Shown in pieces: positions 1 through 64,000 of a stretch of DNA of 64,000 nucleotides. Positions within the stretch are counted from its first letter, which is position 1. Every line of letters begins with the position of its first letter. The notes beneath the pieces were generated by a model. That model ran no database searches, was not told the origin of the DNA, and saw only the letters and a list, made by a program, of their open reading frames with translations. This DNA comes from Maritalea porphyrae (GTDB lineage: Bacteria; Pseudomonadota; Alphaproteobacteria; Rhizobiales; Devosiaceae). Position numbers and translations under genes: made by a program. The DNA lies in assembly GCF_027213965.1 (NCBI RefSeq), contig NZ_JAPWGX010000003.1, positions 496,001 to 560,000 on the forward strand, given 5' to 3'.

Positions 1-51
1 GTTTAATCATCACGTAGTTGGCACAATCGTCAAGAATTTCCTTGCATTCAA

Positions 52-75
52 TTAGTCAGTTAGCTTATTGACTAA
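52..75. promoter_or_regulatory. Inverted repeat before the ArsR gene, possible operator
   Basis: Two perfect 7-bp arms, TTAGTCA and TGACTAA, separated by 10 bp, end three bases before the ATG of the ArsR-type gene. ArsR-family proteins usually repress their own operon from dyads overlapping the promoter. The position supports an autoregulatory operator, but the assignment is inference. Confidence 0.4.
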
Positions 76-78
76 ATC

Positions 79-387
79 ATGGACGAAGAATTTGTATTTA
101 TCGCCAACGCTTTGGCGCACGAGAAACGACTTAAAGTCTTGGAGTGGCTAAAGGACCCTGAAAGTAATTTTCCTCCACAAGTGGATGGAGATTTGGTTAG
201 TGACGGGGTCTGCTCGGGCTTTATTGCTGACAAACTTGGTGTCAGTGCTCCCACCGCTTCGGCGCACCTTGGCTTGTTGCGCGATGCGGGGTTGATTTCG
301 TCCAAGCGGATCAAGAAGTGGACGTTTTATAAGCGCAACGAAGAGGCGATTCAGCGAGTTGCTAACCGCGTTGCTAGCGAGCTTTAG
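79..387 (+). CDS. ArsR-family winged-helix transcriptional regulator
   Basis: A 102-residue protein with the compact ArsR/SmtB layout: an N-terminal helix with a HEKRLKVLEWL segment, then a helix-turn-helix around residues 50-75 (LGVSAPTASAHLGLLRDAGL), then a wing with a K-rich beta hairpin and a final helix. No cysteine-rich metal motif of the ELCVC type is visible, so metal sensing is not supported; the single Cys near residue 45 does not form a known site. It lies 9 bp before a PLP-dependent decarboxylase on the same strand, so the two are probably co-transcribed. No Shine-Dalgarno sequence is clear before the ATG; a dyad abuts the start. The effector is unknown. Confidence 0.85.
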   Translation: MDEEFVFIANALAHEKRLKVLEWLKDPESNFPPQVDGDLVSDGVCSGFIADKLGVSAPTASAHLGLLRDAGLISSKRIKKWTFYKRNEEAIQRVANRVASEL

Positions 388-396
388 GGGAATATT

Positions 397-1746
397 GTGG
401 GTGAGATTGATACCATTCGTGCTGCAAATCAGCGAGCAATCGAATATTTGAATACTGTCGACGAGCGTCGCGTGTTTCCTGATCAGGCCGCGGTTGAGGG
501 TTTGGACGGGTTTAATGAGGCGCTGCCCGATAGCTCTTCCGATCCTATGGAAACACTGGCGTTGCTGAATGATCTGGGCACACCGGCCACTGTGACCAAC
601 AATGGTGGGCGTTATTTTGGTTTTGTTATCGGGGCGACTTTGCCAGCTGCAGCTGCTGCTGAGCGATTGGCAAGCGCATGGGACCAGTGTGGGTCGTCGT
701 TTGTCAATTCTCCGGTTGCCGCTAGAATTGAGACTGTGGCGACAAATTGGGTGCTTGATATCCTTGATTTGCCACGTGAGAGCCAGATTGGTTTTGGCAC
801 TAGTGCCACCGCTTGCGGCCTGTCGATGTTGGCTGTTGCTAGACGAACTTTGCTCAAGCGTAAGGGCTGGGACATAGATGTTGATGGCCTTGTTGGTGCG
901 CCTGAGGTTAAACTGATGGTGTCTGAAACCATTCACATAACCATCAAGAAAGCGGCCAAGCTGCTGGGTTTTGGCCTGAACCGGCTGCTGATTGCTCCAT
1001 GCGATGAAGATGGTCGGGTGATCGTTAATCAGATGCCAGAAATCGACGATATGACGATCGTTTGTTTGCAGGCCGGCGAAGTCAATAAAGGTTCGTTTGA
1101 TCGGTTTTCTGAGATCATACCTGTTGCCCATGCTGCTGGTGCTTGGGTGCATGTTGATGGCGCATTCGGTCTTTGGGCGCGGGCTAGTGAAACGAAGAAA
1201 CATCTGACGCACGGTGTTGAACTTGCAGACAGTTGGACAACTGACGGGCACAAATGGCTGAACACCCCTTATGATGGGGCGATGGCGATTTGCGGACATG
1301 CAGATGAGTTTGCAGCGACCTTGAACTCGGATGCTGTTTATTCGACTACTGAACCTTTTTCGCAAAAGAACCTGGTACTTGAGTTTTCGCGCCGTGCGCG
1401 CGGTATCCCCATTTGGGCTGCCCTTCGTTCGTTGGGGCGCCAAGGCGTTGACGAGATGGTTACTCGCCATTGTGCACAAGCAGTGCGGCTGGCCGAAGGC
1501 TTGCGCGGCCACGGTGTTACCGTTTTGAATGATGTAGTGATCAATCAAGTGCTTTGTACCCTTGGCAACGAACAGAAGAACGCCGCTCTTATTCAGCGGA
1601 TCTCCGAAGCGGGAGAGATTTGGTTTGGACCGTCCAAATGGCGTGGTGAAAGTGTGTTTCGGCTTTCTGTTTCTTCTTGGCGGACGACGGACGAGGATAT
1701 TGAGCGTGCGATTGATGCCATTGGGCGCGCAATTGCTGAACTTTAG
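397..1746 (+). CDS. PLP-dependent decarboxylase (group II amino acid decarboxylase family)
   Basis: A 449-residue fold-type I PLP enzyme of the glutamate/aromatic amino acid decarboxylase group. The PLP lysine lies in TDGHKWLNTPYDGA, and the cofactor-binding Asp lies in VHVDGAFGLWARAS about 40 residues earlier. A glycine-rich GFGTSATACGLSML segment near residue 135 is where the phosphate of PLP binds. The start is GTG, following the ArsR gene by 9 bp. The family decarboxylates amino acids, but the substrate cannot be read from the sequence; some members act on tyrosine, tryptophan, glutamate or aspartate. Coupling to an ArsR regulator suggests induction by a small-molecule signal (inference). 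Confidence 0.85.
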   Translation: MGEIDTIRAANQRAIEYLNTVDERRVFPDQAAVEGLDGFNEALPDSSSDPMETLALLNDLGTPATVTNNGGRYFGFVIGATLPAAAAAERLASAWDQCGSSFVNSPVAARIETVATNWVLDILDLPRESQIGFGTSATACGLSMLAVARRTLLKRKGWDIDVDGLVGAPEVKLMVSETIHITIKKAAKLLGFGLNRLLIAPCDEDGRVIVNQMPEIDDMTIVCLQAGEVNKGSFDRFSEIIPVAHAAGAWVHVDGAFGLWARASETKKHLTHGVELADSWTTDGHKWLNTPYDGAMAICGHADEFAATLNSDAVYSTTEPFSQKNLVLEFSRRARGIPIWAALRSLGRQGVDEMVTRHCAQAVRLAEGLRGHGVTVLNDVVINQVLCTLGNEQKNAALIQRISEAGEIWFGPSKWRGESVFRLSVSSWRTTDEDIERAIDAIGRAIAEL

Positions 1747-1815
1747 CGGTTGATATCGGTCAACACAGATCATTGGTGTTTCCTCTAAACTGACTTCAGT
1801 TTGGAGGGTGCGCCC

Positions 1816-2745
1816 ATGGACAATGCGCAAATTATTGCTTGGTTGCTGGAAGGCGACATCGCAGTTCAATATCAAACCAGACGCGATTTGCTCGGTGAAG
1901 ACCGTTTTGACTTGCGCGACCGAATTGGGAAAGAAGGCTGGGGCAAACAGTTTTTGGAGGCGCGCAATTCATCGGGCGGTTGGGGACAGAGATTTTATCA
2001 ACCAAAATGGACCTCCAGCCATTATACGCTGCTCGATTTGCGCAATATAGAAATTGCGCCTGATATTCCTCAAATCTGGTCTGACATTTCCCATATTGTC
2101 GCTTCTGAAAAATCCCCCGTTGATGGCGGTATTGGGCCGTTTGGGGCGAAGGGGGTCTGCGATGTTTGCGTAAATGGCATGTTTCTTCATTATGCTAGTT
2201 ATTTCCAATTGCCTGAAGACGATTTGAAATCCATTGTAGATTTTTTGCTGGGTCAGCATATGGCGGATGGCGGTTTTAATTGTCGCTCCAATCGCGGCAA
2301 ACCACATCATTCGTCTCTGCATACAACCTGCTCGGTGCTAGAAGGGTTCTTGAGCTATTTGAATGCTGGTTACACATATCGCGCTGATGAGGTGCGGGGT
2401 GCGATGCGACAGGCAGAAGAATTTATGCTTTTGCATCAATTGTTTATTTCGGACCGCACCGGTTTGTTGATTGAAAAACGTTTTCTAAAACTCTCTTATC
2501 CCTATCGTTGGTATTACTCCATCCTGCGCGCGTTGGATTATTTGCAAGCCGCAAAACACCCTTGGGATGATCGGTTGCAGCCCGCCATTGACGTGCTCAA
2601 AAAGAAACGTCGCAAAGATGGCCGCTGGAATGTGCAGGCCAAACATCCGGGGCAAACCCACTTTGATATGGAGCGGGCAGGGCAACCCAGCAGATGGGTT
2701 ACGCTGTTTGCAATGCGGGTATTCAAGCACTTCGGGGTTGAATAA
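1816..2745 (+). CDS. Prenyltransferase/squalene-cyclase-like repeat protein
   Basis: A 309-residue protein rich in alpha-alpha hairpins with motifs of the prenyltransferase/squalene oxidase repeat class, for example GGWGQRFYQPKWTSSHYTLL near residue 55 and a DGGFNCRSNRG segment near residue 150. The ATG at 1816 is preceded by GGAGG at 1803-1807; an in-frame TTG at 1801 is less likely. The DxDD motif of squalene-hopene cyclases is not seen, and the protein is about half the length of those enzymes, so it is probably not a full cyclase. No partner genes for terpenoid synthesis are nearby. The function is unknown; the alpha-toroid fold is inferred. Confidence 0.6.
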   Translation: MDNAQIIAWLLEGDIAVQYQTRRDLLGEDRFDLRDRIGKEGWGKQFLEARNSSGGWGQRFYQPKWTSSHYTLLDLRNIEIAPDIPQIWSDISHIVASEKSPVDGGIGPFGAKGVCDVCVNGMFLHYASYFQLPEDDLKSIVDFLLGQHMADGGFNCRSNRGKPHHSSLHTTCSVLEGFLSYLNAGYTYRADEVRGAMRQAEEFMLLHQLFISDRTGLLIEKRFLKLSYPYRWYYSILRALDYLQAAKHPWDDRLQPAIDVLKKKRRKDGRWNVQAKHPGQTHFDMERAGQPSRWVTLFAMRVFKHFGVE

Positions 2746-2882
2746 TTCTCCAATTTTGGGCATAACCCGCCCGCAGCATCGCTATTTGCGCCCATTATAT
2801 GTAGTAATTGAGGGACGGGGATAGTTTTGAGCGAAGCGGCGGGGCATTTCATCTGATTGAAATGCCAATTTAAGGAGCTCTC

Positions 2883-3632
2883 ATGCAATTGGCATTTGTT
2901 ATTCCGGCCTTTAACGAAGAAGGCCTAATCGGACGTTGTCTTGAATCTGTCACCAAGCGGGTGAAGAGTTCGGGCGTTGAATGCGAAATCATCGTGGTCA
3001 ATAATGCTTCGACGGACCGCACCAAGGAGATCGCCCAGAGTTTTGAGGGCGTAACCGTTGTTGATGAGTTCGACAAGGGCTTGGTTTATGCGCGTCGTGC
3101 GGGCTTTAACGCCTCCACCGCTGAGCTTGTGGCTAACCTTGATGCAGACACCGAATTGCCAGACGGTTGGATTGAAACCGTCATGTCCACATTTGAGAAA
3201 CGACCTGAGCTTGTTGGTCTAAGCGGTCCTTATATCTATTATGACCTTTCGCTTTGGAACCAAATGCTGGTGCGGTTCTTTTATTACATTTCCTTTGCGG
3301 TTTATTTACTCAATCGCTTTGTGCTTAAAGTTGGCTCGATGATCCAGGGTGGAAACTTTGTGATCCGCCGTTCGGCTTGGCTTAAGGCTGGCGGTTATGA
3401 CACCTCAATTTCCTTTTATGGCGAAGACACAGACATCGCTGTGCGGCTTTCAAAGGTTGGTCCGGTCAAATGGACCTTTAAGTTGCCTATGCGCACCTCT
3501 GGCCGGCGCTTGACCGAAGAGGGTGTGTTTCAGACCGCTGGGGTTTATGTTTTGAACTTTTTCTGGGTGACATTCCGCGGCAAACCGGCAACCAAGACCT
3601 ATACAGACATTCGCCCCGGCGACAAAAGCTAA
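2883..3632 (+). CDS. Glycosyltransferase family 2
   Basis: A 249-residue GT-A fold glycosyltransferase. The N-terminus FVIPAFNEEGLIGRCLESV and the NNASTDRT segment near residue 40 bind the nucleotide sugar. DADTELP near residue 85 is the DxD metal site, and GEDTDIAVRL near residue 180 supplies the acidic catalytic motif. A hydrophobic stretch near residues 120-145 may contact the membrane. A strong AAGGAG ribosome-binding site sits before the ATG. The acceptor is unknown; such enzymes often act on lipid carriers, polysaccharides or membrane lipids. The gene appears to be monocistronic, with a large hairpin following it. Confidence 0.85.
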   Translation: MQLAFVIPAFNEEGLIGRCLESVTKRVKSSGVECEIIVVNNASTDRTKEIAQSFEGVTVVDEFDKGLVYARRAGFNASTAELVANLDADTELPDGWIETVMSTFEKRPELVGLSGPYIYYDLSLWNQMLVRFFYYISFAVYLLNRFVLKVGSMIQGGNFVIRRSAWLKAGGYDTSISFYGEDTDIAVRLSKVGPVKWTFKLPMRTSGRRLTEEGVFQTAGVYVLNFFWVTFRGKPATKTYTDIRPGDKS

Positions 3633-3679
3633 GCAAAATCAACTGAATTTGCCCCACTAGGGCACAGATTGAGGCATTT

Positions 3680-3726
3680 CAAGGCGCAGCGGCGGCAATT
3701 ATTTGCCCCGTTGCGCCTTGTTCTTT
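3680..3726 (+). terminator. Hairpin terminator after the glycosyltransferase
   Basis: A long stem pairs CAAGGCGCAGCGG with CCGTTGCGCCTTG (one G-T wobble). It continues into a GGCAA/TTGCC inner stem and is followed by TTCTTT. It lies between two same-strand genes and fits a factor-independent terminator with a short T tract. Confidence 0.6.
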
Positions 3727-3775
3727 GCGCGCTAATGCCCACATTTGGCGTACAATGCAGCAAAGGAGACCTATG

Positions 3776-4144
3776 ATGGTTGATGAAAAGCGCAAAAATT
3801 CCGAGGAGCCAAAGGGCGGCTGGGAAAGCTTCACCGAAGAGATTGAGGTGGCGGGCAGCAAGCTTGTTGAAGAAATCACCAAACTGGTTTCTGAAGGCAA
3901 TGTGCGCAAGCTACGCATCCGTTCGGCCAATGATGATTTGGTGATTGAAGTGCCACTGACCGGCAGCGTGGTTGTTGGCGGCGTGGTGATGCTCGCAGCG
4001 CCGTGGCTTGCCATTCTTGGGGGCCTTGCTGGCGTGCTTGCTAAGGTAAAAATTGAAGTCATTCGAGACCCCAACAAAGCGGCGGGCGATGACGATGCAG
4101 AAGATGCGCCTAAAAAGAAAAAGAAGAAGAAGGCAAAGTCTTAA
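3776..4144 (+). CDS. DUF4342-like small protein with a lysine-rich tail
   Basis: A protein of about 122 residues. The first 30 residues are charged. A conserved-looking amphipathic segment (GSKLVEEITKLVSEGNVRKLRIRS) follows. A hydrophobic glycine/alanine-rich stretch at about residues 62-90 (VVVGGVVMLAAPWLAILGGL) could be one membrane segment. The C-terminus is a run of lysines. The fold matches DUF4342 proteins of unknown function. Two adjacent ATGs at 3773 and 3776 follow AGGAG at 3764-3768; the second gives better spacing. A strong terminator follows, so the gene forms a one-gene unit. Confidence 0.7.
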   Translation: MVDEKRKNSEEPKGGWESFTEEIEVAGSKLVEEITKLVSEGNVRKLRIRSANDDLVIEVPLTGSVVVGGVVMLAAPWLAILGGLAGVLAKVKIEVIRDPNKAAGDDDAEDAPKKKKKKKAKS

Positions 4145-4193
4145 CTTTTGCTGGCCTAGCATGAATTCAACTTAGATGACCTCCCAAACAATT

Positions 4194-4220
4194 GCCCCGG
4201 TTTTTACCGGGGCTTTTTTT
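4194..4220 (+). terminator. Rho-independent terminator after the DUF4342 gene
   Basis: A perfect 7-bp stem GCCCCGG/CCGGGGC with a TTTTTA loop is followed directly by seven Ts. It lies 50 bp after the DUF4342 stop codon. Confidence 0.9.
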
Positions 4221-4341
4221 ATGGGAGTTTTGACCTCACTACGTGCGGGGCTTTTTTTGCCGCCGTCGCGAACTTTGTTCGCTTCCCCGGCACCTCCGCC
4301 ATTGTGTTTTCCCATGCAGGCGGCACGCCAACAGATTGGCT

Positions 4342-4362
4342 GTCCCGGATTTGATCCGGGAC
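4342..4362. repeat. REP-like palindrome
   Basis: The unit GTCCCGGAT-TTG-ATCCGGGAC is a near-perfect palindrome. The same core (CCCGGACTTGATCCGGG) occurs near 5771 and 6040, so it is a dispersed repetitive palindrome. Confidence 0.7.
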
Positions 4363-4435
4363 CCAACTTCCAAACCAAAGCACGAAAAATCGTCCGACGC
4401 GCAGAAGCGCTCGGGGTGCGAAATGTGTTGCGGTA

Positions 4436-4500
4436 GCACGAGGCATTTATGGTCTCGTCTTATGGTATAGAATCTAAATGAGACGATAAATGCCTCGTGC
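4436..4500. repeat. Long isolated inverted repeat (65 nt)
   Basis: The left arm, starting GCACGAGGCATTTAT, matches the reverse complement of the right arm, ending ATAAATGCCTCGTGC, over 15 perfect pairs. After one mismatch it continues for five more (GTCTC/GAGAC). The loop is about 22 nt. No T tract follows. It may be a stem-loop RNA, a miniature element or a fold-back repeat. Confidence 0.65.
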
Positions 4501-4882
4501 AATTGAGTTTTGTCGCGATTCACTTGTTGCCCCGGAGTGCTAAACCCTTCTATCTCCTTTTCCTGCGATCCATCAAAACTGCTTTGATCTCTTGCGATCA
4601 CTTGATGATTGCCTTGCGGCAAAGACGGAAAACAACCCCCGCCAATCGACTTACAGCTGCCCTCGGTGTCGGGCTGGACAATAAATGCGTTGCGTAGCCA
4701 ATGGCGTCCCCTTTGGCCTCAACCTCTTCTTTTTTGAGCCGCGGTTGGCGCGCTAGCATGCGCCAATCATGGGTAGCTCAATTACTCCACCATCCGTCGT
4801 TGGCCGCTGGAGCGAAGATGGGGTGATTATGCGGCAAGTGGGTGAGGCGGGGATAATTTTTTTTGGTTTTGAGCTGAAATGG

Positions 4883-5013
4883 CCCCGCATCGAGTGCGGG
4901 GCGGTGCGAGTGGTAAGATTTGCTTTGCACATTGGACGCTTGCAGATGATTGGTGCTGCTTGCCCAGCCCAACCACACGCTCGTCATGCTCGGGCTTGAC
5001 CCGAGTATCCATG
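4883..5013. repeat. Long intergenic repeat, copy A
   Basis: This shorter copy runs from a CCCCGCATCGAGTGCGGGG palindrome through a conserved segment (CACATTGGACGCTTGCAGATGATTGG in part) to a CTCGGGCTTGACCCGAG palindrome and TATCCATG. About 130 bp match copies B (5735-5958) and C (5994-6236), with scattered substitutions. It does not encode a plausible protein. Confidence 0.85.
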
Positions 5014-5070
5014 TCGCCTCACTGATTTCGCATGAGTTTGCCTATAACTGCTGTTTATCTAAACGCGGTC

Positions 5071-5090
5071 ATCCCAGCGAAGGCTGGGAT
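5071..5090. repeat. Short palindrome with an AGCGAAGGCT core
   Basis: ATCCCAGC-GAAG-GCTGGGAT is a stem-loop unit of the CATCCCAGCGAAGGCTGGGATCC kind that is widely dispersed in alphaproteobacterial intergenic DNA. Confidence 0.7.
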
Positions 5091-5100
5091 CCAGGCAGGA

Positions 5101-5388
5101 CTATCGGCAAATCTCATCGTAGAGATCGTTCCACATCGGATTGTTTTTCTCAATCAATCTGATGCGCCATAGTCGCTTCCAGCTTTTTATCTGCTTTTCG
5201 CGGTTCATGGCCGCGTCTATCTGATCGAATGGTTCAAAGTACACCAACAGTTTGATCTCATGTTTCTTCGTGAAACCGTCGACCAAGCTTTCTTTGTGTT
5301 CCCAGACCCGGCGAACGAGATTATTGGTCACCCCGACATAGAGAGTTCCATTCTTTTTGCTGGCAAGTATGTAAACGAAGGCAGGCAT
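5101..5388 (-). CDS. GIY-YIG nuclease superfamily protein (UPF0213/YhbQ-like)
   Basis: A protein of about 95 residues from the start MPAFVYILASK. The family signature is present as VYIL near residue 4 and YVGVTNNLVRRVWEHK near residues 17-33 (GIY-YIG equivalents plus the catalytic Arg). A Glu in MNREKQIKSWKR near residue 62 is the usual metal-ligand region. A longer in-frame start at 5424 adds 12 residues without family similarity. Members are single-domain putative DNA endonucleases of uncertain role. The gene is embedded in a dense cluster of palindromic repeats, with no gene neighbour within several hundred bases. Confidence 0.85.
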   Translation of the reverse strand: MPAFVYILASKKNGTLYVGVTNNLVRRVWEHKESLVDGFTKKHEIKLLVYFEPFDQIDAAMNREKQIKSWKRLWRIRLIEKNNPMWNDLYDEICR

Positions 5389-5547
5389 AGGCCGGAGTTT
5401 GGTTGGTTTGTTTCGGACCGTCAAATCACTTCAAGTTTCGGTTTGTGCTGGGCCGTTCCACAACACTCTGTCGTCACCCCGGTTTTAGTCTGGCGTCTAG
5501 GCGGGATTATCCGCGGGCATTTGTGCTTTTCGTTTGCTCCGGCCTGG

Positions 5548-5567
5548 ATCCCTGCCTGCGCAGGGAT
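5548..5567. repeat. Short palindrome with a CCTGCG core
   Basis: ATCCCTG-CCTGCG-CAGGGAT is a perfect 7-bp-arm stem-loop of the GGATCCCTGCCTGCGCAGGGATGAC type. It is related in layout to the palindrome at 5071 and lies on the other side of the GIY-YIG gene. Confidence 0.7.
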
Positions 5568-5734
5568 GACGGGTGGGGGAGGTTGAGATGCTGGTGGATA
5601 ACTTGACTTTACAGTGTTTGGACGAATTGGAGTGTTTTGCTGCGTTGTCCATCCGAATTGCCAGGGTTTTTCTACCTTTGCTGTGAGGGGAGCGCCTCTC
5701 GCATGCAGCAGATTATCAAATCAATTGTGTTTTC

Positions 5735-5958
5735 GCTGCCTAAGTGCCCCGCACTCCCTTATGCACCGTCCCGGACTTGATCCGGGACCTCCCTTTGACC
5801 CCGCATCGAGTGCGGGGCGGTGCGGGTGGAAAGTTTTGCTTTGCACATTGGACGCTTGCAGATGATTGGCATTGCTTGCTCAACCTCACAACACCCTCGT
5901 CATGCTCGGGGATCCATGCAGCGCCACGAACTCCTCATCCTGAGCCTGTCGAAGGATA
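5735..5958. repeat. Long intergenic repeat, copy B
   Basis: About 225 bp are closely matched by copy C. The order is a CCTAAG(T/C)GCCCCGCAC entry, then the palindrome CCCGGACTTGATCCGGG, then ACCTCCCTTTGA. Next come the palindrome CCCCGCATCGAGTGCGGGG and the TTGGACGCTTGCAGATGATTGG core, then ACCCTCGTCAT. The copy ends with CAGCGCCACGAA and a CCTGAGCCTGTCGAAGGAT unit. The CTCGGGCTTGACCCGAG palindrome of copies A and C is shortened here to CTCGGGGATCC. Confidence 0.85.
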
Positions 5959-5993
5959 GGGAAACTGTTGTGATATATGTGCATTCAGTAACC

Positions 5994-6236
5994 GCTACCT
6001 AAGCGCCCCGCACGCCCGTCATCCCTTTTCGCACCGTCCCGGACTTGATCCGGGACCTCCCTTTGACCCCGCATCGAGTGCGGGGCGGTGCTGTTGGAAA
6101 GTTTTGCCTTCCACATTGGACGCTTGCAGATGATTGGTGCTGCTTGCCCACCCCAACCACACCCTCGTCATACTCGGGCTTGACCCGAGTATCCATGCAG
6201 CGCCACGAATTCCTCAACCTGAGCTTGTCGAAGGAT
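5994..6236. repeat. Long intergenic repeat, copy C
   Basis: It has the same module order as copy B, in the same orientation and only 35 bp after it, so B and C form a tandem pair. It keeps the complete CTCGGGCTTGACCCGAG palindrome missing from B. It ends in the CTTGTCGAAGGATGG unit. Confidence 0.85.
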
Positions 6237-6290
6237 GGGTCGTTGTCGATGGCGTTTGCAATTTGTGTTGGCGCCTTTTCCTCTTAGCTC

Positions 6291-6313
6291 GCCCTTCGAC
6301 AGGCTCAGGGTGA
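6291..6313. repeat. Inverted copy of the TGTCGAAGG unit
   Basis: GCCCTTCGACAGGCTCAGGG is the reverse complement of the CCTGAGCCTGTCGAAGG unit that ends repeats B and C. It overlaps the 3' end of the membrane-protein gene at 6305, so the repeat supplies that gene's last codons. Confidence 0.7.
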
Positions 6314-7084
6314 GGGATCTTTTTGCTGCTCAACTGTATTTACGGATACTTGGAGTTCTTCACGAATTTCGTCGAGTAGAGTGTTGTATGAATTTTCAAA
6401 CCTGTCGAGTAATTTCACCATCTCGTTGACTACCGCTCTGTATCGTTCATCAAATTCGGGGGACCAATTCCGGCTCCGATCAAGATTTAGATTTGGTTCT
6501 AGTGCAAAGTATCTGTCTTCAGAACTATCTGCGTTTCCATGTGGGAAGAATCTCATTCCTCGAAACTCGTTTAACAGGTTTAAGCTCTCTCCAGCTTCGG
6601 CGCGCGCTTTTTCCAAAGTTAGGGATGAGAATTTTCGTCTTTTGTCCAAAAGACTCACGCAGAGATCGTACATGAAATAGCTTTCAGTAGAGAAAATCGC
6701 ATGGTCCCGTTCCATGCGGATTAGAAAATTCATGAACTCCGGCTGGACTGATTTTTTAACCAAATCTATCGCAACAATTTTATCATGATCTCTCTTCGCA
6801 GCCTTGATGTCATGTGTGTTTTTTCGATCCGTTTGAAAACAAACGTAAAAAAATGCGAGGCTAACGACGAAAATTGCCAGTCCAATAAGGGGGTGAGGCG
6901 GGGCTCCGATCCCTACGTCATATTTAGATGCAGCACCTAAGAGTATCTGCCACCAAATCGGCGTTGTTAGGATCGCAACGCTAGTTGCAATTCCTAAGCC
7001 TGTTACACGTACATACGGCGCTTTACGGACAAGCTTATAGAACCATTCAAAGTTCTCTTTATTTAACCAAGCCGGTATTTTCAT
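6305..7084 (-). CDS. Hypothetical protein with two membrane segments and a helical cytoplasmic domain
   Basis: A 259-residue protein that I do not recognise. Residues about 32-52 and 66-86 are hydrophobic and probably span the membrane, leaving a short loop rich in Gly and Pro. From residue 90 to the end it is charged and helical, with leucine-rich segments near the C-terminus that could form a coiled coil. No catalytic motif is evident. The final codons run into a dispersed repeat unit, which may have created the present C-terminus. A terminator lies between it and the upstream HNH gene, so it has its own promoter or depends on read-through. Confidence 0.6.
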   Translation of the reverse strand: MKIPAWLNKENFEWFYKLVRKAPYVRVTGLGIATSVAILTTPIWWQILLGAASKYDVGIGAPPHPLIGLAIFVVSLAFFYVCFQTDRKNTHDIKAAKRDHDKIVAIDLVKKSVQPEFMNFLIRMERDHAIFSTESYFMYDLCVSLLDKRRKFSSLTLEKARAEAGESLNLLNEFRGMRFFPHGNADSSEDRYFALEPNLNLDRSRNWSPEFDERYRAVVNEMVKLLDRFENSYNTLLDEIREELQVSVNTVEQQKDPSP

Positions 7085-7091
7085 TCCGATC

Positions 7092-7133
7092 CCTCAAAAA
7101 TCAAAACCCCGGTCGATTTTGGGCCGACCGGGG
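7092..7133 (-). terminator. Rho-independent terminator after the HNH gene
   Basis: On the minus strand CCCCGGTCG pairs perfectly with CGACCGGGG and is followed by TTTTGATTTTT. It lies a few bases after the HNH stop codon and just before the start of the membrane-protein gene. Confidence 0.85.
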
Positions 7134-7139
7134 CAACTA

Positions 7140-7391
7140 TTAACCAATAAACCGATTGCTTTTTTGTCTATTGGCTCGCCAGTGTAATGGCTGGAGGTTT
7201 GGAATTTCATCTCCTCCGCCGAGGGAGCTTGGCGTTATATGGTCATACTCCCAACCATGCTCAGTCGTTAGACCATAATTCGCATATTTAATCACATTGC
7301 CAAACTTGTCCCATCGCCAAATATTTGGATCATAATTGGGTATTGGTTGGGCCTTGCGCCAAATAGCCTGTCTGTTTTGTTGATCAAACAT
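7140..7391 (-). CDS. Small HNH endonuclease
   Basis: An 83-residue HNH protein from the start MFDQQNRQAIWRKA. The motif is plain: YDHITPSSLGGGDEIPNLQPLH near residues 50-70 carries the first His, the Asn and the last His region, followed by NRQKSN. An AAGGA sequence 8 bases before this ATG supports the start; two upstream in-frame ATGs are weaker. Compact stand-alone proteins of this type occur as putative nucleases of unknown role. Two perfect stem-loops lie upstream and a terminator lies downstream, so the gene is an isolated unit. Confidence 0.8.
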   Translation of the reverse strand: MFDQQNRQAIWRKAQPIPNYDPNIWRWDKFGNVIKYANYGLTTEHGWEYDHITPSSLGGGDEIPNLQPLHWRANRQKSNRFIG

Positions 7392-7444
7392 TTTTATATC
7401 CTTGTCGATCATTTGAATGACTTGGCGTGTCGACAAACAGGAGA

Positions 7445-7471
7445 TTTTGCGATTTAATCGGAATCGCAAAA
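7445..7471. repeat. Perfect inverted repeat upstream of the HNH gene
   Basis: TTTTGCGATT and AATCGCAAAA are 10-bp perfect arms around a 7-bp spacer, about 54 bp before the HNH start. It could be an operator or a leader hairpin for that gene. Confidence 0.6.
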
Positions 7472-7522
7472 AGGGGAGATTACCTATTTGCCCCGCGCCG
7501 CCAAATCGGTTGATGCGCGGTT

Positions 7523-7552
7523 CCAAAACCGGAGTGACAGCTCCGGTTTTGG
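7523..7552. repeat. Perfect 12-bp stem-loop between nrdJ and the HNH gene
   Basis: CCAAAACCGGAG and CTCCGGTTTTGG pair perfectly around the loop TGACAG. No T tract follows on either strand, so a standard terminator is not supported. Confidence 0.6.
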
Positions 7553-7596
7553 TGTATTTAGAACCAGCGAATATTCAGTTCATGATTTGTACTTCC

Positions 7597-7630
7597 TAAA
7601 AATTTTAGCCCGGACATTTCTGCCCGGGCT
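7597..7630 (-). terminator. Terminator after nrdJ
   Basis: On the minus strand AGCCCGG and CCGGGCT pair around a 10-nt loop. This is followed by AAAATTTTT, shortly after the nrdJ stop codon. Confidence 0.8.
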
Positions 7631-7640
7631 TCGTTATTTC

Positions 7641-10600
7641 CTAGCTACAACCCGTAGTGCTTCCACAAGTGTCACATTTCAAACACGTGCCATTACGCAC
7701 AAGCGTGAAGTTTGCGCACTCGGGGCAGCTTTCGCCTTCGTAGCCTTTCATCCGCGCTTGGGCGCGTTGGATGTTGGTGTCTGCTAACGGGGCAGAGCCG
7801 GGGGCGACGGTGGGTTCAGCTTTTAGGGCTGTTTGGCCAGAGGTGTGCAACATGGTTGCAGCACTGGTTTGCATGGCTTGAACCGGGTTGCCAGTAGAGG
7901 CCGTTGGTTCAGAGGAGACAAGCATCAGGTTTTTGTCTTTCACGCGGCCGCGGGTTAGGCCTTTGGACACATATTGGGATGCGCCAACTGGTTTTGGGCC
8001 GTTGCCTGAAGTTTGGTCTTGGGCAGCGTTGGGGGACAAAGAGGTGGTGCTCATATTGTCTGGGGTTACGTGGGCCAAATCATCGCGATCAAGATATGAG
8101 ATCGCCAATTCGCGGAACACATAATCAAGAATAGATGTTGCGGATTTAATTGCTTCGTTGCCTTGCACCATGCCCGCAGGCTCAAACTTAGTGAAAGTGA
8201 ACGCATCCACATATTCTTCCAGCGGCACGCCATATTGAAGGCCAAGAGAAATGGCGATGGCGAAGTTGTTCATCATGGCGCGGAAGGCGGCGCCTTCTTT
8301 GTGCATATCGATGAAGATTTCGCCAATGCGGCCATCGTCATATTCGCCGGTGCGCAAGAAGATGGTGTGACCACCCACGCGGGATTTTTGCGTGTAGCCT
8401 TTGCGGCGGTCGGGCATTTTTTCCCGGTCGCGAACCCGCTCAACAATGCGTTCAACAATCCGCTCTGAAACGGCAGCAGTGCGGTCCACTGGGGCTTTGG
8501 CAACCAAATCTTCTGCCGCGTCAATGGCGTCATCTTCATCGTCGGCCAAAAGTTGGGAGTTGAGTGGCTGAGAGAGCTTTGAGCCATCGCGATAAAGTGC
8601 ATTGGCTTTAAGCGCGAGTTTCCAAGACAGCATGTAGCTTTCTTTACACTCTTCAACCGTTGCATCGTTTGGCATGTTGATGGTTTTAGAAATCGCACCA
8701 GAGATGAACGGTTGCGCGGCGGCCATCATGCGGATGTGACTTTCAACGCTTAAGAAGCGCTTGCCGATCCGACCACAAGGGTTGGCGCAATCGAACACAT
8801 TATAGTGCTCTTCTTTCAGGTGAGGTGCTTTTTCAAGCGTCATCGCCCCACAAACGTGGATGTTGGCGGCGTCGATTTCTTGTTTGGTGAAGCCAATAGC
8901 TGCCAACAAATCAAAGTTCATGTCGTCTAATTGTTCGTCAGACAAACCAAGCGTATCGCGGCAGAAGTCTTCGCCAAGGCTCCATTTGTTGAAGGCGAAT
9001 TTAATATCAAATGCGCTTTCAAGTCCTGAATTGATGGCTTCAACTTTCTCGTCGGTGAAGCCTTTGGCTTTCAGCGTTGTTGGGTTGATGCCCGGTGCTT
9101 GGTTCAAGTTACCGTGGCCAACTGCATAGACTTCAATCTCTGCGATTTGGTCTTCTGCATAGCCAAGGGTGCGCAAAGCTTCAGGCACTGCGCGGTTGAT
9201 GATTTTAAAGTAACCGCCGCCGGCAAGTTTTTTGAACTTCACAAGCGCAAAGTCAGGCTCAATGCCAGTGGTGTCACAATCCATCACCAAGCCAATGGTG
9301 CCGGTTGGGGCAATCACAGACACTTGGGCGTTACGGAAACCGTGCTTTTCGCCGAGTTTAAGGGCTTTGTCCCATGCCTTTTTGGCATGATCCACCAGCC
9401 GCGTATCGGGGCAATTGGCATGGTCAAGCGGCACAGGATTGATGGAAAGCGCTTCGTAGCCTTCTGACTTGCCGTGTGCGGCGGTGCGGTGATTGCGGAT
9501 CACGCGCAGCATATCTTGCTCATTTGGCTTATAGCTTGGGAACGGGCCTAACTCTTTGGCCATTTCAGCAGAAGTTGCATAAGACACGCCGGTTAGGATT
9601 GCTGTGATGGCACCGCCAATGGCGCGGCCTTCATCTGAATCATAGCCAATGCCGTTGGTCATCAATAGGCCGCCGATATTGGCATACCCAAGACCCAAGG
9701 TGCGGAACTCAAATGAGCGTTCTGCAATGGCTTTTGATGGGAATTGCGCCATCATCACTGAAACTTCAAGCACCATGGTCCACAAGCGAACAGAATGCTC
9801 AAAATCTTCGATCAGGAAGTCGCCGTTTTTTGCGCGATACTGCAACAGGTTCAAAGAGGCGAGGTTACACGCGGTATCGTCCAAGAACATATATTCTGAA
9901 CATGGGTTCGATGCGCGGATATCGCCTGATGATTTGCAGGTGTGCCAATCGTTGATGGTGGTATGGTATTGGATGCCCGGATCGGCACATGCCCAAGCGG
10001 CATAGCCAACACTGTCCCAAAGGTCGCGGGCTTTTAGCGTTTTGGTGGTTTTGCCTGAAATGCGGCCAACCAAGTCCCAATCGGTGTCTTGTTCAACAGC
10101 TTCTAGGAAGCCATCTGTCACGCGGATAGAGTTGTTGGAGTTTTGGCCCGCAACGGTCAGGTAAGCTTCGCTATCCCAATCCGTATCGTAAACAGGGAAC
10201 TCAAGGTCTGTGTAACCTTGTTCAGCGAACTGGATGACGCGCTGAATGTAGTTTTCTGGCACCAAGGCTTTTTTCGCCGCGCGGACTTCACGCTTAAGGG
10301 CAGGGTTTTTAAGCACATCAAAGCAATCATTGCCTTGGCCTTCGCAATTCACGCAGGCCTTCATGATGGCTTTCATATGTTTGGAAACTGTTTTGGACCC
10401 GGTGACGAGGGCGGCTACTTTTTGCTCCTCCTTCACCTTCCAATTGATATATTCTTCAATATCTGGGTGATCAATGTCGACCACAACCATTTTGGCGGCG
10501 CGGCGGGTTGTGCCGCCAGATTTGATGGCGCCTGCAGCGCGGTCACCGATTTTAAGGAATGACATCAAGCCGGAAGACTTGCCGCCACCCGAAAGGCTTT

Positions 10601-11327
10601 CGCCAGAGCCGCGAAGGGCAGAGAAGTTTGAACCGGTGCCCGAACCATATTTGAACAAACGTGCTTCGCGTACCCAAAGGTCCATAATGCCGCCGTCGCC
10701 AACCAAATCATCGTCTACTGACTGAATGAAACAGGCATGTGGCTGGGGGTGCTCATAGGCGGAGTTTGAGCGCACAAGCTCGTGGGTGAAGGGGTCAACA
10801 TAGTGGTGGCCTTGGCCAGGTCCATCAATGCCATAAGCCCAATGTAGGCCAGTGTTAAACCACTGAGGGGAATTGGGCGCACATTTTTGAGTGGCGAGCA
10901 TATAGCAAAGTTCGTCAAAGAAAGCGCGGGCGTCTTCTTCTTTGTTGAAGTAGCCGCCTTTCCAACCCCAATAGGTCCAAGTACCAGCCAAGCGGTCAAA
11001 CACTTGGCGGCTATCAATTTCGGAGCCGAATTGTTGGTCTTCTGGCAGTTTATCGAGGGCTTTTTCGTCAGGGACAGAGCGCCAAAGCCAAGACGGAACG
11101 GTGTTTTCTTCAACTTTTTTCAGCGCGGTTGCAACACCAGCTTTTCTAAAGTATTTTTGCGCAATTATGTCAGCTGCGACCTGCGACCAGCTTTCTGGCA
11201 CGTCAATATTTTCAAGCCGAAACACAACAGAACCATCGGGGTTCTTAATCTCACTTGTTGCCTTGCGAAATGTAATTCCCGCGTAAGGAGATTGATTTGG
11301 CTTGGTGTAACGCCGCTCTATGCGCAT
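7641..11327 (-). CDS. nrdJ: Vitamin B12-dependent (class II) ribonucleoside-diphosphate reductase
   Basis: A protein of about 1228 residues that makes deoxyribonucleotides using adenosylcobalamin. Motifs of the reductase barrel are present: [12 protein letters not shown] and HACFIQS in the N-terminal third, [27 protein letters not shown], and a TGTIGL segment near the middle. The extreme C-terminus is a zinc ribbon, [19 protein letters not shown] then CGSTTGCS, with the redox-active cysteines that re-reduce the active site. The length fits the long alphaproteobacterial class II type. The start [11 protein letters not shown] at 11327 follows GGGGAC; a start at 11357 would add 10 unsupported residues. 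No AdoCbl riboswitch is recognisable upstream. Confidence 0.97.
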
Positions 11328-12065
11328 CTTTAGTCCCCGCTGTAATTGGACGCACATATGGCGCCCGTTGAACCACTATGGTCCTTCGATTTTCTGTTCG
11401 ACTTTGCCCGTTAGGCGCAAGAAATGAGGCTTTCTTGCACAGCCTATGTGCCCCGTTAATTTTATCTTGGAGCCCAACATTAATTGCTGGTTTAATTCCC
11501 CAAAATACGCGCGTTTTGAACTCTTGCGGCTGCCATTTGCCCAAATTTCCTACTTAAGTAGATCAACGTATCCAAACTGGATTCGCATCTTGGGCCGAAC
11601 AAACAACATCCCGACCCTTCGATAAAATGAAGGGTTCTAATACGCGGTTTGCTATGTCGGTGCATTTACTCAATTCGCAACGACAGAGCCTACTGATTTC
11701 CGAAATATCGTCAACTACAATCATTTTCAGTTTTCACAATCCCTAGTGCCAATTTCCTCGATTATGACCATATCTGGTATATTTGGTGTGAACAATGGGG
11801 ATAAAGTGAACAGTGTGATTCGGTGGCAATATGGGGCAGGTCCGGCAATAAGTACCGGGTGGGTCGCCATGAGAATCACATCTAACAACGGCTATATGTT
11901 CCCGAAATATCGACAGTTTGCGCCCAGGATTGAACAAATGGTCAAAGAAGACGTTAACCAATTGGGGTCCGTGAAAGTGCCATTGGTGACCGTGCCAACT
12001 TTTATTGGAATGCTGTCAAGCGCATTATTTAGTGAGTATATTGTATTGCGTTTAGGTTGTTTTCT
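11328..12065. other. Intergenic region upstream of nrdJ and the receiver-domain gene
   Basis: About 740 bp between divergently read genes. Open frames on the + strand near 11746-12123 overlap the next gene, have atypical composition and no ribosome-binding site, so I do not call them. I could not identify a cobalamin riboswitch or a clear NrdR box. The region must hold the promoters for both neighbours. Confidence 0.5.
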
Positions 12066-12659
12066 ATGGGTGTTCATGTTCCGCACAGCCCCGAAGATAT
12101 TAAGGGGCCCTCCGTTGTTGTGATTGAGACTGCACGACACATGCAAGTTCTATATAGATCAATGCTCTCCGGCGCCGCGACGCGCGCTTTGCGGATATAT
12201 AACAACCCCAAAGACGCCATACCCGCGATTCTCTCTGATCCACCAGATGTATTGTTGGTCGATTGGGAGGCAGATGGTTTGTCCGGCGACCGATTCTTAA
12301 AACAGTTTCGCTCCCGTCAGCTGTATCCGGTGTGCTTATTGCCCGTAATTATGGTGATGTCACAGGTGCGCCAGAGGGCTTTTGAACAAGCAATCAAACT
12401 GGGTGCCCATGCCGTGCTTGCCAAACCCATTTCGACCACGCGCTTGTTTGAGTACATTGCTTGGGTCTCCGCGGAGCACCAGAAAATGCAGCTGGTTGGT
12501 GACAAGTATGTTGTTGGAAATTTGGTCGACCGGCTCGACAACAAACAGCTTAGAGCTGGTGGGTTCGAATCAAATGGATTTGAACAAGACGAGCAAATGG
12601 CGCAAGTGGAATCAATTCAATCTGATGTCGACAGAATTCTGAAGTCGTCATTTTATTGA
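12066..12659 (+). CDS. Response-regulator receiver-domain protein
   Basis: A protein of about 197 residues with one CheY-like receiver domain at residues 15-135. The phospho-acceptor Asp is in LLVDWEADGLSG near residue 65. The switch residue region is VIMVMSQ, where Ser replaces the usual Thr/Ser cluster, and the conserved Lys is in AVLAKPIS. The acidic pair expected after beta-1 is reduced: VVVIETARHM carries only one Glu, so metal binding may be altered. The C-terminal 60 residues are not a known output domain. ATG 12066 is preferred to the upstream TTG at 12057. No histidine kinase is adjacent. Confidence 0.8.
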   Translation: MGVHVPHSPEDIKGPSVVVIETARHMQVLYRSMLSGAATRALRIYNNPKDAIPAILSDPPDVLLVDWEADGLSGDRFLKQFRSRQLYPVCLLPVIMVMSQVRQRAFEQAIKLGAHAVLAKPISTTRLFEYIAWVSAEHQKMQLVGDKYVVGNLVDRLDNKQLRAGGFESNGFEQDEQMAQVESIQSDVDRILKSSFY

Positions 12660-12821
12660 CCTGAGCACAACAGATATAAGGTGAGGGCGCATAAACGGAC
12701 AATTTGGCACGGTTTTTGTCTGCTATATGTCTGGCTCTTGCCCAAAAGAGATGTTAAACGCTTTCAAGAGAAGAATTGGGCCAATGTGGTTCATTTGGAC
12801 GTATTTGATCTTGGAGCTGAA

Positions 12822-13208
12822 ATGAAGCAGCTATTCGCAGAAATATTTATTTGGTGGCATGGCCAGACAATGGGCACGCGTTTGTTCACGGCATTGAACG
12901 GCAAATTCGTCGGTGAAGATGAAGCGGGCAACAAGTATTGGGTTTCCAAGAAAGACCCAAAGCGTCGCTGGGTAACGTTTAATGGTCCAGTTGAAGCGTC
13001 TGCAATTCAAGCGGGATGGCATGGCTGGATGCATGGTCGCACAGACGTGCCGCCAACCGAGCAAAACTATCAGCCAAAAGCTTGGGAAAAACCTCACCAC
13101 GAGAATTTGACGGGCACTGCATCGGCATATCGGCCGAAGGGCAGCATGTTGGTTGAAGGCGAGCGCCCAAATGTGACAGGCGACTACGATGCCTGGTCTC
13201 CAGAATAG
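12822..13208 (+). CDS. NADH:ubiquinone oxidoreductase subunit NDUFA12 family protein
   Basis: A protein of about 128 residues. It matches the NDUFA12/B17.2 family through its N-terminal IFIWWHGQTMGTRLFT, GNKYW, RRWVTFNG, and WHGWMH followed by a P-rich tail (NYQPKAWEKPHHENLTGT). Alphaproteobacterial complex I carries this accessory subunit at the peripheral-arm/membrane-arm junction on the cytoplasmic side. The start at 12822 follows GGAG; an open frame extends 47 codons further upstream but lacks family similarity. It lies 10 bp before the DUF2155 gene, an arrangement commonly seen in this bacterial class. Confidence 0.92.
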   Translation: MKQLFAEIFIWWHGQTMGTRLFTALNGKFVGEDEAGNKYWVSKKDPKRRWVTFNGPVEASAIQAGWHGWMHGRTDVPPTEQNYQPKAWEKPHHENLTGTASAYRPKGSMLVEGERPNVTGDYDAWSPE

Positions 13209-13218
13209 TCATGTATTG

Positions 13219-13647
13219 ATGGTGTTTTACCGCCTCTTGATTGGGCGCACTTGCGCCTTTGTTTGGCTCGTCGTTTTGGCGGGCCTGCTTTTCGTTGCGC
13301 CTGCAAAGGCTGAGCCGGTTTCTAACCCTGTTGCTGTGTTTGCCGGATTAGACAAAATCACAGGCCGCATCATTAATTTCGACGTATATATTGATGAAAC
13401 GGTGCAATTTGGTGCGTTGCAGATGACACCAAGGGCCTGCCACACCCGACCACCCAATGAAACGCAGCGCACGACAGTTTTTGTTGAAGTTGATCAAGTG
13501 TCACTCAAACAAACCTTGAGCCGCATCTTTACAGGTTGGATGTTTGCCGAAAGCCCTGCGTTGAATGCAATTGATAATGCCGTTTATGATATTTGGCTGG
13601 TTGATTGCAAGCAAAACTCAGATGTGCCGCCGCCATCAAGCCGATAG
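13219..13647 (+). CDS. DUF2155 domain protein, secreted
   Basis: About 142 residues. An N-terminal signal peptide (LVVLAGLLFVAPAKA, cleavage after AKA near residue 31) is followed by a DUF2155 domain with the hallmark GLDKITGRIINFDVYIDETVQFGALQMTPRACHTRPP region (residues 40-85) and the FTGWMFAESPALNAIDNAVYDIWLVDC end. Two conserved cysteines probably form a periplasmic disulfide. The function is unknown; it accompanies the NDUFA12 gene in many alphaproteobacteria. An in-frame ATG at 13189 overlaps the upstream gene, and 13219 gives the better signal peptide. Its 3' end overlaps the convergent aat gene by 64 bp. Confidence 0.85.
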   Translation: MVFYRLLIGRTCAFVWLVVLAGLLFVAPAKAEPVSNPVAVFAGLDKITGRIINFDVYIDETVQFGALQMTPRACHTRPPNETQRTTVFVEVDQVSLKQTLSRIFTGWMFAESPALNAIDNAVYDIWLVDCKQNSDVPPPSSR

Positions 13648-14273
13648 AAATCCCCGTCTAGCTGCAGTGCTTGACTGAGTTTAGCGTGATATTGCGCGCG
13701 CGGTATTTCGACCGCGCCCATCGAGCGCAGGTGATCAGTTATGAACTGGGTATCCAATAGCTGAAAGCCGCCAACAACTAGGCGATCAACCAGATGGGCT
13801 AGGGCGATCTTTGAGGCGTCCCGCACTTTATGGAACATGCTTTCACCAAAGAAAGCACCACCTAGAGAAATGCCGTAAAGGCCGCCAACCAGATTGCCTT
13901 GGCTCCACACCTCCACCGTATGGCAGTGACCGGCCCTGAAAAGCGCATGGTACAGGTCTATAATCTCATCGTTTATCCAGGTTTCTTGACTGTCAGGCCG
14001 TTCTGCTGCGCAGGCGGAAATGACAGACAAGAAATTGGTGTCCACACGTACTTCGAACGCTTCTTGGCGCATTTTTTTCTTTAAGCTTCTGGAAATATGG
14101 AACCCATCAAGGGGGAGTATCCCGCGCTCATCGGGGTCAACCCAAAACAGATCGTTTGAGTTGGCGCTTTCTGCCATGGGAAAGATGCCATGTGCATAGG
14201 CACTAAGCAGCATTTCAGGGGTGAGTTTGAGCGCGTAAGGGTCGTTTGGTTCCATAATTAAAAACAGGGCCAT
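13584..14273 (-). CDS. aat: Leucyl/phenylalanyl-tRNA-protein transferase
   Basis: The protein has 229 residues from the ATG at 14273, or 223 from the ATG at 14255 (MEPNDPYALKLTPEML). It attaches Leu or Phe from charged tRNA to N-terminal Lys/Arg of proteins, making them ClpS/ClpAP substrates. Family motifs are AYAHGIFPMAE, FWVDPDERGILPLDGFHISRSL (in two parts), ETWIN, GHCHTVEVW, LVGGLYGISLGGAFFGESMF, and QLLDTQF. No good ribosome-binding site precedes 14255; AGGG precedes 14273. The start region is built into the hairpin terminator of accC. The C-terminus runs into the convergent DUF2155 gene. Confidence 0.92.
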   Translation of the reverse strand: MALFLIMEPNDPYALKLTPEMLLSAYAHGIFPMAESANSNDLFWVDPDERGILPLDGFHISRSLKKKMRQEAFEVRVDTNFLSVISACAAERPDSQETWINDEIIDLYHALFRAGHCHTVEVWSQGNLVGGLYGISLGGAFFGESMFHKVRDASKIALAHLVDRLVVGGFQLLDTQFITDHLRSMGAVEIPRAQYHAKLSQALQLDGDFYRLDGGGTSEFCLQSTSQIS

Positions 14274-14284
14274 TGCGGCCCTGT
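14259..14284 (-). terminator. Rho-independent terminator after accC, overlapping the start of aat
   Basis: On the minus strand ACAGGGCC pairs perfectly with GGCCCTGT around GCAAT, followed by TTTTT. The ATG at 14273 lies in the loop and the ATG at 14255 lies right after the T tract. Confidence 0.85.
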
Positions 14285-14290
14285 ATATCT

Positions 14291-15628
14291 TTACTTCGCG
14301 AGATATTTTTCCAACCAGTGAATATCGTAGTTACCGGCAATAACATCAGGTTCTTTGATGAGCTTTCTGAACAATGGCAGAGTTGTTTTGACACCATCAA
14401 CCACAAATTCGTCCAAAGCTCGGTTGAGACGCTGCAGGCATTCTGGTCGCGTACGGCCATGAACGATGAGCTTGCCAATCAAACTGTCGTAATAGGGTGG
14501 AATTTTGTAGCCTTGATAAACACCAGAATCGACCCGAACGCCCACACCACCAGCTGGGTGGTAGTATGAAATTGTACCCGGTGATGGTGCAAAGGTTTCT
14601 GGATCTTCAGCGTTAATGCGCACTTCGATCGCGTGCCCCCAAAACTGCACTTCCTCTTGCTTGACCGTCATTTCCATGCCTGCCGCAATGCGGATTTGTT
14701 CGTAAACAATGTCCACGTTGGTAATGCGTTCGGTTACGGGGTGCTCAACCTGCAAACGCGTATTCATTTCAATGAAATAGAACTCGCCGTCTTCATAGAG
14801 AAATTCAATTGTGCCCGCGCCAGAATATTTCATTTCTGCCACAGCATTCGCGCAAATCATGCCGATTCTGTCACGTTGCTCGGCTGTGATGGTTGGAGCG
14901 CATGCTTCTTCCCAAACCTTTTGGTGGCGACGTTGCAGCGAACAATCGCGTTCGCCCAAGTGCACTGCACGGCCTTTGCCGTCACCCAAAACCTGAATCT
15001 CAATGTGACGTGGTTTGCCGAGATATTTCTCGATATATACCGCATCATCACCAAAAGCTGCTTTTGCTTCTGTGCGGGCTGTTGAAAGGGCAACGCCAAT
15101 TTCTTGTTCGTTTTTGGCCACTTTCATGCCGCGACCACCGCCACCAGAGGCTGCTTTGATGATCACTGGATAGCCGATTTCTTTGGCGATGCGTTTGGCT
15201 TCAGCGTCTTCTGTTACGCCACCTTCCGAGCCGGGCACAACAGGAATGCCAAGGGCTTTAGCGGTGCGCTTCGCTTCGATCTTGTCGCCCATAATGTCGA
15301 TATGGTGCGCTGAAGGGCCGATGAACGCGATATTATGCTCAGCAAGAATTTGCGAGAACCGTGCGTTTTCCGACAAAAAGCCGTAACCCGGGTGAACGGC
15401 GTCTGCGCCGGTGATCTCACATGCCGCCATGATGGAGGGAATGTTGAGATAGCTGTCTTTTGCAGGGGCGGGGCCAATGCACACGCTTTCGTCTGCAAGG
15501 CGCACATGCATGGCATCTGCGTCTGCTGTCGAGTGTACAGCAACGGTTTGAATGCCCATTTCTTTACAGGCACGCAAAATCCGCAATGCAATTTCGCCGC
15601 GGTTGGCAATTAGGACTTTGGAGAACAT
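14291..15628 (-). CDS. accC: Acetyl-CoA carboxylase, biotin carboxylase subunit
   Basis: A 445-residue biotin carboxylase that carboxylates biotin on BCCP with ATP and bicarbonate, the first step of fatty-acid synthesis. Domains run N-terminal pre-ATP-grasp (KVLIANRGEIALRILRAC), ATP-grasp with the glycine loop KAASGGGGRGMKV near residue 160, the HIEIQVLGDG and ERDCSLQRRHQK segments, the EFLYEDGEFYFIEMNTRLQVEH catalytic region, and the C-terminal domain with RINAEDP. The length matches the family. It follows accB by 11 bp and forms one operon with it; a terminator comes right after the stop. Confidence 0.97.
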   Translation of the reverse strand: MFSKVLIANRGEIALRILRACKEMGIQTVAVHSTADADAMHVRLADESVCIGPAPAKDSYLNIPSIMAACEITGADAVHPGYGFLSENARFSQILAEHNIAFIGPSAHHIDIMGDKIEAKRTAKALGIPVVPGSEGGVTEDAEAKRIAKEIGYPVIIKAASGGGGRGMKVAKNEQEIGVALSTARTEAKAAFGDDAVYIEKYLGKPRHIEIQVLGDGKGRAVHLGERDCSLQRRHQKVWEEACAPTITAEQRDRIGMICANAVAEMKYSGAGTIEFLYEDGEFYFIEMNTRLQVEHPVTERITNVDIVYEQIRIAAGMEMTVKQEEVQFWGHAIEVRINAEDPETFAPSPGTISYYHPAGGVGVRVDSGVYQGYKIPPYYDSLIGKLIVHGRTRPECLQRLNRALDEFVVDGVKTTLPLFRKLIKEPDVIAGNYDIHWLEKYLAK

Positions 15629-15639
15629 GTTTGTTTCTC

Positions 15640-16134
15640 CTATTCAATCACAACAAGTGGTTCACCGAATTCGACAGGCTGGGCGTCTTCCACAAGAATA
15701 CGTGTCACCGTGCCAGCTTTGTGAGCTGGGATTTGGTTCATTGTTTTCATGGCTTCAATGATCAAAACGGTCTGACCTTCAGTCACTTTCGCGCCGACTT
15801 GAACAAAGTCTGCTGCGCCCGGCTCTGGTGCCATATAGGCAGTGCCAACCATTGGTGAAGTAAGCGTGCCTGGGTGAGAACCCAAGTCTTCGGGGGCAGG
15901 TGCGGCCACTGCTACTGGTGCTGCTGGAGCAGCTGCCTGTGCTGGGGCAGGTGCTGCCATTTGCGGAGCGTAGCCCATTTGAGCTGGCATGTGGACAACT
16001 TCTTGAGGGTATGAACGCGTAACACGAACGCGGAAGTCGTCTTTTTCGATTTCAACTTCAGCAAGATCTTGCTCATTCAGCAATTCTGCAATCGTCCGGA
16101 TAAGATCGCGGTCAATTTGTGAACCTTTAGTCAT
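15640..16134 (-). CDS. accB: Acetyl-CoA carboxylase, biotin carboxyl carrier protein
   Basis: A 164-residue BCCP. An N-terminal charged domain ([28 protein letters not shown]) is joined by an Ala/Pro-rich flexible linker (residues about 52-85) to the biotinyl domain. Biotin is attached to the Lys in [11 protein letters not shown] near residue 129. The protein carries carboxybiotin between AccC and the carboxyltransferase. It lies between aroQ (24 bp upstream) and accC (11 bp downstream), the common alphaproteobacterial order. Confidence 0.97.
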
Positions 16135-16158
16135 CTAGGTTGCTTCTCCGATTGATAA

Positions 16159-16602
16159 TTACGCTGGGATCTGTGTCGCCAGTGCCCCAATTGCGAGGAT
16201 ATATCCAGTTGGGCCCAAACCGCAAATGGTTCCGGTGGCAACTGGGGATACAAATGATTTATGGCGGAACTCTTCACGCGCATAAATGTTAGAAAGATGC
16301 ACTTCTATTGTGGGGATATTGATGGCGCGGATCGCGTCATGAATGGCCACCGAAGTATGCGTATATGCAGCTGGGTTGATGATAAGTCCATCACACGCAG
16401 CGCCTGCTTCTTGGATAAGCGTTACAAGCTCACCTTCAGAATTGGTTTGTAGGAACTCAAGGCCAAAGTCGAACCGGGCGCATTCGTCTGCGCACGCGGC
16501 TTCAATTTCAGCTAGGCCGATATTGCCATAAATGTCGCCTTCACGGTTCCCCAACAAGTTGAGATTTGGTCCGTTCAGAATTGCGATTTTTTTGGTCATC
16601 AA
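16159..16602 (-). CDS. aroQ: 3-dehydroquinate dehydratase, type II
   Basis: A 147-residue small dodecameric-type enzyme that converts 3-dehydroquinate to 3-dehydroshikimate in the shikimate pathway. The diagnostic motifs are ILNGPNLNLLGNREG (with the catalytic Arg and the loop), QTNSEGELV, INPAAYTHTSVAIHDAI and VEVHLSNIYAREEFRHKS. It begins MMTKK, and either Met could be used. First gene of the aroQ-accB-accC unit; a 124-bp gap separates it from the DsbA-like gene upstream. Confidence 0.96.
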   Translation of the reverse strand: MMTKKIAILNGPNLNLLGNREGDIYGNIGLAEIEAACADECARFDFGLEFLQTNSEGELVTLIQEAGAACDGLIINPAAYTHTSVAIHDAIRAINIPTIEVHLSNIYAREEFRHKSFVSPVATGTICGLGPTGYILAIGALATQIPA

Positions 16603-16726
16603 CGCCTCTACTTATGCCGTTCGCCACAAAAGTGTGATGTGACTATACGAAATTGGGCGAAAAGGCAAAGGGTTGCAAGACAATCCTTTGCTCTTTTTGA
16701 CAGTTTATAGATAAAATGGGCTGATT

Positions 16727-17599
16727 TTATAGATTACACGTCGCTTTGCCGCATTCGCGCATGTTTTTCACCTTTTCCCGCATCTCAGCGATGCCGACTG
16801 CGCCGCGTAGGATTTCATCACCAATGATGAAATTTGGTGTTGAAGAAATGCCCAAAGAATCTGCGATTTGGTAATTGCGCCCAATTGTATCGGTGACTGT
16901 TTTGTCGCCCATTTGCAATTCCAGCTCAATCGGGTTCATGCCCAGTGCTTCAGCTGCTTTTAGTGCTGTGGCCTTGTCGATTTGACCGCGTGAGGCAAAG
17001 ACTTGCTGATGGAAATCCATATAGCTGACGTCTTTGTCGCGCGCCACCAATACAGCTATCCGCGCCGCGTCTACAGAGCCTTGGCTTAGAATTGGGAACT
17101 CTTTTAGGATGAGGCGAACATTTTTGTCTTCTTCCAGCAACTCAATCACGTCGGCAAGTGCCTGGCGACAGAAACCACAATTATAGTCAAAGAACTCAAC
17201 CAGGGTGACATCACCTTCTGGATTGCCCAAAACTACGTGATCCGGATCATCGTAGATCGCGCCGTGCAAGGTGGACAACGCCGCTTTGGCTTGTTCATTC
17301 TGCTCGCGTTCTGTTTCTTGCTGCAATGCGATTGACATGCGCTGCAAAATTGACGGATTGGCAATCAGGTAGTTTTCGATAACGGGGCCAAGTTGAGAGG
17401 TATCCACGGGGGTGCTTTGGCCCTGAGTTTTTGTTGTTTGCAGTGAGCCGATCTTTTGTTCGATAGCGTCATCGATTAACTGCTGAATTTCTGAGGTCGA
17501 AAGCTGGGGCTGCTGCTGTGTGATGGAAACCGCTGCGAAGAGAATGGCGGCAGCGAGCAACAGGGCGCCGGTAATGAAGTAAATGGTACGAGCTTGCAT
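16727..17599 (-). CDS. DsbA-family thiol oxidoreductase, membrane-anchored
   Basis: A 290-residue periplasmic thioredoxin-fold protein. Residues 6-26 form an uncleaved anchor or signal peptide. A helical linker around residues 67-115, including a NPSILQRMSIALQQ segment, resembles the N-terminal domain of ScsC-type proteins. The thioredoxin domain follows, with the catalytic CGFC at residues 141-144 (FFDYNCGFCRQAL) and the cis-proline loop SSTPNFI. It probably acts as a disulfide oxidase or isomerase. It follows the M48 protease gene by 32 bp on the same strand, so both may act on envelope proteins. Confidence 0.87.
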   Translation of the reverse strand: MQARTIYFITGALLLAAAILFAAVSITQQQPQLSTSEIQQLIDDAIEQKIGSLQTTKTQGQSTPVDTSQLGPVIENYLIANPSILQRMSIALQQETEREQNEQAKAALSTLHGAIYDDPDHVVLGNPEGDVTLVEFFDYNCGFCRQALADVIELLEEDKNVRLILKEFPILSQGSVDAARIAVLVARDKDVSYMDFHQQVFASRGQIDKATALKAAEALGMNPIELELQMGDKTVTDTIGRNYQIADSLGISSTPNFIIGDEILRGAVGIAEMREKVKNMRECGKATCNL

Positions 17600-17631
17600 T
17601 TTAAATCTTTCGAATCAGAATGAGTTTGAGA

Positions 17632-18972
17632 TCAAGTTAGGGACAATATGTCGTCAGAACGCAACCAAGCAGGCGTTCCTTTGGTGAGATTGCGTTGCGC
17701 CTTTTTGGCGAGACTGCGCGCCAAACCCTTTTCTCCATTCAGCAAGGCTGCTTCCGCTGAGGCTAGGTCGGCTTGGCCTTTGTCGCCAAGTTTTGCATAA
17801 GCACGTGCGAGTATCGCAAAGGGACGTGGTGATTTTGGTGAAGTTGCCGACACACGTTTGAGCTGACGAATGGCTTCTTCTATGTTTGGATTGTCGCCTG
17901 TATCGGCCAACGCCAAAGCGTAGATCAAACGAAATTCAGGTTCATTTGGTGAAAGCTCAACTGCGCGTTTTAGCGGTGGGATGGCTTTGGTTGGCTGGCC
18001 GGTTTCATAATACATTTGTCCGAGCATTTCCTGGAAGTTTGGATTGCGTGGATCTGCATTGGCTAAAGCGGCCATTTGTTTTACAGCGCTTGCGCCTGCG
18101 CCCGCGCGATAACCGGCAATTGTGCGGGCATAGCGCGCTGCGATTGACTTGTCTGTATTTGGATATCGGTTCAGCACTGTTTGGCTTCGTTCGAGAAAAC
18201 CTGTCAGTTTCGCCTTGACCAGTTCAAACCGCATGATGTCTTTTTGACTATCTCGTTTTTTGCGGAACGGGCTGCCTGAGGCGCGGTTTTGAACTTGGTT
18301 GATGCGGTCTTGGGCGAGGGGGTGTGTACCCAAATACCCCGATGCGCCCGCGCTTAGACCCTGATTACTTTTCAGCGTATTAAGGACATCGATCAATCCT
18401 TCGGGCGATTGTTTGGTGCGCTCAAGATAGGAGATGGCTGCAGCATCGGCGGCGCTTTCTTCTGATCGGCGATAGGCCATAAAGGCGTTTTGGCTGGCAG
18501 AGGATGCCCCAATTATGAAGGCACTGGCCATGCGCCCCAGATCCTCACGGTTTTCTTGCCCCGCAGCCGCGGCAAGTACGCCCACACCCAACAACATCGA
18601 CACTGCCTGCACTTTGGCTTGCACCTCGGCCTGCTCGCGCAATCTTTGCAAATGACCACCTGCTAAATGTCCAATTTCATGAGCTAAAACGGCTTTGAGG
18701 GCATTGGGTGTTTTCGCGTCAATGATGGTGCCGTAATTGATGAAGAGCGAGCCGTTTTCGATCACAAAGGCATTAAACCGCCGGTCGTTGACCAAATAGA
18801 TTGGTAGGTCGCGGTTGTTGATGCCAGCCGCTTTCATCAGGGGGGCGGAAAAGTCTCGGATCATGGACTGGGTTTCAGCGTCCGTAATCAATCGCAGGGT
18901 TTGGGCTTTGGCGGCTATCGGGGCGAGGAGAACGGCCAGTCCAAAAAGAAGTGTGGAGAGAATTCTTACCAT
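17632..18972 (-). CDS. Periplasmic M48-family metalloprotease with TPR repeats (BepA/YfgC-like)
   Basis: A 446-residue protein. A signal peptide covers residues 1-23 (cleavage after AKA). The M48 catalytic domain has the zinc motif HEIGH at residues 98-102 (AVLAHEIGHLAGGHL) and the third ligand region EESAADAAAISYL near residue 170. From about residue 245 to the end, helical tetratricopeptide repeats appear (MLGQMYYETGQPTKAIPPLKRAV and similar units). E. coli BepA has the same architecture and works in outer-membrane protein quality control; the same job is inferred here. It is the first gene before the dsbA-like gene. Confidence 0.9.
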   Translation of the reverse strand: MVRILSTLLFGLAVLLAPIAAKAQTLRLITDAETQSMIRDFSAPLMKAAGINNRDLPIYLVNDRRFNAFVIENGSLFINYGTIIDAKTPNALKAVLAHEIGHLAGGHLQRLREQAEVQAKVQAVSMLLGVGVLAAAAGQENREDLGRMASAFIIGASSASQNAFMAYRRSEESAADAAAISYLERTKQSPEGLIDVLNTLKSNQGLSAGASGYLGTHPLAQDRINQVQNRASGSPFRKKRDSQKDIMRFELVKAKLTGFLERSQTVLNRYPNTDKSIAARYARTIAGYRAGAGASAVKQMAALANADPRNPNFQEMLGQMYYETGQPTKAIPPLKRAVELSPNEPEFRLIYALALADTGDNPNIEEAIRQLKRVSATSPKSPRPFAILARAYAKLGDKGQADLASAEAALLNGEKGLARSLAKKAQRNLTKGTPAWLRSDDILSLT

Positions 18973-19075
18973 TGTTGAATTGACCTTTGCGCCCCAATCG
19001 AATTATGGCCTGATGCAAGATAGTTTTTGACGTCATACCTTTATGGCACCTAATGCAAGAAAGTTGGGCACTTTA

Positions 19076-20236
19076 ATGGCGAAATCACAAGAGTTTGATG
19101 CGTTGCGACCGTTTTATGCGATGGAGATTTTGGCTCTCGCAAAGCAAAAAGAAGCGCAGGGCACCAAAGTTTGCCATTTGGAAGTGGGAGAACCGGATGC
19201 TCGCGCTGCGCCGCAAGTTCGTGAGGCGGTGGCCGCAGCGATTCAGAATGAGCCACAAAGCTATACACATGCCAAAGGCAATGCGTCGCTTCGAGAAGGT
19301 TTGGTCGATTATTATCGCCAGCAGCACAAAGCAATTGTGGATCCTGAAGACATTCTTGTGACCAACGGGTCGTCGGCTGGGTTCATATTGGCCTTTTTGG
19401 CAGGGTTCGAACGCGGTGCAAAGATTGCAGTAACGCGGCCTGGTTATCCCGCCTATTTAAACATTTTGTCCAGCTTGGGTTTTGAACCTGTTGAAATCGA
19501 GTTGTTTGCCGAAAAGAGTTGGCGCTTGGATGCGGATGAAGTGCGTTCGGCATATGAGAAACAGCCTTTTGCAGGATTATTGTTGGCGTCGCCTGCCAAT
19601 CCCACTGGCGCTATGATTGAACGTGAGGAACTTGAAGAGATCATCAAGACCTGCCGTGATTTGGGTGTTCGGTTTATCTCGGACGAGATTTACCACGGGC
19701 TCAGCCATGGCATGGCTGAAACATCAGCGCTTGAATTTGGCGACGATGCGATCATCATCAATAGTTTTTCAAAATACTATTGTATGACCGGTTGGCGATT
19801 GGGCTGGATGGTCTTGCCAAAAGATATGGCGCGGCGCACCGAGATTATGGCGCAGAATATGTTTATTTCTGCGCCCAGCATGTCCCAATTGGCGGGTGAG
19901 GTGGCGTTGAAATGCAGGGACTATTATGACGCGCAAAAAGTCCACTATCTGACCAATGGTCTGCTTTTGACCCGGGCATTGCAGGAAATGGGCTTTGGCG
20001 ATGTTTGTCAGTCCGACGGCGCGTTTTATGCTTATGCGAACGTTTCAAGCTTTACCGATGACAGCGTCGAGTTCTGTAAAAAGCTCTTGGAGCGTGCTGA
20101 TGTGGCCGCAACGCCCGGTGTTGATTTTGACCGGGTGAATGGCAATAAGTTTGTGCGGTTTTCGTATGCTGGCTCGCGGGAAACGATCGAAGATGCCATA
20201 GAAAAAATGGCCGGCTTTTTAAGCCGACCATTGTAA
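19076..20236 (+). CDS. Class I/II pyridoxal-phosphate aminotransferase
   Basis: A protein of about 386 residues of fold type I (aspartate-aminotransferase family). It has the N-terminal FYAMEILALAK and HLEVGEPD segments, a cofactor-contact region ILVTNGSSAGFILAFLA, ASPANPTGAMIE near residue 170, DEIYHGLSH near residue 204, and the PLP lysine in NSFSKYYCMTGWRLGWMV near residue 232. The final Arg region KFVRFSYAG binds the substrate carboxylate. The substrate is not determined by sequence. A start at 19043 (11 residues longer) is also possible. Convergent with rne, with 33 bp between stops. Confidence 0.9.
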   Translation: MAKSQEFDALRPFYAMEILALAKQKEAQGTKVCHLEVGEPDARAAPQVREAVAAAIQNEPQSYTHAKGNASLREGLVDYYRQQHKAIVDPEDILVTNGSSAGFILAFLAGFERGAKIAVTRPGYPAYLNILSSLGFEPVEIELFAEKSWRLDADEVRSAYEKQPFAGLLLASPANPTGAMIEREELEEIIKTCRDLGVRFISDEIYHGLSHGMAETSALEFGDDAIIINSFSKYYCMTGWRLGWMVLPKDMARRTEIMAQNMFISAPSMSQLAGEVALKCRDYYDAQKVHYLTNGLLLTRALQEMGFGDVCQSDGAFYAYANVSSFTDDSVEFCKKLLERADVAATPGVDFDRVNGNKFVRFSYAGSRETIEDAIEKMAGFLSRPL

Positions 20237-20269
20237 TATTCAAACATTGTCATTGAGCGTGGCGCTCTT

Positions 20270-23059
20270 CTAGTTGCCTAGAATGTTGCGCTGCCACCAG
20301 CCCTTTTTCACCTTCTTTTCAGGCTCTGCTGGTGTGTCTTCTTCGGACTTGGCCGGAGAAGATGAGGTCACGATAATACCCTCTTCAGGTAGTTTCTTTT
20401 CAGCGCGCTCGGGCCGTTTGCTTGGCTTTTCTTCAGTTTTCACTTCAATCGGCGCAACCTCGGCAGGCTTTTCTTCTTTTGGCTCTGCTTTCGCGGGCTT
20501 TTCTTCAGCAGCCTTTGCAGCATTCTCAGCAGCCAAGGCTTCCGCCGCTTTTTCAGCGTTTGATTTGCGACCACGACGACGTTTTGGCTTTTCTTCTGTG
20601 GCTTCAACCGCTTCGGGTTTGGAAGCTTCTGGAGTTTGTGCCACTTCTGCGCCTTCTTGCGCCACGACTTCAGACTGTTCATCAGTCTTTTTGCGCCGTG
20701 GGCGACGGGTGCGCTTTTTCGGTTTCTCGTCAGCGGTTTCAGCTTCGGGTGCGGCTTCGCTTACACTTGGCGCTGATTCAATAGCTGCAGCAGCTTCTGC
20801 GTCCATTGCTGGTGCTTGTGTGCCTTCTGATGGACCAGAAGCTTCTTCGCTTGCTGTTTCACCATCATTTGTTGCTGTTACGCCATCTTCTTGAACGCGA
20901 CGGTTGCGGCGACCACCACGACGGCCCCGACGACGACGCTTTTTGGGCTGATCATCATCGCCGTCTTCATCATCACCATTTTCTGCAGCGGCCGGCTTAT
21001 CTTCGTCAGATGCAGCAACTTCCGTTGTCTGGTTGTTGCGATCGCGGTCGCGTCCGCCCCGGCGGCGGCGTTTGCCGCGGCGACGGTTTGAACGGTCATC
21101 TTCTTGTTCGGTGGTTGCTTCTGCTTCGACTTCTTCAACTTCGTCCTCAACCACGACATCATCTTCTTCAATCTCTGCGAGAATTGGCGCAGAGTCGACT
21201 TTGACGTGGTTGGTTTGGCGGGCAACGCTTGTTTCGTAAGGGTCGCCTTTTTCGATGGTGAATTGATCGCCAAGCAGATGGTTTTCCGCCGTGATTGCAA
21301 TTGCCAAACCAAAACGTTGTTCAAGAACAAGCAATTGGCTGCGTTTTGCATTCAACAGATAAAGCGCAACTTCAGTTGGTACCTTAACATTGATCGATTG
21401 ACCTTGCTTACGCATCACTTGGTCTTCGATGGCGCGCATGACCATTAGTGCTAAACTGTCGACTGAACGCACAAGTCCGGTGCCGGTACAAACTGGGCAG
21501 GTGATGGTTGAACTTTCAAGCACACCAAAGCGGATGCGTTGGCGTGACATCTCAAGCAAACCAAAGTGCGAGATGCGACCAACTTGGATGCGCGCGCGAT
21601 CAGTTTTCAAACTATCTTTAAGCTTGCGTTCAACCGCACGGATGTTGCGCTTCTCTTCCATATCGATGAAATCGATAACTACAAGGCCGGCCATGTCGCG
21701 CAAACGCAATTGACGTGCAAGTTCGGCAGCGGCCTCAAGGTTTGTCTGAAGAGCGGTATCTTCAATATTATGTTCTTTGGTGGCTTTACCAGAGTTCACG
21801 TCTACTGAAACAAGGGCTTCAGTAGGGTTGATCACCAAATAGCCGCCGGAAGGCAATGTTACCTGTGGTGAGAACATTGAATCCAATTGTTGTTCCACGC
21901 CGTGGCGGGAGAAAATTGGTTGTTCTTCGCGATAAGGTTGTACGTTTTTGGCGTGCGATGGCATGATCATGCGCATGAAGTCTTTGGCTTCACGGTATGC
22001 TTCTTCGCCTGAAACTTGAACTTCATCAATGTCTTTGTTGTAAAGATCGCGGATGGAGCGTTTGATCAAGCTGCCTTCTTCATAAACAAGACATGGCGCA
22101 CTTGATTCAAGGGTAAGGCTGCGCACATTTTCCCACAAGCGCAGGAGATATTCAAAGTCGCGCTTCACTTCAGCTTTTGTGCGGCTTGCGCCTGCTGTAC
22201 GCAGGATAACGCCCATGCCTTTTTGCACGTCCAGCTCGCTGGCGACTTGTTTAAGCCGCTTGCGGTCAGCTGCGTTGGTGATTTTGCGCGAAATGCCACC
22301 ACCACGTGCGGTGTTTGGCATCAAAACAGAATAACGACCAGCTAGTGAAAGATAAGTAGTCAGCGCTGCGCCTTTGTTGCCGCGCTCTTCTTTGACCACT
22401 TGCACCAACAACACCTGACGGCGTTTGATCACTTCTTGAATTTTGTAGGTTTTGGCTTTTTTCTTGCGGCGACGCTGCGGAACTTCTTCCATTGCATCTT
22501 CAGCACCCACTTGTTCAACTTCGTCTTCTTCAGACTTGGTCGAATCCGCATCTGCGTCCGCATCCGCTTCAAGGATTTTGTCGGCTGCAGTTTCTAGATC
22601 AGCTTTTGGCGTTTCAACTTCGTCGCTCGCAACGCTTGGTGTTTCAACCTTTGTAGCTTGCGCAGGTGATGCTTCATCGCCAGTTGGCTCGTCGGCAGGC
22701 TCTTCAATATCTAGAATGCTTGGTTGGTCTGCGCTGCTCAGATCATCCGATTGTGCGCCAACAACTTCGTCTTCTTCCTCTTCAGCCAAAAGCGCATCGC
22801 GATCAGCTTGGGGGATTTGATAATAGTCTGGGTGAATTTCTGAGAATGCTAAGAAGCCGTGACGATTGCCACCGTAATCCACAAATGCAGCCTGTAACGA
22901 AGGCTCTACCCGTGTTACTTTTGCGAGGTAAATGTTCCCGCGCAATTGCCGCCGTGCGGCGCTCTCAAAATCGAATTCTTCAATACGAGAACCGCTAGTT
23001 ACTACTACTCGTGTTTCTTCTGAGTGGATTGCATCCACCAGCATTTTTCTTGGTGCCAT
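20270..23059 (-). CDS. rne: Ribonuclease E/G
   Basis: A 929-residue endoribonuclease that cleaves AU-rich single-stranded RNA and organises the degradosome. The S1 domain (residues 36-80 and about 205-250) is split by an acidic, low-complexity insertion at about residues 84-204, as is usual in alphaproteobacteria. The catalytic metal ligands are Asp420 (ALVSVDVNSGKAT) and Asp463 (GLVVIDFIDMEE). The zinc-link is CPVCTGTG at 521-528. From about residue 640 the tail is disordered, with Arg-rich blocks (RRRGKRRRRGGRDRDR) and Ala/Glu/Lys repeats. The last residues, KKGWWQRNILGN, contain the GWW motif that in Caulobacter RNase E docks polynucleotide phosphorylase (established there, inferred here). 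Confidence 0.96.
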   Translation of the reverse strand: MAPRKMLVDAIHSEETRVVVTSGSRIEEFDFESAARRQLRGNIYLAKVTRVEPSLQAAFVDYGGNRHGFLAFSEIHPDYYQIPQADRDALLAEEEEDEVVGAQSDDLSSADQPSILDIEEPADEPTGDEASPAQATKVETPSVASDEVETPKADLETAADKILEADADADADSTKSEEDEVEQVGAEDAMEEVPQRRRKKKAKTYKIQEVIKRRQVLLVQVVKEERGNKGAALTTYLSLAGRYSVLMPNTARGGGISRKITNAADRKRLKQVASELDVQKGMGVILRTAGASRTKAEVKRDFEYLLRLWENVRSLTLESSAPCLVYEEGSLIKRSIRDLYNKDIDEVQVSGEEAYREAKDFMRMIMPSHAKNVQPYREEQPIFSRHGVEQQLDSMFSPQVTLPSGGYLVINPTEALVSVDVNSGKATKEHNIEDTALQTNLEAAAELARQLRLRDMAGLVVIDFIDMEEKRNIRAVERKLKDSLKTDRARIQVGRISHFGLLEMSRQRIRFGVLESSTITCPVCTGTGLVRSVDSLALMVMRAIEDQVMRKQGQSINVKVPTEVALYLLNAKRSQLLVLEQRFGLAIAITAENHLLGDQFTIEKGDPYETSVARQTNHVKVDSAPILAEIEEDDVVVEDEVEEVEAEATTEQEDDRSNRRRGKRRRRGGRDRDRNNQTTEVAASDEDKPAAAENGDDEDGDDDQPKKRRRRGRRGGRRNRRVQEDGVTATNDGETASEEASGPSEGTQAPAMDAEAAAAIESAPSVSEAAPEAETADEKPKKRTRRPRRKKTDEQSEVVAQEGAEVAQTPEASKPEAVEATEEKPKRRRGRKSNAEKAAEALAAENAAKAAEEKPAKAEPKEEKPAEVAPIEVKTEEKPSKRPERAEKKLPEEGIIVTSSSPAKSEEDTPAEPEKKVKKGWWQRNILGN

Positions 23060-23679
23060 ATAAAGTTACTCCACGCCGCCGTGCGCTTCTGCGTTTCAAT
23101 CCACTTAGGAGGGACTGACGGCCAGTGCGCTTCGGTGCGTATTCCATTTGTAAGCCACAGCCGGAGTTAGCGGCGGGGCGATTGTTTGGGGAAAATGTGT
23201 GGCACACAATATTAGCCCGTCGCGCGCTTTGCGTGCGTTCGCTAATTTGATTGAGATGCCTCATCACAATTTCTTTCTTCATGCTCTCGATAACGAAGGG
23301 AGGTCCGCAATTAAGAGCTGGCCGTTCGGCCGAATTCTTCTACATTTCAGTGGACTAGCTGGGTGCTAGCGTCACATCTTTTGGCCCGAATATAGGGTTT
23401 TGGGTACACGCTTCAATGGTTGGCCATGTTAGTAGAAGTTACTGCAATGACACGAACATTGGGCAAAAATGCACCAGTCCACATTTTAAGTGTTTACGTT
23501 CGAATTGAGTTTTTAGCAACAAATATGTTCGTGAAATGGGTTTGTGCGCAGGCCATTGCCCGGATTTGGGCGCTTTTGTTGTGCACAAGGACTTTGTTGC
23601 CGGATCAGTTTCTTGCAACGATACGTGGAATTTCAAAGAATCATTTATAGAGATGAGAAACAGAATTAGTGAGGTGCCC
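23060..23679. other. Divergent intergenic region between rne and the amidase
   Basis: About 620 bp. The side nearest rne should hold a long 5' leader; RNase E messages in several bacteria are autoregulated through such leaders. I see no distinct riboswitch or conserved stem to name. No credible coding sequence is present. Confidence 0.5.
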
Positions 23680-24903
23680 ATGCGGCATTGGGGTTTAGGC
23701 AGATATTTCGCCGCATTCATCTTGAGTGTTTTGTTGTGTTGGGGCGCCTTCGCGCAGACTGCTGCGACTGAATCACAAATTCTGGATGTCAGGATTGCTT
23801 CTGCGCCTGAACGTAGCCGTATCGTCTTCGATTTGTCAGCTGAAGTGGGGTATTCCACGTTTCCAATAGACGAGCCCGACCGACTTGTTGTCGAGTTTAG
23901 CGTGAATGGTTTGGCCGAATTGGCACCCACAACCGTTGAAGGAAGTGGGCTCTTGTCAAAAATGAGCGTTGGCATGATTGATGATGGGTTGGCGCGCGCG
24001 GTGATCTTTTTAAACGAACCAGTTCAAATTGCCGATATCAACTTGTTGGCTGCCGAAGGCAACCAACCTGCGCGTTTGGTAATAGAGTTGGAGCCGGGGA
24101 CGCGCGAAGTGTTTGACGCGGCAGTTGATGCGATCAAGCAGCAGCGTCAGGCGGAAGCCGCACAACCACAACCAGAAACTGTGCCTGTGACGCCAAAGGT
24201 TGCAAACGGCAACAGCACGAGGCCTTTAATTATCATTGACCCGGGTCACGGTGGGATTGATATGGGGGCCGAAGGTGTAAATGGTGAGTTTGAAAAGAAT
24301 ATTGTGCTGCAGGTAGCTAAACGATTGCAGGCCGAACTGGTTGCTCTTGATCGTTTTGATGTTGCGTTGACGCGTGATGGCGATGCCTTTTTGACCCTTA
24401 ACGAGCGTGTGCAGCTGGCGCGGGACAACCAAGCAAATCTATTCATTTCCTTGCACGCAGATTCCTTTGATCAACCTGAGGTGCGCGGCGGCAGTGTTTA
24501 TACGCGGGACGAGAACGCGACTGACGTTTTGGACAAAGTGTTGGCAGAGAATGAAAACCAAGCCGATCTGGTGGCAGGGTTTAGCCCACCTGAAGTTGAT
24601 AACGCTGTGGTCGACATTTTGGTGGACCTGATGCGGCGGGAAACGCGCCGCCAGTCCTATGTGGCGGCGCAGCAGGTGGTGCGTCAATTGAGTGGGCGGG
24701 TGCCTATGCGGCCTCATCCTTTGCGGCAGGCTGACTTTTTTGTTTTGCAGGCGCCAGAGGTGCCCTCTGTTCTTATTGAATTGGGCTTTTTGTCAAACCG
24801 GGCTGATTTGAACAATCTTTCTCAGGCCGAATGGCAGCAAAAGGTTGCCCATACGCTCTCTTTAGGTATCGCCAAATATTTTGACGTTAGCGTTCAACCA
24901 TGA
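23680..24903 (+). CDS. amiC: N-acetylmuramoyl-L-alanine amidase with AMIN domain
   Basis: About 407 residues. A signal peptide ends near AFAQT (residue 25). An AMIN domain (about 30-140, SRIVFDLSAEVGYSTF) targets septal peptidoglycan. After a Gln/Pro linker comes the Amidase_3 catalytic domain (about 180-400), with zinc ligands in IIIDPGHGGIDMGAEG, the Glu in NGEFEKNIVL, the His in FISLHADSF, and the catalytic Glu in VLIELGFLSN. It cleaves the amide bond between MurNAc and the stem peptide during daughter-cell separation. Start 23680 has a GAGG ribosome-binding site; ATG 23653 is an alternative. The gene name is by family analogy. Confidence 0.9.
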   Translation: MRHWGLGRYFAAFILSVLLCWGAFAQTAATESQILDVRIASAPERSRIVFDLSAEVGYSTFPIDEPDRLVVEFSVNGLAELAPTTVEGSGLLSKMSVGMIDDGLARAVIFLNEPVQIADINLLAAEGNQPARLVIELEPGTREVFDAAVDAIKQQRQAEAAQPQPETVPVTPKVANGNSTRPLIIIDPGHGGIDMGAEGVNGEFEKNIVLQVAKRLQAELVALDRFDVALTRDGDAFLTLNERVQLARDNQANLFISLHADSFDQPEVRGGSVYTRDENATDVLDKVLAENENQADLVAGFSPPEVDNAVVDILVDLMRRETRRQSYVAAQQVVRQLSGRVPMRPHPLRQADFFVLQAPEVPSVLIELGFLSNRADLNNLSQAEWQQKVAHTLSLGIAKYFDVSVQP

Positions 24904-25060
24904 TTAAAGCGCCCCCAAATGTCTGTGTTAAGTGTTGTTGGCCACAATCTGGTCAAATCGTAGCAGTATCGCATGGGCAGCAAGGGCGAAATGACAAAGA
25001 AGCGAAAACTCTGTGCGCATCCAACAAAGCGCGCTCAGTTGATCAGGAACTTTTGACGAT

Positions 25061-27478
25061 ATGCTAAGATTTTTGGGTTGGTTGTTTGGCTTTGGCGTCT
25101 TCGTCGGTTTTCTGGCGCTTGGTGCTGTTGGTGTGTTCTTATGGAACCTTTCTCAGGACCTACCTGATTACACCGTGCTTAAAGACTATCAGCCGCCCGT
25201 AACCACTCGTGTACATGCTGCCGACGGCACCTTGCTGGGCGAATATGCGCGCGAGCGCCGGTTGTTCCAACCCATCGAAACCGTTCCCCCGCTTGTCGTG
25301 CAGGCGTTTATTTCTGTTGAAGACAAAGACTTTTATACGCACGGCGGTTTGGCGTTTGACGGCATTGTGCGGGCGTTACGCGACAACGTGCAAAAGAAAC
25401 TTGATGGCTCGACTGGCCCGCTGGTTGGTGCGTCAACAATTACCCAGCAGGTCGCGCGGAACTTTTTGCTGACCCTTGATCAAACCTGGGATCGTAAGAT
25501 CAAAGAAATGTTGCTCGCCATTCGTATTGAGCAAACCTTTTCCAAAGACAAGATCATGGAGTTGTACCTCAATGAGATATTCTTGGGGTTGAATTCTTAT
25601 GGGATATCCGCTGCGGCGCTCAACTATTTTGATAAAGCGCTTTACGAACTAACCATTGCAGAAGCGGCTTACATTGCAGCATTGCCAAAAGGGCCTGCGA
25701 ATTATCACCCAATTCGTCATCCCGAAGCAGCGATTGCGCGACGTAATTATGTTATCGAACGGATGGCTGAAGAAGGTTACATCACCCAAGAACAAGCACA
25801 AGAGGCGCAAAAAGAACCATTGAACGTTTTTCCGCGCACATCGGGTTCTCAGATTTTTTCAGCCGAGTATTTTGCTGAAGAGGTGCGGCGTCGGCTTTCG
25901 CGCATTTATGGTGACGATCAGCTTTATGGCGGTGGTTTGTCTGTACGCACCACTATGGAGCCAAAGCTTCAGGCTTTCGCCCGCAAAGCACTAATGGATG
26001 GTTTGGTCGACTTCGATCAAAAGAAAGGCTATCGCGGACCCGTTGCTACCATTGAGTTGGAAGGTGATTGGGGCGGCAATTTGTCTAAGATTGAACCGCT
26101 TGCTGATGTGCCCGAGTGGCGCTTGGGTGTGGTAATCGAATTGGAACAAAATGCGGCCGTTGTGGGCCTTTATCCGGGAAAAGATATCCAAGGCAATGTA
26201 AACCCGGAAAGAGAAACGGGGCTATTGCCCGGCAAAGAGCAGAAATGGATCAGCAAGCCGCTTTCGCAAGTGCTGAATATTGGCGATGTCATTTATGTAG
26301 AAGCCGTTGAGGGACAAGAAGGTGTCTATCAATTACGCCAGCCACCGGAGGTTGAAGGCGGATTGGTTGCCATGGATCCGAGGACTGGGCGTGTTTTGGC
26401 TTTGGTTGGTGGTTTTTCTTTTGCGAGTTCCGAGTTTAACCGCGCCACACAAGCGCAGCGCCAACCTGGTTCGTCGTTTAAGCCATTTGTTTATGCTGCA
26501 GCGCTTGATAATGGCTATACGCCAGCGTCAGTGGTGTTGGACGCGCCGTTGGAAATCCAGAATGCTGATGGTTCGACTTATAAACCAGAAAACTATTCGA
26601 CAAATTTCTATGGTCCGCAGACATTGCGCCGTGGGATTGAACGGTCTCGAAACGTGATGACCGTGCGATTGGCGCAAGATATTGGTATGCCGCTTGTGTC
26701 TGAATATTCTCGCTTGTTTGGTATTCACGATAATTTACCGCCCTATTTGGCGATGGCGCTCGGCGCGGGTGAAACCAGTGTTATGCGCATGACAGCTGCC
26801 TATGCAACGATTGCAAACGGTGGACGCAAGATTAATCCAACGCTAATTGACCGTGTGCAGGACCGCTACGGAAAAACCGTGTTTAAACACGACGAGCGGA
26901 TATGTGATGGCTGCAATGCTGATGGATGGCAAAACCAAGCCGAGCCATTGGTTATCGATACGCGCGAGCAAGTGCTTGACCCAATGACCGCCTATCAAAT
27001 CACTTCAATGATGGAAGGTGTTGTCAAGCGCGGTACGGGCGCACGGGTAAGGGCACTTGGGCGCCCTGTTGCAGGAAAAACAGGCACTTCGAACGACTAC
27101 AAGGATGCGTGGTTTGTTGGCTTTACGCCTGAAATGGCCGTTGGTGTTTATGTTGGATATGACACGCCCAAAAACATGGGACGTGCTGCAACGGGCGGCG
27201 AATTGGCTGCGCCGATATTTGTTTCCTTTATGGAAAAAGCACTAGCTGGAAAGCCCCCGACGCCATTCAACATACCGGCAGGCATGACCCCTTATTGGAT
27301 TGACCCAAAAACCGGTGTGAAAGTTTCTGGTGGTGAAGGAGCGATTGTTGAAGCCTTTAAACCCGGAACTGGTCCGAACTTGATTACGTCGGTTATTGGC
27401 ATTGATTCTGAAGTGTTCCAAGAACTTGAAGGTGGCACCAGCCAAGACTTCAACGCGGGACGCGGTGGCCTGTTCTGA
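25061..27478 (+). CDS. mrcA: Bifunctional penicillin-binding protein 1A (class A)
   Basis: An 805-residue class A PBP. One membrane anchor lies at residues 4-28. The GT51 glycosyltransferase domain (about 50-230) has the catalytic EDKDFYTHGG, GASTITQQVARNF and KIMELYLNEIFLG motifs. A central OB-like segment follows. The transpeptidase domain (about 430-720) has the nucleophile motif SSFK (PGSSFKPFVYA), SRN (ERSRNVMTV) and KTGTSN. It polymerises and crosslinks peptidoglycan. It follows the amidase by about 155 bp on the same strand, as is common in this group. Confidence 0.95.
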   Translation: MLRFLGWLFGFGVFVGFLALGAVGVFLWNLSQDLPDYTVLKDYQPPVTTRVHAADGTLLGEYARERRLFQPIETVPPLVVQAFISVEDKDFYTHGGLAFDGIVRALRDNVQKKLDGSTGPLVGASTITQQVARNFLLTLDQTWDRKIKEMLLAIRIEQTFSKDKIMELYLNEIFLGLNSYGISAAALNYFDKALYELTIAEAAYIAALPKGPANYHPIRHPEAAIARRNYVIERMAEEGYITQEQAQEAQKEPLNVFPRTSGSQIFSAEYFAEEVRRRLSRIYGDDQLYGGGLSVRTTMEPKLQAFARKALMDGLVDFDQKKGYRGPVATIELEGDWGGNLSKIEPLADVPEWRLGVVIELEQNAAVVGLYPGKDIQGNVNPERETGLLPGKEQKWISKPLSQVLNIGDVIYVEAVEGQEGVYQLRQPPEVEGGLVAMDPRTGRVLALVGGFSFASSEFNRATQAQRQPGSSFKPFVYAAALDNGYTPASVVLDAPLEIQNADGSTYKPENYSTNFYGPQTLRRGIERSRNVMTVRLAQDIGMPLVSEYSRLFGIHDNLPPYLAMALGAGETSVMRMTAAYATIANGGRKINPTLIDRVQDRYGKTVFKHDERICDGCNADGWQNQAEPLVIDTREQVLDPMTAYQITSMMEGVVKRGTGARVRALGRPVAGKTGTSNDYKDAWFVGFTPEMAVGVYVGYDTPKNMGRAATGGELAAPIFVSFMEKALAGKPPTPFNIPAGMTPYWIDPKTGVKVSGGEGAIVEAFKPGTGPNLITSVIGIDSEVFQELEGGTSQDFNAGRGGLF

Positions 27479-27580
27479 CCAAGTGGATTTATATGACGTT
27501 GGTTGTGGCTGTTCTTGCCCCAACCAACGAAACTGGTTAGACCTACACCTTCAATCCAATGTGAGTTTTAAAACGATCTT

Positions 27581-28697
27581 ATGCGCGCAGAAATACAATC
27601 CGTAGTGGATGAAATTGAGCAGGCGATGAGCCTGCTGAGGAGGCATCTTTGACTGGGATACGGCCCAGACACGCCTTGATGAATTAAACCAAAAAGCCGA
27701 AGACCCTGATCTTTGGAGCGACACGGAAAAAGCGCAAGCTGTCATGCGTGATCGCACTTACCTTGAGGGCCAGATCAACGCTCTAGCTGAACTGCAAGCA
27801 ACGCTTAGCGACAATATTGAGCTCATTGAATTGGGTGAGATGGAAGGCGACGATGAGGTAATTGCAGAAGCCGAAAAATCGCTGATTGAACTCAAGTCCA
27901 TCACAGACCGCAAGCAGGTGGAAACTCTGCTTTCTGGCGAAGCTGATGCCAATGATTGTTATATTGAGGTGCATGCAGGTGCTGGCGGTACGGAAAGCCA
28001 GGATTGGGCCAATATGCTCTTGCGCATGTATACCCGTTGGGCGGAACGGCGTGGCCACAAAGTTGAAGTGATGGAAATGCATGATGGCGAAGAGGCGGGC
28101 ATTAAGTCTGCGACTTTGCTGATCAAAGGCATCAACTCATACGGATGGTTGAAAACTGAGAGCGGCGTGCACAGGTTGGTGCGGATTTCGCCATATGATT
28201 CTCAAGCAAGACGTCACACCAGTTTCTCGTCAATCTGGGTTTATCCAGTTATTGACGATAGTATTGAGATTGAAGTGGCCGAATCTGAAGTTCGGATCGA
28301 CACATACCGCGCCTCTGGTGCTGGTGGACAGCATGTGAACACCACAGACAGTGCTGTGCGGATTACGCACTTGGAGACTGGTATTGTGGTGCAATGCCAG
28401 AACGATCGATCACAGCACAAGAACAAGGCTACAGCCTGGCAAATGCTGCGTGCTCGGCTTTATGAAGCTGAATTGCAAAAGCGCGAAGAAGCGGCCAACG
28501 CTGAAAGCGCGCAAAAGTCTGACATTGGGTGGGGGCATCAGATTCGCTCTTATGTTTTACAGCCCTATCAAATGGTCAAAGACTTGCGCACAGGCGTTGA
28601 AAGCACACAGCCTGCTGACGTGCTTGACGGCGATTTGGACCGTTTCATGGAAGCAGCACTGGCGTTGCGCGTTGGCAAAGACGACGACGAAGACTAG
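27581..28697 (+). CDS. prfB: Peptide chain release factor 2, expressed by programmed +1 frameshift
   Basis: RF2 recognises UGA and UAA stop codons. Frame 0 starts at ATG 27581 and reads 23 codons to an in-frame TGA at 27650. After slipping at CTT (27647-27649) reading resumes with GAC at 27651 and runs to 28697, giving 371 residues in total, the normal RF2 length. The classic signal is present: an internal Shine-Dalgarno AGGAGG at 27638-27643, three bases, then CTT TGA C. Other family marks are the peptidyl-hydrolysis motif [18 protein letters not shown] and the anticodon loop [15 protein letters not shown], which carries SPY where E. coli has SPF. Convergent with the M23 gene, with 6 bp between stops. 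Confidence 0.97.
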
Positions 28698-28703
28698 TGT
28701 TTT

Positions 28704-29846
28704 CTAGTTCAAGAACTTAGCGAGTTTTGCCCCGGCTGTTAAAAAACGGTCGGGGTTTATTGGTTTATCATTCTGACGAACTTCTAGATGTAGATGTGCG
28801 CCGGTGCTGCGGCCAGTAGAACCGACTAAACCAATTGTGCTATTGGCCGTGACTGTTTGCCCCTTTGATACGCGAATGACCGACAAATGTGCATAGCGGG
28901 ATACTAGGCCACTTGGGTGCGTGATCTCGACCGCATTGCCGTATCCGCCTTTAGTGCCCGCAAAAGTGACTTTGCCTGACCCAACTGCTTTTACGCTTGT
29001 GCCTTTGGGGGCTGCAAAATCAAGCCCAGAGTGAAAGGCAGACTTGCCGGTGAATGGATCGCGGCGATTGCCAAAACGCGAGCTAAACCTGTATTTCTTT
29101 GCCAGCGGGCGATGGATGGGGGCTGATTGAACTGCCTGCTTCGCGCTTTGAAATCTGGTGAGCGCGCCGATTGCAGCGTTTGCCGCATCAACGTGGTCGG
29201 TATATTCCATATCGGGGCGCGGCGACAGATAGGGCCCACCTGTCGCTGGTTGAGCTTTTATGGTGAGGCCAGCGCGCTTTAGTTCGTTCGTTATAATGTC
29301 CGCACTGCTGTCAGCAGATTGGGCGATGGCATTTAGTGCCGAAAGGCTTTCCTCTTGCATCTCAAGAATGCTCTCACTTGCATTGGAAATATCGGTTTGA
29401 TCTGTGCCAGTGATGAGAGGAAGCGCATTTGTGCGCAGCGCAGCGCTTTTTTTGGTCTTAACGTCCAGCCCTAAAGATTTTGCTTTTTCAGCCAGCGACT
29501 TCACGTAATCATGCTGTTCGATCAGGAGTTCTTGTTGGGCGGCAAGTTCTTGTAATTGAAGGTTGATGTCGCCCGATTTTGCGTATTGGCGAGACTGCAA
29601 CCGATCGAGTTCGGTGCGCAAATGCGCTATTCTGTTCTCGTATGCCGCCAGTTGGATAGCGGATTTGGAAGACAGGGCGTCTGCAATTTTTGGACTTTTG
29701 TAAAGGGCAATTGCCAGCATGATGTTGCTAGAAAATAGAACGGCGACCAGCGTGTATATCCAAAAGTGTTTAAACTTTTCGCTCGACAAAAAATCGAGAT
29801 AGGGGTTTGGGATGGCCTTCTGGCCGGTGGCTGAAAAACTGCGCAC
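28704..29846 (-). CDS. M23-family peptidase with N-terminal coiled coil
   Basis: A 380-residue protein. Residues about 30-52 form a membrane segment (WIYTLVAVLFSSNIMLAIAL). A helical, coiled-coil-prone region (about 65-130, HLRTELDRLQSRQYAKS) follows. The C-terminal M23 LytM domain (about 250-370) has the zinc motif HSGLDFAAPKGTSVKAV, the GGYGNAVEITH segment and HLHLEVRQ. It is either a glycyl-glycine type endopeptidase or a degenerate activator; the HxxxD and HxH ligands are intact, so catalysis is likely. It is the third gene of a minus-strand run with the DUF455 and peroxiredoxin genes. Confidence 0.9.
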   Translation of the reverse strand: MRSFSATGQKAIPNPYLDFLSSEKFKHFWIYTLVAVLFSSNIMLAIALYKSPKIADALSSKSAIQLAAYENRIAHLRTELDRLQSRQYAKSGDINLQLQELAAQQELLIEQHDYVKSLAEKAKSLGLDVKTKKSAALRTNALPLITGTDQTDISNASESILEMQEESLSALNAIAQSADSSADIITNELKRAGLTIKAQPATGGPYLSPRPDMEYTDHVDAANAAIGALTRFQSAKQAVQSAPIHRPLAKKYRFSSRFGNRRDPFTGKSAFHSGLDFAAPKGTSVKAVGSGKVTFAGTKGGYGNAVEITHPSGLVSRYAHLSVIRVSKGQTVTANSTIGLVGSTGRSTGAHLHLEVRQNDKPINPDRFLTAGAKLAKFLN

Positions 29847-29917
29847 AAGCTACTCACTGAACTGATCAAATCATTGGTTTTGATTGTGAATGACTATAGT
29901 TAATAAAGCGCGAAAGC

Positions 29918-30730
29918 TTAGCCGATGATTGGGGCAAGAGGTTTATAAAACTGAGGCGTCAGGCCGGCTGCGCTTCGGGCCTTGTCGTTAAACGGTGGTT
30001 TGAGCGCTCCTCGAAAATGATTGCGCACTAAGCTTTGAAAAGTATCGACTGGCTTTTTGCCTTCAAGGTCGCACATGTAGCGGAACCATTTCGCGCCAAA
30101 AGCGACGTGACGCTTTTCATCATTATAGATGGTTTGCAGGATTTTTGCGGTTGCAAAATCGCCATGAGTCTTGGTTTTCTCAATCATTGGCGGCGTAATG
30201 TCGAGCCCGCGCGCCTCTAGCACCAAGGGGATGATTGCCAAGCGCGCCAGTAGATTGTGCGCGGTTTGTGCACAGGACTGCCAAAGGCCGTCGTGGGCGG
30301 CCAAATCGCCATATTGCATGCCAATTTCTTTTAGGCGCATATCAAGGAGGCGGAAGTGCTTTGCCTCTTCCATGCCCACTTGTACCCAATTATCGAAATA
30401 GGACTTGGGCAGGTTGGTCCCACACGAGCGGGCGATCAAATCCCAAGTCAGGTCCACGGCGCTCAACTCGATGTGGGCGAGGGCGTGAATGTGTGCCTGT
30501 CGGCCTTTTTCAGTACTCAAGTTGCGTTTCGGCATCTTGGTGGGATGTAGCAAAATGGGCTTATCAGGTCGGCCGGGTATAAGGGGTAAATTGGCTGCAT
30601 CAAATCGTCCCTTGCCCAAGCGGCGGTGGAACCAATCTGAGCCCAACTGCAGTGCCAATTCAGTTTTGAGGTTCAAGTCGGGCTGTGCAACGATTGCAAC
30701 TGCGCCGTCAAATAGATTATGTGGCTGCAT
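29918..30730 (-). CDS. DUF455 ferritin-like protein
   Basis: A 270-residue protein of the ferritin-like superfamily, DUF455 branch. Diiron-type ligands are suggested by ALAHIELSAVDLTWDL near residue 95, VGMEEAKHFRLLDMRL near residue 128 and the second pair YNDEKRHVAFGAKWF near residue 220, giving two ExxH motifs. The C-terminal segment LVRNHFRGALKPPFND is characteristic. The function is not established; some related proteins hydroxylate tRNA or store metal. Its ATG overlaps the stop codon of bcp (TAATG), so translation is coupled to the peroxiredoxin. Confidence 0.85.
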   Translation of the reverse strand: MQPHNLFDGAVAIVAQPDLNLKTELALQLGSDWFHRRLGKGRFDAANLPLIPGRPDKPILLHPTKMPKRNLSTEKGRQAHIHALAHIELSAVDLTWDLIARSCGTNLPKSYFDNWVQVGMEEAKHFRLLDMRLKEIGMQYGDLAAHDGLWQSCAQTAHNLLARLAIIPLVLEARGLDITPPMIEKTKTHGDFATAKILQTIYNDEKRHVAFGAKWFRYMCDLEGKKPVDTFQSLVRNHFRGALKPPFNDKARSAAGLTPQFYKPLAPIIG

Positions 30731-31203
30731 TATGCTTGTCGTGAAATAATCTCATCTAATACGGCCTGGGCGTGGCCCTTGGCTTTTACTTTTCGCCAAA
30801 TATGGGCGAGGTTGCCGTGCTCATCCACCAGAAATGTGGCGCGTTCGATACCGAAGTGGATTTTGCCATACATCTTCTTCTCTACCCAAACGCCAAATTG
30901 TTCGATAACTTTTTTGTCTGGGTCTGAGCCAAGTATGACTTCAAGATCATGCTTTTTGCGGAAGTTTTCGTGACGCTTGATGCTATCTGCGGAGATGCCA
31001 ATGAGAACGGTATTTGCAGCCTCGAACTTAGAAACCAAAGCGGTAAAATCTACGTTTTCGATTGTGCAGCCGCTTGTGTCGTCTTTTGGGTAAAAGAAGA
31101 TGACAACGTTTTTGCCCAGCTGCTGGGCGAGTGAGAAGGTGCCATTCGAATCGGTTGGGAGTTCGAATTTGGGTGCTGGTTGGCCTACCACTAGTTCACT
31201 CAT
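30730..31203 (-). CDS. bcp: Thioredoxin-dependent thiol peroxidase, BCP/PrxQ type, 1-Cys variant
   Basis: A 157-residue peroxiredoxin that reduces peroxides. The peroxidatic Cys is in YPKDDTSGCTIENVDF near residue 47. E. coli Bcp has a second Cys five residues later; this protein has none there and no other Cys at all, so it must use a partner thiol for recycling. The N-terminal VGQPAPKFELP and the C-terminal AHAQAVLDEI segment fit the family. Encoded just upstream of the DUF455 gene with a one-base stop/start overlap; both may respond to oxidative or iron stress (inference). Confidence 0.95.
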   Translation of the reverse strand: MSELVVGQPAPKFELPTDSNGTFSLAQQLGKNVVIFFYPKDDTSGCTIENVDFTALVSKFEAANTVLIGISADSIKRHENFRKKHDLEVILGSDPDKKVIEQFGVWVEKKMYGKIHFGIERATFLVDEHGNLAHIWRKVKAKGHAQAVLDEIISRQA

Positions 31204-31357
31204 TGGGTTGATCTCCTTCGTGGTCGATTGATGCGGAATATTCGATAATATAATCAGTGCCTTAGAACGGACAATATTTCAAGCCAGAGATGTCACTTGT
31301 GGTCAATGGCACCTATTGGCTAACAAGGGAGTGGGGAATGGCGACGTTACGGGCTAA

Positions 31358-34300
31358 ATGACAAAGAACTCAGCACAGAAAAATCTAAAGCAAACGGCAC
31401 GAAAACCGATGTGGAGAAGACATCGATTCGTATGGCCGGTGCTGTTGGTGCTGCTGATTGTTATTTTGCTGGTTCGGGTGATAAGCGCGCCGTTCAGTCT
31501 GCCTCTCATCGACGACATTATTAAACGGCAGTTTTCTGCGCAGGTGCCAAACGACGAATACCAGATGGTATTTGAAAAGGCGGGCATTCAACTAAAATAT
31601 GGCTGGATGCCCACCGTATTGCTGGACAAAGTCGGCGTGGTGCATTTGCCCAGCGGCGCGCAAGTTGATGTAGAGCGGATCCAGTTGAGTTGGTATACGC
31701 CCTCCATTGTTTCTAGAAAGCCAGCGCTTGAGTTGCTTGTTGAGCGACCAAATATCCAACTGGTGCAAGATTATAGTGGTGTTCGGCTGGCGCGCGTTGA
31801 ATTTGATGATCCGGATGCTGGCGAGCCCATAATTCGTCTGCAGTCTGAAAGTGACACTGCGCCAAGCATCAAGGTGACAAATGATGGCGTTGTTTCCGAG
31901 GAGGAAGGGGCGCAAACCAGTGCACAAATCAAGTCTGACAATGCATGGGCAATTGAGAGTGTTGAATCTCTTGAGCGCGTTTTTGCGCTGTTTGCTCAAG
32001 AGTCTGCAGACGCATCTTTTCGTACGCTTGAGATTCAAAACGCGAACCTAGAAGTTGTTGATCGGATTTATCAACTCTACCGCCAACTTGATGATGTTGA
32101 TGTGAAAATGGAGTCGTTTGGCGCTGATGTTCAAATGGACCTTGAGTTTTCCACGGGCGGTCGACGGACTTTTGGTGAAATGCTGTGGCAAACAGCAGCG
32201 CCACAAGTTCGGCACATCAGCGGCAAATTTGAGAATATCGATTTGGCGTTGGTACTGCCGTTTTTAGATGATCAAGATGGTTTGATTGCTTTGAAGGGCG
32301 GCACCAATATGTCCTTTGATGTCGATTATGGCGCGGACGGGGTAGAACACGGCGCGTTTGGCATCGACATTTCGCAAACTCAGGCGTCAATCCAAGGTGA
32401 CCTTTTTGAAGTTGAAGGTAAGCCCGCGCAAATTGAATGGTTTCCGCGTGATGCGCGTTATGTGCTTGCGCCCTTTGCTATCCGAATTGGACAGTCGTCA
32501 AGTTTGGTCGATGGCGAGTTTTTGCTTGGGCTAGACAATAACTACGGCCCAACATTGGGCTATTCCATGCGACTTCGCGATACATATTTGCGGCCAAATG
32601 ATTTGGATGCGCCGTCCAATGTTTTGGACGAAATCACAGTGTCTGGTTGGTCCGCACCGCTTTATGGCGCAATGGGAATCGACAAGATTTCGTTTCGCGA
32701 TGACCAAATGGAGTTGGATGGTCAGGGGCGTATCGATGTGTTGCAAAAAGGGTTGGGATTTGACCTTACGCTGTTCGGTAAAGGTGCATCGGCCGACGAT
32801 TTGAAGCGGATATGGCCATACTTTTTGGCCACAGAAGCCCGCGCTTGGTTTGTGCAGAACGTTTCTGGTGGGCGGATTGAAGAAGCCAAAATGCGCTTCA
32901 ACTTTCCTGTTGGCACTGTTGGTAAGCCTGGAGAAGATAGGCGCATTCCAGCGGGTGGGGTGTCGATTGAAGGCACAGCCAACAATGTGGAACTGATCCC
33001 CTTGCCGGGCTTTCCAACGATTGAAATTGTTGGCACCACAAATGTCAGCGTTAAAGACCACTATATGGTGATGGGCTTTGACAAGGCTTTGGTGCGTGAC
33101 GATAGCGGAGAAGTTGTTATTGAGAACGCTGCCTATTTGAATAAAGATAGTGGTGCCAAAGAACAGCTTTTTGAAATTTCAGGTCAACTGAAGGGTTCAG
33201 TTTCAACTCTTGTATCGATTGCGAATAAGGAGCCGTTGAATCTCCTCAAGGATTTTGACGTCGAGTATCGACCCGAAGACCTTGAGGGTGAAGCAAACGT
33301 TCAAGTGATTGCCACAGTTTCACGAGACGAAGGCGGAAAGCCTAAAGGGCTTGATTATACGCTAAATGGCACAGTCGCAGATTTTACCTCCAAATTTCCT
33401 ATTGAGGGGCATGTGGTATCTGATGGTGCGGTCCAGTTCACGGCGTCACAATCCGGGTATCGGATAGCCGGGCGTGCCAATATTGATGGTCTTGGGGCAG
33501 ATATTTTGGTGTTGGCATCGGATGGTGGGGACCCTGTTATCACCGCAAGTGCCACGTTGACTGAGGCGGATCGTAAATCGCTCGGCTTGGATTTAAGCCA
33601 GTTCATCGAAGGACCACTTCGCATTGTGGGTCGACCTTCTGGGGAAACCATTCAACTTGCCGTGGATTTGAGTGATGCGCGAGTGAAATTTGCTGAGTTG
33701 GGTATTGATAAGAAAAAAGGCACCAACGGACAATTGAACGCAACGCTCTTGCTGGATGGAGATCTGGTGGATGCGCAAACCTTGGACATGCGGTTTGGCA
33801 AAGTGCGTGTTGCGGGGTCTTTGAAATACGACATGAAGCAGGGGCTATTGTCTGCTGATATTGTTGATTTGGTGCTCAATGAAGGTGACCGCGCTAGTGT
33901 TTCCTTGGTGCCAATTGATGAGGGGTTTGCTGTGGAGGTTATTGGGGAACAATTGGACCTCAAGCCGATGTTGAAGCGTTTCTTGGGGCTGGGCGAGACA
34001 GCCAGTGGCAAGGCGACGTCGAACGCCAAAGACCAGATTATAGACATCAAGGTAAAGCTTGATCGCGCATTGGGCTTTTACAAGACAACTGCATTTGGGG
34101 TGAACGCGCACCTGCGGTTTAAAGGTGCCGATTTCATCAGGGTGGATTTGCAGGCGTCTTTGGGTAACGCAAAGGTCGTTTCGATTGCGACTAATCCGCT
34201 TAATAATGGCCGCTCGATGTCAGCCGCGTCCAATGACCTTGGCACCTTGCTACGGTTTATCGGTATGTATTCCCAGTTGCTTAACGGGGATGGCAGTCTT

Positions 34301-34849
34301 GTCCTGAATTTGCAGAACACGCCTTGGAAAGTCGATGGTGCGTTTGTGCTAAATGAGTTTTCGATTGTGGATGAAGATCGTGTGGCCCAAGTTATGGGCA
34401 ATCACAAAGACAGCCGTGCGCTAATCCAGCGCGAGAACCGGGTGAACTTCAAACGCGGAGAGGCCAAGTTTGAAGGTGCCAATGGGGTTATTACGATCAG
34501 TGATGGTGCACTGGATGGTGGGACCATAGGCGGTACATTGCGCGGAAATATCCTGACCAACACACGTCAATATGATTTGGTTGGAACCTATATTCCACTG
34601 TTCGGGCTGAACAATATTTTCCAAAAACTACCTCTGTTCGGCAAGCTACTTGGCGGACGTGACGGGGAAGGGCTGATTGGGGTGACGTTTGCCATTCGTG
34701 GCGATTTGGACAATCCCAAGTTCTCGATCAACCCAGCCTCTATTCTAGCGCCTGGCGTGTTTAGGCGGATATTTGAGTTTAAGGCCAAAGGCGGCGATGC
34801 TGAAGCAAAGAAAGCGCTTGAAGCCGTTGATGCGCAAACAGGCAATTAA
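31358..34849 (+). CDS. AsmA/YhdP-like giant envelope protein (DUF3971)
   Basis: A 1163-residue protein with a single N-terminal membrane segment at about residues 24-44 (VLLVLLIVILLVRVISAP) and an extended, beta-rich periplasmic body. The C-terminal part FAIRGDLDNPKFSINPASILAPGVFRRIFEF is typical of AsmA-like proteins, and the DUF3971 signature lies in the N-terminal half. Proteins of this superfamily form hydrophobic grooves and are proposed to carry phospholipids between the inner and outer membrane. That role is inferred from the family. The gene is transcribed alone and is convergent with tyrS. Confidence 0.85.
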   Translation: MTKNSAQKNLKQTARKPMWRRHRFVWPVLLVLLIVILLVRVISAPFSLPLIDDIIKRQFSAQVPNDEYQMVFEKAGIQLKYGWMPTVLLDKVGVVHLPSGAQVDVERIQLSWYTPSIVSRKPALELLVERPNIQLVQDYSGVRLARVEFDDPDAGEPIIRLQSESDTAPSIKVTNDGVVSEEEGAQTSAQIKSDNAWAIESVESLERVFALFAQESADASFRTLEIQNANLEVVDRIYQLYRQLDDVDVKMESFGADVQMDLEFSTGGRRTFGEMLWQTAAPQVRHISGKFENIDLALVLPFLDDQDGLIALKGGTNMSFDVDYGADGVEHGAFGIDISQTQASIQGDLFEVEGKPAQIEWFPRDARYVLAPFAIRIGQSSSLVDGEFLLGLDNNYGPTLGYSMRLRDTYLRPNDLDAPSNVLDEITVSGWSAPLYGAMGIDKISFRDDQMELDGQGRIDVLQKGLGFDLTLFGKGASADDLKRIWPYFLATEARAWFVQNVSGGRIEEAKMRFNFPVGTVGKPGEDRRIPAGGVSIEGTANNVELIPLPGFPTIEIVGTTNVSVKDHYMVMGFDKALVRDDSGEVVIENAAYLNKDSGAKEQLFEISGQLKGSVSTLVSIANKEPLNLLKDFDVEYRPEDLEGEANVQVIATVSRDEGGKPKGLDYTLNGTVADFTSKFPIEGHVVSDGAVQFTASQSGYRIAGRANIDGLGADILVLASDGGDPVITASATLTEADRKSLGLDLSQFIEGPLRIVGRPSGETIQLAVDLSDARVKFAELGIDKKKGTNGQLNATLLLDGDLVDAQTLDMRFGKVRVAGSLKYDMKQGLLSADIVDLVLNEGDRASVSLVPIDEGFAVEVIGEQLDLKPMLKRFLGLGETASGKATSNAKDQIIDIKVKLDRALGFYKTTAFGVNAHLRFKGADFIRVDLQASLGNAKVVSIATNPLNNGRSMSAASNDLGTLLRFIGMYSQLLNGDGSLVLNLQNTPWKVDGAFVLNEFSIVDEDRVAQVMGNHKDSRALIQRENRVNFKRGEAKFEGANGVITISDGALDGGTIGGTLRGNILTNTRQYDLVGTYIPLFGLNNIFQKLPLFGKLLGGRDGEGLIGVTFAIRGDLDNPKFSINPASILAPGVFRRIFEFKAKGGDAEAKKALEAVDAQTGN

Positions 34850-34876
34850 AAAAGGCGGCACAAATGTACCGCCTTT
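34846..34876. terminator. Terminator between the AsmA-like gene and tyrS
   Basis: AAAGGCGG and CCGCCTTT form a stem around a 10-base loop. On the minus strand it is followed by TTTAATT and so serves tyrS. On the plus strand the T tract is short, so bidirectional use is possible but weaker. Confidence 0.7.
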
Positions 34877-34900
34877 CAATATGCTTGTTCTCTTTGGAAC

Positions 34901-36151
34901 CTAGACTGGTTTAATCAAAACGTGACGTTTTTTGCCCGCTGAGATTTTGACCACGCCTTCAGGCAATAGATCGCTTTGTGAAACCGTGCTGCGCTCATCA
35001 TCAATTTTATTGTCATTGAGTTTGAGTGCACCCGATTTGATTAAGCGACGAGCTTCACCGTTTGATCCCGCCAGGCCCGCCGACACGGCAGCCGCCAGAA
35101 TGCCAATTCCCGCATTTAGATCGGCAGTGGTGACTTCAACGGTTGGCAAAGACAAATCGATAGCGCCTTGCTCAAACGTTTGTCGAGCGGTTTCTGCCGC
35201 GGCGTCTGCAGCTTCTTGGCCGTGGATAAGGGCTGTTGCAGCCGTTGCCAAAACTTTCTTGGCTTCGTTCAGTTCGCCACCTTCAAGACCTTCAAAACGG
35301 GCAATCTCGTCTAACGGCATGGTGGTGAACATGCGGGCAAATTTTGTTACGTCCGCATCGCCTGTGTTGCGCCAGAACTGCCAGTAATCATAAACGGAGA
35401 ACATGTCCGGTTTTAGCCACACGGCACCAGAAACTGATTTGCCCATTTTTGAGCCATCAGACTTGGTGATCAATGGTGTTGTTACTGCAAAACACTCTGC
35501 GCCGTTTAACTTGCGCGCGAGATCAACGCCGGAAATGATGTTGCCCCACTGGTCTGAGCCACCCATTTGCAACGTACAACCGTAACGACGGTTGAGTTCT
35601 GCAAAATCGTAACCCTGTAAGATCATGTAGTTGAATTCAAGGAATGTCAGCGATTGCTCACGCTCAAGACGTTGCTTTACAGAATCGCGAGCAAGCATTT
35701 GGTTGACTGAGATCTTGGAGCCAACTTCGCGCAGGAATTCGACATAGTTGAGTTTCATCAACCATTCAGCGTTGTCGAGCATCGTTGCATCAGTTTCGCC
35801 ATCGCCGAACTCCAGCAAGCCGTCAAAGATTTCGCGGATACTGGCTTTGTTGCCATCAATGATTTCGGGCGTCATGATCTGGCGTGTCTCTTCTTTGCCA
35901 GAAGGGTCGCCAACCATTGAGGTGCCGCCGCCCATTAGAACAAGCGGCTTGTTGCCGGTTTTTTGCAGCCAATACAAAAGCATGATCTGCACGAGGTTGC
36001 CCACGTGCAGGCTTTTGGCTGTTGCATCAAACCCGATATAACCTGATACCGGACCTTCACACAGTTTCTTGTCCAAGGCTTCTGCATCTGAAAGTTGATA
36101 CAAAAATCCACGGCTCTCAAGAGTGCTCAAGAATTCGGATTTGTAGGTCAT
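34901..36151 (-). CDS. tyrS: Tyrosine-tRNA ligase
   Basis: About 416 residues from [15 protein letters not shown], the usual bacterial length. Class I synthetase motifs are HVGN ([14 protein letters not shown], the HIGH equivalent) near residue 50 and KMGKS ([12 protein letters not shown], the KMSKS equivalent) near residue 235. The tyrosine-binding MLDNAEW and [10 protein letters not shown] segments are present. A C-terminal S4 RNA-binding domain covers about 340-410. A longer in-frame start at 36220 would overlap the hydrolase gene and is not supported. Confidence 0.96.
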
Positions 36152-36176
36152 ATTGGTATCCTTAAGATTTACTAAA

Positions 36177-36839
36177 CTAACGACCGCCGCCAGAAGCGAT
36201 ATCTGCGCGTCGGCGATCAAGGTATTCGGAACACTGTTCCGTCAGAACATCAATTTTGTCCTGGAAGAAGTGGTTCGCACCTTCCACGATTTGTTGTTCG
36301 ATGGTGATGCCTTTTTGCATCTGCAATTTGTCCACCAGTTTTTGAACTGATTCAGGTGGTGCAACCCGGTCGTTTTCGCCGTGAATGATCAGACCAGAAG
36401 AGGGGCAAGGCGCAAGGAACGAAAAGTCGTAAAGGTTTTCGGGTGGAGCAACCGAGATGAAGCCTTCAACCTCTGGACGGCGCATAAGCAATTGCATGCC
36501 AATCCAGGCACCAAATGAAAAGCCAGCGATCCAAACGCCGGGGCTTTCTTTATTCAGCGTTTGCAGCCAATCCAAAGCAGCGGCGGCGTCTGATAGTTCG
36601 CCCAGGCCATGATCGAATGCACCTTGCGAGCGACCCACACCACGTGAGTTGAAGCGCAATACGGAGAAACCACGATTCACAAACATGTAAAACAAGTTGT
36701 AGATGATCTGGTTATTCATGTTTCCGCCGAATTCTGGGTGCGGGTGCAACAGAATGGCGACAGGCGCGTTTGGCTCCTTAGAGGGTTGGTAACGACCTTC
36801 TAGGCGACCGGATGGGCCATTGAAAAAAACTTCAGGCAT
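36177..36839 (-). CDS. Alpha/beta hydrolase
   Basis: A 220-residue dienelactone-hydrolase-like protein. The nucleophile elbow is GFSFGAWIG near residue 106, the acid region [14 protein letters not shown] near residue 155 and the catalytic His EGANHFF near residue 193. The oxyanion segment [12 protein letters not shown] near residue 34 is typical of the small YqjL/YpfH-like group. The substrate is unknown. It lies directly upstream of tyrS on the same strand, with 25 bp between the stop and the tyrS ATG, and may be co-transcribed. Confidence 0.85.
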
Positions 36840-36976
36840 AAACTCGACCTTCTTTCGCGCTTAATTCTTGTCTTTGACTTTTTGCAACTAACTCACACAA
36901 AAGTTGGGTGTGGGTTGTAGGGAAAAAGGTTGACGAATGGTTGCGTGCTTCCTAAAACGTGAGGGCAAAATACCAG

Positions 36977-36993
36977 TTTAGAATTATTCAAAA
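36977..36993. promoter_or_regulatory. Irr-box-like palindrome before the suf operon
   Basis: TTTAGAA-TTA-TTCAAAA is a near-palindrome with one mismatch between arms. It resembles the iron control element reported for Irr in Rhizobiales. A second overlapping perfect palindrome, AAAACTAGTTTT, covers 36990-37001. It lies about 100 bp before the first suf gene. Function is inferred. Confidence 0.5.
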
Positions 36994-37091
36994 CTAGTTT
37001 TTGGTCCAATTAGTCCGACTTGAGCGATCCTTTTACCTATTTAGGGGACGAAATTTCAAGAACTGATTGGATTATTTAGCCAAATGAGTGA

Positions 37092-38261
37092 ATGAATTTC
37101 GATAAAATGACCAAACTTGTCACATATCTTGACCATCATGCCTCTGCGCCGCTGCTGCCTGCAGCGCGCGACGCGATGATTGATATGCTCGAAATTGTTG
37201 GAAATCCGTCTTCTGTACATGCAAATGGCCGCAAATTGCGGGCAGCTATTGAGACGGCGAGAGACAAATTGGCGCTTGCCGCAGGCACCATTCGTTCGCG
37301 CGTGGTGTTTACAGGGTCCGCAACTGAAGCTTTAACGCAAGCCATTGTTGGTGGTGCACAAAGTGGCGATGTTTCGCGCATTGTTTATGGCGCGGGTGAA
37401 CATATGGCTGTTGTGCGTGCCGTTGAAGCGACGGGCAAAGCGGCCAAAACGATCCCGATGTTGACGAACGGTCTTTATGACCTTGAGTGGTTGGCAGCTG
37501 AAATCAGTGCGGCCAACGACGCTGATGAGCGTCTAATGATCGTTGTGCAGCAAGTTAACAATGAAACAGCCGTAATTCAACCGATTGCGGATATTGAACA
37601 CCTTCTGGCTGAAACTGGACATTTGCTGATATTGGATGCAGCACAGGGATTTGGCAAAACCCAGTTTTTCTTCGACCCGTCACGAGTTGATGCAATGGCG
37701 ATTTCTGGCCACAAAATTGGCGGATCGGTTGGCGTTGGTGCGTTGATTGTGAAACCTGCAATGGACAGTGCAAAACTGATCCCGGGTGGTGGGCAAGAGC
37801 AGGGCCGTCGTGGCGGCACCGAAAGCGCTGCGCTGATTGCGGGATTTGGTGTTGCAGCCGAAGATGCAAAAACGCGATTTGATGCGGTTCGTGCCGCAAA
37901 ATTGATCGAATTGGCCCAGGAAGGGCTGTTGAAAATTACACCCAATGCCACCATCTTTGGCATTGATGTGGAGCGCACAGGCACCGCCATGTGTTTTGCC
38001 GTTCCAGAATTGAAAAATAACATTAGCCTGATCAATTATGATCTTGAAAATGTGGCACTATCGGCGGGCTCTGCTTGTTCGTCGGGTAAAGTTTCTCGGT
38101 CGCATGTTTTGTCTGCAATGGGCGTTGATGACGCGCTTGCGGATTGTGCGCTGCGGCTGAGCGTGGGGTGGAACTCCACAGGGGATGATATTGAGAGATT
38201 TTTGACCGTGACAAAGAAAATTGTTGCGCGTCACCAATCAACTCGCGGCGCTGCTGCGTAG
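37092..38261 (+). CDS. Cysteine desulfurase, IscS/NifS-like (group I), first suf gene
   Basis: A 389-residue class V PLP aminotransferase that takes sulfur from cysteine for Fe-S cluster assembly. It has the N-terminal YLDHHASAPL, the PLP-binding HK in AISGHKIGGSVG near residue 212, and the mobile active-site loop with Cys in SAGSACSSGKVSRSHVL near residue 330. That loop is of the group I (IscS-like) type. An alternative ATG at 37107 gives 384 residues. It lies 31 bp before sufB. A second, group II desulfurase (SufS) is encoded five genes later. Confidence 0.9.
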   Translation: MNFDKMTKLVTYLDHHASAPLLPAARDAMIDMLEIVGNPSSVHANGRKLRAAIETARDKLALAAGTIRSRVVFTGSATEALTQAIVGGAQSGDVSRIVYGAGEHMAVVRAVEATGKAAKTIPMLTNGLYDLEWLAAEISAANDADERLMIVVQQVNNETAVIQPIADIEHLLAETGHLLILDAAQGFGKTQFFFDPSRVDAMAISGHKIGGSVGVGALIVKPAMDSAKLIPGGGQEQGRRGGTESAALIAGFGVAAEDAKTRFDAVRAAKLIELAQEGLLKITPNATIFGIDVERTGTAMCFAVPELKNNISLINYDLENVALSAGSACSSGKVSRSHVLSAMGVDDALADCALRLSVGWNSTGDDIERFLTVTKKIVARHQSTRGAAA

Positions 38262-38292
38262 TAGGATTGGAAAGCGTTAAGGAGCTTAAAGA

Positions 38293-39762
38293 ATGGTAGC
38301 GGTTCAAGAGACGATTGATCACGTTAAAGAGATCGAAGTCGACAAATATAAATATGGGTTCAAAACCGATATCGAAATGGATATGGCGCCAAAAGGCTTA
38401 AGTGAAGACATTGTGCGCTTCATTTCTGCCAAGAAGGGTGAGCCGGAATGGATGCTTGAGTGGCGTCTTGATGCCTATCGCCGTTGGTTGCAGATGGAAG
38501 AGCCAAAGTGGGCGCGGGTAAATTATCCTGAAATCGACTTCCAAGACCTTTATTACTATGCTGCTCCAAAATCGACACCTGGGCCCAAAAGCCTAGATGA
38601 AGTTGATCCTGAGTTGCTTGAAACATACAAAAAGCTTGGCATTCCGTTGCAAGAACAAGCTGTGTTGGCAGGCGTTGAAGGCGCAAAAATTGCGATTGAT
38701 GCGGTGTTTGACAGTGTGTCTGTTGTGACCACGTTCCGCGAGGAATTGAAAAAGCACGGCGTGATTTTCTGTTCAATTTCTGAAGCGCTAAAAGAATATC
38801 CAGAGCTGGTGAAGCAGTATCTTGGATCTGTTGTGCCGGTGACGGACAATTATTATGCAACATTGAACGCGGCTGTGTTTTCTGATGGTTCATTTGTTTA
38901 CATTCCAAAAGGCGTGCGTTGCCCAATGGAATTGTCGACCTATTTCCGGATCAATGAAGAGAAAACTGGCCAGTTTGAACGCACGCTCATTATTGCTGAA
39001 GAGGGCTCCTATGTGAGCTATCTTGAAGGCTGTACCGCGCCGATGCGCGATGAGAACCAACTGCACGCCGCAGTTGTTGAGCTTGTTGCATTGGATGATG
39101 CTGAGATTAAATACTCAACCGTACAGAACTGGTATCCGGGCGATAAAGACGGCAAGGGTGGTATTTATAACTTTGTGACCAAGCGTGGCGATTGTCGCGG
39201 CAAGAATTCGAAAATCTCTTGGACCCAAGTTGAAACCGGTTCTGCGATTACTTGGAAGTATCCAAGCTGCATTTTGCGCGGTGACAATTCTGTTGGTGAA
39301 TTCTATTCAATCGCGGTTTCTAACGGTCACCAGCAAGTTGATAGTGGCACCAAAATGATCCATTTGGGCAAGAACACCTCTAGCCGGATTATCTCGAAAG
39401 GTATTTCGGCCGGCGTGTCGCAAAACACTTATCGCGGTCAAGTTTCAGCCCATGCGAAAGCAACCGGCGCACGCAACTTTACCCAGTGTGACAGCTTGTT
39501 GATTGGTGACAAATGTGGTGCGCATACGGTGCCTTACATTGAAAGCAAGAATTCAAGCGCCGTGTTTGAACATGAAGCCACAACATCGAAGATTTCAGAT
39601 GATCAAATGTTTTATTGCCAACAACGTGGCCTGAACGAAGAAGAGGCGGTTGCCTTGATCGTGAACGGTTTTGTGCGAGAAGTTCTTCAGCATTTGCCCA
39701 TGGAATTTATGGCGGAAAGCCAAAAGCTGATTGGCATCAGCCTTGAAGGTAGCGTGGGCTAA
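38293..39762 (+). CDS. sufB: Fe-S cluster assembly protein SufB
   Basis: A 489-residue scaffold subunit of the SufBC2D complex. The signature regions are the N-terminal [20 protein letters not shown] and [10 protein letters not shown], the central [17 protein letters not shown] and [11 protein letters not shown], and the C-terminal beta-helix with [28 protein letters not shown] cysteine-containing [19 protein letters not shown] strip lies near residue 365. A good AAGGAG precedes the ATG. It is followed by a small membrane ORF 4 bp later, then sufC. Confidence 0.97.
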
Positions 39763-39766
39763 TCCA

Positions 39767-39928
39767 ATGGAAAAACTGCTATTTGCGATTGCTGTTGGCG
39801 CGGGTATGGGCTGGTTGGTCGCTGGTCACGTAAAAAAAGACGAGCCCAAAATGTACAAGCAAATTGGCTTGATCGCTGGCGCGATTGCCGCTGGCGTTGT
39901 GTGGGCCGTTGCAGTTTTTGTTTGGTAG
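39767..39928 (+). CDS. Small membrane protein (53 aa) inside the suf operon
   Basis: A 53-residue ORF starting ATG 39767, four bases after the sufB stop codon. Two hydrophobic segments, about residues 4-18 (LLFAIAVGAGMGWLVAG) and 31-50 (IGLIAGAIAAGVVWAVAVFV), flank a charged loop (HVKKDEPKMYKQ). Codon use is like its neighbours. I do not recognise a family. Its close spacing within the operon suggests co-transcription with sufB; a link to iron-sulfur assembly or membrane association of the Suf complex is speculation. Confidence 0.65.
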   Translation: MEKLLFAIAVGAGMGWLVAGHVKKDEPKMYKQIGLIAGAIAAGVVWAVAVFVW

Positions 39929-39939
39929 CCAAAATTAAG

Positions 39940-39977
39940 GCGGCAATTGCCGCGAATTGAACAACGCCCTAAAGGGC
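39940..39977. repeat. Hairpins in the sufB-sufC gap
   Basis: A perfect 14-bp palindrome GCGGCAATTGCCGC (39940-39953) is followed by GCCC-TAAA-GGGC (39966-39977). Neither has a T tract. They lie in the only long (100-bp) gap of the operon and may tune relative expression of sufC. Confidence 0.6.
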
Positions 39978-40028
39978 AAATAGATGACAGGCCGACCGGG
40001 ATGACGGCCGCACAGAAGGACAAATACG

Positions 40029-40796
40029 ATGACTACGCCAATTCTTGAAATTAAAAATCTGCACGTAAAGGTCGAGGAAGAAGACAAAGAGATCCTCAAA
40101 GGCGTGAATTTGACGCTACCTGCCGGAGAAGTTCATGCGATCATGGGCCGCAATGGTTCTGGCAAGTCGACCCTTTCCTATGTGCTCGCTGGTAAGGACG
40201 GTTACGAGGTAACTGAGGGTCAAATCCTGTTCCACGGCGAAGACCTGCTGGAAATGGACGCGCACGAACGTGCTGCAGCTGGCCTGTTCTTGGCCTTCCA
40301 ATATCCGATTGAAATTCCGGGTGTTGCAACCATGACTTTCCTCAAAGCGGCATTGAACGCCCAGCGCAAGTCTCGCGGCGAAGAAGAGCTAAAAATTCCT
40401 GTATTCATGAAAATGGTGAAGGATGCAGCAGCAAAGCTTGAAATTAAACAAGAGATGCTGAAACGACCATTGAATGTTGGTTTTTCTGGTGGCGAAAAGA
40501 AACGTGCAGAAATCTTGCAAATGGCATTGATGCAGCCTTCGCTTTGCGTGCTTGATGAAACTGATTCTGGTCTTGATATCGACGCATTGAAAATTGTTTC
40601 AGAAGGCGTGAACCACTTGCGTTCTGAAAATCGTTCAATGCTCGTGATTACCCACTATCAACGCTTGTTGAACCACATTGTACCTGATCGTGTGCATGTG
40701 TTTTCGGACGGACGCATTGTAGAAAGTGGCGATCGCGATTTGGCACTTGAGCTTGAGAGCAAAGGTTATGCCGGTTTTGACAATCACGCGGCATAA
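40029..40796 (+). CDS. sufC: Fe-S cluster assembly ATPase SufC
   Basis: A 255-residue ABC-type ATPase of the SufBC2D complex. Walker A is IMGRNGSGKSTL near residue 40, the Q-loop is LAFQYPIEIPG, the signature is VGFSGGEKKRAEI near residue 152, and Walker B is SLCVLDETDSGLDID (with the SufC-typical DETDSGLD). The H-loop is LVITHYQRL. ATP hydrolysis drives structural changes of SufB-SufD during cluster assembly. Separated from the small membrane ORF by 100 bp. Confidence 0.97.
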   Translation: MTTPILEIKNLHVKVEEEDKEILKGVNLTLPAGEVHAIMGRNGSGKSTLSYVLAGKDGYEVTEGQILFHGEDLLEMDAHERAAAGLFLAFQYPIEIPGVATMTFLKAALNAQRKSRGEEELKIPVFMKMVKDAAAKLEIKQEMLKRPLNVGFSGGEKKRAEILQMALMQPSLCVLDETDSGLDIDALKIVSEGVNHLRSENRSMLVITHYQRLLNHIVPDRVHVFSDGRIVESGDRDLALELESKGYAGFDNHAA

Positions 40797-40810
40797 GGCG
40801 GGGCAAGCAG

Positions 40811-42016
40811 ATGAATAAAGATATCAAATTGAGTGGGGCTGAGGAGCAGTTGCAAGCACTGCTTTTATCGCATGGCAACAAAGAAGCAGCGGCGCAATTT
40901 GCTGCAAATGGTTTGCCAACGCGTCGGATTGAAGCATATCACTATACCGACTTGAAGAGCTTGTTGCGCGAAGTGCCGAGCGCTCTGGCTGTCGCAAACG
41001 ATGGTGCCTCTGCAAAGCGTTCAAACTTTGATGGCGTGGCGCGCATTGAAATCGTCAACGGCCAATTGGCCGGCGATTTTGATGTGGAAGGCGTAAGTGT
41101 TGCAACAAGTGGCAATACTGGCACTGGTGACGACAGCGTTGTTTTGCTTAGCGAAGCCCTTGTTGGTGATGTTGTAGAGATCAAGATCTCTGGTGAACTT
41201 GACCAAGTGCTTCATATTGACCGGATCATTGATGGCGATGCAGCGATCAATGCGGACAAAGTGTCTGTTACGCTGGAAGATGGCGCAAAAGCGACATTGG
41301 TTGAAACATACAATGGTTCTGATGCAGCGCATTTACGGTTGGCGACAACAGAGGTTGTATTGGGTGAAGGCGCTGAATTCTCCCATTTTCAGCTTGATGG
41401 CAACTCATCTGCAACGCGTCATTTCGCAAACAATCGCTATGAATTGAACGCCGACGCGCAGCTGAGCACATTTGTACAGCAATCTGAACCTCAAGTTAGC
41501 CGCACGACCGTTAGCGCAAGCTTTGTTGGTGGTGGTGCACATGCTGATTTCGCTGGATTGAACATGCTTTCGGGCACGCAGCACGGCGATATTACCGTTC
41601 ATCTGCGCCACCTTGTCGCTGACACCACAAGCACTGAAGTGTTCAAGAATATTGTGAATGGACGCGGCAAGGCTGTGTTCCAAGGCAAGATTGATGTTGC
41701 GCAACCTGCACAAAAAACTGATGCACAAATGATGTGCCAAGGGCTTATTTTGTCAGAACGTGGCGAAGTTTTGGTGAAACCTGAACTTGAGATCTTCGCT
41801 GATGACGTGCTTTGCGCGCATGGTGCGACATGTGGTGAGCTAGATGAAAACTCAATGTTCTATTTGATGAGCCGGGGTATTCCACGCACTGAGGCAAAGG
41901 CTATGTTGATCAGAGCGTTCTTGGCAGAAGTGTTCGAGCCGGTCGACGTTGAGGCTGTTGTGCATGTGCTTGAAGCGCGTGTGGATAGTTGGTTGCAGGA
42001 ACAAGAAGAGGCTTAG
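40811..42016 (+). CDS. sufD: Fe-S cluster assembly protein SufD
   Basis: A 401-residue beta-helix subunit paralogous to SufB. An N-terminal helical region (GLPTRRIEAYHYTDLKSLL near residue 40) is followed by the beta-helix. The C-terminal motif is MCQGLILSERGEVLVKPELEIFADDVLCAHGATCGELDE, read in pieces, with the conserved AHGATCGELD and SRGIPRTEAKAMLIRAFLAEV. The His near AHGAT is a likely cluster ligand in the SufB-SufD interface. Starts 14 bp after sufC. Confidence 0.96.
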   Translation: MNKDIKLSGAEEQLQALLLSHGNKEAAAQFAANGLPTRRIEAYHYTDLKSLLREVPSALAVANDGASAKRSNFDGVARIEIVNGQLAGDFDVEGVSVATSGNTGTGDDSVVLLSEALVGDVVEIKISGELDQVLHIDRIIDGDAAINADKVSVTLEDGAKATLVETYNGSDAAHLRLATTEVVLGEGAEFSHFQLDGNSSATRHFANNRYELNADAQLSTFVQQSEPQVSRTTVSASFVGGGAHADFAGLNMLSGTQHGDITVHLRHLVADTTSTEVFKNIVNGRGKAVFQGKIDVAQPAQKTDAQMMCQGLILSERGEVLVKPELEIFADDVLCAHGATCGELDENSMFYLMSRGIPRTEAKAMLIRAFLAEVFEPVDVEAVVHVLEARVDSWLQEQEEA

Positions 42017-42021
42017 GCCAA

Positions 42022-43239
42022 ATGTTTGATTTGGAACGCGTACGGGCAGATTTTCCGATTCTAAAGGAAGAAATCCACGGCAATAGGCTTGTTTATCTGG
42101 ACAGTGGCGCTTCGGCACAAAAGCCGCAGCAAGTGCTGGATCGGATTATGCATGCCTATTCTCACGAATATGCCAATGTGCACCGTGGGCTGCATACGCT
42201 TTCCAATCGTGCGACCGAAGCCTTTGAAGAGGCGCGCGAAAAAGTGCGCGCTTTTATCAATGCCCCCAGTGTTGACCAGGTTGTCTTTACTCGTTCTGCA
42301 ACTGAAGCGCTGAATTTGGTTGCAGCCAGTTTTGCTGGCCCCCGTGTTGGTGAAGGCGACGAGATTGTCATCTCCAAGATGGAGCACCATTCAAACATAG
42401 TGCCCTGGCATTTCCACCGGGAACGCAAAGGCGCGGTGATCAAATGGGTTGATGTTGCTGAAGATGGCAGTTTTGATTTGGAGCTGTTTGCTGCAGTGCT
42501 AAGCGACAAAACAAAAGTTGTCTCCATTACCCACATGTCAAATGTTACGGGTACGGTTGTGCCGATCAAACAGGTTTGTGAGATCGCTCACGCACGGGGC
42601 ATTCCCGTTGTCGTGGATGGCAGCCAAGGGGCGGTGCACGAACTGGTGGACGTGCAGGATTTGGACGTCGATTTCTACATCATGACGGGCCACAAGCTCT
42701 ATGGGCCCACAGGAATTGGCGTGCTTTATGGCAAAGCCGACTTGTTGGCGCAAATGCAGCCTTACCAAGGTGGCGGCGAAATGATCAGTGATGTGACGTT
42801 GGAAGATGTTACATATAACGAGCCCCCGCATCGGTTTGAAGCAGGTACGCCACCAATTGTACAAGCGATCGGCCTCGGCGCAGCGCTAGACTATATTAGC
42901 GCGATTGGGCGTGAAAACATCAAAGCGCACGAAGCTGAGGTTGGCGCTTATGCTCGTGAGAAGCTAAGCAAAATCAACTCTTTGCGATTGATTGGCGATG
43001 CACCGGGAAAAGGTGCTATATTCTCTTTTGCAATTGAAGGCGTGCACGCACATGATCTGAGCACGATTTTGGACCGCTATGGGATTGCCATTCGTGCCGG
43101 ATCACATTGTGCGCAACCTTTGCTGCAACGGTTTGGGGTAACATCAACCTGTCGCGCCTCGTTTGGCGTTTATAATGGCAAAGATGATGTAGATGCTTTG
43201 GTTCAAGGTATCGAAAAAGCGCAGAAGTTTTTCGCTTAA
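42022..43239 (+). CDS. sufS: Cysteine desulfurase SufS (group II)
   Basis: About 405 residues. It has the family N-terminus VRADFPILKEEIHGNRLVYLDSGASAQKP, the cofactor segment RSATEALNLVAASF, the PLP lysine in YIMTGHKLYGPTGIGVLYG near residue 225, and the Cys in AIRAGSHCAQPLLQRFG near residue 362, set in a rigid loop as in SufS. It usually needs a sulfur acceptor such as SufE/SufU, which is not encoded in this window. Start 42022 lies 5 bp after sufD; a longer frame would overlap it. Confidence 0.95.
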   Translation: MFDLERVRADFPILKEEIHGNRLVYLDSGASAQKPQQVLDRIMHAYSHEYANVHRGLHTLSNRATEAFEEAREKVRAFINAPSVDQVVFTRSATEALNLVAASFAGPRVGEGDEIVISKMEHHSNIVPWHFHRERKGAVIKWVDVAEDGSFDLELFAAVLSDKTKVVSITHMSNVTGTVVPIKQVCEIAHARGIPVVVDGSQGAVHELVDVQDLDVDFYIMTGHKLYGPTGIGVLYGKADLLAQMQPYQGGGEMISDVTLEDVTYNEPPHRFEAGTPPIVQAIGLGAALDYISAIGRENIKAHEAEVGAYAREKLSKINSLRLIGDAPGKGAIFSFAIEGVHAHDLSTILDRYGIAIRAGSHCAQPLLQRFGVTSTCRASFGVYNGKDDVDALVQGIEKAQKFFA

Positions 43240-43251
43240 AGGAGCGTATCA

Positions 43252-43644
43252 ATGAGTGAAGAAGCCACAAACACAGTTGAAGAAGTTGCTGTAAATGCTG
43301 CGGAGATTTCGGTTTCTAAGGGCATGAATGAAGCAGAAATCCAACGGTTTACTGATGACATCGTTGCTGCGCTTAAAACGATTTATGATCCTGAGATCCC
43401 GGTTGATATTTACGAATTGGGTCTTATCTATAAGGTTGATCTGGATGATGATCGCAATGTTACGATCGACATGACATTGACCGCACCTGGTTGCCCCGTT
43501 GCGGGTGAAATGCCTGGTTGGGTTGAAAATGCAGTACGCACCGTTGAAGGCGTGCAAGATGTTGTGGTGAACATGGTGTTTGAACCACCTTGGGGCCCAG
43601 ATCGTATGTCAGAAGAAGCGCAGGTTGCGCTAAATTGGTGGTAA
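43252..43644 (+). CDS. sufT: SUF system assembly protein SufT (MIP18/DUF59 family)
   Basis: A 130-residue protein. After a charged N-terminal tail of about 40 residues, the MIP18 domain is plain: IYDPEIPVDIYELGLIY near residue 43, IDMTLTAPGCPVAGEMPGWVENAV near residue 78 (with the conserved Cys), and FEPPWGPDRMSEEAQVAL at the end. SufT proteins assist Fe-S maturation of target enzymes, especially under iron limitation. A strong AAAGGAG precedes the ATG, 13 bp after sufS. Confidence 0.92.
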   Translation: MSEEATNTVEEVAVNAAEISVSKGMNEAEIQRFTDDIVAALKTIYDPEIPVDIYELGLIYKVDLDDDRNVTIDMTLTAPGCPVAGEMPGWVENAVRTVEGVQDVVVNMVFEPPWGPDRMSEEAQVALNWW

Positions 43645-43648
43645 CCAC

Positions 43649-44038
43649 ATGAAAATTCTCTCCATTACACAAACGGCCGCTGATCAAGTGAAAACAATCT
43701 TGGCCCAATCTGGAGACGAAAGAATAAATGCTGTGCGTGTCGGCGTTAAAAATGCCGGCTGTGCGGGCATGGCCTATACGCTAGATTATGTGAGCGAGCC
43801 GGTGAAAGGTGACGACCATGTGTCAGAGCATGGCGTGGATGTATATATCGACCCCAAAGCCACAATGTTTTTACTGGGCACGCAAATGGATTTCAAAGAA
43901 GACATTTTGAAATCAGAATTCACATTTGAAAATCCAAACCAAACCGGTTCTTGTGGATGTGGTGAAAGCGTGATGCTTGAGCCTGCTGACTTGCAAGAAA
44001 TTGCCAAGGCACGTGCAAACTCTGGCAGCGGTGCCTAA
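43649..44038 (+). CDS. sufA: A-type Fe-S carrier (SufA/IscA family)
   Basis: A 129-residue HesB/IscA protein. The three cluster-ligand cysteines are in VKNAGCAGMAYTLDY near residue 35 and SCGCGESVML near residue 105. A Tyr/Asp-rich strand and the DFKEDILKSEFTFENPNQTG region are standard. It carries clusters from SufBCD to targets. It ends the operon and is convergent with the GGDEF gene, with a gap of about 40 bp and no obvious terminator. Confidence 0.95.
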   Translation: MKILSITQTAADQVKTILAQSGDERINAVRVGVKNAGCAGMAYTLDYVSEPVKGDDHVSEHGVDVYIDPKATMFLLGTQMDFKEDILKSEFTFENPNQTGSCGCGESVMLEPADLQEIAKARANSGSGA

Positions 44039-44079
44039 TTCGAATCAAGACTTTAAAGATTGCGCGTACGTGTTTGTAA

Positions 44080-45141
44080 CTAGGCGACTTTTGAGTTTCG
44101 GAACTCTTCGTCATTTTCACAAATCACGCGATTCCGGCCTTCGCGTTTCGCGGTGTAAAGGCATTCATCAGCACGCTCGATGAGCTGATGGATTGTCTCA
44201 TCTCTGTGAACTTGAGCGGCGCCGATCGAAATTGTGATTCTGCCCAACTTTTGATTGGTCGAACGCTTTAACAATTCTTTGGCGTGTACCGCTTTTCGAA
44301 CTTTTTCCGCAATGAGGCGCGCGCCGCGTAGGTCAGTATCTGGCAAAATGGCTGCAAATTCTTCGCCACCGTAGCGCGCAGCATGATCACGACCCTTGAT
44401 GTTGGATTTCAGCGTTACCGCAACCAAGCGCAAAACCTGATCACCAGTTTGGTGGCCGTAATTGTCGTTGAAGGCTTTGAAGTGATCGATATCCATCATC
44501 AGCAGGCTGAAATGGTTGCCTTCTTTTTCAAATGTTTCGAATTCTTGTTTGAGGCGCTGATCAAAGCTCTTGCGGTTTGGAATCTTTGTGAGGGCATCAA
44601 GCATAGTCTCGCGACGTGCTGTGTCCAAATCGCGCTTGAGGCTTGAAATATCTTGTTTGGAAACTTTCAGTTTCTCTTCAAGATTCTGATTGGCTTCTTG
44701 CATCTGCTTTGTTTCAGATAACAATTTTGCGGCCAACCGTTCCAAGCTTTGTGCGTCCAAGCCACCGGCCAATTTGATGGCTGCGCTGTCGAGTGAACCA
44801 GAGTAGCCTTCAGCTGTGTCAATTGCCTCGTCCATCGCCCGGTTTACGGAGTCGATTTTTTGAGACATTTCCTGACTGACGTTGGTCAGTTGGGATTCTA
44901 GATCAGATGGGTTGTCGAAGAACTCGCGGTAAACCTGCAAGACGTTTTCCATCGAAAGGGAATTGTCTTTGCCCAGCAGCATGTTCAAGCGCTCGTTCAG
45001 CTGCTCGTTGATGCCAGATGCATAAGTATAGCAAAGCTCATAGAAATGTGGGTAGGGAGGGATCTTAGCGCGCTTAAGCATTCCCAATGCGGAGAACGAA
45101 TACTCAAGCGTTCGCTGGTAATCATGCTCAGATACAAGCAT
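44080..45141 (-). CDS. GGDEF-domain diguanylate cyclase
   Basis: About 353 residues. A helical N-terminal region (about 1-170), including a coiled-coil-prone segment near 130-160, precedes the GGDEF domain. MLDALTKIPNRKSFDQRL begins the domain, DIDHFKAFNDNYGHQTGDQVL holds the metal ligand, and the active loop is RYGGEEFAAI. The GGEEF form is a functional variant that makes cyclic di-GMP. The residues before it are KGRD rather than a clear RxxD, so a product-inhibition site is not evident. The start is ATG 45141 with GGAG before it; a GTG 15 bases upstream is an alternative. No transmembrane segment is seen. Confidence 0.9.
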   Translation of the reverse strand: MLVSEHDYQRTLEYSFSALGMLKRAKIPPYPHFYELCYTYASGINEQLNERLNMLLGKDNSLSMENVLQVYREFFDNPSDLESQLTNVSQEMSQKIDSVNRAMDEAIDTAEGYSGSLDSAAIKLAGGLDAQSLERLAAKLLSETKQMQEANQNLEEKLKVSKQDISSLKRDLDTARRETMLDALTKIPNRKSFDQRLKQEFETFEKEGNHFSLLMMDIDHFKAFNDNYGHQTGDQVLRLVAVTLKSNIKGRDHAARYGGEEFAAILPDTDLRGARLIAEKVRKAVHAKELLKRSTNQKLGRITISIGAAQVHRDETIHQLIERADECLYTAKREGRNRVICENDEEFRNSKVA

Positions 45142-45168
45142 CTTTGTTGGCTCCACCCATAGTACCTA

Positions 45169-45188
45169 AATGCGTGAAAACACGCATT
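45169..45188. repeat. Perfect hairpin between the helicase and GGDEF genes
   Basis: AATGCGTG-AAAA-CACGCATT is a perfect 8-bp stem with a 4-base loop just upstream of the GGDEF gene. It sits 65 bp after the helicase stop. No T tract follows. Confidence 0.5.
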
Positions 45189-45252
45189 GAGTCTTTAATC
45201 TCGTTGCAGTCCTTAATGTCCCAAAAGGTTAAATTTTGGGTTAAGGATACGT

Positions 45253-46626
45253 TTAACTAGCCTGTCGGACGGGCCGCAGAAGGAACGCAGGCACTTGATC
45301 TGATTGACCAAATGGCAGCGCGTCTTGGTTCTTATTGCGTGATTTTTGTCGAGTGTTTTGATTTGAGGAAACTTTGTTTTCTTTTACATCAAGTTTTTCG
45401 ACGTTTGACCTGTCTTTTGATGATTTTTGCTCGGGTTTTGGAGCCTTATTAGACTTGGCCCTTTGTTCGCGAGCAGGTTTCGCAGGTTTGTCTTCTTTTT
45501 TCTTTTCGATCCACTCGGGCTTTTTTTCGATGAGTTTTTCGATTTGATCGAGGTATTTCATGTCTGCAGGCGCCACAAGTGTAATTGCAACCCCTTCGCG
45601 ACCCGCGCGACCTGTGCGACCGATTCGGTGAACATAGTCTTCAGCGTGGGTTGGAATATCGAAATTGAAAACGTGGCTAACGTCAGGAATATCAAGGCCA
45701 CGGGCGGCAACGTCACTGGCGATCAAAAACGTAATCTCGTTGTTTTTGAAACCTGCAAGGGTCTCCATGCGGGACTTTTGATCCATATCGCCATGCAACG
45801 AACCGGTGTTGTAACCGTGTTTGATCATTGAATTGGTCAATGTGGCAATGTCACGCTTGCGATTACAGAAAATGATCGCGTTCTTTAGGCCTTCGGCTGC
45901 ATCCACTTGTTCACGCAACGCTGCGCGTTTTTCAAATGGTTTATTGCCAACCTTTAGCAGTTTTTGCGTGATTGTTTCGGCAGTTGAATTCTGACGGGCA
46001 GTTTCTACAGAAACCGGATCGTTTAGAAACTTCTTAGTCAAACGAGCAACTTCGTCAGGCATTGTTGCCGAGAAGAAAAGGGTTTGACGGCGTTTGGGCA
46101 GCAAAGATGATATCTTTTCGATATCGGGAATAAACCCCATGTCCAGCATACGGTCAGCTTCGTCGATGACGAAAATGTCTACGCCCGTCATGAGAAGGCG
46201 CCCGCGTTCAAAATGGTCAATCAAGCGGCCCGGTGTCGCAATAAGAACATCTGCGCCACGGTCCAGCTTTTTGTTTTGTTCCTCAAATGAAACGCCGCCG
46301 ATCAAAAGGGCAACGGTCAATTTGTGGTTTTTGCCGTATTTTTCGAAATTTTCGTGCACTTGCGCGGCAAGCTCGCGCGTTGGCTCAAGAATAAGAGTGC
46401 GCGGCATACGTGCTCGTGCGCGCCCTTTTTCGAGCAGAGTCAACATGGGCAAGACAAACGATGCTGTTTTGCCTGTGCCGGTTTGTGCAATACCAACCAC
46501 GTCTCTTTTTTGGAGAATGTGTGGAATGGCTTTTTGCTGAATATCTGTTGGGGTGGTGTAGCCAGCATCAACTACCGCGTTGGTAACAGCTGTGCTAAGC
46601 CCCAATTCTATGAATTTTTCACTCAA
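45253..46626 (-). CDS. DEAD-box RNA helicase (RhlE-like)
   Basis: A 457-residue ATP-dependent RNA helicase. The Q motif is at FIELGLSTAVTNAVVDAGYTTPTDIQ, motif I AQTGTGKTASF, Ia PTRELAAQ, II DEADRMLDMGF, III SAT, IV-V (IIFCNRKRDIATL and VAARGLDIPDV) and VI HRIGRTGRAG. The last 90 residues are basic, Lys/Gln/Asn-rich and disordered, as in RhlE tails that bind RNA. In Caulobacter a RhlB-like helicase joins RNase E; this one could, but no direct evidence is visible here. Confidence 0.93.
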   Translation of the reverse strand: MSEKFIELGLSTAVTNAVVDAGYTTPTDIQQKAIPHILQKRDVVGIAQTGTGKTASFVLPMLTLLEKGRARARMPRTLILEPTRELAAQVHENFEKYGKNHKLTVALLIGGVSFEEQNKKLDRGADVLIATPGRLIDHFERGRLLMTGVDIFVIDEADRMLDMGFIPDIEKISSLLPKRRQTLFFSATMPDEVARLTKKFLNDPVSVETARQNSTAETITQKLLKVGNKPFEKRAALREQVDAAEGLKNAIIFCNRKRDIATLTNSMIKHGYNTGSLHGDMDQKSRMETLAGFKNNEITFLIASDVAARGLDIPDVSHVFNFDIPTHAEDYVHRIGRTGRAGREGVAITLVAPADMKYLDQIEKLIEKKPEWIEKKKEDKPAKPAREQRAKSNKAPKPEQKSSKDRSNVEKLDVKENKVSSNQNTRQKSRNKNQDALPFGQSDQVPAFLLRPVRQAS

Positions 46627-46824
46627 GTAAATACGTCCACTTTGCCGATTACGGTCTAACTAGAAATAATTAGTGGCCCCGCGAACAGGACCATAGCGCG
46701 CGATACCTGTAAGTCAATGCGTTTGTTGAATTTTTGTTAACGCATCGTGTGAGAATTACATGATTGTTGCGCTAAACTCACACTTTCTAGTTGAATTTAC
46801 CTAGGCATTTGAGCCAATTGGCGC

Positions 46825-48897
46825 CTAAATATCCAAGTCGCTCGCAAATTCAGCGTTTTCTTGGATGAATTGGAAACGTAACTCTGGCTTGTTGCCCATT
46901 AGTCTGTCGATGGAATCTTTGGTTTCGACATGTTCATTGGCAACGCTGATCTGCACCAATCGGCGTGAACCCGGTTTCATGGTCGTTTCTTTAAGGTGCT
47001 GGAATGGCATTTCGCCCAGCCCTTTAAATCGAGTGATCTCAACTTTGCCTCGACCGGTAAACTCCGTGTCCATCAATTTATCCTTATGCTCATCATCGTT
47101 GGCATAAAGCGTTTTTGCGCCTTGGGTGATCCGGTAAAGCGGAGGCATGGCTAAATATAGGTGTCCTTCATCAATCAATGCAGGCATTTCTTGAAAGAAG
47201 AACGTCATCAACAAAGAAGCAATGTGCGCGCCGTCAACGTCCGCATCAGTCATAATGATGACTTTATCGTAGCGAAGGTCATCGGAATTGTAGCGGTCGC
47301 GCGTTCCAGCGCCCAAAGCTTGAATCAGATCACCAATTTGTTGGTTCGCAGTAATTTTCTCTCGGGTGGCGCCGGCAACGTTCAAAATTTTACCGCGCAA
47401 GGGTAAAATGGCTTGGTTCTTGCGGTTGCGTGCTTGTTTTGCACTGCCGCCAGCGGAGTCACCTTCCACGATGAAGATTTCTGCACCTTGGGCTGCGCCT
47501 TGCGAACAATCGGCAAGTTTGCCAGGAAGCCTAAGCCTACGTGTTGCAGACTTCCTGTCGATTTCTTTTTCTTTGCGGCGGCGAATGCGTTCTTCTGCGC
47601 GATCAACTGCCCAGTCAATCAATTTGGCAGATTGATTGGGGGAGGCGGCTAGCCAATGGTCAAACGCATCGCGGATGGCCACATCGACAATTTTTGTGGC
47701 TTCGCCGCTCGATAATTTGTCTTTTGTTTGGCCAACGAACTCTGGTTCGCGAATGAACACAGACATGACAGCGCTACAGTTCGCTAGGATATCCTCTGCC
47801 GTGATGACAGCGGCGCGTTTATTGCCGGTAAGTTCAGCGTAGGCTTTAATTGCGCGCAAAAGTGCGGAGCGAAGGCCCGCTTCGTGGGTTCCGCCATCTT
47901 GGGTGGGCACGGTATTACAATAGGAATTGATAAAGGCATCGCCAAGCGTAAAGGCGATCGCCCATTCGACTGATCCATGTTTCCCCGCACCGCCTTTGCG
48001 TCCCGCAAAGATCTCTTCAACAATGCGAGGGCGTCCCTCAATTCGGCCTTCCACATAGTCTTTCAGCCCGTCCGGGAACAAAAAGGTGGTTTTTGCAGGT
48101 ATGTCCGCGCCTTCAACCAAGCTCTCGTCGCAAGACCAACGGATTTCGACCCCCGCAAACAAATAAGCTTTTGCTTGCGCCATATCGTGTATGCGTTTCG
48201 GCGAAAATTTGGCTTTGTCGCCAAAGATTTGTGGATCTGGGTGAAACTTTGTGCTGGTGCCGCGCCGGTTGCGCACTGGACCATGATCGATAACGCCTGT
48301 TGTGGCCAGGCCACGTGAGAAGCTTTGAGAGTAAAGGTTTTGGTCGCGAGCAACCTCAACGATCATATCGTCGGACAGTGCGTTCACAACAGAAACGCCT
48401 ACACCGTGCAAACCGCCTGATGTCTCGTAAGCTTTAGAATCAAACTTACCGCCTGCGTGTAGGGTGGTCATAATGACATCAAGGGTCGAGCGGTCTTTGA
48501 ACTTTGGGTGTGGCTCCACCGGAATACCGCGACCATTATCTGTGATGGTCAGATAACCTTCTGCATCCAAATGCACTTCAATACGCGAGGCATGGCCCGC
48601 AATGGCTTCATCCATCGAGTTGTCGATGATTTCAGCAAACAGGTGGTGCAGCGCGTTGATATCTGTGCCACCAATATACATGCCCGGACGGCGGCGCACA
48701 GGTTCGAGGCCTTCGAGAACTTCAATGTCGTCTGCGGTATAGGAGCTGCCATCGTTTGAAGCTGACTTGGGCGCAGGTGCCGCCATTGGAGCTTTGGCAG
48801 CAGGATTTGACGCCGCAGCTGGCGCTAATTTGGGCTCGCTTTTCTTTTTTGACGGTTCTGCGTCAAATTTTTTGAAAAGATCATCACCGTTGTCCAT
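46825..48897 (-). CDS. parE: DNA topoisomerase IV subunit B
   Basis: A 690-residue type IIA topoisomerase ATPase/TOPRIM subunit for chromosome decatenation. An Ala/Pro/Lys-rich tail of about 45 residues precedes the GHKL ATPase domain (EIIDNSMDEAIAGHA, TDNGRGIPVE, GGLHGVGVSVVNALSD). The transducer domain is followed by the TOPRIM domain (IVEGDSAGGSAKQARNRKNQ, PLRGKILNVAGAT, MTDADVDGAHI). The length and the absence of the GyrB insertion fit ParE. parC is not in this window. Confidence 0.95.
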   Translation of the reverse strand: MDNGDDLFKKFDAEPSKKKSEPKLAPAAASNPAAKAPMAAPAPKSASNDGSSYTADDIEVLEGLEPVRRRPGMYIGGTDINALHHLFAEIIDNSMDEAIAGHASRIEVHLDAEGYLTITDNGRGIPVEPHPKFKDRSTLDVIMTTLHAGGKFDSKAYETSGGLHGVGVSVVNALSDDMIVEVARDQNLYSQSFSRGLATTGVIDHGPVRNRRGTSTKFHPDPQIFGDKAKFSPKRIHDMAQAKAYLFAGVEIRWSCDESLVEGADIPAKTTFLFPDGLKDYVEGRIEGRPRIVEEIFAGRKGGAGKHGSVEWAIAFTLGDAFINSYCNTVPTQDGGTHEAGLRSALLRAIKAYAELTGNKRAAVITAEDILANCSAVMSVFIREPEFVGQTKDKLSSGEATKIVDVAIRDAFDHWLAASPNQSAKLIDWAVDRAEERIRRRKEKEIDRKSATRRLRLPGKLADCSQGAAQGAEIFIVEGDSAGGSAKQARNRKNQAILPLRGKILNVAGATREKITANQQIGDLIQALGAGTRDRYNSDDLRYDKVIIMTDADVDGAHIASLLMTFFFQEMPALIDEGHLYLAMPPLYRITQGAKTLYANDDEHKDKLMDTEFTGRGKVEITRFKGLGEMPFQHLKETTMKPGSRRLVQISVANEHVETKDSIDRLMGNKPELRFQFIQENAEFASDLDI

Positions 48898-49207
48898 GCC
48901 GCGCCTTTATCAATTCGAATCAATGTGTGAATTTCGTTTACCACAATAGCACCATTTGTTAGCGATGATTTCAAACCGAGATTGTCAGTTTTCCCTAAGC
49001 ATTCTGGCGCTTTAGGTGCTGCAACCAAGTGCCTCTTGCCACTCGAATGATCGGTGCTTTGCGTTCATCTTTCTAAACAAACTCTTATCACCTGTCCCGT
49101 TAAGCGACGGAAATTATTGACAAATTCTAACTGGGCCGTCAGCACTTTTTTAACAACGAGGTGGTAGAACTATTGTCATACGGTTTGAGAGTATGGAGTT
49201 CCCGTAT
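48898..49207. other. Intergenic region before the small ORF
   Basis: About 310 bp between parE and a small + strand ORF. Nothing beyond promoter-sized AT-rich stretches is seen. Confidence 0.4.
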
Positions 49208-49372
49208 ATGATCGCTAAAGCAAAGGTCAGCGTAACAGACCGCCCGGCTGAGGCGATTTTTTATTGGTTGGCGCAAGTCGGATTTGGTAGTTTTGCGTAC
49301 CGGCTTGCCCGCTGGCCAATTTCTCGTAGCATGTTGCTTTGGACCTTTGTTGGGTTCTTTGTGTTTGCGTAA
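49208..49372 (+). CDS. Putative small protein (54 aa), hydrophobic C-terminus
   Basis: A 54-residue ORF from ATG 49208 with GGAG at 49195-49198; an in-frame ATG at 49193 is also possible. The N-terminal half is basic (MIAKAKVSVTDRPAEAIFYW) and the C-terminal half hydrophobic (SMLLWTFVGFFVFA), consistent with one membrane segment. I do not recognise a family. It lies in a stretch of about 750 bp between parE and the ABC-F gene with no other gene. Confidence 0.4.
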   Translation: MIAKAKVSVTDRPAEAIFYWLAQVGFGSFAYRLARWPISRSMLLWTFVGFFVFA

Positions 49373-49649
49373 CTGTTCAGTTTTTCTCCACATCTTGCCA
49401 GATTAGTTTTGCTGGGCTAGCGTGCGATCGAATTTGATCGGCCCTTGAGCGTGTGGAGAGCAAGATGAATATGGCGCATCGTATTTGCTTATTATGGTTT
49501 GGCCCGCGCAATGCCCTGCACGTTTCTTTTGATGTGTAGGGCTGACCTTTAAGGGTTCGGACAATTCAGTTTCGACATTCTTAGGTCTGCCCAATCGGCT
49601 GCAATTTGCAGCGTGACTATTCGACATATAGGTCGACAAGGGCAATAAA

Positions 49650-51170
49650 ATGGCTTCCATTCAACTCAATAATGTTGGCGCAACTGCGCAAAGTGAACTT
49701 TTCAAGAACCTCAGTCTATCAGTTTCAAACGGCGAGAGTGTTGGGCTGATCGCGGCGAACGGGCGCGGCAAAACTACGCTGTTGCGTTTTCTTGCGGGGC
49801 TAAGCGAACCAAGCTCGGGACAAATTATTTTTTCGCGTGGCGCGCGGGTAGGGTACGTAGAGCAAGAAATTGAACCAGAACAGCTCGACTTAACTGCGTA
49901 TGACTTTGTTGCTTCGGCTCTGACAGACGAACAGCGCGATTATGAAAGCTGGCGCGTCGATGTGGCTTTGGCTGAATTCCAGCTTCCCGATGATCAGTAC
50001 CATGCGACTTTGCGCACACTTAGCGGTGGTTGGCGTCGACTGATTATGATTGCACGGGTGTGGCTAACAGAGCCGGACATTTTGTTGCTAGATGAACCCA
50101 CCAACCATTTGGATCTTGCTAAAATTGTGCAGCTTGAGAACTGGATTAAGCAAACATCTGCACAGGTGCCAATGATTGTTGCTAGCCACGACCGTGCCTT
50201 TTTGGACAATTGCACGAATCGTAGTTTGTTTTTGCGACCTGGTATCTCCCGCTATTTCTCGTTGCCCTATTCTGAGGCACGTGTTGCGCTTGAACAAGAA
50301 GATGTGGCGGCAGAGAAAGTGCTAGTGAAAGAGCAAAAGCAGGCCAAGCAACTGCGCGAGCAAGCGGCCAAGCTGAACAACGTTGGCCTGAATAGTGGCT
50401 CAGACCTTTTGCAAACTAAGGCCAAGCAGTTGCGCAAGCGGGCGAGTGACATTGAGGACAACCTCAAAGATCTGCACAAAGAAAGACATGGCGACATTAC
50501 GTTGGCCAATCGCGGTACGCACGCCAAGGTTATCTTGTCGTTCGAGGACGTGACGGTTTCAGCGCCCAATGGCGACAAATTGTTCGGTATCGAAAAAGTG
50601 TTGATACATGCCGGTGACCGCATTGTGGTTTTGGCTGAAAATGGAGCGGGAAAGACCCAGCTAATTAAGAAAGTGCATCGCGCATTTTTAAAAGAAGGGG
50701 CGGAGCTGGGCATTTGGGTGACGCCTTCAACCGTTCTTGGTTATGCAGATCAGGAAATTTCTCAGTTGCCAATTGATGAAAGTCCGGAGAGTTTCATTCT
50801 ACAGCATAAAGGTGTTGGCAACTCGCGCTGCCGTTCATTGCTTGCAAACATTGGTTTTGAGTTTGAAAAACAGTCTAAGCCTATAGCTCATTTGTCTTAT
50901 GGTCAGCGATCTCGTTTGGCGCTGCTTAGCCTTAGATTGATTGAGCCGAATTTTTATTTGTTAGACGAACCAACTAACCATGTTGATATTCCAGGCCGTG
51001 AAATGCTGGAAACAGAAATTATTGAAAAAGGCGCAACCGCAATCATTGTTTCGCATGATAGGGAATTCGCTCGATCCGTAGGTACGCGATATTTTGAGAT
51101 CGAAAAGAAGCGCAAGCGATTGGTTGAAGTGTCTTCACCCGAGCCATTTTTTGAACGTATGACCTCATAG
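49650..51170 (+). CDS. ABC-F family ATPase (ribosome-associated type)
   Basis: A 506-residue protein with two ATPase domains and no membrane segment. Domain 1 has Walker A AANGRGKTTLL near residue 38, the signature LSGGWRRLIM and Walker B ILLLDEPTNHLD. A charged, coiled linker (about residues 210-275, VLVKEQKQAKQLREQAAKL) is where ABC-F proteins reach the tRNA/peptidyl-transferase site. Domain 2 has AENGAGKTQLI, LSYGQRSRLALL and YLLDEPTNHVD. The family includes translation factors and antibiotic-resistance proteins that clear drugs from ribosomes. Whether it is a resistance protein is not established. The next gene follows after 18 bp. Confidence 0.88.
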   Translation: MASIQLNNVGATAQSELFKNLSLSVSNGESVGLIAANGRGKTTLLRFLAGLSEPSSGQIIFSRGARVGYVEQEIEPEQLDLTAYDFVASALTDEQRDYESWRVDVALAEFQLPDDQYHATLRTLSGGWRRLIMIARVWLTEPDILLLDEPTNHLDLAKIVQLENWIKQTSAQVPMIVASHDRAFLDNCTNRSLFLRPGISRYFSLPYSEARVALEQEDVAAEKVLVKEQKQAKQLREQAAKLNNVGLNSGSDLLQTKAKQLRKRASDIEDNLKDLHKERHGDITLANRGTHAKVILSFEDVTVSAPNGDKLFGIEKVLIHAGDRIVVLAENGAGKTQLIKKVHRAFLKEGAELGIWVTPSTVLGYADQEISQLPIDESPESFILQHKGVGNSRCRSLLANIGFEFEKQSKPIAHLSYGQRSRLALLSLRLIEPNFYLLDEPTNHVDIPGREMLETEIIEKGATAIIVSHDREFARSVGTRYFEIEKKRKRLVEVSSPEPFFERMTS

Positions 51171-51188
51171 GGCCAACGGATTGTCACC

Positions 51189-51977
51189 ATGAACCAAAGC
51201 CGTTTGATCGACACCATCGCAAAAGAGGCTATGCTGGTTGACGGTGTCATGGGGCTTTATTTGGGTGGAAGCCACGGCCGAAAAACCGCGGACAAATTTA
51301 GCGATTTGGACTTTGTTGCGGTGGTTGCACCCGACCAATTGGCCTATGTGGCGGCGGCGTGGGAATCGCTTGTGGGGCAGCTATTTGACGTTGTTTTTTG
51401 TCGAAAGCAGTTGGGGCATTCGGGGCTTATCAATGTGATTACGAGTGATTGGGTGCGCATTGATTTGTTTTTAGAAGAGCCACTTGCGTTCAAAAACCGT
51501 TCGCAAGATCAATTGGGCTGTTTGTTCGAGAGCATGCCAATGCTGGCTGAACTGGAAAACTCATCGATACCGCATGAGGTCTCTGAGGATCGGTTGAGCC
51601 ATATGGCGAACGAGTTCTTGCGCATTCTGGGATTGGTTACGATTGGGGTAGGTCGCAAAGAATGGTTTTTATGCACGATCGGGTTGGGGCACTTGCGCAA
51701 CTTGTTTATGAATTTTGCTATTGAAGCGGAAAAAGTGAATGACGGTGGTGCACTGCACTTGAGCCGTGTGGTTTCGCCAGAAACACTTCGCATTTTGAAT
51801 GCGTTACCTGTCGCTAACGGCGAGCGGGAACAAATCGTAGCTGCACATGTTGAAACGGCATTGGCCTTTTTTGCCTATTCAAAGCCGATATTCAGCGCTC
51901 GGAAATTGGAGTGGCCCGAGGCATTTGAAATGGCAACGCGTTCGCATTTGGCAAAGGAGCTTGGTTGTCAGCTCTAG
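51189..51977 (+). CDS. Nucleotidyltransferase-domain protein (aminoglycoside adenylyltransferase-like)
   Basis: A 262-residue protein. The N-terminal nucleotidyltransferase core has GLYLGGSHGRKTADKFSDLDFVAVV (positions 23-47), matching the GGS(x)8-DxD active-site pattern, and a third acidic residue in WVRIDLFLEE near residue 96. The helical C-terminal part fits nucleotide or aminoglycoside-modifying enzymes. It lies 18 bp after the ABC-F gene in the same direction, so it is probably co-transcribed. A role in antibiotic modification is plausible but unproven; other substrates are possible. Confidence 0.75.
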   Translation: MNQSRLIDTIAKEAMLVDGVMGLYLGGSHGRKTADKFSDLDFVAVVAPDQLAYVAAAWESLVGQLFDVVFCRKQLGHSGLINVITSDWVRIDLFLEEPLAFKNRSQDQLGCLFESMPMLAELENSSIPHEVSEDRLSHMANEFLRILGLVTIGVGRKEWFLCTIGLGHLRNLFMNFAIEAEKVNDGGALHLSRVVSPETLRILNALPVANGEREQIVAAHVETALAFFAYSKPIFSARKLEWPEAFEMATRSHLAKELGCQL

Positions 51978-52075
51978 ACCAAGCTAGCGCGGACTAGAAC
52001 GAAAACGGGGAGGCGGGTTGCCCATAGGCAGATTGCGCCTTAAATAGGGGCAGAGTTTAGTTTGAGGAACCTTAC

Positions 52076-52984
52076 ATGTCGCAAAAACCTGCCACGCCGC
52101 TTTTTTGGATTGCATCTTACCCGCACAGCGGCGACCAATTGGTGCGCTCGTTTTTGCAGCATTTGGCCAAAAACTTTGGCTATCGCCCTCAAGAGCCTGC
52201 AGCAATTGAATTGCTTGATCGGGATTTGCCGTGGGATGTGTTGGCACATTTTTATGAAACGGTAATTGGCACGCATCCGCGTGATATGAGCGAGGAAGAA
52301 ATTGCCGCAGCTCGTCCCAAGATTCATGAATATATTTCAAAGACCTATCCCGGGATTCCAGTGGTGAAAACACACGCACCACGGGGCGAATTTTACGGCG
52401 TGCCGAGCATAAATTTTGATGTTTCGGTTGGATCTGTCTATCTCATCCGCAACCCGCTAATGTTGGCGCCGATTTTTGCCATGGCGGGCAAAAAGGATGT
52501 GGTGACGGCCCTGAAACTACTCGCAACCAGTGAGTTTAGGCAGCCAACAAGTGACACACATGCGTTGGAGCCTTGGGGGTCTTGGTCGCAAAATGTGGCG
52601 AGCTGGACCAATGCCGACCTTGATGGGGACCTGTTGATCCGTTTTGAGGATATCGCTGCTGATCCACACGGCCAGCTTGGTCGAATCGCAAACCATTTGA
52701 AAATGCCAGTGAATGACAAACAAATTGCTGCCGCAGCAGATGCTGCTTTGGCCGTGCATGGAATGGCAGGCAAAAAACCGCAATCTGACGCCTGGAAAGG
52801 CGCAATGACAAAAGATCAAGTGCGGGCATTGCTTGAGGTTCACGCCCGCCAAATGTCACGCTTTGGCTATTTGACCAATGATGTTCTTAATTATGCAGGC
52901 CTTACACGGGAAGTGGCGCTTAATTCGGCGGCCAAGTTTGAAGAATTGGCTAGAATGCCCGTTGTGCCGGTTGGCCACGCTTAA
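52076..52984 (+). CDS. Sulfotransferase-domain protein
   Basis: A 302-residue protein of the PAPS-dependent sulfotransferase family. The N-terminal LFWIASYPHSGDQLVRSFL (residues 8-26) is the 5'-phosphosulfate-binding loop, with His where SYPKSG usually has Lys. The VYLIRNPLM segment near residue 121 fits the 3'-phosphate site, and the LIRFEDI segment near 187 is characteristic. The acceptor is unknown. The gene is alone; no PAPS-synthesis genes are near. The His substitution for the catalytic Lys could affect activity. Confidence 0.8.
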   Translation: MSQKPATPLFWIASYPHSGDQLVRSFLQHLAKNFGYRPQEPAAIELLDRDLPWDVLAHFYETVIGTHPRDMSEEEIAAARPKIHEYISKTYPGIPVVKTHAPRGEFYGVPSINFDVSVGSVYLIRNPLMLAPIFAMAGKKDVVTALKLLATSEFRQPTSDTHALEPWGSWSQNVASWTNADLDGDLLIRFEDIAADPHGQLGRIANHLKMPVNDKQIAAAADAALAVHGMAGKKPQSDAWKGAMTKDQVRALLEVHARQMSRFGYLTNDVLNYAGLTREVALNSAAKFEELARMPVVPVGHA

Positions 52985-53139
52985 ATCAGACGACCCTGTG
53001 AGGGCCTCCGCCAAGGTTTAATCATCCAATAAAAGGCTTTGCAGGTCTTTGTATTTGGACTGCGTGTTGGTGTAGATCGTTCGCTTGCCAAACATGTCTC
53101 GCGGAACTGGTTCTAAACTGGCCAGTAACGAGCTAGGCC

Positions 53140-53553
53140 TTATCTTGTCTTATGTGTCGCCAGTCGTTTGCTGGCGACAGAAACCAGACGTCGAAATGAT
53201 TTGCACTCCATATGGCTTGGTGCAGGGCATGTTGCTACGTGGTTTAATGTGTCCCTTAGGGCGCTCAATTGTGCAATTTGTTTATCCAATTGGCTGGCTT
53301 TGGCCACAATTTCTGATTTATCGATTTTGGGTGCGCCATCTGGCGTCAGCATTTGTTTGATTTCTTTGAGGGAAAATCCTGCGGTTTTCCCCATGCTGAT
53401 CAAAGTCAGTTGCAAGATAACATTTGGGTCAAATTGGCGCCTTAAACCGTGCCTTGCGAGTGAATCAATCAACCCCTCATCGTCGTAATATCTCAATGTC
53501 GAGGGAGCTATTCCCGTTCTTTTGGCGACGTCGCCAATGTCTAACAATTTCAT
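53140..53553 (-). CDS. MerR-family transcriptional regulator
   Basis: About 137 residues. The N-terminal winged helix is clear (LLDIGDVAKRTGIAPSTLRYYDDEGLI), followed by RRQFDPNVILQLTLI, the dimerisation helix (about residues 78-112) and a tail with CPAPSHMEC near residue 117. The two tail cysteines do not match the four-Cys SoxR cluster, so the ligand is unknown. ATG 53553 lies inside a divergent intergenic region with the MFS gene, and a MerR-type operator sits in that gap. It probably activates the MFS gene. Confidence 0.88.
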   Translation of the reverse strand: MKLLDIGDVAKRTGIAPSTLRYYDDEGLIDSLARHGLRRQFDPNVILQLTLISMGKTAGFSLKEIKQMLTPDGAPKIDKSEIVAKASQLDKQIAQLSALRDTLNHVATCPAPSHMECKSFRRLVSVASKRLATHKTR

Positions 53554-53555
53554 CC

Positions 53556-53586
53556 TTGACCTCAAGTTGACTTGAAGTCGTATCGT
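53556..53586 (+). promoter_or_regulatory. MerR-type promoter and operator before the MFS gene
   Basis: TTGACC and TATCGT are separated by 19 bp, the overlong spacer typical of MerR-controlled promoters. A 22-bp dyad GACCTCAAGT-TG-ACTTGAAGTC (53558-53579, one mismatch) fills the spacer. It resembles the SoxR consensus CCTCAAGTTAACTTGAGG. The regulator is encoded in the opposite direction starting at 53553. Confidence 0.7.
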
Positions 53587-53617
53587 TGCGCACAGCTCGA
53601 CTTATATCAAGGAGAAA

Positions 53618-54865
53618 ATGATGATCGCAGTAGATTTTTCAGGACAAAAATGGAAGTATTTTTGGCGTTTTGCAGCGCTTGGCATTGCAACTTTGGTGCC
53701 CACATTTGGGATGAGCATTGCCAATGTGGCGCTGCCGCTTTTTTCGCAGGAGTTTGGGGCACCGCTGACGCAAGTGCAGTGGATTATTTCAGCTTACCTT
53801 TTAGCGCTGAGTGTATTTTCAATTGTTTCTGGCCGAATGGTGGACCTGATTGGGGCAAAAATATCTTTGTATTTGGGCTATGGGATATTTTCTATCGGCG
53901 CTGTGATTTGCTGGTCCGCAGATGCATTGTGGATACTGGTGGTAGGACGCATTGCGCAAGGGGTGGGCGCTGCCTTTTTGGGTGTTGTGGCCATTGCACT
54001 TGCTAAACAAAATGCAAAGAAACATGCCGTGGGGCGGGCTATGGGCCTGTTGGGTACGCTGACGGCGGTCGGTACTGCGCTTGGTCCGTCAGTTGGGGGC
54101 ATCATGATTGAATATTTCGGTTGGCGTTCGCTATTTGTGTTGCTGCTTACGGTTTCAGTGTTCGGTGCGATAATCGCTGCGCTGGCACTACAAGATGATC
54201 CCAGAATAAAAGATGAGATTGTTGCGCCACCTACACTCGCTTTTCGTATCGGACCATATGTGTCGCCCGCAATCGCAAATAGTCTTGTCGCAGTGATTAT
54301 GATGACGACATTTGTCGCCGGACCATTCTATCTGACTTATGTGCTTGGTTTTAGCGCGGGGGCAGTGGGGTTGGTCATGGCCGTTGGCCCGATCATTTCG
54401 ATTCTATCGGGACTACCTTCAGGCATGATGGCGGATCGGTTCGGGGCAAAACGCGTGGCCAATTCAGGATTGATACTGGTTTTTTGTGGAGCGCTTGTTT
54501 TCGCATTCCTGCCCAGTGTGTGGGGCCTAACGGGGTATATTGTGGCGCTTGTCGTGTTGACGCCAGGGTATCAGCTTTTCCTATCGGCCAACAATATGTC
54601 TGTCATGAGCAATGTGCACGATTCACGGCGAGGGTTGGTTTCTGGGGTGTTGAATATGTCGCGCAATGGCGGGCTGATTATTGGCGCTTCGGTTATTTCG
54701 ATTCTTTTTTCTCTAGGCTCCGGCACCTCAAGTTTGGCGCAAGCTGCTCCTGCGGCAATTGAAGATGCGTTTCGTTTGGTTTTTCTCACCAATGCGGCAT
54801 TTATTGTTTTGGCGTTGTTTATTTTGGAAATTGGCGCGCGTCAAAAAAGCCAAGTTGCAGTTTAG
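53618..54865 (+). CDS. MFS transporter (drug efflux-like, DHA2 type)
   Basis: A 415-residue major facilitator with about 12-14 hydrophobic segments. The first loop has the motif A-like GRMVDLIGAKISLYLG near residue 70, and motif C-like GPSVGGIMIEYFGWRSLFVLL near residue 155 marks it as an antiporter-type drug exporter. The N-terminus is a short polar leader. A strong AAGGAG precedes ATG 53618 (ATG 53621 is also possible). It is controlled by the divergent MerR regulator and probably exports a compound that also induces it; the substrate is unknown. Confidence 0.88.
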   Translation: MMIAVDFSGQKWKYFWRFAALGIATLVPTFGMSIANVALPLFSQEFGAPLTQVQWIISAYLLALSVFSIVSGRMVDLIGAKISLYLGYGIFSIGAVICWSADALWILVVGRIAQGVGAAFLGVVAIALAKQNAKKHAVGRAMGLLGTLTAVGTALGPSVGGIMIEYFGWRSLFVLLLTVSVFGAIIAALALQDDPRIKDEIVAPPTLAFRIGPYVSPAIANSLVAVIMMTTFVAGPFYLTYVLGFSAGAVGLVMAVGPIISILSGLPSGMMADRFGAKRVANSGLILVFCGALVFAFLPSVWGLTGYIVALVVLTPGYQLFLSANNMSVMSNVHDSRRGLVSGVLNMSRNGGLIIGASVISILFSLGSGTSSLAQAAPAAIEDAFRLVFLTNAAFIVLALFILEIGARQKSQVAV

Positions 54866-54890
54866 AAATCTGAGACAAGGTCTGTTTGGC

Positions 54891-54918
54891 AAAAAAAGAG
54901 GGCGCCCGAAGGCGCCCT
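54891..54918 (-). terminator. Rho-independent terminator after glnA
   Basis: On the minus strand AGGGCGCC pairs perfectly with GGCGCCCT around TTCG and is followed by CTTTTTTT. Confidence 0.93.
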
Positions 54919-54958
54919 AAGGTATAGGTATTGCTACCTAGGGGATAGGAGGGAATCC

Positions 54959-56368
54959 TTATGCAGAGTAGTACATGTCGAATTCGACAGGATGCGGCGC
55001 CATGTCTAAGCGCTCAACTTCTTCCATCTTAACGGCGATGTAAGCGTCGATTTGGTCGTCGTCGAATACGCCACCTGCTTTAAGGAACTCGCGGTCTGCA
55101 TCCAAAGCTTCTAGAGCCTCGCGAAGTGATGCAGCTACCGTTGGGATTTCTTTTAGCTCTTCAGCTGGCAATTCATATAGATCTTTGTCCATAGGATCGC
55201 CTGGGTTGATTTTGTTTTTGATGCCATCAAGGCCCGCCATCAACAGTGCTGAGAATGCCAAATATGGGTTTGCCAATGGATCTGGGTAACGCACTTCAAC
55301 ACGCTTGGAAGCAGGTGAAGAACCAAATGGAATGCGGCAAGAAGCTGAACGGTTACGTGCAGAGTAAGCCAACAGAACAGGTGCTTCATAACCTGGAACC
55401 AAACGCTTGTAAGAGTTGGTTGAAGGGTTAGTGAATGCGTTTGTTGCTTTAGCGTGCTTGATGATGCCGCCGATGAAGTGCAACGCTTGCTCTGACAATC
55501 CAGCATAGCCGTCGCCAGCAAAGTTTGGCTTGCCATCTTTCCAGATTGAAATGTGACAGTGCATACCTGAGCCGTTATCGCCAAAAACTGGCTTTGGCAT
55601 AAAGGTAGCTGTTTTGCCGTACGCATGGGCAGTTTGCTGAACACCATATTTGTAGATCTGAACTTCGTCAGCGCTACGAGTTAGAGTGTTGTATTTAATG
55701 CCCAATTCATGCTGAGCAGATGCCACTTCGTGGTGGTGCTTCTCAACAGTTACGCCCATTTCTTTCAAAACTGAAAGCATTTCAGAACGAATGTCTTGTG
55801 CGCTGTCTACTGGTGGAACTGGAACATAACCGCCCTTAGTGGCGACGTGGTGACCCATGTTGCCTGCTTCATACATAGAATTTGTATTTGTTGGCAGTTC
55901 AGTGTGATCAAGTGAGAAGCTTGAGTGATGAGGGTCAGTGCTGTATCGCACGTCGTCAAACATGAAGAACTCTGGCTCAGGACCAACGACCACTGAGTCG
56001 CCAATGCCTGAAGACTTTACGTAAGCTTCGGCTTTGCGGGCTGTCATGCGTGGGTCGCGGTTATAGGCTTCGTATGTACCTGGCTCCAATGTATCACAAT
56101 TGATGACCATTGTTGTTTGACCAAAGAATGGATCCAAGTGAACCGTATCAAGGTCAGGCATCATCACCATGTCGCTTTCATTGATGGCTTTCCAGCCAGC
56201 AATTGACGAGCCGTCAAACATCACGCCATCTTCAAACATGTCTTCGTTTACTGCAGAAACGTCCATTGTCATGTGGTGAAGTTTACCGCGTGGGTCAGTA
56301 AAACGAAGATCCACGAATTTCACGTCTTCGTCTTCGATTCTTTTGATTACATCTTTAGCAGTAGTCAT
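54959..56368 (-). CDS. glnA: Glutamine synthetase, type I
   Basis: A 469-residue enzyme that joins ammonia to glutamate using ATP. Type I marks are the N-terminal [17 protein letters not shown], the active-site FDGSSIAGW segment, the ATP site [16 protein letters not shown], the metal site [23 protein letters not shown], and the [21 protein letters not shown] block. The adenylylation Tyr lies in the [11 protein letters not shown] loop near residue 398. It follows glnB by 48 bp, so both share the upstream sigma-54 promoter. Confidence 0.97.
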
Positions 56369-56416
56369 AATTTATCCCGCTTATATAGTGGTGTTTTGTG
56401 GGTTTTTACGTTGATT

Positions 56417-56761
<345 letters not shown>

Positions 56762-56800
56762 TTACTCCGAAGGACCTGATCTTGCGTCTGCCAAACAGAA

Positions 56801-56816
56801 TGCAGGTTGCGTGCCA
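56801..56816 (-). promoter_or_regulatory. Sigma-54 promoter of glnBA
   Basis: On the minus strand TGGCACG-CAAC-CTGCA matches the -24/-12 consensus TGGCACG-N4-TTGCW with one mismatch and has the exact GG-N10-GC spacing. It is about 45 bp before the glnB start. Confidence 0.88.
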
Positions 56817-56902
56817 GTTTTACGGATTGGCTGAAAACTGAACATTAATAAAGGGTTAGTGCTTTAGTGCTGAAGCAGCAGGCATGTTATTCGCAATTGC
56901 TG

Positions 56903-56919
56903 TGCACAAATTTTGTGCA
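56903..56919. promoter_or_regulatory. NtrC-type enhancer palindrome
   Basis: TGCACAAA-T-TTTGTGCA is a perfect palindrome that fits the NtrC box (TGCACC-N5-GGTGCA type). It lies about 100 bp upstream of the sigma-54 promoter, the usual enhancer distance. A half-site, TTTTTTGTGCAG, follows at about 56928-56940. Confidence 0.8.
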
Positions 56920-57038
56920 ACTTGATTATTTTTTGTGCAGATAGGGGCTTGAAGTTGTCAATTGCCCGAGAATTGTACATGCGGCGCTAAAAGAAATGCA
57001 CTTTCAACGGTTTTTTGCAAAAAGATCAAAAAAGGGCT

Positions 57039-57067
57039 TTGACTGTTCTGCGAGATTGGGTTAGACC
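57039..57067 (+). promoter_or_regulatory. Probable sigma-70-type promoter of tRNA-Leu
   Basis: TTGACT and TAGACC lie 17 bp apart and about 30 bp before the tRNA. The -35 fits well, the -10 only moderately, as in many alphaproteobacterial stable-RNA promoters. Confidence 0.5.
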
Positions 57068-57097
57068 CGCCCCGACTTCGTCGCTGAGGTTTTGAAG

Positions 57098-57182
57098 GCG
57101 GGTGTGGTGAAATTGGTAGACACGCTAGATTTAGGTTCTAGTGCTTCACGGCGTGGGGGTTCAAGTCCCTCCACCCGCACCA
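57098..57182 (+). tRNA. tRNA-Leu (anticodon TAG)
   Basis: The 85-nt sequence runs from acceptor GCGGGTG to CACCCGC plus ACCA, with the 3' CCA encoded. The anticodon stem CTAGA/TCTAG encloses the loop TTTAGGT, whose middle bases read TAG. A long variable arm (GTGCTTCACGGCGT region) follows, as expected for Leu, and the T-arm has GGTTCAAGTCC. It reads CUA-family codons. It lies just upstream of tig. Confidence 0.97.
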
Positions 57183-57242
57183 TCATCCTCAGCAGACATT
57201 TCGATCGATCGAATTATAGATATTGAAGACGGGAATTTCCTA

Positions 57243-58625
57243 ATGCAGGTCAATGAAACCCTCAATGAAGGGCTCAAGCGTACATTGGAAATGCGCATTC
57301 CGGCAGCCGAGCTTAGCAAAAAGCTAGACGACAAGCTTAATGAGCTTAAGAGCACTGTGAATCTTAAAGGGTTCCGTCCGGGCAAAGTTCCATTTGCGCA
57401 CATGAAAAAGACATATGGCCGCTCTGTAATGGGCGACGTTATGCAAGATGCGATCAATGTTGGTGTTCAATCAACATTGGAAGAGCGCAAAGAAAAAGCT
57501 GCAATGCAGCCAAAAATCGACCTTCCTGAAGACGAAGCCATTTTGACAAAAGTATTTGAGGGCGAAGCAGACCTTGAATTCTCTATGTCTTATGAAGTTT
57601 TGCCTGAAGTGAAATTGGGCGATTTCAAAAAAATCAAAATCGAACGTCCTACAGTTGAAGTTGACGAAGCTGACATTCAGCAGCAGTTTGACGCGATTGT
57701 TGAGCAGAACCGCCCTTATGAAGCGAAAGCTGAAGGCGAAGCGGCTGTTGAAGGCGATCGGTTGAACATCAAGTTCTTGGGCAAAGTTGACGGCGAGCCA
57801 TTCGAAGGCGGCGCATCAGACGGTTCGCCTTTGGTTATTGGTTCAAACCAATTTATCCCAGGTTTTGAAGAGCAGCTTGTTGGTCTTAAAGTTGGTGACA
57901 AGAAAGTCGTGGAAGTTAAATTCCCTGATGAGTATCGCGCTGAAAACTTGGCCGGTAAAGATGCAACATTTGATGTTGAAGTTTTGGGCATTGAAGCGGC
58001 TAAAGACGTTGCAGTTGATGACGAGTTCGCTAAAGGTCTAGGCCTTGAATCGCTCGATCAACTTCGCGAAATGATCAAAGATCAAATCGGTGGCCAATTC
58101 AAACAGCTTTCAGCAACACGCGTTAAGCGTTTGGTGTTGGATGCTCTAGATGAGTTGCACAAATTTGACGTTCCTTCTCAGCTTGTTGAGCAAGAATTCA
58201 AAGGCATTTGGGACCGCGTGATGCACGACATCGAGCACCATGGTCGCAGCTTTGAAGATGAGGGCACGACAGAAGAAAAAGCACGCGCAGAATATACTGC
58301 GATTGCTGAGCGTCGTGTTCGTCTTGGTTTGGTTATTGCTGAAATCGGCAATGCAAACGACGTTCAAGTTACCGAAGAAGAGCATCAACAAGCGTTGATC
58401 GCGGAAGTTCAAAAATACCCGGGCCAAGAGCAACAGGTTTATGACTATTTCCGCAACAACCAGCAAGCACTAGCCGGTCTACGCGCTCCAATCTTTGAAG
58501 ACAAAGTTGTAAACTATGTCGTTGAATTGGCAGACGTTGAAGACAAAACAGTGACCAAAGAAGAGTTGGTTAAGCTGGTTGAAGAGAGCGAAGAAGAAGA
58601 CCTCGAGCCTCACAACCACGACTAA
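57243..58625 (+). CDS. tig: Trigger factor
   Basis: About 460 residues. This ribosome-bound chaperone and peptidyl-prolyl isomerase has the N-terminal ribosome-binding domain with the GFRPGKVP loop near residue 45, a central FKBP-type domain (about 150-250) and a helical C-terminal substrate-binding domain ending acidic (ESEEEDLEPHNHD). The open frame extends upstream through the tRNA, but ATG 57243, about 60 bp after the tRNA, is the start with homology. The Shine-Dalgarno sequence is weak. Confidence 0.96.
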   Translation: MQVNETLNEGLKRTLEMRIPAAELSKKLDDKLNELKSTVNLKGFRPGKVPFAHMKKTYGRSVMGDVMQDAINVGVQSTLEERKEKAAMQPKIDLPEDEAILTKVFEGEADLEFSMSYEVLPEVKLGDFKKIKIERPTVEVDEADIQQQFDAIVEQNRPYEAKAEGEAAVEGDRLNIKFLGKVDGEPFEGGASDGSPLVIGSNQFIPGFEEQLVGLKVGDKKVVEVKFPDEYRAENLAGKDATFDVEVLGIEAAKDVAVDDEFAKGLGLESLDQLREMIKDQIGGQFKQLSATRVKRLVLDALDELHKFDVPSQLVEQEFKGIWDRVMHDIEHHGRSFEDEGTTEEKARAEYTAIAERRVRLGLVIAEIGNANDVQVTEEEHQQALIAEVQKYPGQEQQVYDYFRNNQQALAGLRAPIFEDKVVNYVVELADVEDKTVTKEELVKLVEESEEEDLEPHNHD

Positions 58626-58650
58626 GTTTTTCTGGTTTTAGAGAATATGA

Positions 58651-58680
58651 AAAGGCCGTCCTGTTGGGGCGGCCTTTTTT
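58651..58680 (+). terminator. Rho-independent terminator after tig
   Basis: AGGCCGTCC pairs with GGGGCGGCCT (one mismatch) around TGTT and is followed by a TTTTTT tract. Confidence 0.9.
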
Positions 58681-58807
58681 GTTGTGTTTAGAGGTTGAGA
58701 TCAATTGACTGCATGTTGGTATTGCGTTGTCAATTTGAGGTAGATCAACACCACAAGTGCAGTTTATGTTTTCATGCTCTGATTGGAACAGCACCCTTGG
58801 TTTTTTG

Positions 58808-59461
58808 ATGATTGAAAGAACAGACAAAGCAAATCTTGCGGCAGCGCTCCAGGCAGACGATGCCTCTGTTCGGTTAAAAGCAGCGATGGCTGCGGGTTTG
58901 AAACCAGAGATTAGTTTGCTTGATTTGTTGGTAGAGCGCTGTTCGCTCGAACCAGATTTTGGTGTGCGCGAGCAACTGACTTGGAGCCTTATACGGTTTC
59001 CGAAGGAGTTAATTGTGCCAAAGCTGATCTCCGAGGTGTCGTCGAGCAGCAATCAAGCTAGAAGCCAAGCGTTGCATAGTCTTTCAAAGATTGAAGGTGC
59101 GGACGCTTGGAATGTGATTACAAAAGATTTGCTCGAAGACTCGTGTGATGAAGTTGCGCAAGCAGCATGGCGTGCTGCGGTTACGCTTGTTCCACCAGGC
59201 AAGAAGGGCGGTTTGGCCAAAGATTTGGGCGCGTTGCTCGGACGAGGCGGCCGGGAACTGCAACGAAGCCTTAGTATTTCTCTTGCGGCGCTTGGCGAGT
59301 CGGCTGTGCGGCCTGTGCTCAAAAAGGCGTTAGCGAGCAGTGATAAGGCTGTGCGAAATCACGCTCTTTTCACGAAAGAAGTCCTTGCCGATTCTGATGC
59401 TGGCTCCGAATTTGCTGTTGATCAGGTCAAAATTTTGTTGGCGCCTCGACCGAAAGACTAA
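58808..59461 (+). CDS. HEAT-repeat protein
   Basis: About 217 residues made almost entirely of alpha-helical repeats of HEAT/PBS-lyase type, for example DDASVRLKAAMAAGLKPE, SSSNQARSQALHSLSKIEG, DEVAQAAWRAAVTLVPP and SDKAVRNHALFTKEVLADS. It has no catalytic motif. HEAT proteins act as scaffolds for protein-protein contact. The start chosen is ATG 58808; an in-frame ATG at 58757 adds 17 residues of different composition. It is not an established family to me beyond the repeat; the partner is unknown. Confidence 0.7.
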   Translation: MIERTDKANLAAALQADDASVRLKAAMAAGLKPEISLLDLLVERCSLEPDFGVREQLTWSLIRFPKELIVPKLISEVSSSSNQARSQALHSLSKIEGADAWNVITKDLLEDSCDEVAQAAWRAAVTLVPPGKKGGLAKDLGALLGRGGRELQRSLSISLAALGESAVRPVLKKALASSDKAVRNHALFTKEVLADSDAGSEFAVDQVKILLAPRPKD

Positions 59462-59474
59462 AATTGCGTCGAAG

Positions 59475-59810
59475 CTACTTCTTCTTCGCCACGCTCAACG
59501 CATAGCTCTCATCCAACCATCGCGTCCAAACATCCTCTGGCATGGGTTCCTCACTCGAAAATCGAGCTGTCACCCAAATGTTTGAACCGATTTGATAGTT
59601 GTCGGGATGTTTGTTTGCCAAATCGGTCGCTTCAGCGCGTGATTCTTTGAGTTTGAACATAGCCTTATATCGCCCGCCTTGTGGGCCGGCGAAAAGGAAT
59701 GCTTTGCCTTTGACCTTGAATGAGCTTTGAGTGCAGGCAGTGCCCTTATCGACATTGGGATAAAGATATGCTTTTTCGCGCATGGGGAGTGTTGGGTCTG
59801 GTTCGGACAT
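59475..59810 (-). CDS. MmcQ/YjbR family protein
   Basis: About 111 residues of the MmcQ/YjbR superfamily with a CyaY-like fold. Family segments are YPNVDKGTACTQSSFKVKGKAFLFAG near residue 18, the KLKES and HPDNYQIGSNIWVTARF regions, and the terminal EDVWTRWLDESYALS. The biochemical role is not established. ATG 59810 with a GGAGAGG ribosome-binding site is chosen; a start at 59885 overlaps the NAD(P)H-hydrate repair gene. Confidence 0.85.
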   Translation of the reverse strand: MSEPDPTLPMREKAYLYPNVDKGTACTQSSFKVKGKAFLFAGPQGGRYKAMFKLKESRAEATDLANKHPDNYQIGSNIWVTARFSSEEPMPEDVWTRWLDESYALSVAKKK

Positions 59811-59901
59811 TTGCCTCTCCGTTTGTTGCTGCGCTAGATCATGGCACAACCGATGAGTTGTTGTGAAGATATTCGGGGTTTTCAAAACTCAGGGAAAGCG
59901 C

Positions 59902-61410
59902 ATGATTGGCAGTATGACCTATTCTGATTCCAAACATTGTTTGCTGTCGCCATTTGAAATGGGGCAGGCCGATGCGCTGACCATTGCGGCGGGGACAAGT
60001 GAAATTGAATTGATGGGCAATGCTGGCCGCAATGTTGGGCGGTATATCGTTGCGCACTTCCGGCGCTCACCGGTATCGATTTTGTGTGGGCCGGGCAATA
60101 ATGGCGGAGATGGTTTTGTTGTTGGTTGCTATTTGCGTGATCGCGGCTGGCCAGTGCGTTTGGCGGTGTGTGGTGAACCAACACACTATGGTGAAGCGGC
60201 AACTTACTTCCTAAACCTTTGGGGGGAAGCTGACCCCTTTTCACCTGAACTTATTGGAGACGCTGGTGTTTTGGTAGATGCATTGTTTGGCGCGGGGTTA
60301 GATCGACCAATTGCTGGCGCTTACTTGGATATTATTCGGTTAGCGAACCAAACTAATGCGCCGATAGTGAGTCTGGATATGCCTTCGGGCGTGCATGGGG
60401 AAACCGGGCAGGTTTTGGGCGACGCCATTAGAGCGGATGCAACCGTAACATTTTTCCGCAAGAAACCCGGACACTTGTTATTACCCGGTCGCGACCTCTG
60501 TGGGGAAGTTGAACTGGGCCAAATCGGTATCGGTAATGAGGTGCTAGAGAGAATTGAGCCTCAGGTAGCCCAGAACCATCCTGATTTGTGGGAATTGCCA
60601 AAGGCGGCAGTTGGCGGGCATAAATATTCCAAGGGGCATTGTGTGGTTGTTTCAGGTCCGAAAGGGGCAACGGGCGCTGCACGTATGTCTGCGCTTTCAG
60701 CATTGCGCGCTGGGGCGGGCTTGGTGACGATAAACGGGCACACGGATGCGCTTGCAGAGCATGGGGCGCAATTGAGCGCGATTATGTTGCGTGCGGACCC
60801 TTTAGAGGCGGTGCTTGAGGATGAGCGCTATAACGCCGTGGTGATTGGTCCGGGCAATGGCGTTGTGCCGGCAACTCTTCACAATGTGTTGACTGCTCTT
60901 AACGCCAAGCGCGCCTTGTTATTGGATGCTGATGCCCTAACTATATTCGAAAGTGATCCAAAGTCGTTGTTCGACACTATAAAGGATACAAGTTCAAATG
61001 TTGTGCTGACGCCACATGCTGGAGAGTTTCATCGATTGTTTGCTGACATTGACTTGAGCAATGGCAAAATAGAGGCGGCACAAGAAGCTGCACGACGTTC
61101 GGGTGCGGTGGTTGTTTTGAAAGGCGCTGATACTGTTATTGCTTCGCCCGATGGTCGGGCGGTAATTAATGCGAATGCGCCACCTTGGCTTGCTACAGCG
61201 GGTTCTGGTGATGTTTTGGCAGGAATTATCGGCGGATTGCAGGCGCAGGGCATGGAAGCATTTGACGCGGCGTGCGCAGGGGTTTATGTGCATGGGCTGG
61301 CTGCTAGCCAGTTTGGCGGGCCGGGGATGATCGCCACCGATTTGCCCCAATTCGTGCCTAGTGCATTGGCTGCGGCCGGACAAAAAATTAACTCTATCTT
61401 GAACCGATAG
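59902..61410 (+). CDS. nnr: Bifunctional NAD(P)H-hydrate repair enzyme (epimerase/dehydratase)
   Basis: About 502 residues that repair hydrated NADH/NADPH. The N-terminal epimerase domain (YjeF_N) has ILCGPGNNGGDGFVVG near residue 57 and the VDALFGAGLDRPI and SLDMPSGVHGETG segments. The C-terminal ADP-dependent dehydratase domain (YjeF carbohydrate-kinase type) has GHKYSKGHCVVVSGPKGATGAARM, VLTPHAGEFHRLF, LKGADTVIASP, and PPWLATAGSGDVLAGIIGGL. The start at 59902 follows AGGGAAAG. Confidence 0.95.
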   Translation: MIGSMTYSDSKHCLLSPFEMGQADALTIAAGTSEIELMGNAGRNVGRYIVAHFRRSPVSILCGPGNNGGDGFVVGCYLRDRGWPVRLAVCGEPTHYGEAATYFLNLWGEADPFSPELIGDAGVLVDALFGAGLDRPIAGAYLDIIRLANQTNAPIVSLDMPSGVHGETGQVLGDAIRADATVTFFRKKPGHLLLPGRDLCGEVELGQIGIGNEVLERIEPQVAQNHPDLWELPKAAVGGHKYSKGHCVVVSGPKGATGAARMSALSALRAGAGLVTINGHTDALAEHGAQLSAIMLRADPLEAVLEDERYNAVVIGPGNGVVPATLHNVLTALNAKRALLLDADALTIFESDPKSLFDTIKDTSSNVVLTPHAGEFHRLFADIDLSNGKIEAAQEAARRSGAVVVLKGADTVIASPDGRAVINANAPPWLATAGSGDVLAGIIGGLQAQGMEAFDAACAGVYVHGLAASQFGGPGMIATDLPQFVPSALAAAGQKINSILNR

Positions 61411-61503
61411 AGGGCAAAACCTATCTAGCGGTTTTACCGCACGTTAAGACGCATCATATTTTATCGGATATAAGGCCGATTCGATTCACCAAGGATGAGA
61501 CGT

Positions 61504-62136
61504 ATGAGAGATCCGATTGATACATTTACGAGCACGCTGGTGCCAATGGTTGTTGAGCAATCCAACCGTGGCGAGCGCTCGTTCGACATTTTCTCGCGCT
61601 TGCTGCGCGAACGCATCATCTTTGTAACGGGGCCAGTTGAAGACCATATGGCGTCTTTGATTGTTGCGCAGTTGCTCTTTCTTGAATCGGAAAACCCGAA
61701 GAAAGAAATTGCGATGTACATCAATTCGCCCGGCGGCGTGGTGACATCGGGCTTGTCGATCTATGACACTATGCAGTTCATCAAGCCAGAGATTGCCACC
61801 TTGTGCGTTGGCCAAGCCGCTTCTATGGGGTCGTTGCTGTTGGCAGCGGGCACCAAAGGCATGCGCGGCGCGTTGCCAAATGCTTCTGTTATGGTGCACC
61901 AGCCTTCTGGCGGTTACCGCGGGCAGGCGACAGACATTCTTATTCACGCTGAACATACAGCGAATTTGAAAAAGCGCTTGAACGAGATTTACGTGCAGCA
62001 CACGGGTCAAGATTATGAAACGATTGAGAACGCGCTTGATCGGGACAACTTTATGACAGCTGAAGCTGCCAAAGAGTTTGGATTGATTGATAAAGTTTAC
62101 GCAAAACGTGGCGCGGACGACGCCGACGCATCGTAG
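61504..62136 (+). CDS. clpP: ATP-dependent Clp protease proteolytic subunit
   Basis: About 210 residues. This serine protease forms tetradecamers with ClpX or ClpA. The catalytic Ser is in [16 protein letters not shown] near residue 102, the His in [18 protein letters not shown] near residue 127, and the Asp lies in the region [18 protein letters not shown]. The N-terminal [22 protein letters not shown] is standard. ATG 61504 with AAGGAT before it is chosen over 61495. It is followed by clpX after a 176-bp gap. Confidence 0.97.
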
Positions 62137-62312
62137 ATTTCGTTAATCAAGATGTTGAATTTCGCGCAATTGGGCTTTGAATTAAGCTTTTGTGCGGAAT
62201 TTGTGAGCGAAGATCGGTTTAACGATCTAAAATAGCTTACTGTTTGTTTATGTGCAGATGCTAAGGTTTGCAGATAAGCTGAATGAAAGATGCACATTCA
62301 GGAGTGCTTTGA

Positions 62313-63593
62313 ATGACAAAAGACACCGGCAACGGCGACAGTTCAAAAAATACACTTTACTGCTCATTTTGCGGCAAGTCGCAACATGAAGTCAGAAAGC
62401 TTATCGCTGGCCCGACTGTTTTTATCTGTGACGAATGTGTTGAGCTTTGCATGGATATCATCCGTGAGGAGAGCAAGTCTTCTACGGTGAAGTCGGCTGA
62501 CGGGGTAATGGCACCTGCAGAAATTTGTGCGGTGTTGGATGATTATGTAATCGGCCAATATCGAGCAAAACGCGTGCTATCTGTGGCGGTGCACAACCAC
62601 TACAAGCGTTTGAACCACTCATCTAAGAGCCAAGATATTGAATTGGCAAAATCAAATATTCTGCTGATCGGCCCAACCGGTTGCGGTAAGACATATTTGG
62701 CGCAGACATTGGCGCGCATCATTGATGTGCCGTTCACAATGGCAGATGCGACAACGCTTACTGAAGCTGGTTATGTGGGGGAAGATGTTGAAAACATCAT
62801 CCTCAAGCTTCTGCAGTCTTCTGACTACAATGTTGAAAAAGCTCAGCGCGGCATCGTTTACATCGATGAGGTGGATAAGATTTCTCGTAAATCTGACAAT
62901 CCATCCATTACACGCGATGTTTCGGGCGAGGGCGTGCAGCAAGCATTGCTTAAGATCATGGAAGGCACTGTTGCAAGTGTGCCGCCACAAGGTGGCCGTA
63001 AGCACCCGCAGCAAGAGTTCTTGCAAGTGGATACAACCAACATTCTGTTTATCGTTGGTGGTGCTTTCTCAGGTCTTGAAAAAATCATTAGTGCGCGCGG
63101 CGAGGGGACTTCCATCGGCTTTGGTGCTGAAGTGAAAGACCCAACTGACCGTCAACTTGGCGAGATTTTCGCTGAGGTTGAGCCAGAGGATTTGACCAAA
63201 TTTGGTTTGATCCCAGAGTTTATTGGCCGTTTGCCTGTTATCGCGACGCTTGAAAACTTGGACGAAGATGCACTTGTGCAAATTCTGACCAAGCCGAAAA
63301 ACGCGCTCGTGCGTCAGTATCAACGCCTGTTCGCGATGGAAGAAGTTGAATTGACCTTCCAAGACGAAGCGCTAAATGAGATTGCCCGGCATGCGATTAA
63401 GCGCAAAACCGGTGCCCGTGGTCTACGTTCGATCATGGAAGGCATTCTGCTCGACACAATGTACGATCTTCCTTCGCTTGAGGGCGTTGAAGAGGTGGTC
63501 ATTAGTGCTGATGTGGTAAATGACAAGGATGCTCGCCCGCTCTACATTTACGCGGACCGCAAAGAAGAAGCGGACGCAGGCGCAGGCGCGTAA
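62313..63593 (+). CDS. clpX: ATP-dependent Clp protease ATP-binding subunit ClpX
   Basis: A 426-residue AAA+ unfoldase. The N-terminal zinc-binding domain has [11 protein letters not shown] and [10 protein letters not shown] (four Cys). Walker A is [12 protein letters not shown] near residue 115, Walker B is [10 protein letters not shown] near residue 185, and the pore loop is [10 protein letters not shown]. The RKH-like loop lies in [14 protein letters not shown], and the arginine-bearing [14 protein letters not shown] lies near residue 360. It delivers substrates to ClpP. The gene order clpP-clpX-lon is the classic alphaproteobacterial and general bacterial order. Confidence 0.97.
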
Positions 63594-63609
63594 ATAAAGT
63601 TTGCTAATT

Positions 63610-63633
63610 AGCCCGACGCGTACTTGTCGGGCT
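63610..63633 (+). terminator. Hairpin after clpX
   Basis: AGCCCGAC pairs perfectly with GTCGGGCT around an 8-base loop. There is no T tract, so it may be a weak or processing-type terminator. Confidence 0.4.
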
Positions 63634-63780
63634 GGCAAAACTTCCTATCTAGTAGTTTCAATAGAGTCTTCGTTGACCCCATTGGGTTGATGACCGTGGC
63701 GTATGTTTTTGCGCCGAGTAACGGTTGTGTCGTTGCCGCTTAACTTGGGACTACACAGCCGGTTGATGAAAGGATCATCT

Positions 63781-64000
63781 ATGTCCGATAAGGATAAAAC
63801 TGACACTTCAATCGAACCCGGCGAAGGCCGTGTTTACCCTGTTCTGCCGTTGCGCGACATCGTTGCGTTTCCTGGCATGATTGTGCCCTTGTTCGTTGGC
63901 CGAGAGAAGTCCGTCAAAGCGCTTGAAGAAGTGATGCGCGAGGATAAGAACATCCTTGTTGTGACCCAAAAAAGCGCTCAAGAGGATGACCCGACTACAG
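63781..64000 (+). CDS. lon: ATP-dependent protease Lon, N-terminal part (runs off the window)
   Basis: The gene begins at ATG 63781 and continues past the window end. The visible about 73 residues include the Lon N-terminal domain motif VYPVLPLRDIVAFPGMIVPLFVGREKSVKALEEVM, which in E. coli Lon begins about ten residues into the protein. No stop is reached. The position right after clpX supports it. Confidence 0.92.
   Translation, partial: MSDKDKTDTSIEPGEGRVYPVLPLRDIVAFPGMIVPLFVGREKSVKALEEVMREDKNILVVTQKSAQEDDPTT

Follow-up and report, generated by a model that had tools for sequence, protein, structure and literature searches.

Does the Fe-S cluster assembly operon of this bacterium carry a genuine gene for a small membrane protein between sufB and sufC, and if so, is the product a part of the Suf machinery, an accessory to it or a passenger? 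The question is raised by a 53-aa ORF on the forward strand of the window (the whole stretch of 64,000 nucleotides analysed here), which an earlier note had described as starting 4 bp after sufB in the direction of the operon, encoding two hydrophobic helices separated by a charged loop, and falling outside the known Suf machinery. We take the flanking genes to be sufB, recognised by its sequence and operon, and sufC, recognised likewise by eye. The features of the locus are as follows.

38293-39762, forward strand: presumed sufB, 489 aa, its stop lying 4 nt 5' of the small ORF; relatives are 75-97% identical.
39767-39928, forward strand: gene of the predicted 53-aa two-helix membrane miniprotein, from translation, orthologues, synteny, dN/dS, AlphaFold and profile search.
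39773-39826, forward strand: hydrophobic helix 1, codons ~3-20, with an invariant G-x-GMG motif (AlphaFold helix 3-22; invariant alignment columns).
39827-39862, forward strand: charged turn HVKKDEPKMYKQ, codons 21-32, with V-K, E-P and Y-K invariant across the 5 orthologues (alignment).
39863-39925, forward strand: hydrophobic helix 2, codons ~33-53, with invariant IG and IAG and a terminal W (AlphaFold helix 27-52; alignment).
39991-40009, forward strand: GGCC-type inverted repeat in the sufC leader, a single genomic copy (at up to 2 mismatches).
40029-40796, forward strand: presumed sufC, 255 aa, the operon's next gene and the ORF following the miniprotein gene.

The reading frame opens with an ATG at 39767, 4 nt beyond the TAA stop of sufB (39760-39762), and closes with a TAG at 39926-39928; its place in the gap and its orientation, shared with both neighbours, are as the earlier note had them. 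An alternative TTG start at 39731 would yield 65 aa, and the ATG is favoured because the orthologues agree with it both in length and in how they begin. The protein, MEKLLFAIAVGAGMGWLVAGHVKKDEPKMYKQIGLIAGAIAAGVVWAVAVFVW, has hydrophobic stretches at residues ~3-20 and ~33-52, on either side of the charged turn, and the AlphaFold model built from the single sequence (mean pLDDT 77.6, pTM 0.41) places helices at 3-22 and 27-52, in agreement with the proposed pair of helices. A helical hairpin is plausible on this model, and two hydropathy windows are present in each of the five orthologues. The net charge of the turn ranges from 0 to +2 over the orthologues and is zero in two of them, so that the membrane topology is uncertain; we would place the turn on the cytoplasmic side. 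Of the residues through which a core Suf protein would bind cluster, sulfur or iron, cysteine is absent from all five proteins, and the only histidine is in the window protein.

Strong tblastn matches in 61 genomes (its own and 60 relatives) were confined to the genus (window, G001, G002, G003 and G005). In all five testable genus genomes, that of the window included, an orthologue of 53-55 aa lies between sufB and sufC in the same orientation; a sixth (G004), whose contig stops within sufB and where sufC was unmatched at E 1e-60, was left out as untestable. The four orthologues are 87, 53, 53 and 51% identical to the window protein, and the only length variation among the five is of 2 codons at the N-terminus. 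As synonymous sites are saturated or almost so between clades, the dN/dS figures are those within clades, namely 0.10 for G000-G003 and 0.035-0.075 for the three pairs among G001, G002 and G005, and most of the within-clade changes are at the third position of a codon. The search for the same small ORF in syntenic relatives, which the earlier note had suggested as a check, is thus positive in every testable genome of the genus, and the synteny together with the coding-type selection leads us to regard the ORF as a genuine gene. That it is spurious and has no protein product might be argued from the failure of any family model to reach it, but synteny, dN/dS and the codon-position pattern rule this out for practical purposes, and we give it next to no probability. 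Cross-clade identity is 51-53% for the miniprotein versus 93-94% for SufB and 90-91% for SufC, and dN between G000 and G003 is 0.079, whereas sufB and sufC, taken in 50-codon pieces, show ~0.009. On these comparisons the miniprotein evolves faster than its neighbours, which fits an accessory function, and would also fit a weak one.

A profile of the miniprotein matched 5 of 136 family genomes, all from the window's genus, and found no match in the other 131 or in any of the family's 15 other genera; sufB was matched in 118 of 121, and the miniprotein is thus not present wherever the operon occurs. When 397 genomes drawn from the order were searched at E 0.01, the five matches comprised both drawn members of the genus and three weak ones (G164, G356 and G465; L201-L203), which were dropped, as their loci lack a sufB, sufC or sufD match (E 1e-3). 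The same absence (E 1e-3) disposed of 25 weak tblastn matches (E 0.08-0.84; L006-L030). No Pfam or NCBIfam model matched the 53-aa protein at E up to 10, those of the Suf families (SufA, B, C, D, S, E, U and T) included, and among solved structures no chain was significant, the best E of 0.23 being at chance level for a hydrophobic query. A mobile origin was considered and rejected, since the plasmid search returned no match at E 1 and 54 pattern matches in viral contigs gave no confirmed relative. By sequence, then, the miniprotein is an orphan among the databases and genomes searched, and it would seem to represent a previously unnamed, genus-restricted family of membrane proteins.

What occupies the same slot in relatives was surveyed in 90 loci of the 118 family genomes with sufB (28 were left out; one of the 90, G004, is without the sufB end). 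A cupin gene fills the slot in 46 of the 90 loci, and a small membrane ORF starting <60 nt past the sufB stop in 15, five of these being the window's genus and one (L039) probably noise. Relatives thus have in this slot a cupin gene, nothing recognised, or unlike small membrane ORFs near the sufB stop. The slot cupins are ~155-180 aa long, occur in 1-3 copies and often start at the sufB stop (L037-L120); the one checked against Pfam (L121, identical letters in L042) matches Cupin_2 with 59.1 bits, and the window protein has no match to Cupin_2 or to any other Pfam model. In one family genome the SufB match (G143:C1:910440-911726) spans residues 58-489 only, with an internal TGA, which may reflect either a sequencing error or decay. 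Two further slots, L130 with a 113-aa ORF that presumably resembles a GIY-YIG nuclease and L200 with a 104-aa ORF that we take to resemble YbjQ, are additional signs that the slot accepts unrelated genes. Given the lack of a profile match in 15 other genera, and the many slots with a cupin or nothing recognised, Suf function does not generally require the miniprotein. A distribution of this kind makes a core Suf role very unlikely, and the claim that the ORF lies outside the known machinery is borne out by the 5 matches in 136 family genomes and by the silence of the Pfam and NCBIfam models.

Counted from where the sufB stop ends, the ORF starts at +4 in the window, +5 in G003, +10 in G001 and -1 in both G002 and G005, which show a TAATG overlap, and 60-104 nt separate its stop from the start of sufC in the genus orthologues; with the start so near sufB and sufC so far, coupling to sufB is favoured and coupling to sufC is not. 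The miniprotein is probably translationally coupled to sufB, with ribosomes most likely delivered by termination-reinitiation, and its output should follow that of SufB because its ribosomes most likely come from there. Suf rises under iron or oxidative stress, and the miniprotein would be expected to rise with it. Neither an internal promoter nor a terminator could be retained in 36900-42100, where promoter-like sites on both strands together number 4, against 5.1 (sd 2.2) in shuffles, and terminator-like sites 9, against 6.1 (sd 2.2). An RNA structure in the gap between the ORF and sufC was likewise rejected (z -1.70; 14 of 200 shuffles fold equally well). The GGCC-type repeat at 39991-40009 is common to the window and G003 and was not found in the tails of the remaining three orthologue-bearing genomes. 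The products of sufB and sufC are needed together (SufBC2D), and an ORF sitting between their genes might matter only as translated RNA that brings ribosomes toward sufC, its peptide being irrelevant; the constraint at the amino-acid level speaks against this, as do the 60-104 nt to sufC, far for direct coupling, and we hold it to be very improbable.

The wider pattern was examined in named sufB loci, most of them from Alphaproteobacteria. Of 588 matches the best 80 were kept, and 79 of these could be scored for ORFs of 40-120 aa with at least one hydrophobic helix and a start lying -12 to +40 nt from where the sufB stop ends; a hydropathy window was used in place of a topology predictor, and GTG and TTG starts were allowed. 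Such an ORF follows sufB in 15 of 79 loci (9 of the 15 with two helices), where shuffled gaps would lead one to expect ~1.0. Neither control slot has any: the count is 0 of 62 after sufC, for which no downstream limit was set, and 0 of 67 in the slot that separates sufB from the cysteine desulfurase gene before it. The 15 include the doubtful L128, and L123, which has a 50-aa membrane ORF in addition to a 45-aa one in an alternative frame; that frame, L128, L039 and L184 are the probable noise among the slot ORFs. The difference between the sufB and sufC slots (Fisher test, p 1.3e-4) carries a p value that is too small, because shared descent keeps the loci from being independent observations. 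When all small ORFs are counted, whatever their type, they follow sufB in 24 of 79 loci and sufC in 8 of 62; those lacking a helix (9 of 79 and 8 of 62) are about equally common in the two slots, so that the excess after sufB consists of membrane ORFs. Thirty family loci, the window's genus included, gave 7 of 29 after sufB versus 0 of 16 after sufC.

By phmmer, the slot ORFs of family and named loci form 16 groups, of which 4 are apparently noise. In six pairs from five groups other than that of the window, dN/dS is ~0.16-0.38, the YWFARRF pair and the L146 copy (Aminobacter/Mesorhizobium) among them being not adjacent to sufB. An ORF built much like that of the window is found within the same family in genus g16, where 3 of 13 genomes (L054, L063 and L068) have a slot ORF of 54-56 aa that likewise encodes two helices with a charged turn between them (RRKDPEWK, RRKDPEWR or RRKDPELK) and has its start 1-4 nt ahead of where the sufB stop ends; comparison with the window protein gave an hhalign probability of 2.2% (E 0.022) and shuffle z values of 0.1 to 2.0 for the three sequences. 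Homology among the window, g16 and Aminobacter/Mesorhizobium slot ORFs was not accepted, the three hhalign comparisons, one of them between the latter two groups, giving probabilities of 0.3-2.2% and E 0.022-0.17. A composition-preserving shuffle test gave z 0.1-2.8 in seven comparisons, and the top one (L140, fraction 0.0075) is not counted after seven tests. What remains after these non-significant tests is a weak similarity of the charged turns of g16 and the window. Another cluster of membrane ORFs, of YWFARRF type (L069, L077, L078, L089, L132, L193 and L197), named for an N-terminal motif, shares the slot in several lineages and starts at -11 to +27 nt from the sufB stop, but its proteins are longer (89-109 aa), have a polar N-terminal part and form a phmmer cluster separate from the window ORF; one of them (L193) had no Pfam match at E 1. 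The slot ORFs of Brevundimonas and relatives (L181, L183 and L194) resemble this type by eye.

Genes foreign to Suf have been described in this slot, including one from Muricauda, which belongs to a different phylum from the window's bacterium. That gene, momL of Muricauda olearia, resembles the window ORF in its place between sufB and sufC, but it encodes an enzyme, an AHL lactonase, according to an excerpt of the report (PMC5484670). Passages from sources that include PMC6956336 place a gene for a putative ADP-ribosylglycohydrolase in the slot of the co-transcribed Caulobacter suf operon, and describe RSP_0439, a hypothetical protein gene in the same slot, as changing along with sufB and sufC in an iscR mutant; both share slot and operon with the window ORF, a comparison made with their published descriptions. 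PMC12584684 was set aside as an example, the sufB-sufC phrase in its excerpt referring to an interaction and not to a gene slot. A membrane miniprotein in the slot is not described in the passages at hand from PMC6956336, PMC11475020, PMC4618611, PMC5484670 and PMC12584684.

Two readings of the earlier note have to be weighed here, one in which the product anchors or tunes the SufBCD complex at the membrane and one in which a small-protein gene is carried along. The conserved turn, with its invariant V-K, E-P and Y-K, might bind SufB or SufBC2D and keep Fe-S assembly near the inner membrane, other lineages having recruited other small membrane proteins to the same end. The excess of membrane ORFs near the sufB stop over shuffled gaps and over both control slots, its restriction to membrane ORFs, and the dN/dS values of the five other groups would all suit such a docking factor. 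However, when the criteria of the family slot survey are applied to the 80 named loci, 63 lack both a cupin and a small membrane ORF, the loci are related by descent, the slot groups lack significant homology, and a literature search found no publication on a membrane link of SufBCD. Tethering of SufBCD by the miniprotein is possible, and a role shared by the unlike slot membrane proteins is possible too, but we consider docking rather unlikely. Somewhat better placed, though still doubtful, is the idea that the sufB-sufC boundary simply tolerates insertions, and that this membrane protein, whose function would be unrelated, became established there and is retained for what it does. The cupins, the YWFARRF-type family and the other ORFs that fill the slot in relatives favour this, as does momL; yet the two control slots of the same operons hold no small membrane ORF at all, so that membrane proteins seem over-represented beyond what mere tolerance would give.

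As between the note's own alternatives, the carried-along small protein is at least as likely as the anchoring or tuning of SufBCD; read soberly, this would be an accessory gene that was carried along. Our preferred interpretation, which we hold with some reserve, is of a genuine, genus-restricted two-helix protein of the inner membrane, encoded within the suf transcription unit and coupled to SufB, which would be a lineage-specific accessory rather than a core Suf part; the narrow range and the fast evolution favour the accessory. The data show synteny, conservation, selection of the coding type and a prediction of two helices; its translation, its coupling, its location in the inner membrane, the conditions of its expression and its accessory role are what we infer. 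As such an accessory, the probable hairpin would pack through its Gly-rich helices, expose only the short conserved turn outside the membrane and act on a membrane target under Suf-demanding conditions.

The Fe-S cluster assembly operon would thus gain an unnamed small membrane protein. Of the leads that emerge, the one of greatest interest is that unlike membrane miniproteins recur in the slot, which is also the reason to examine the docking of SufBCD; named loci whose slot ORFs are suited to direct examination are those of Devosia sp. LC5 (L126), Aminobacter aganoensis (L150), Mesorhizobium neociceri (L146) and Brevundimonas sp. AAP58 (L183). One might speculate, although we regard it as quite improbable, that Alphaproteobacteria have repeatedly recruited unlike, SufB-coupled miniproteins that dock SufBCD at the inner membrane, Fe-S assembly being membrane-tethered and its anchor fast-evolving and lineage-specific. 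Should the slot pattern hold up, various Alphaproteobacteria would possess membrane partners for an assembly scaffold that is supposed to be soluble.
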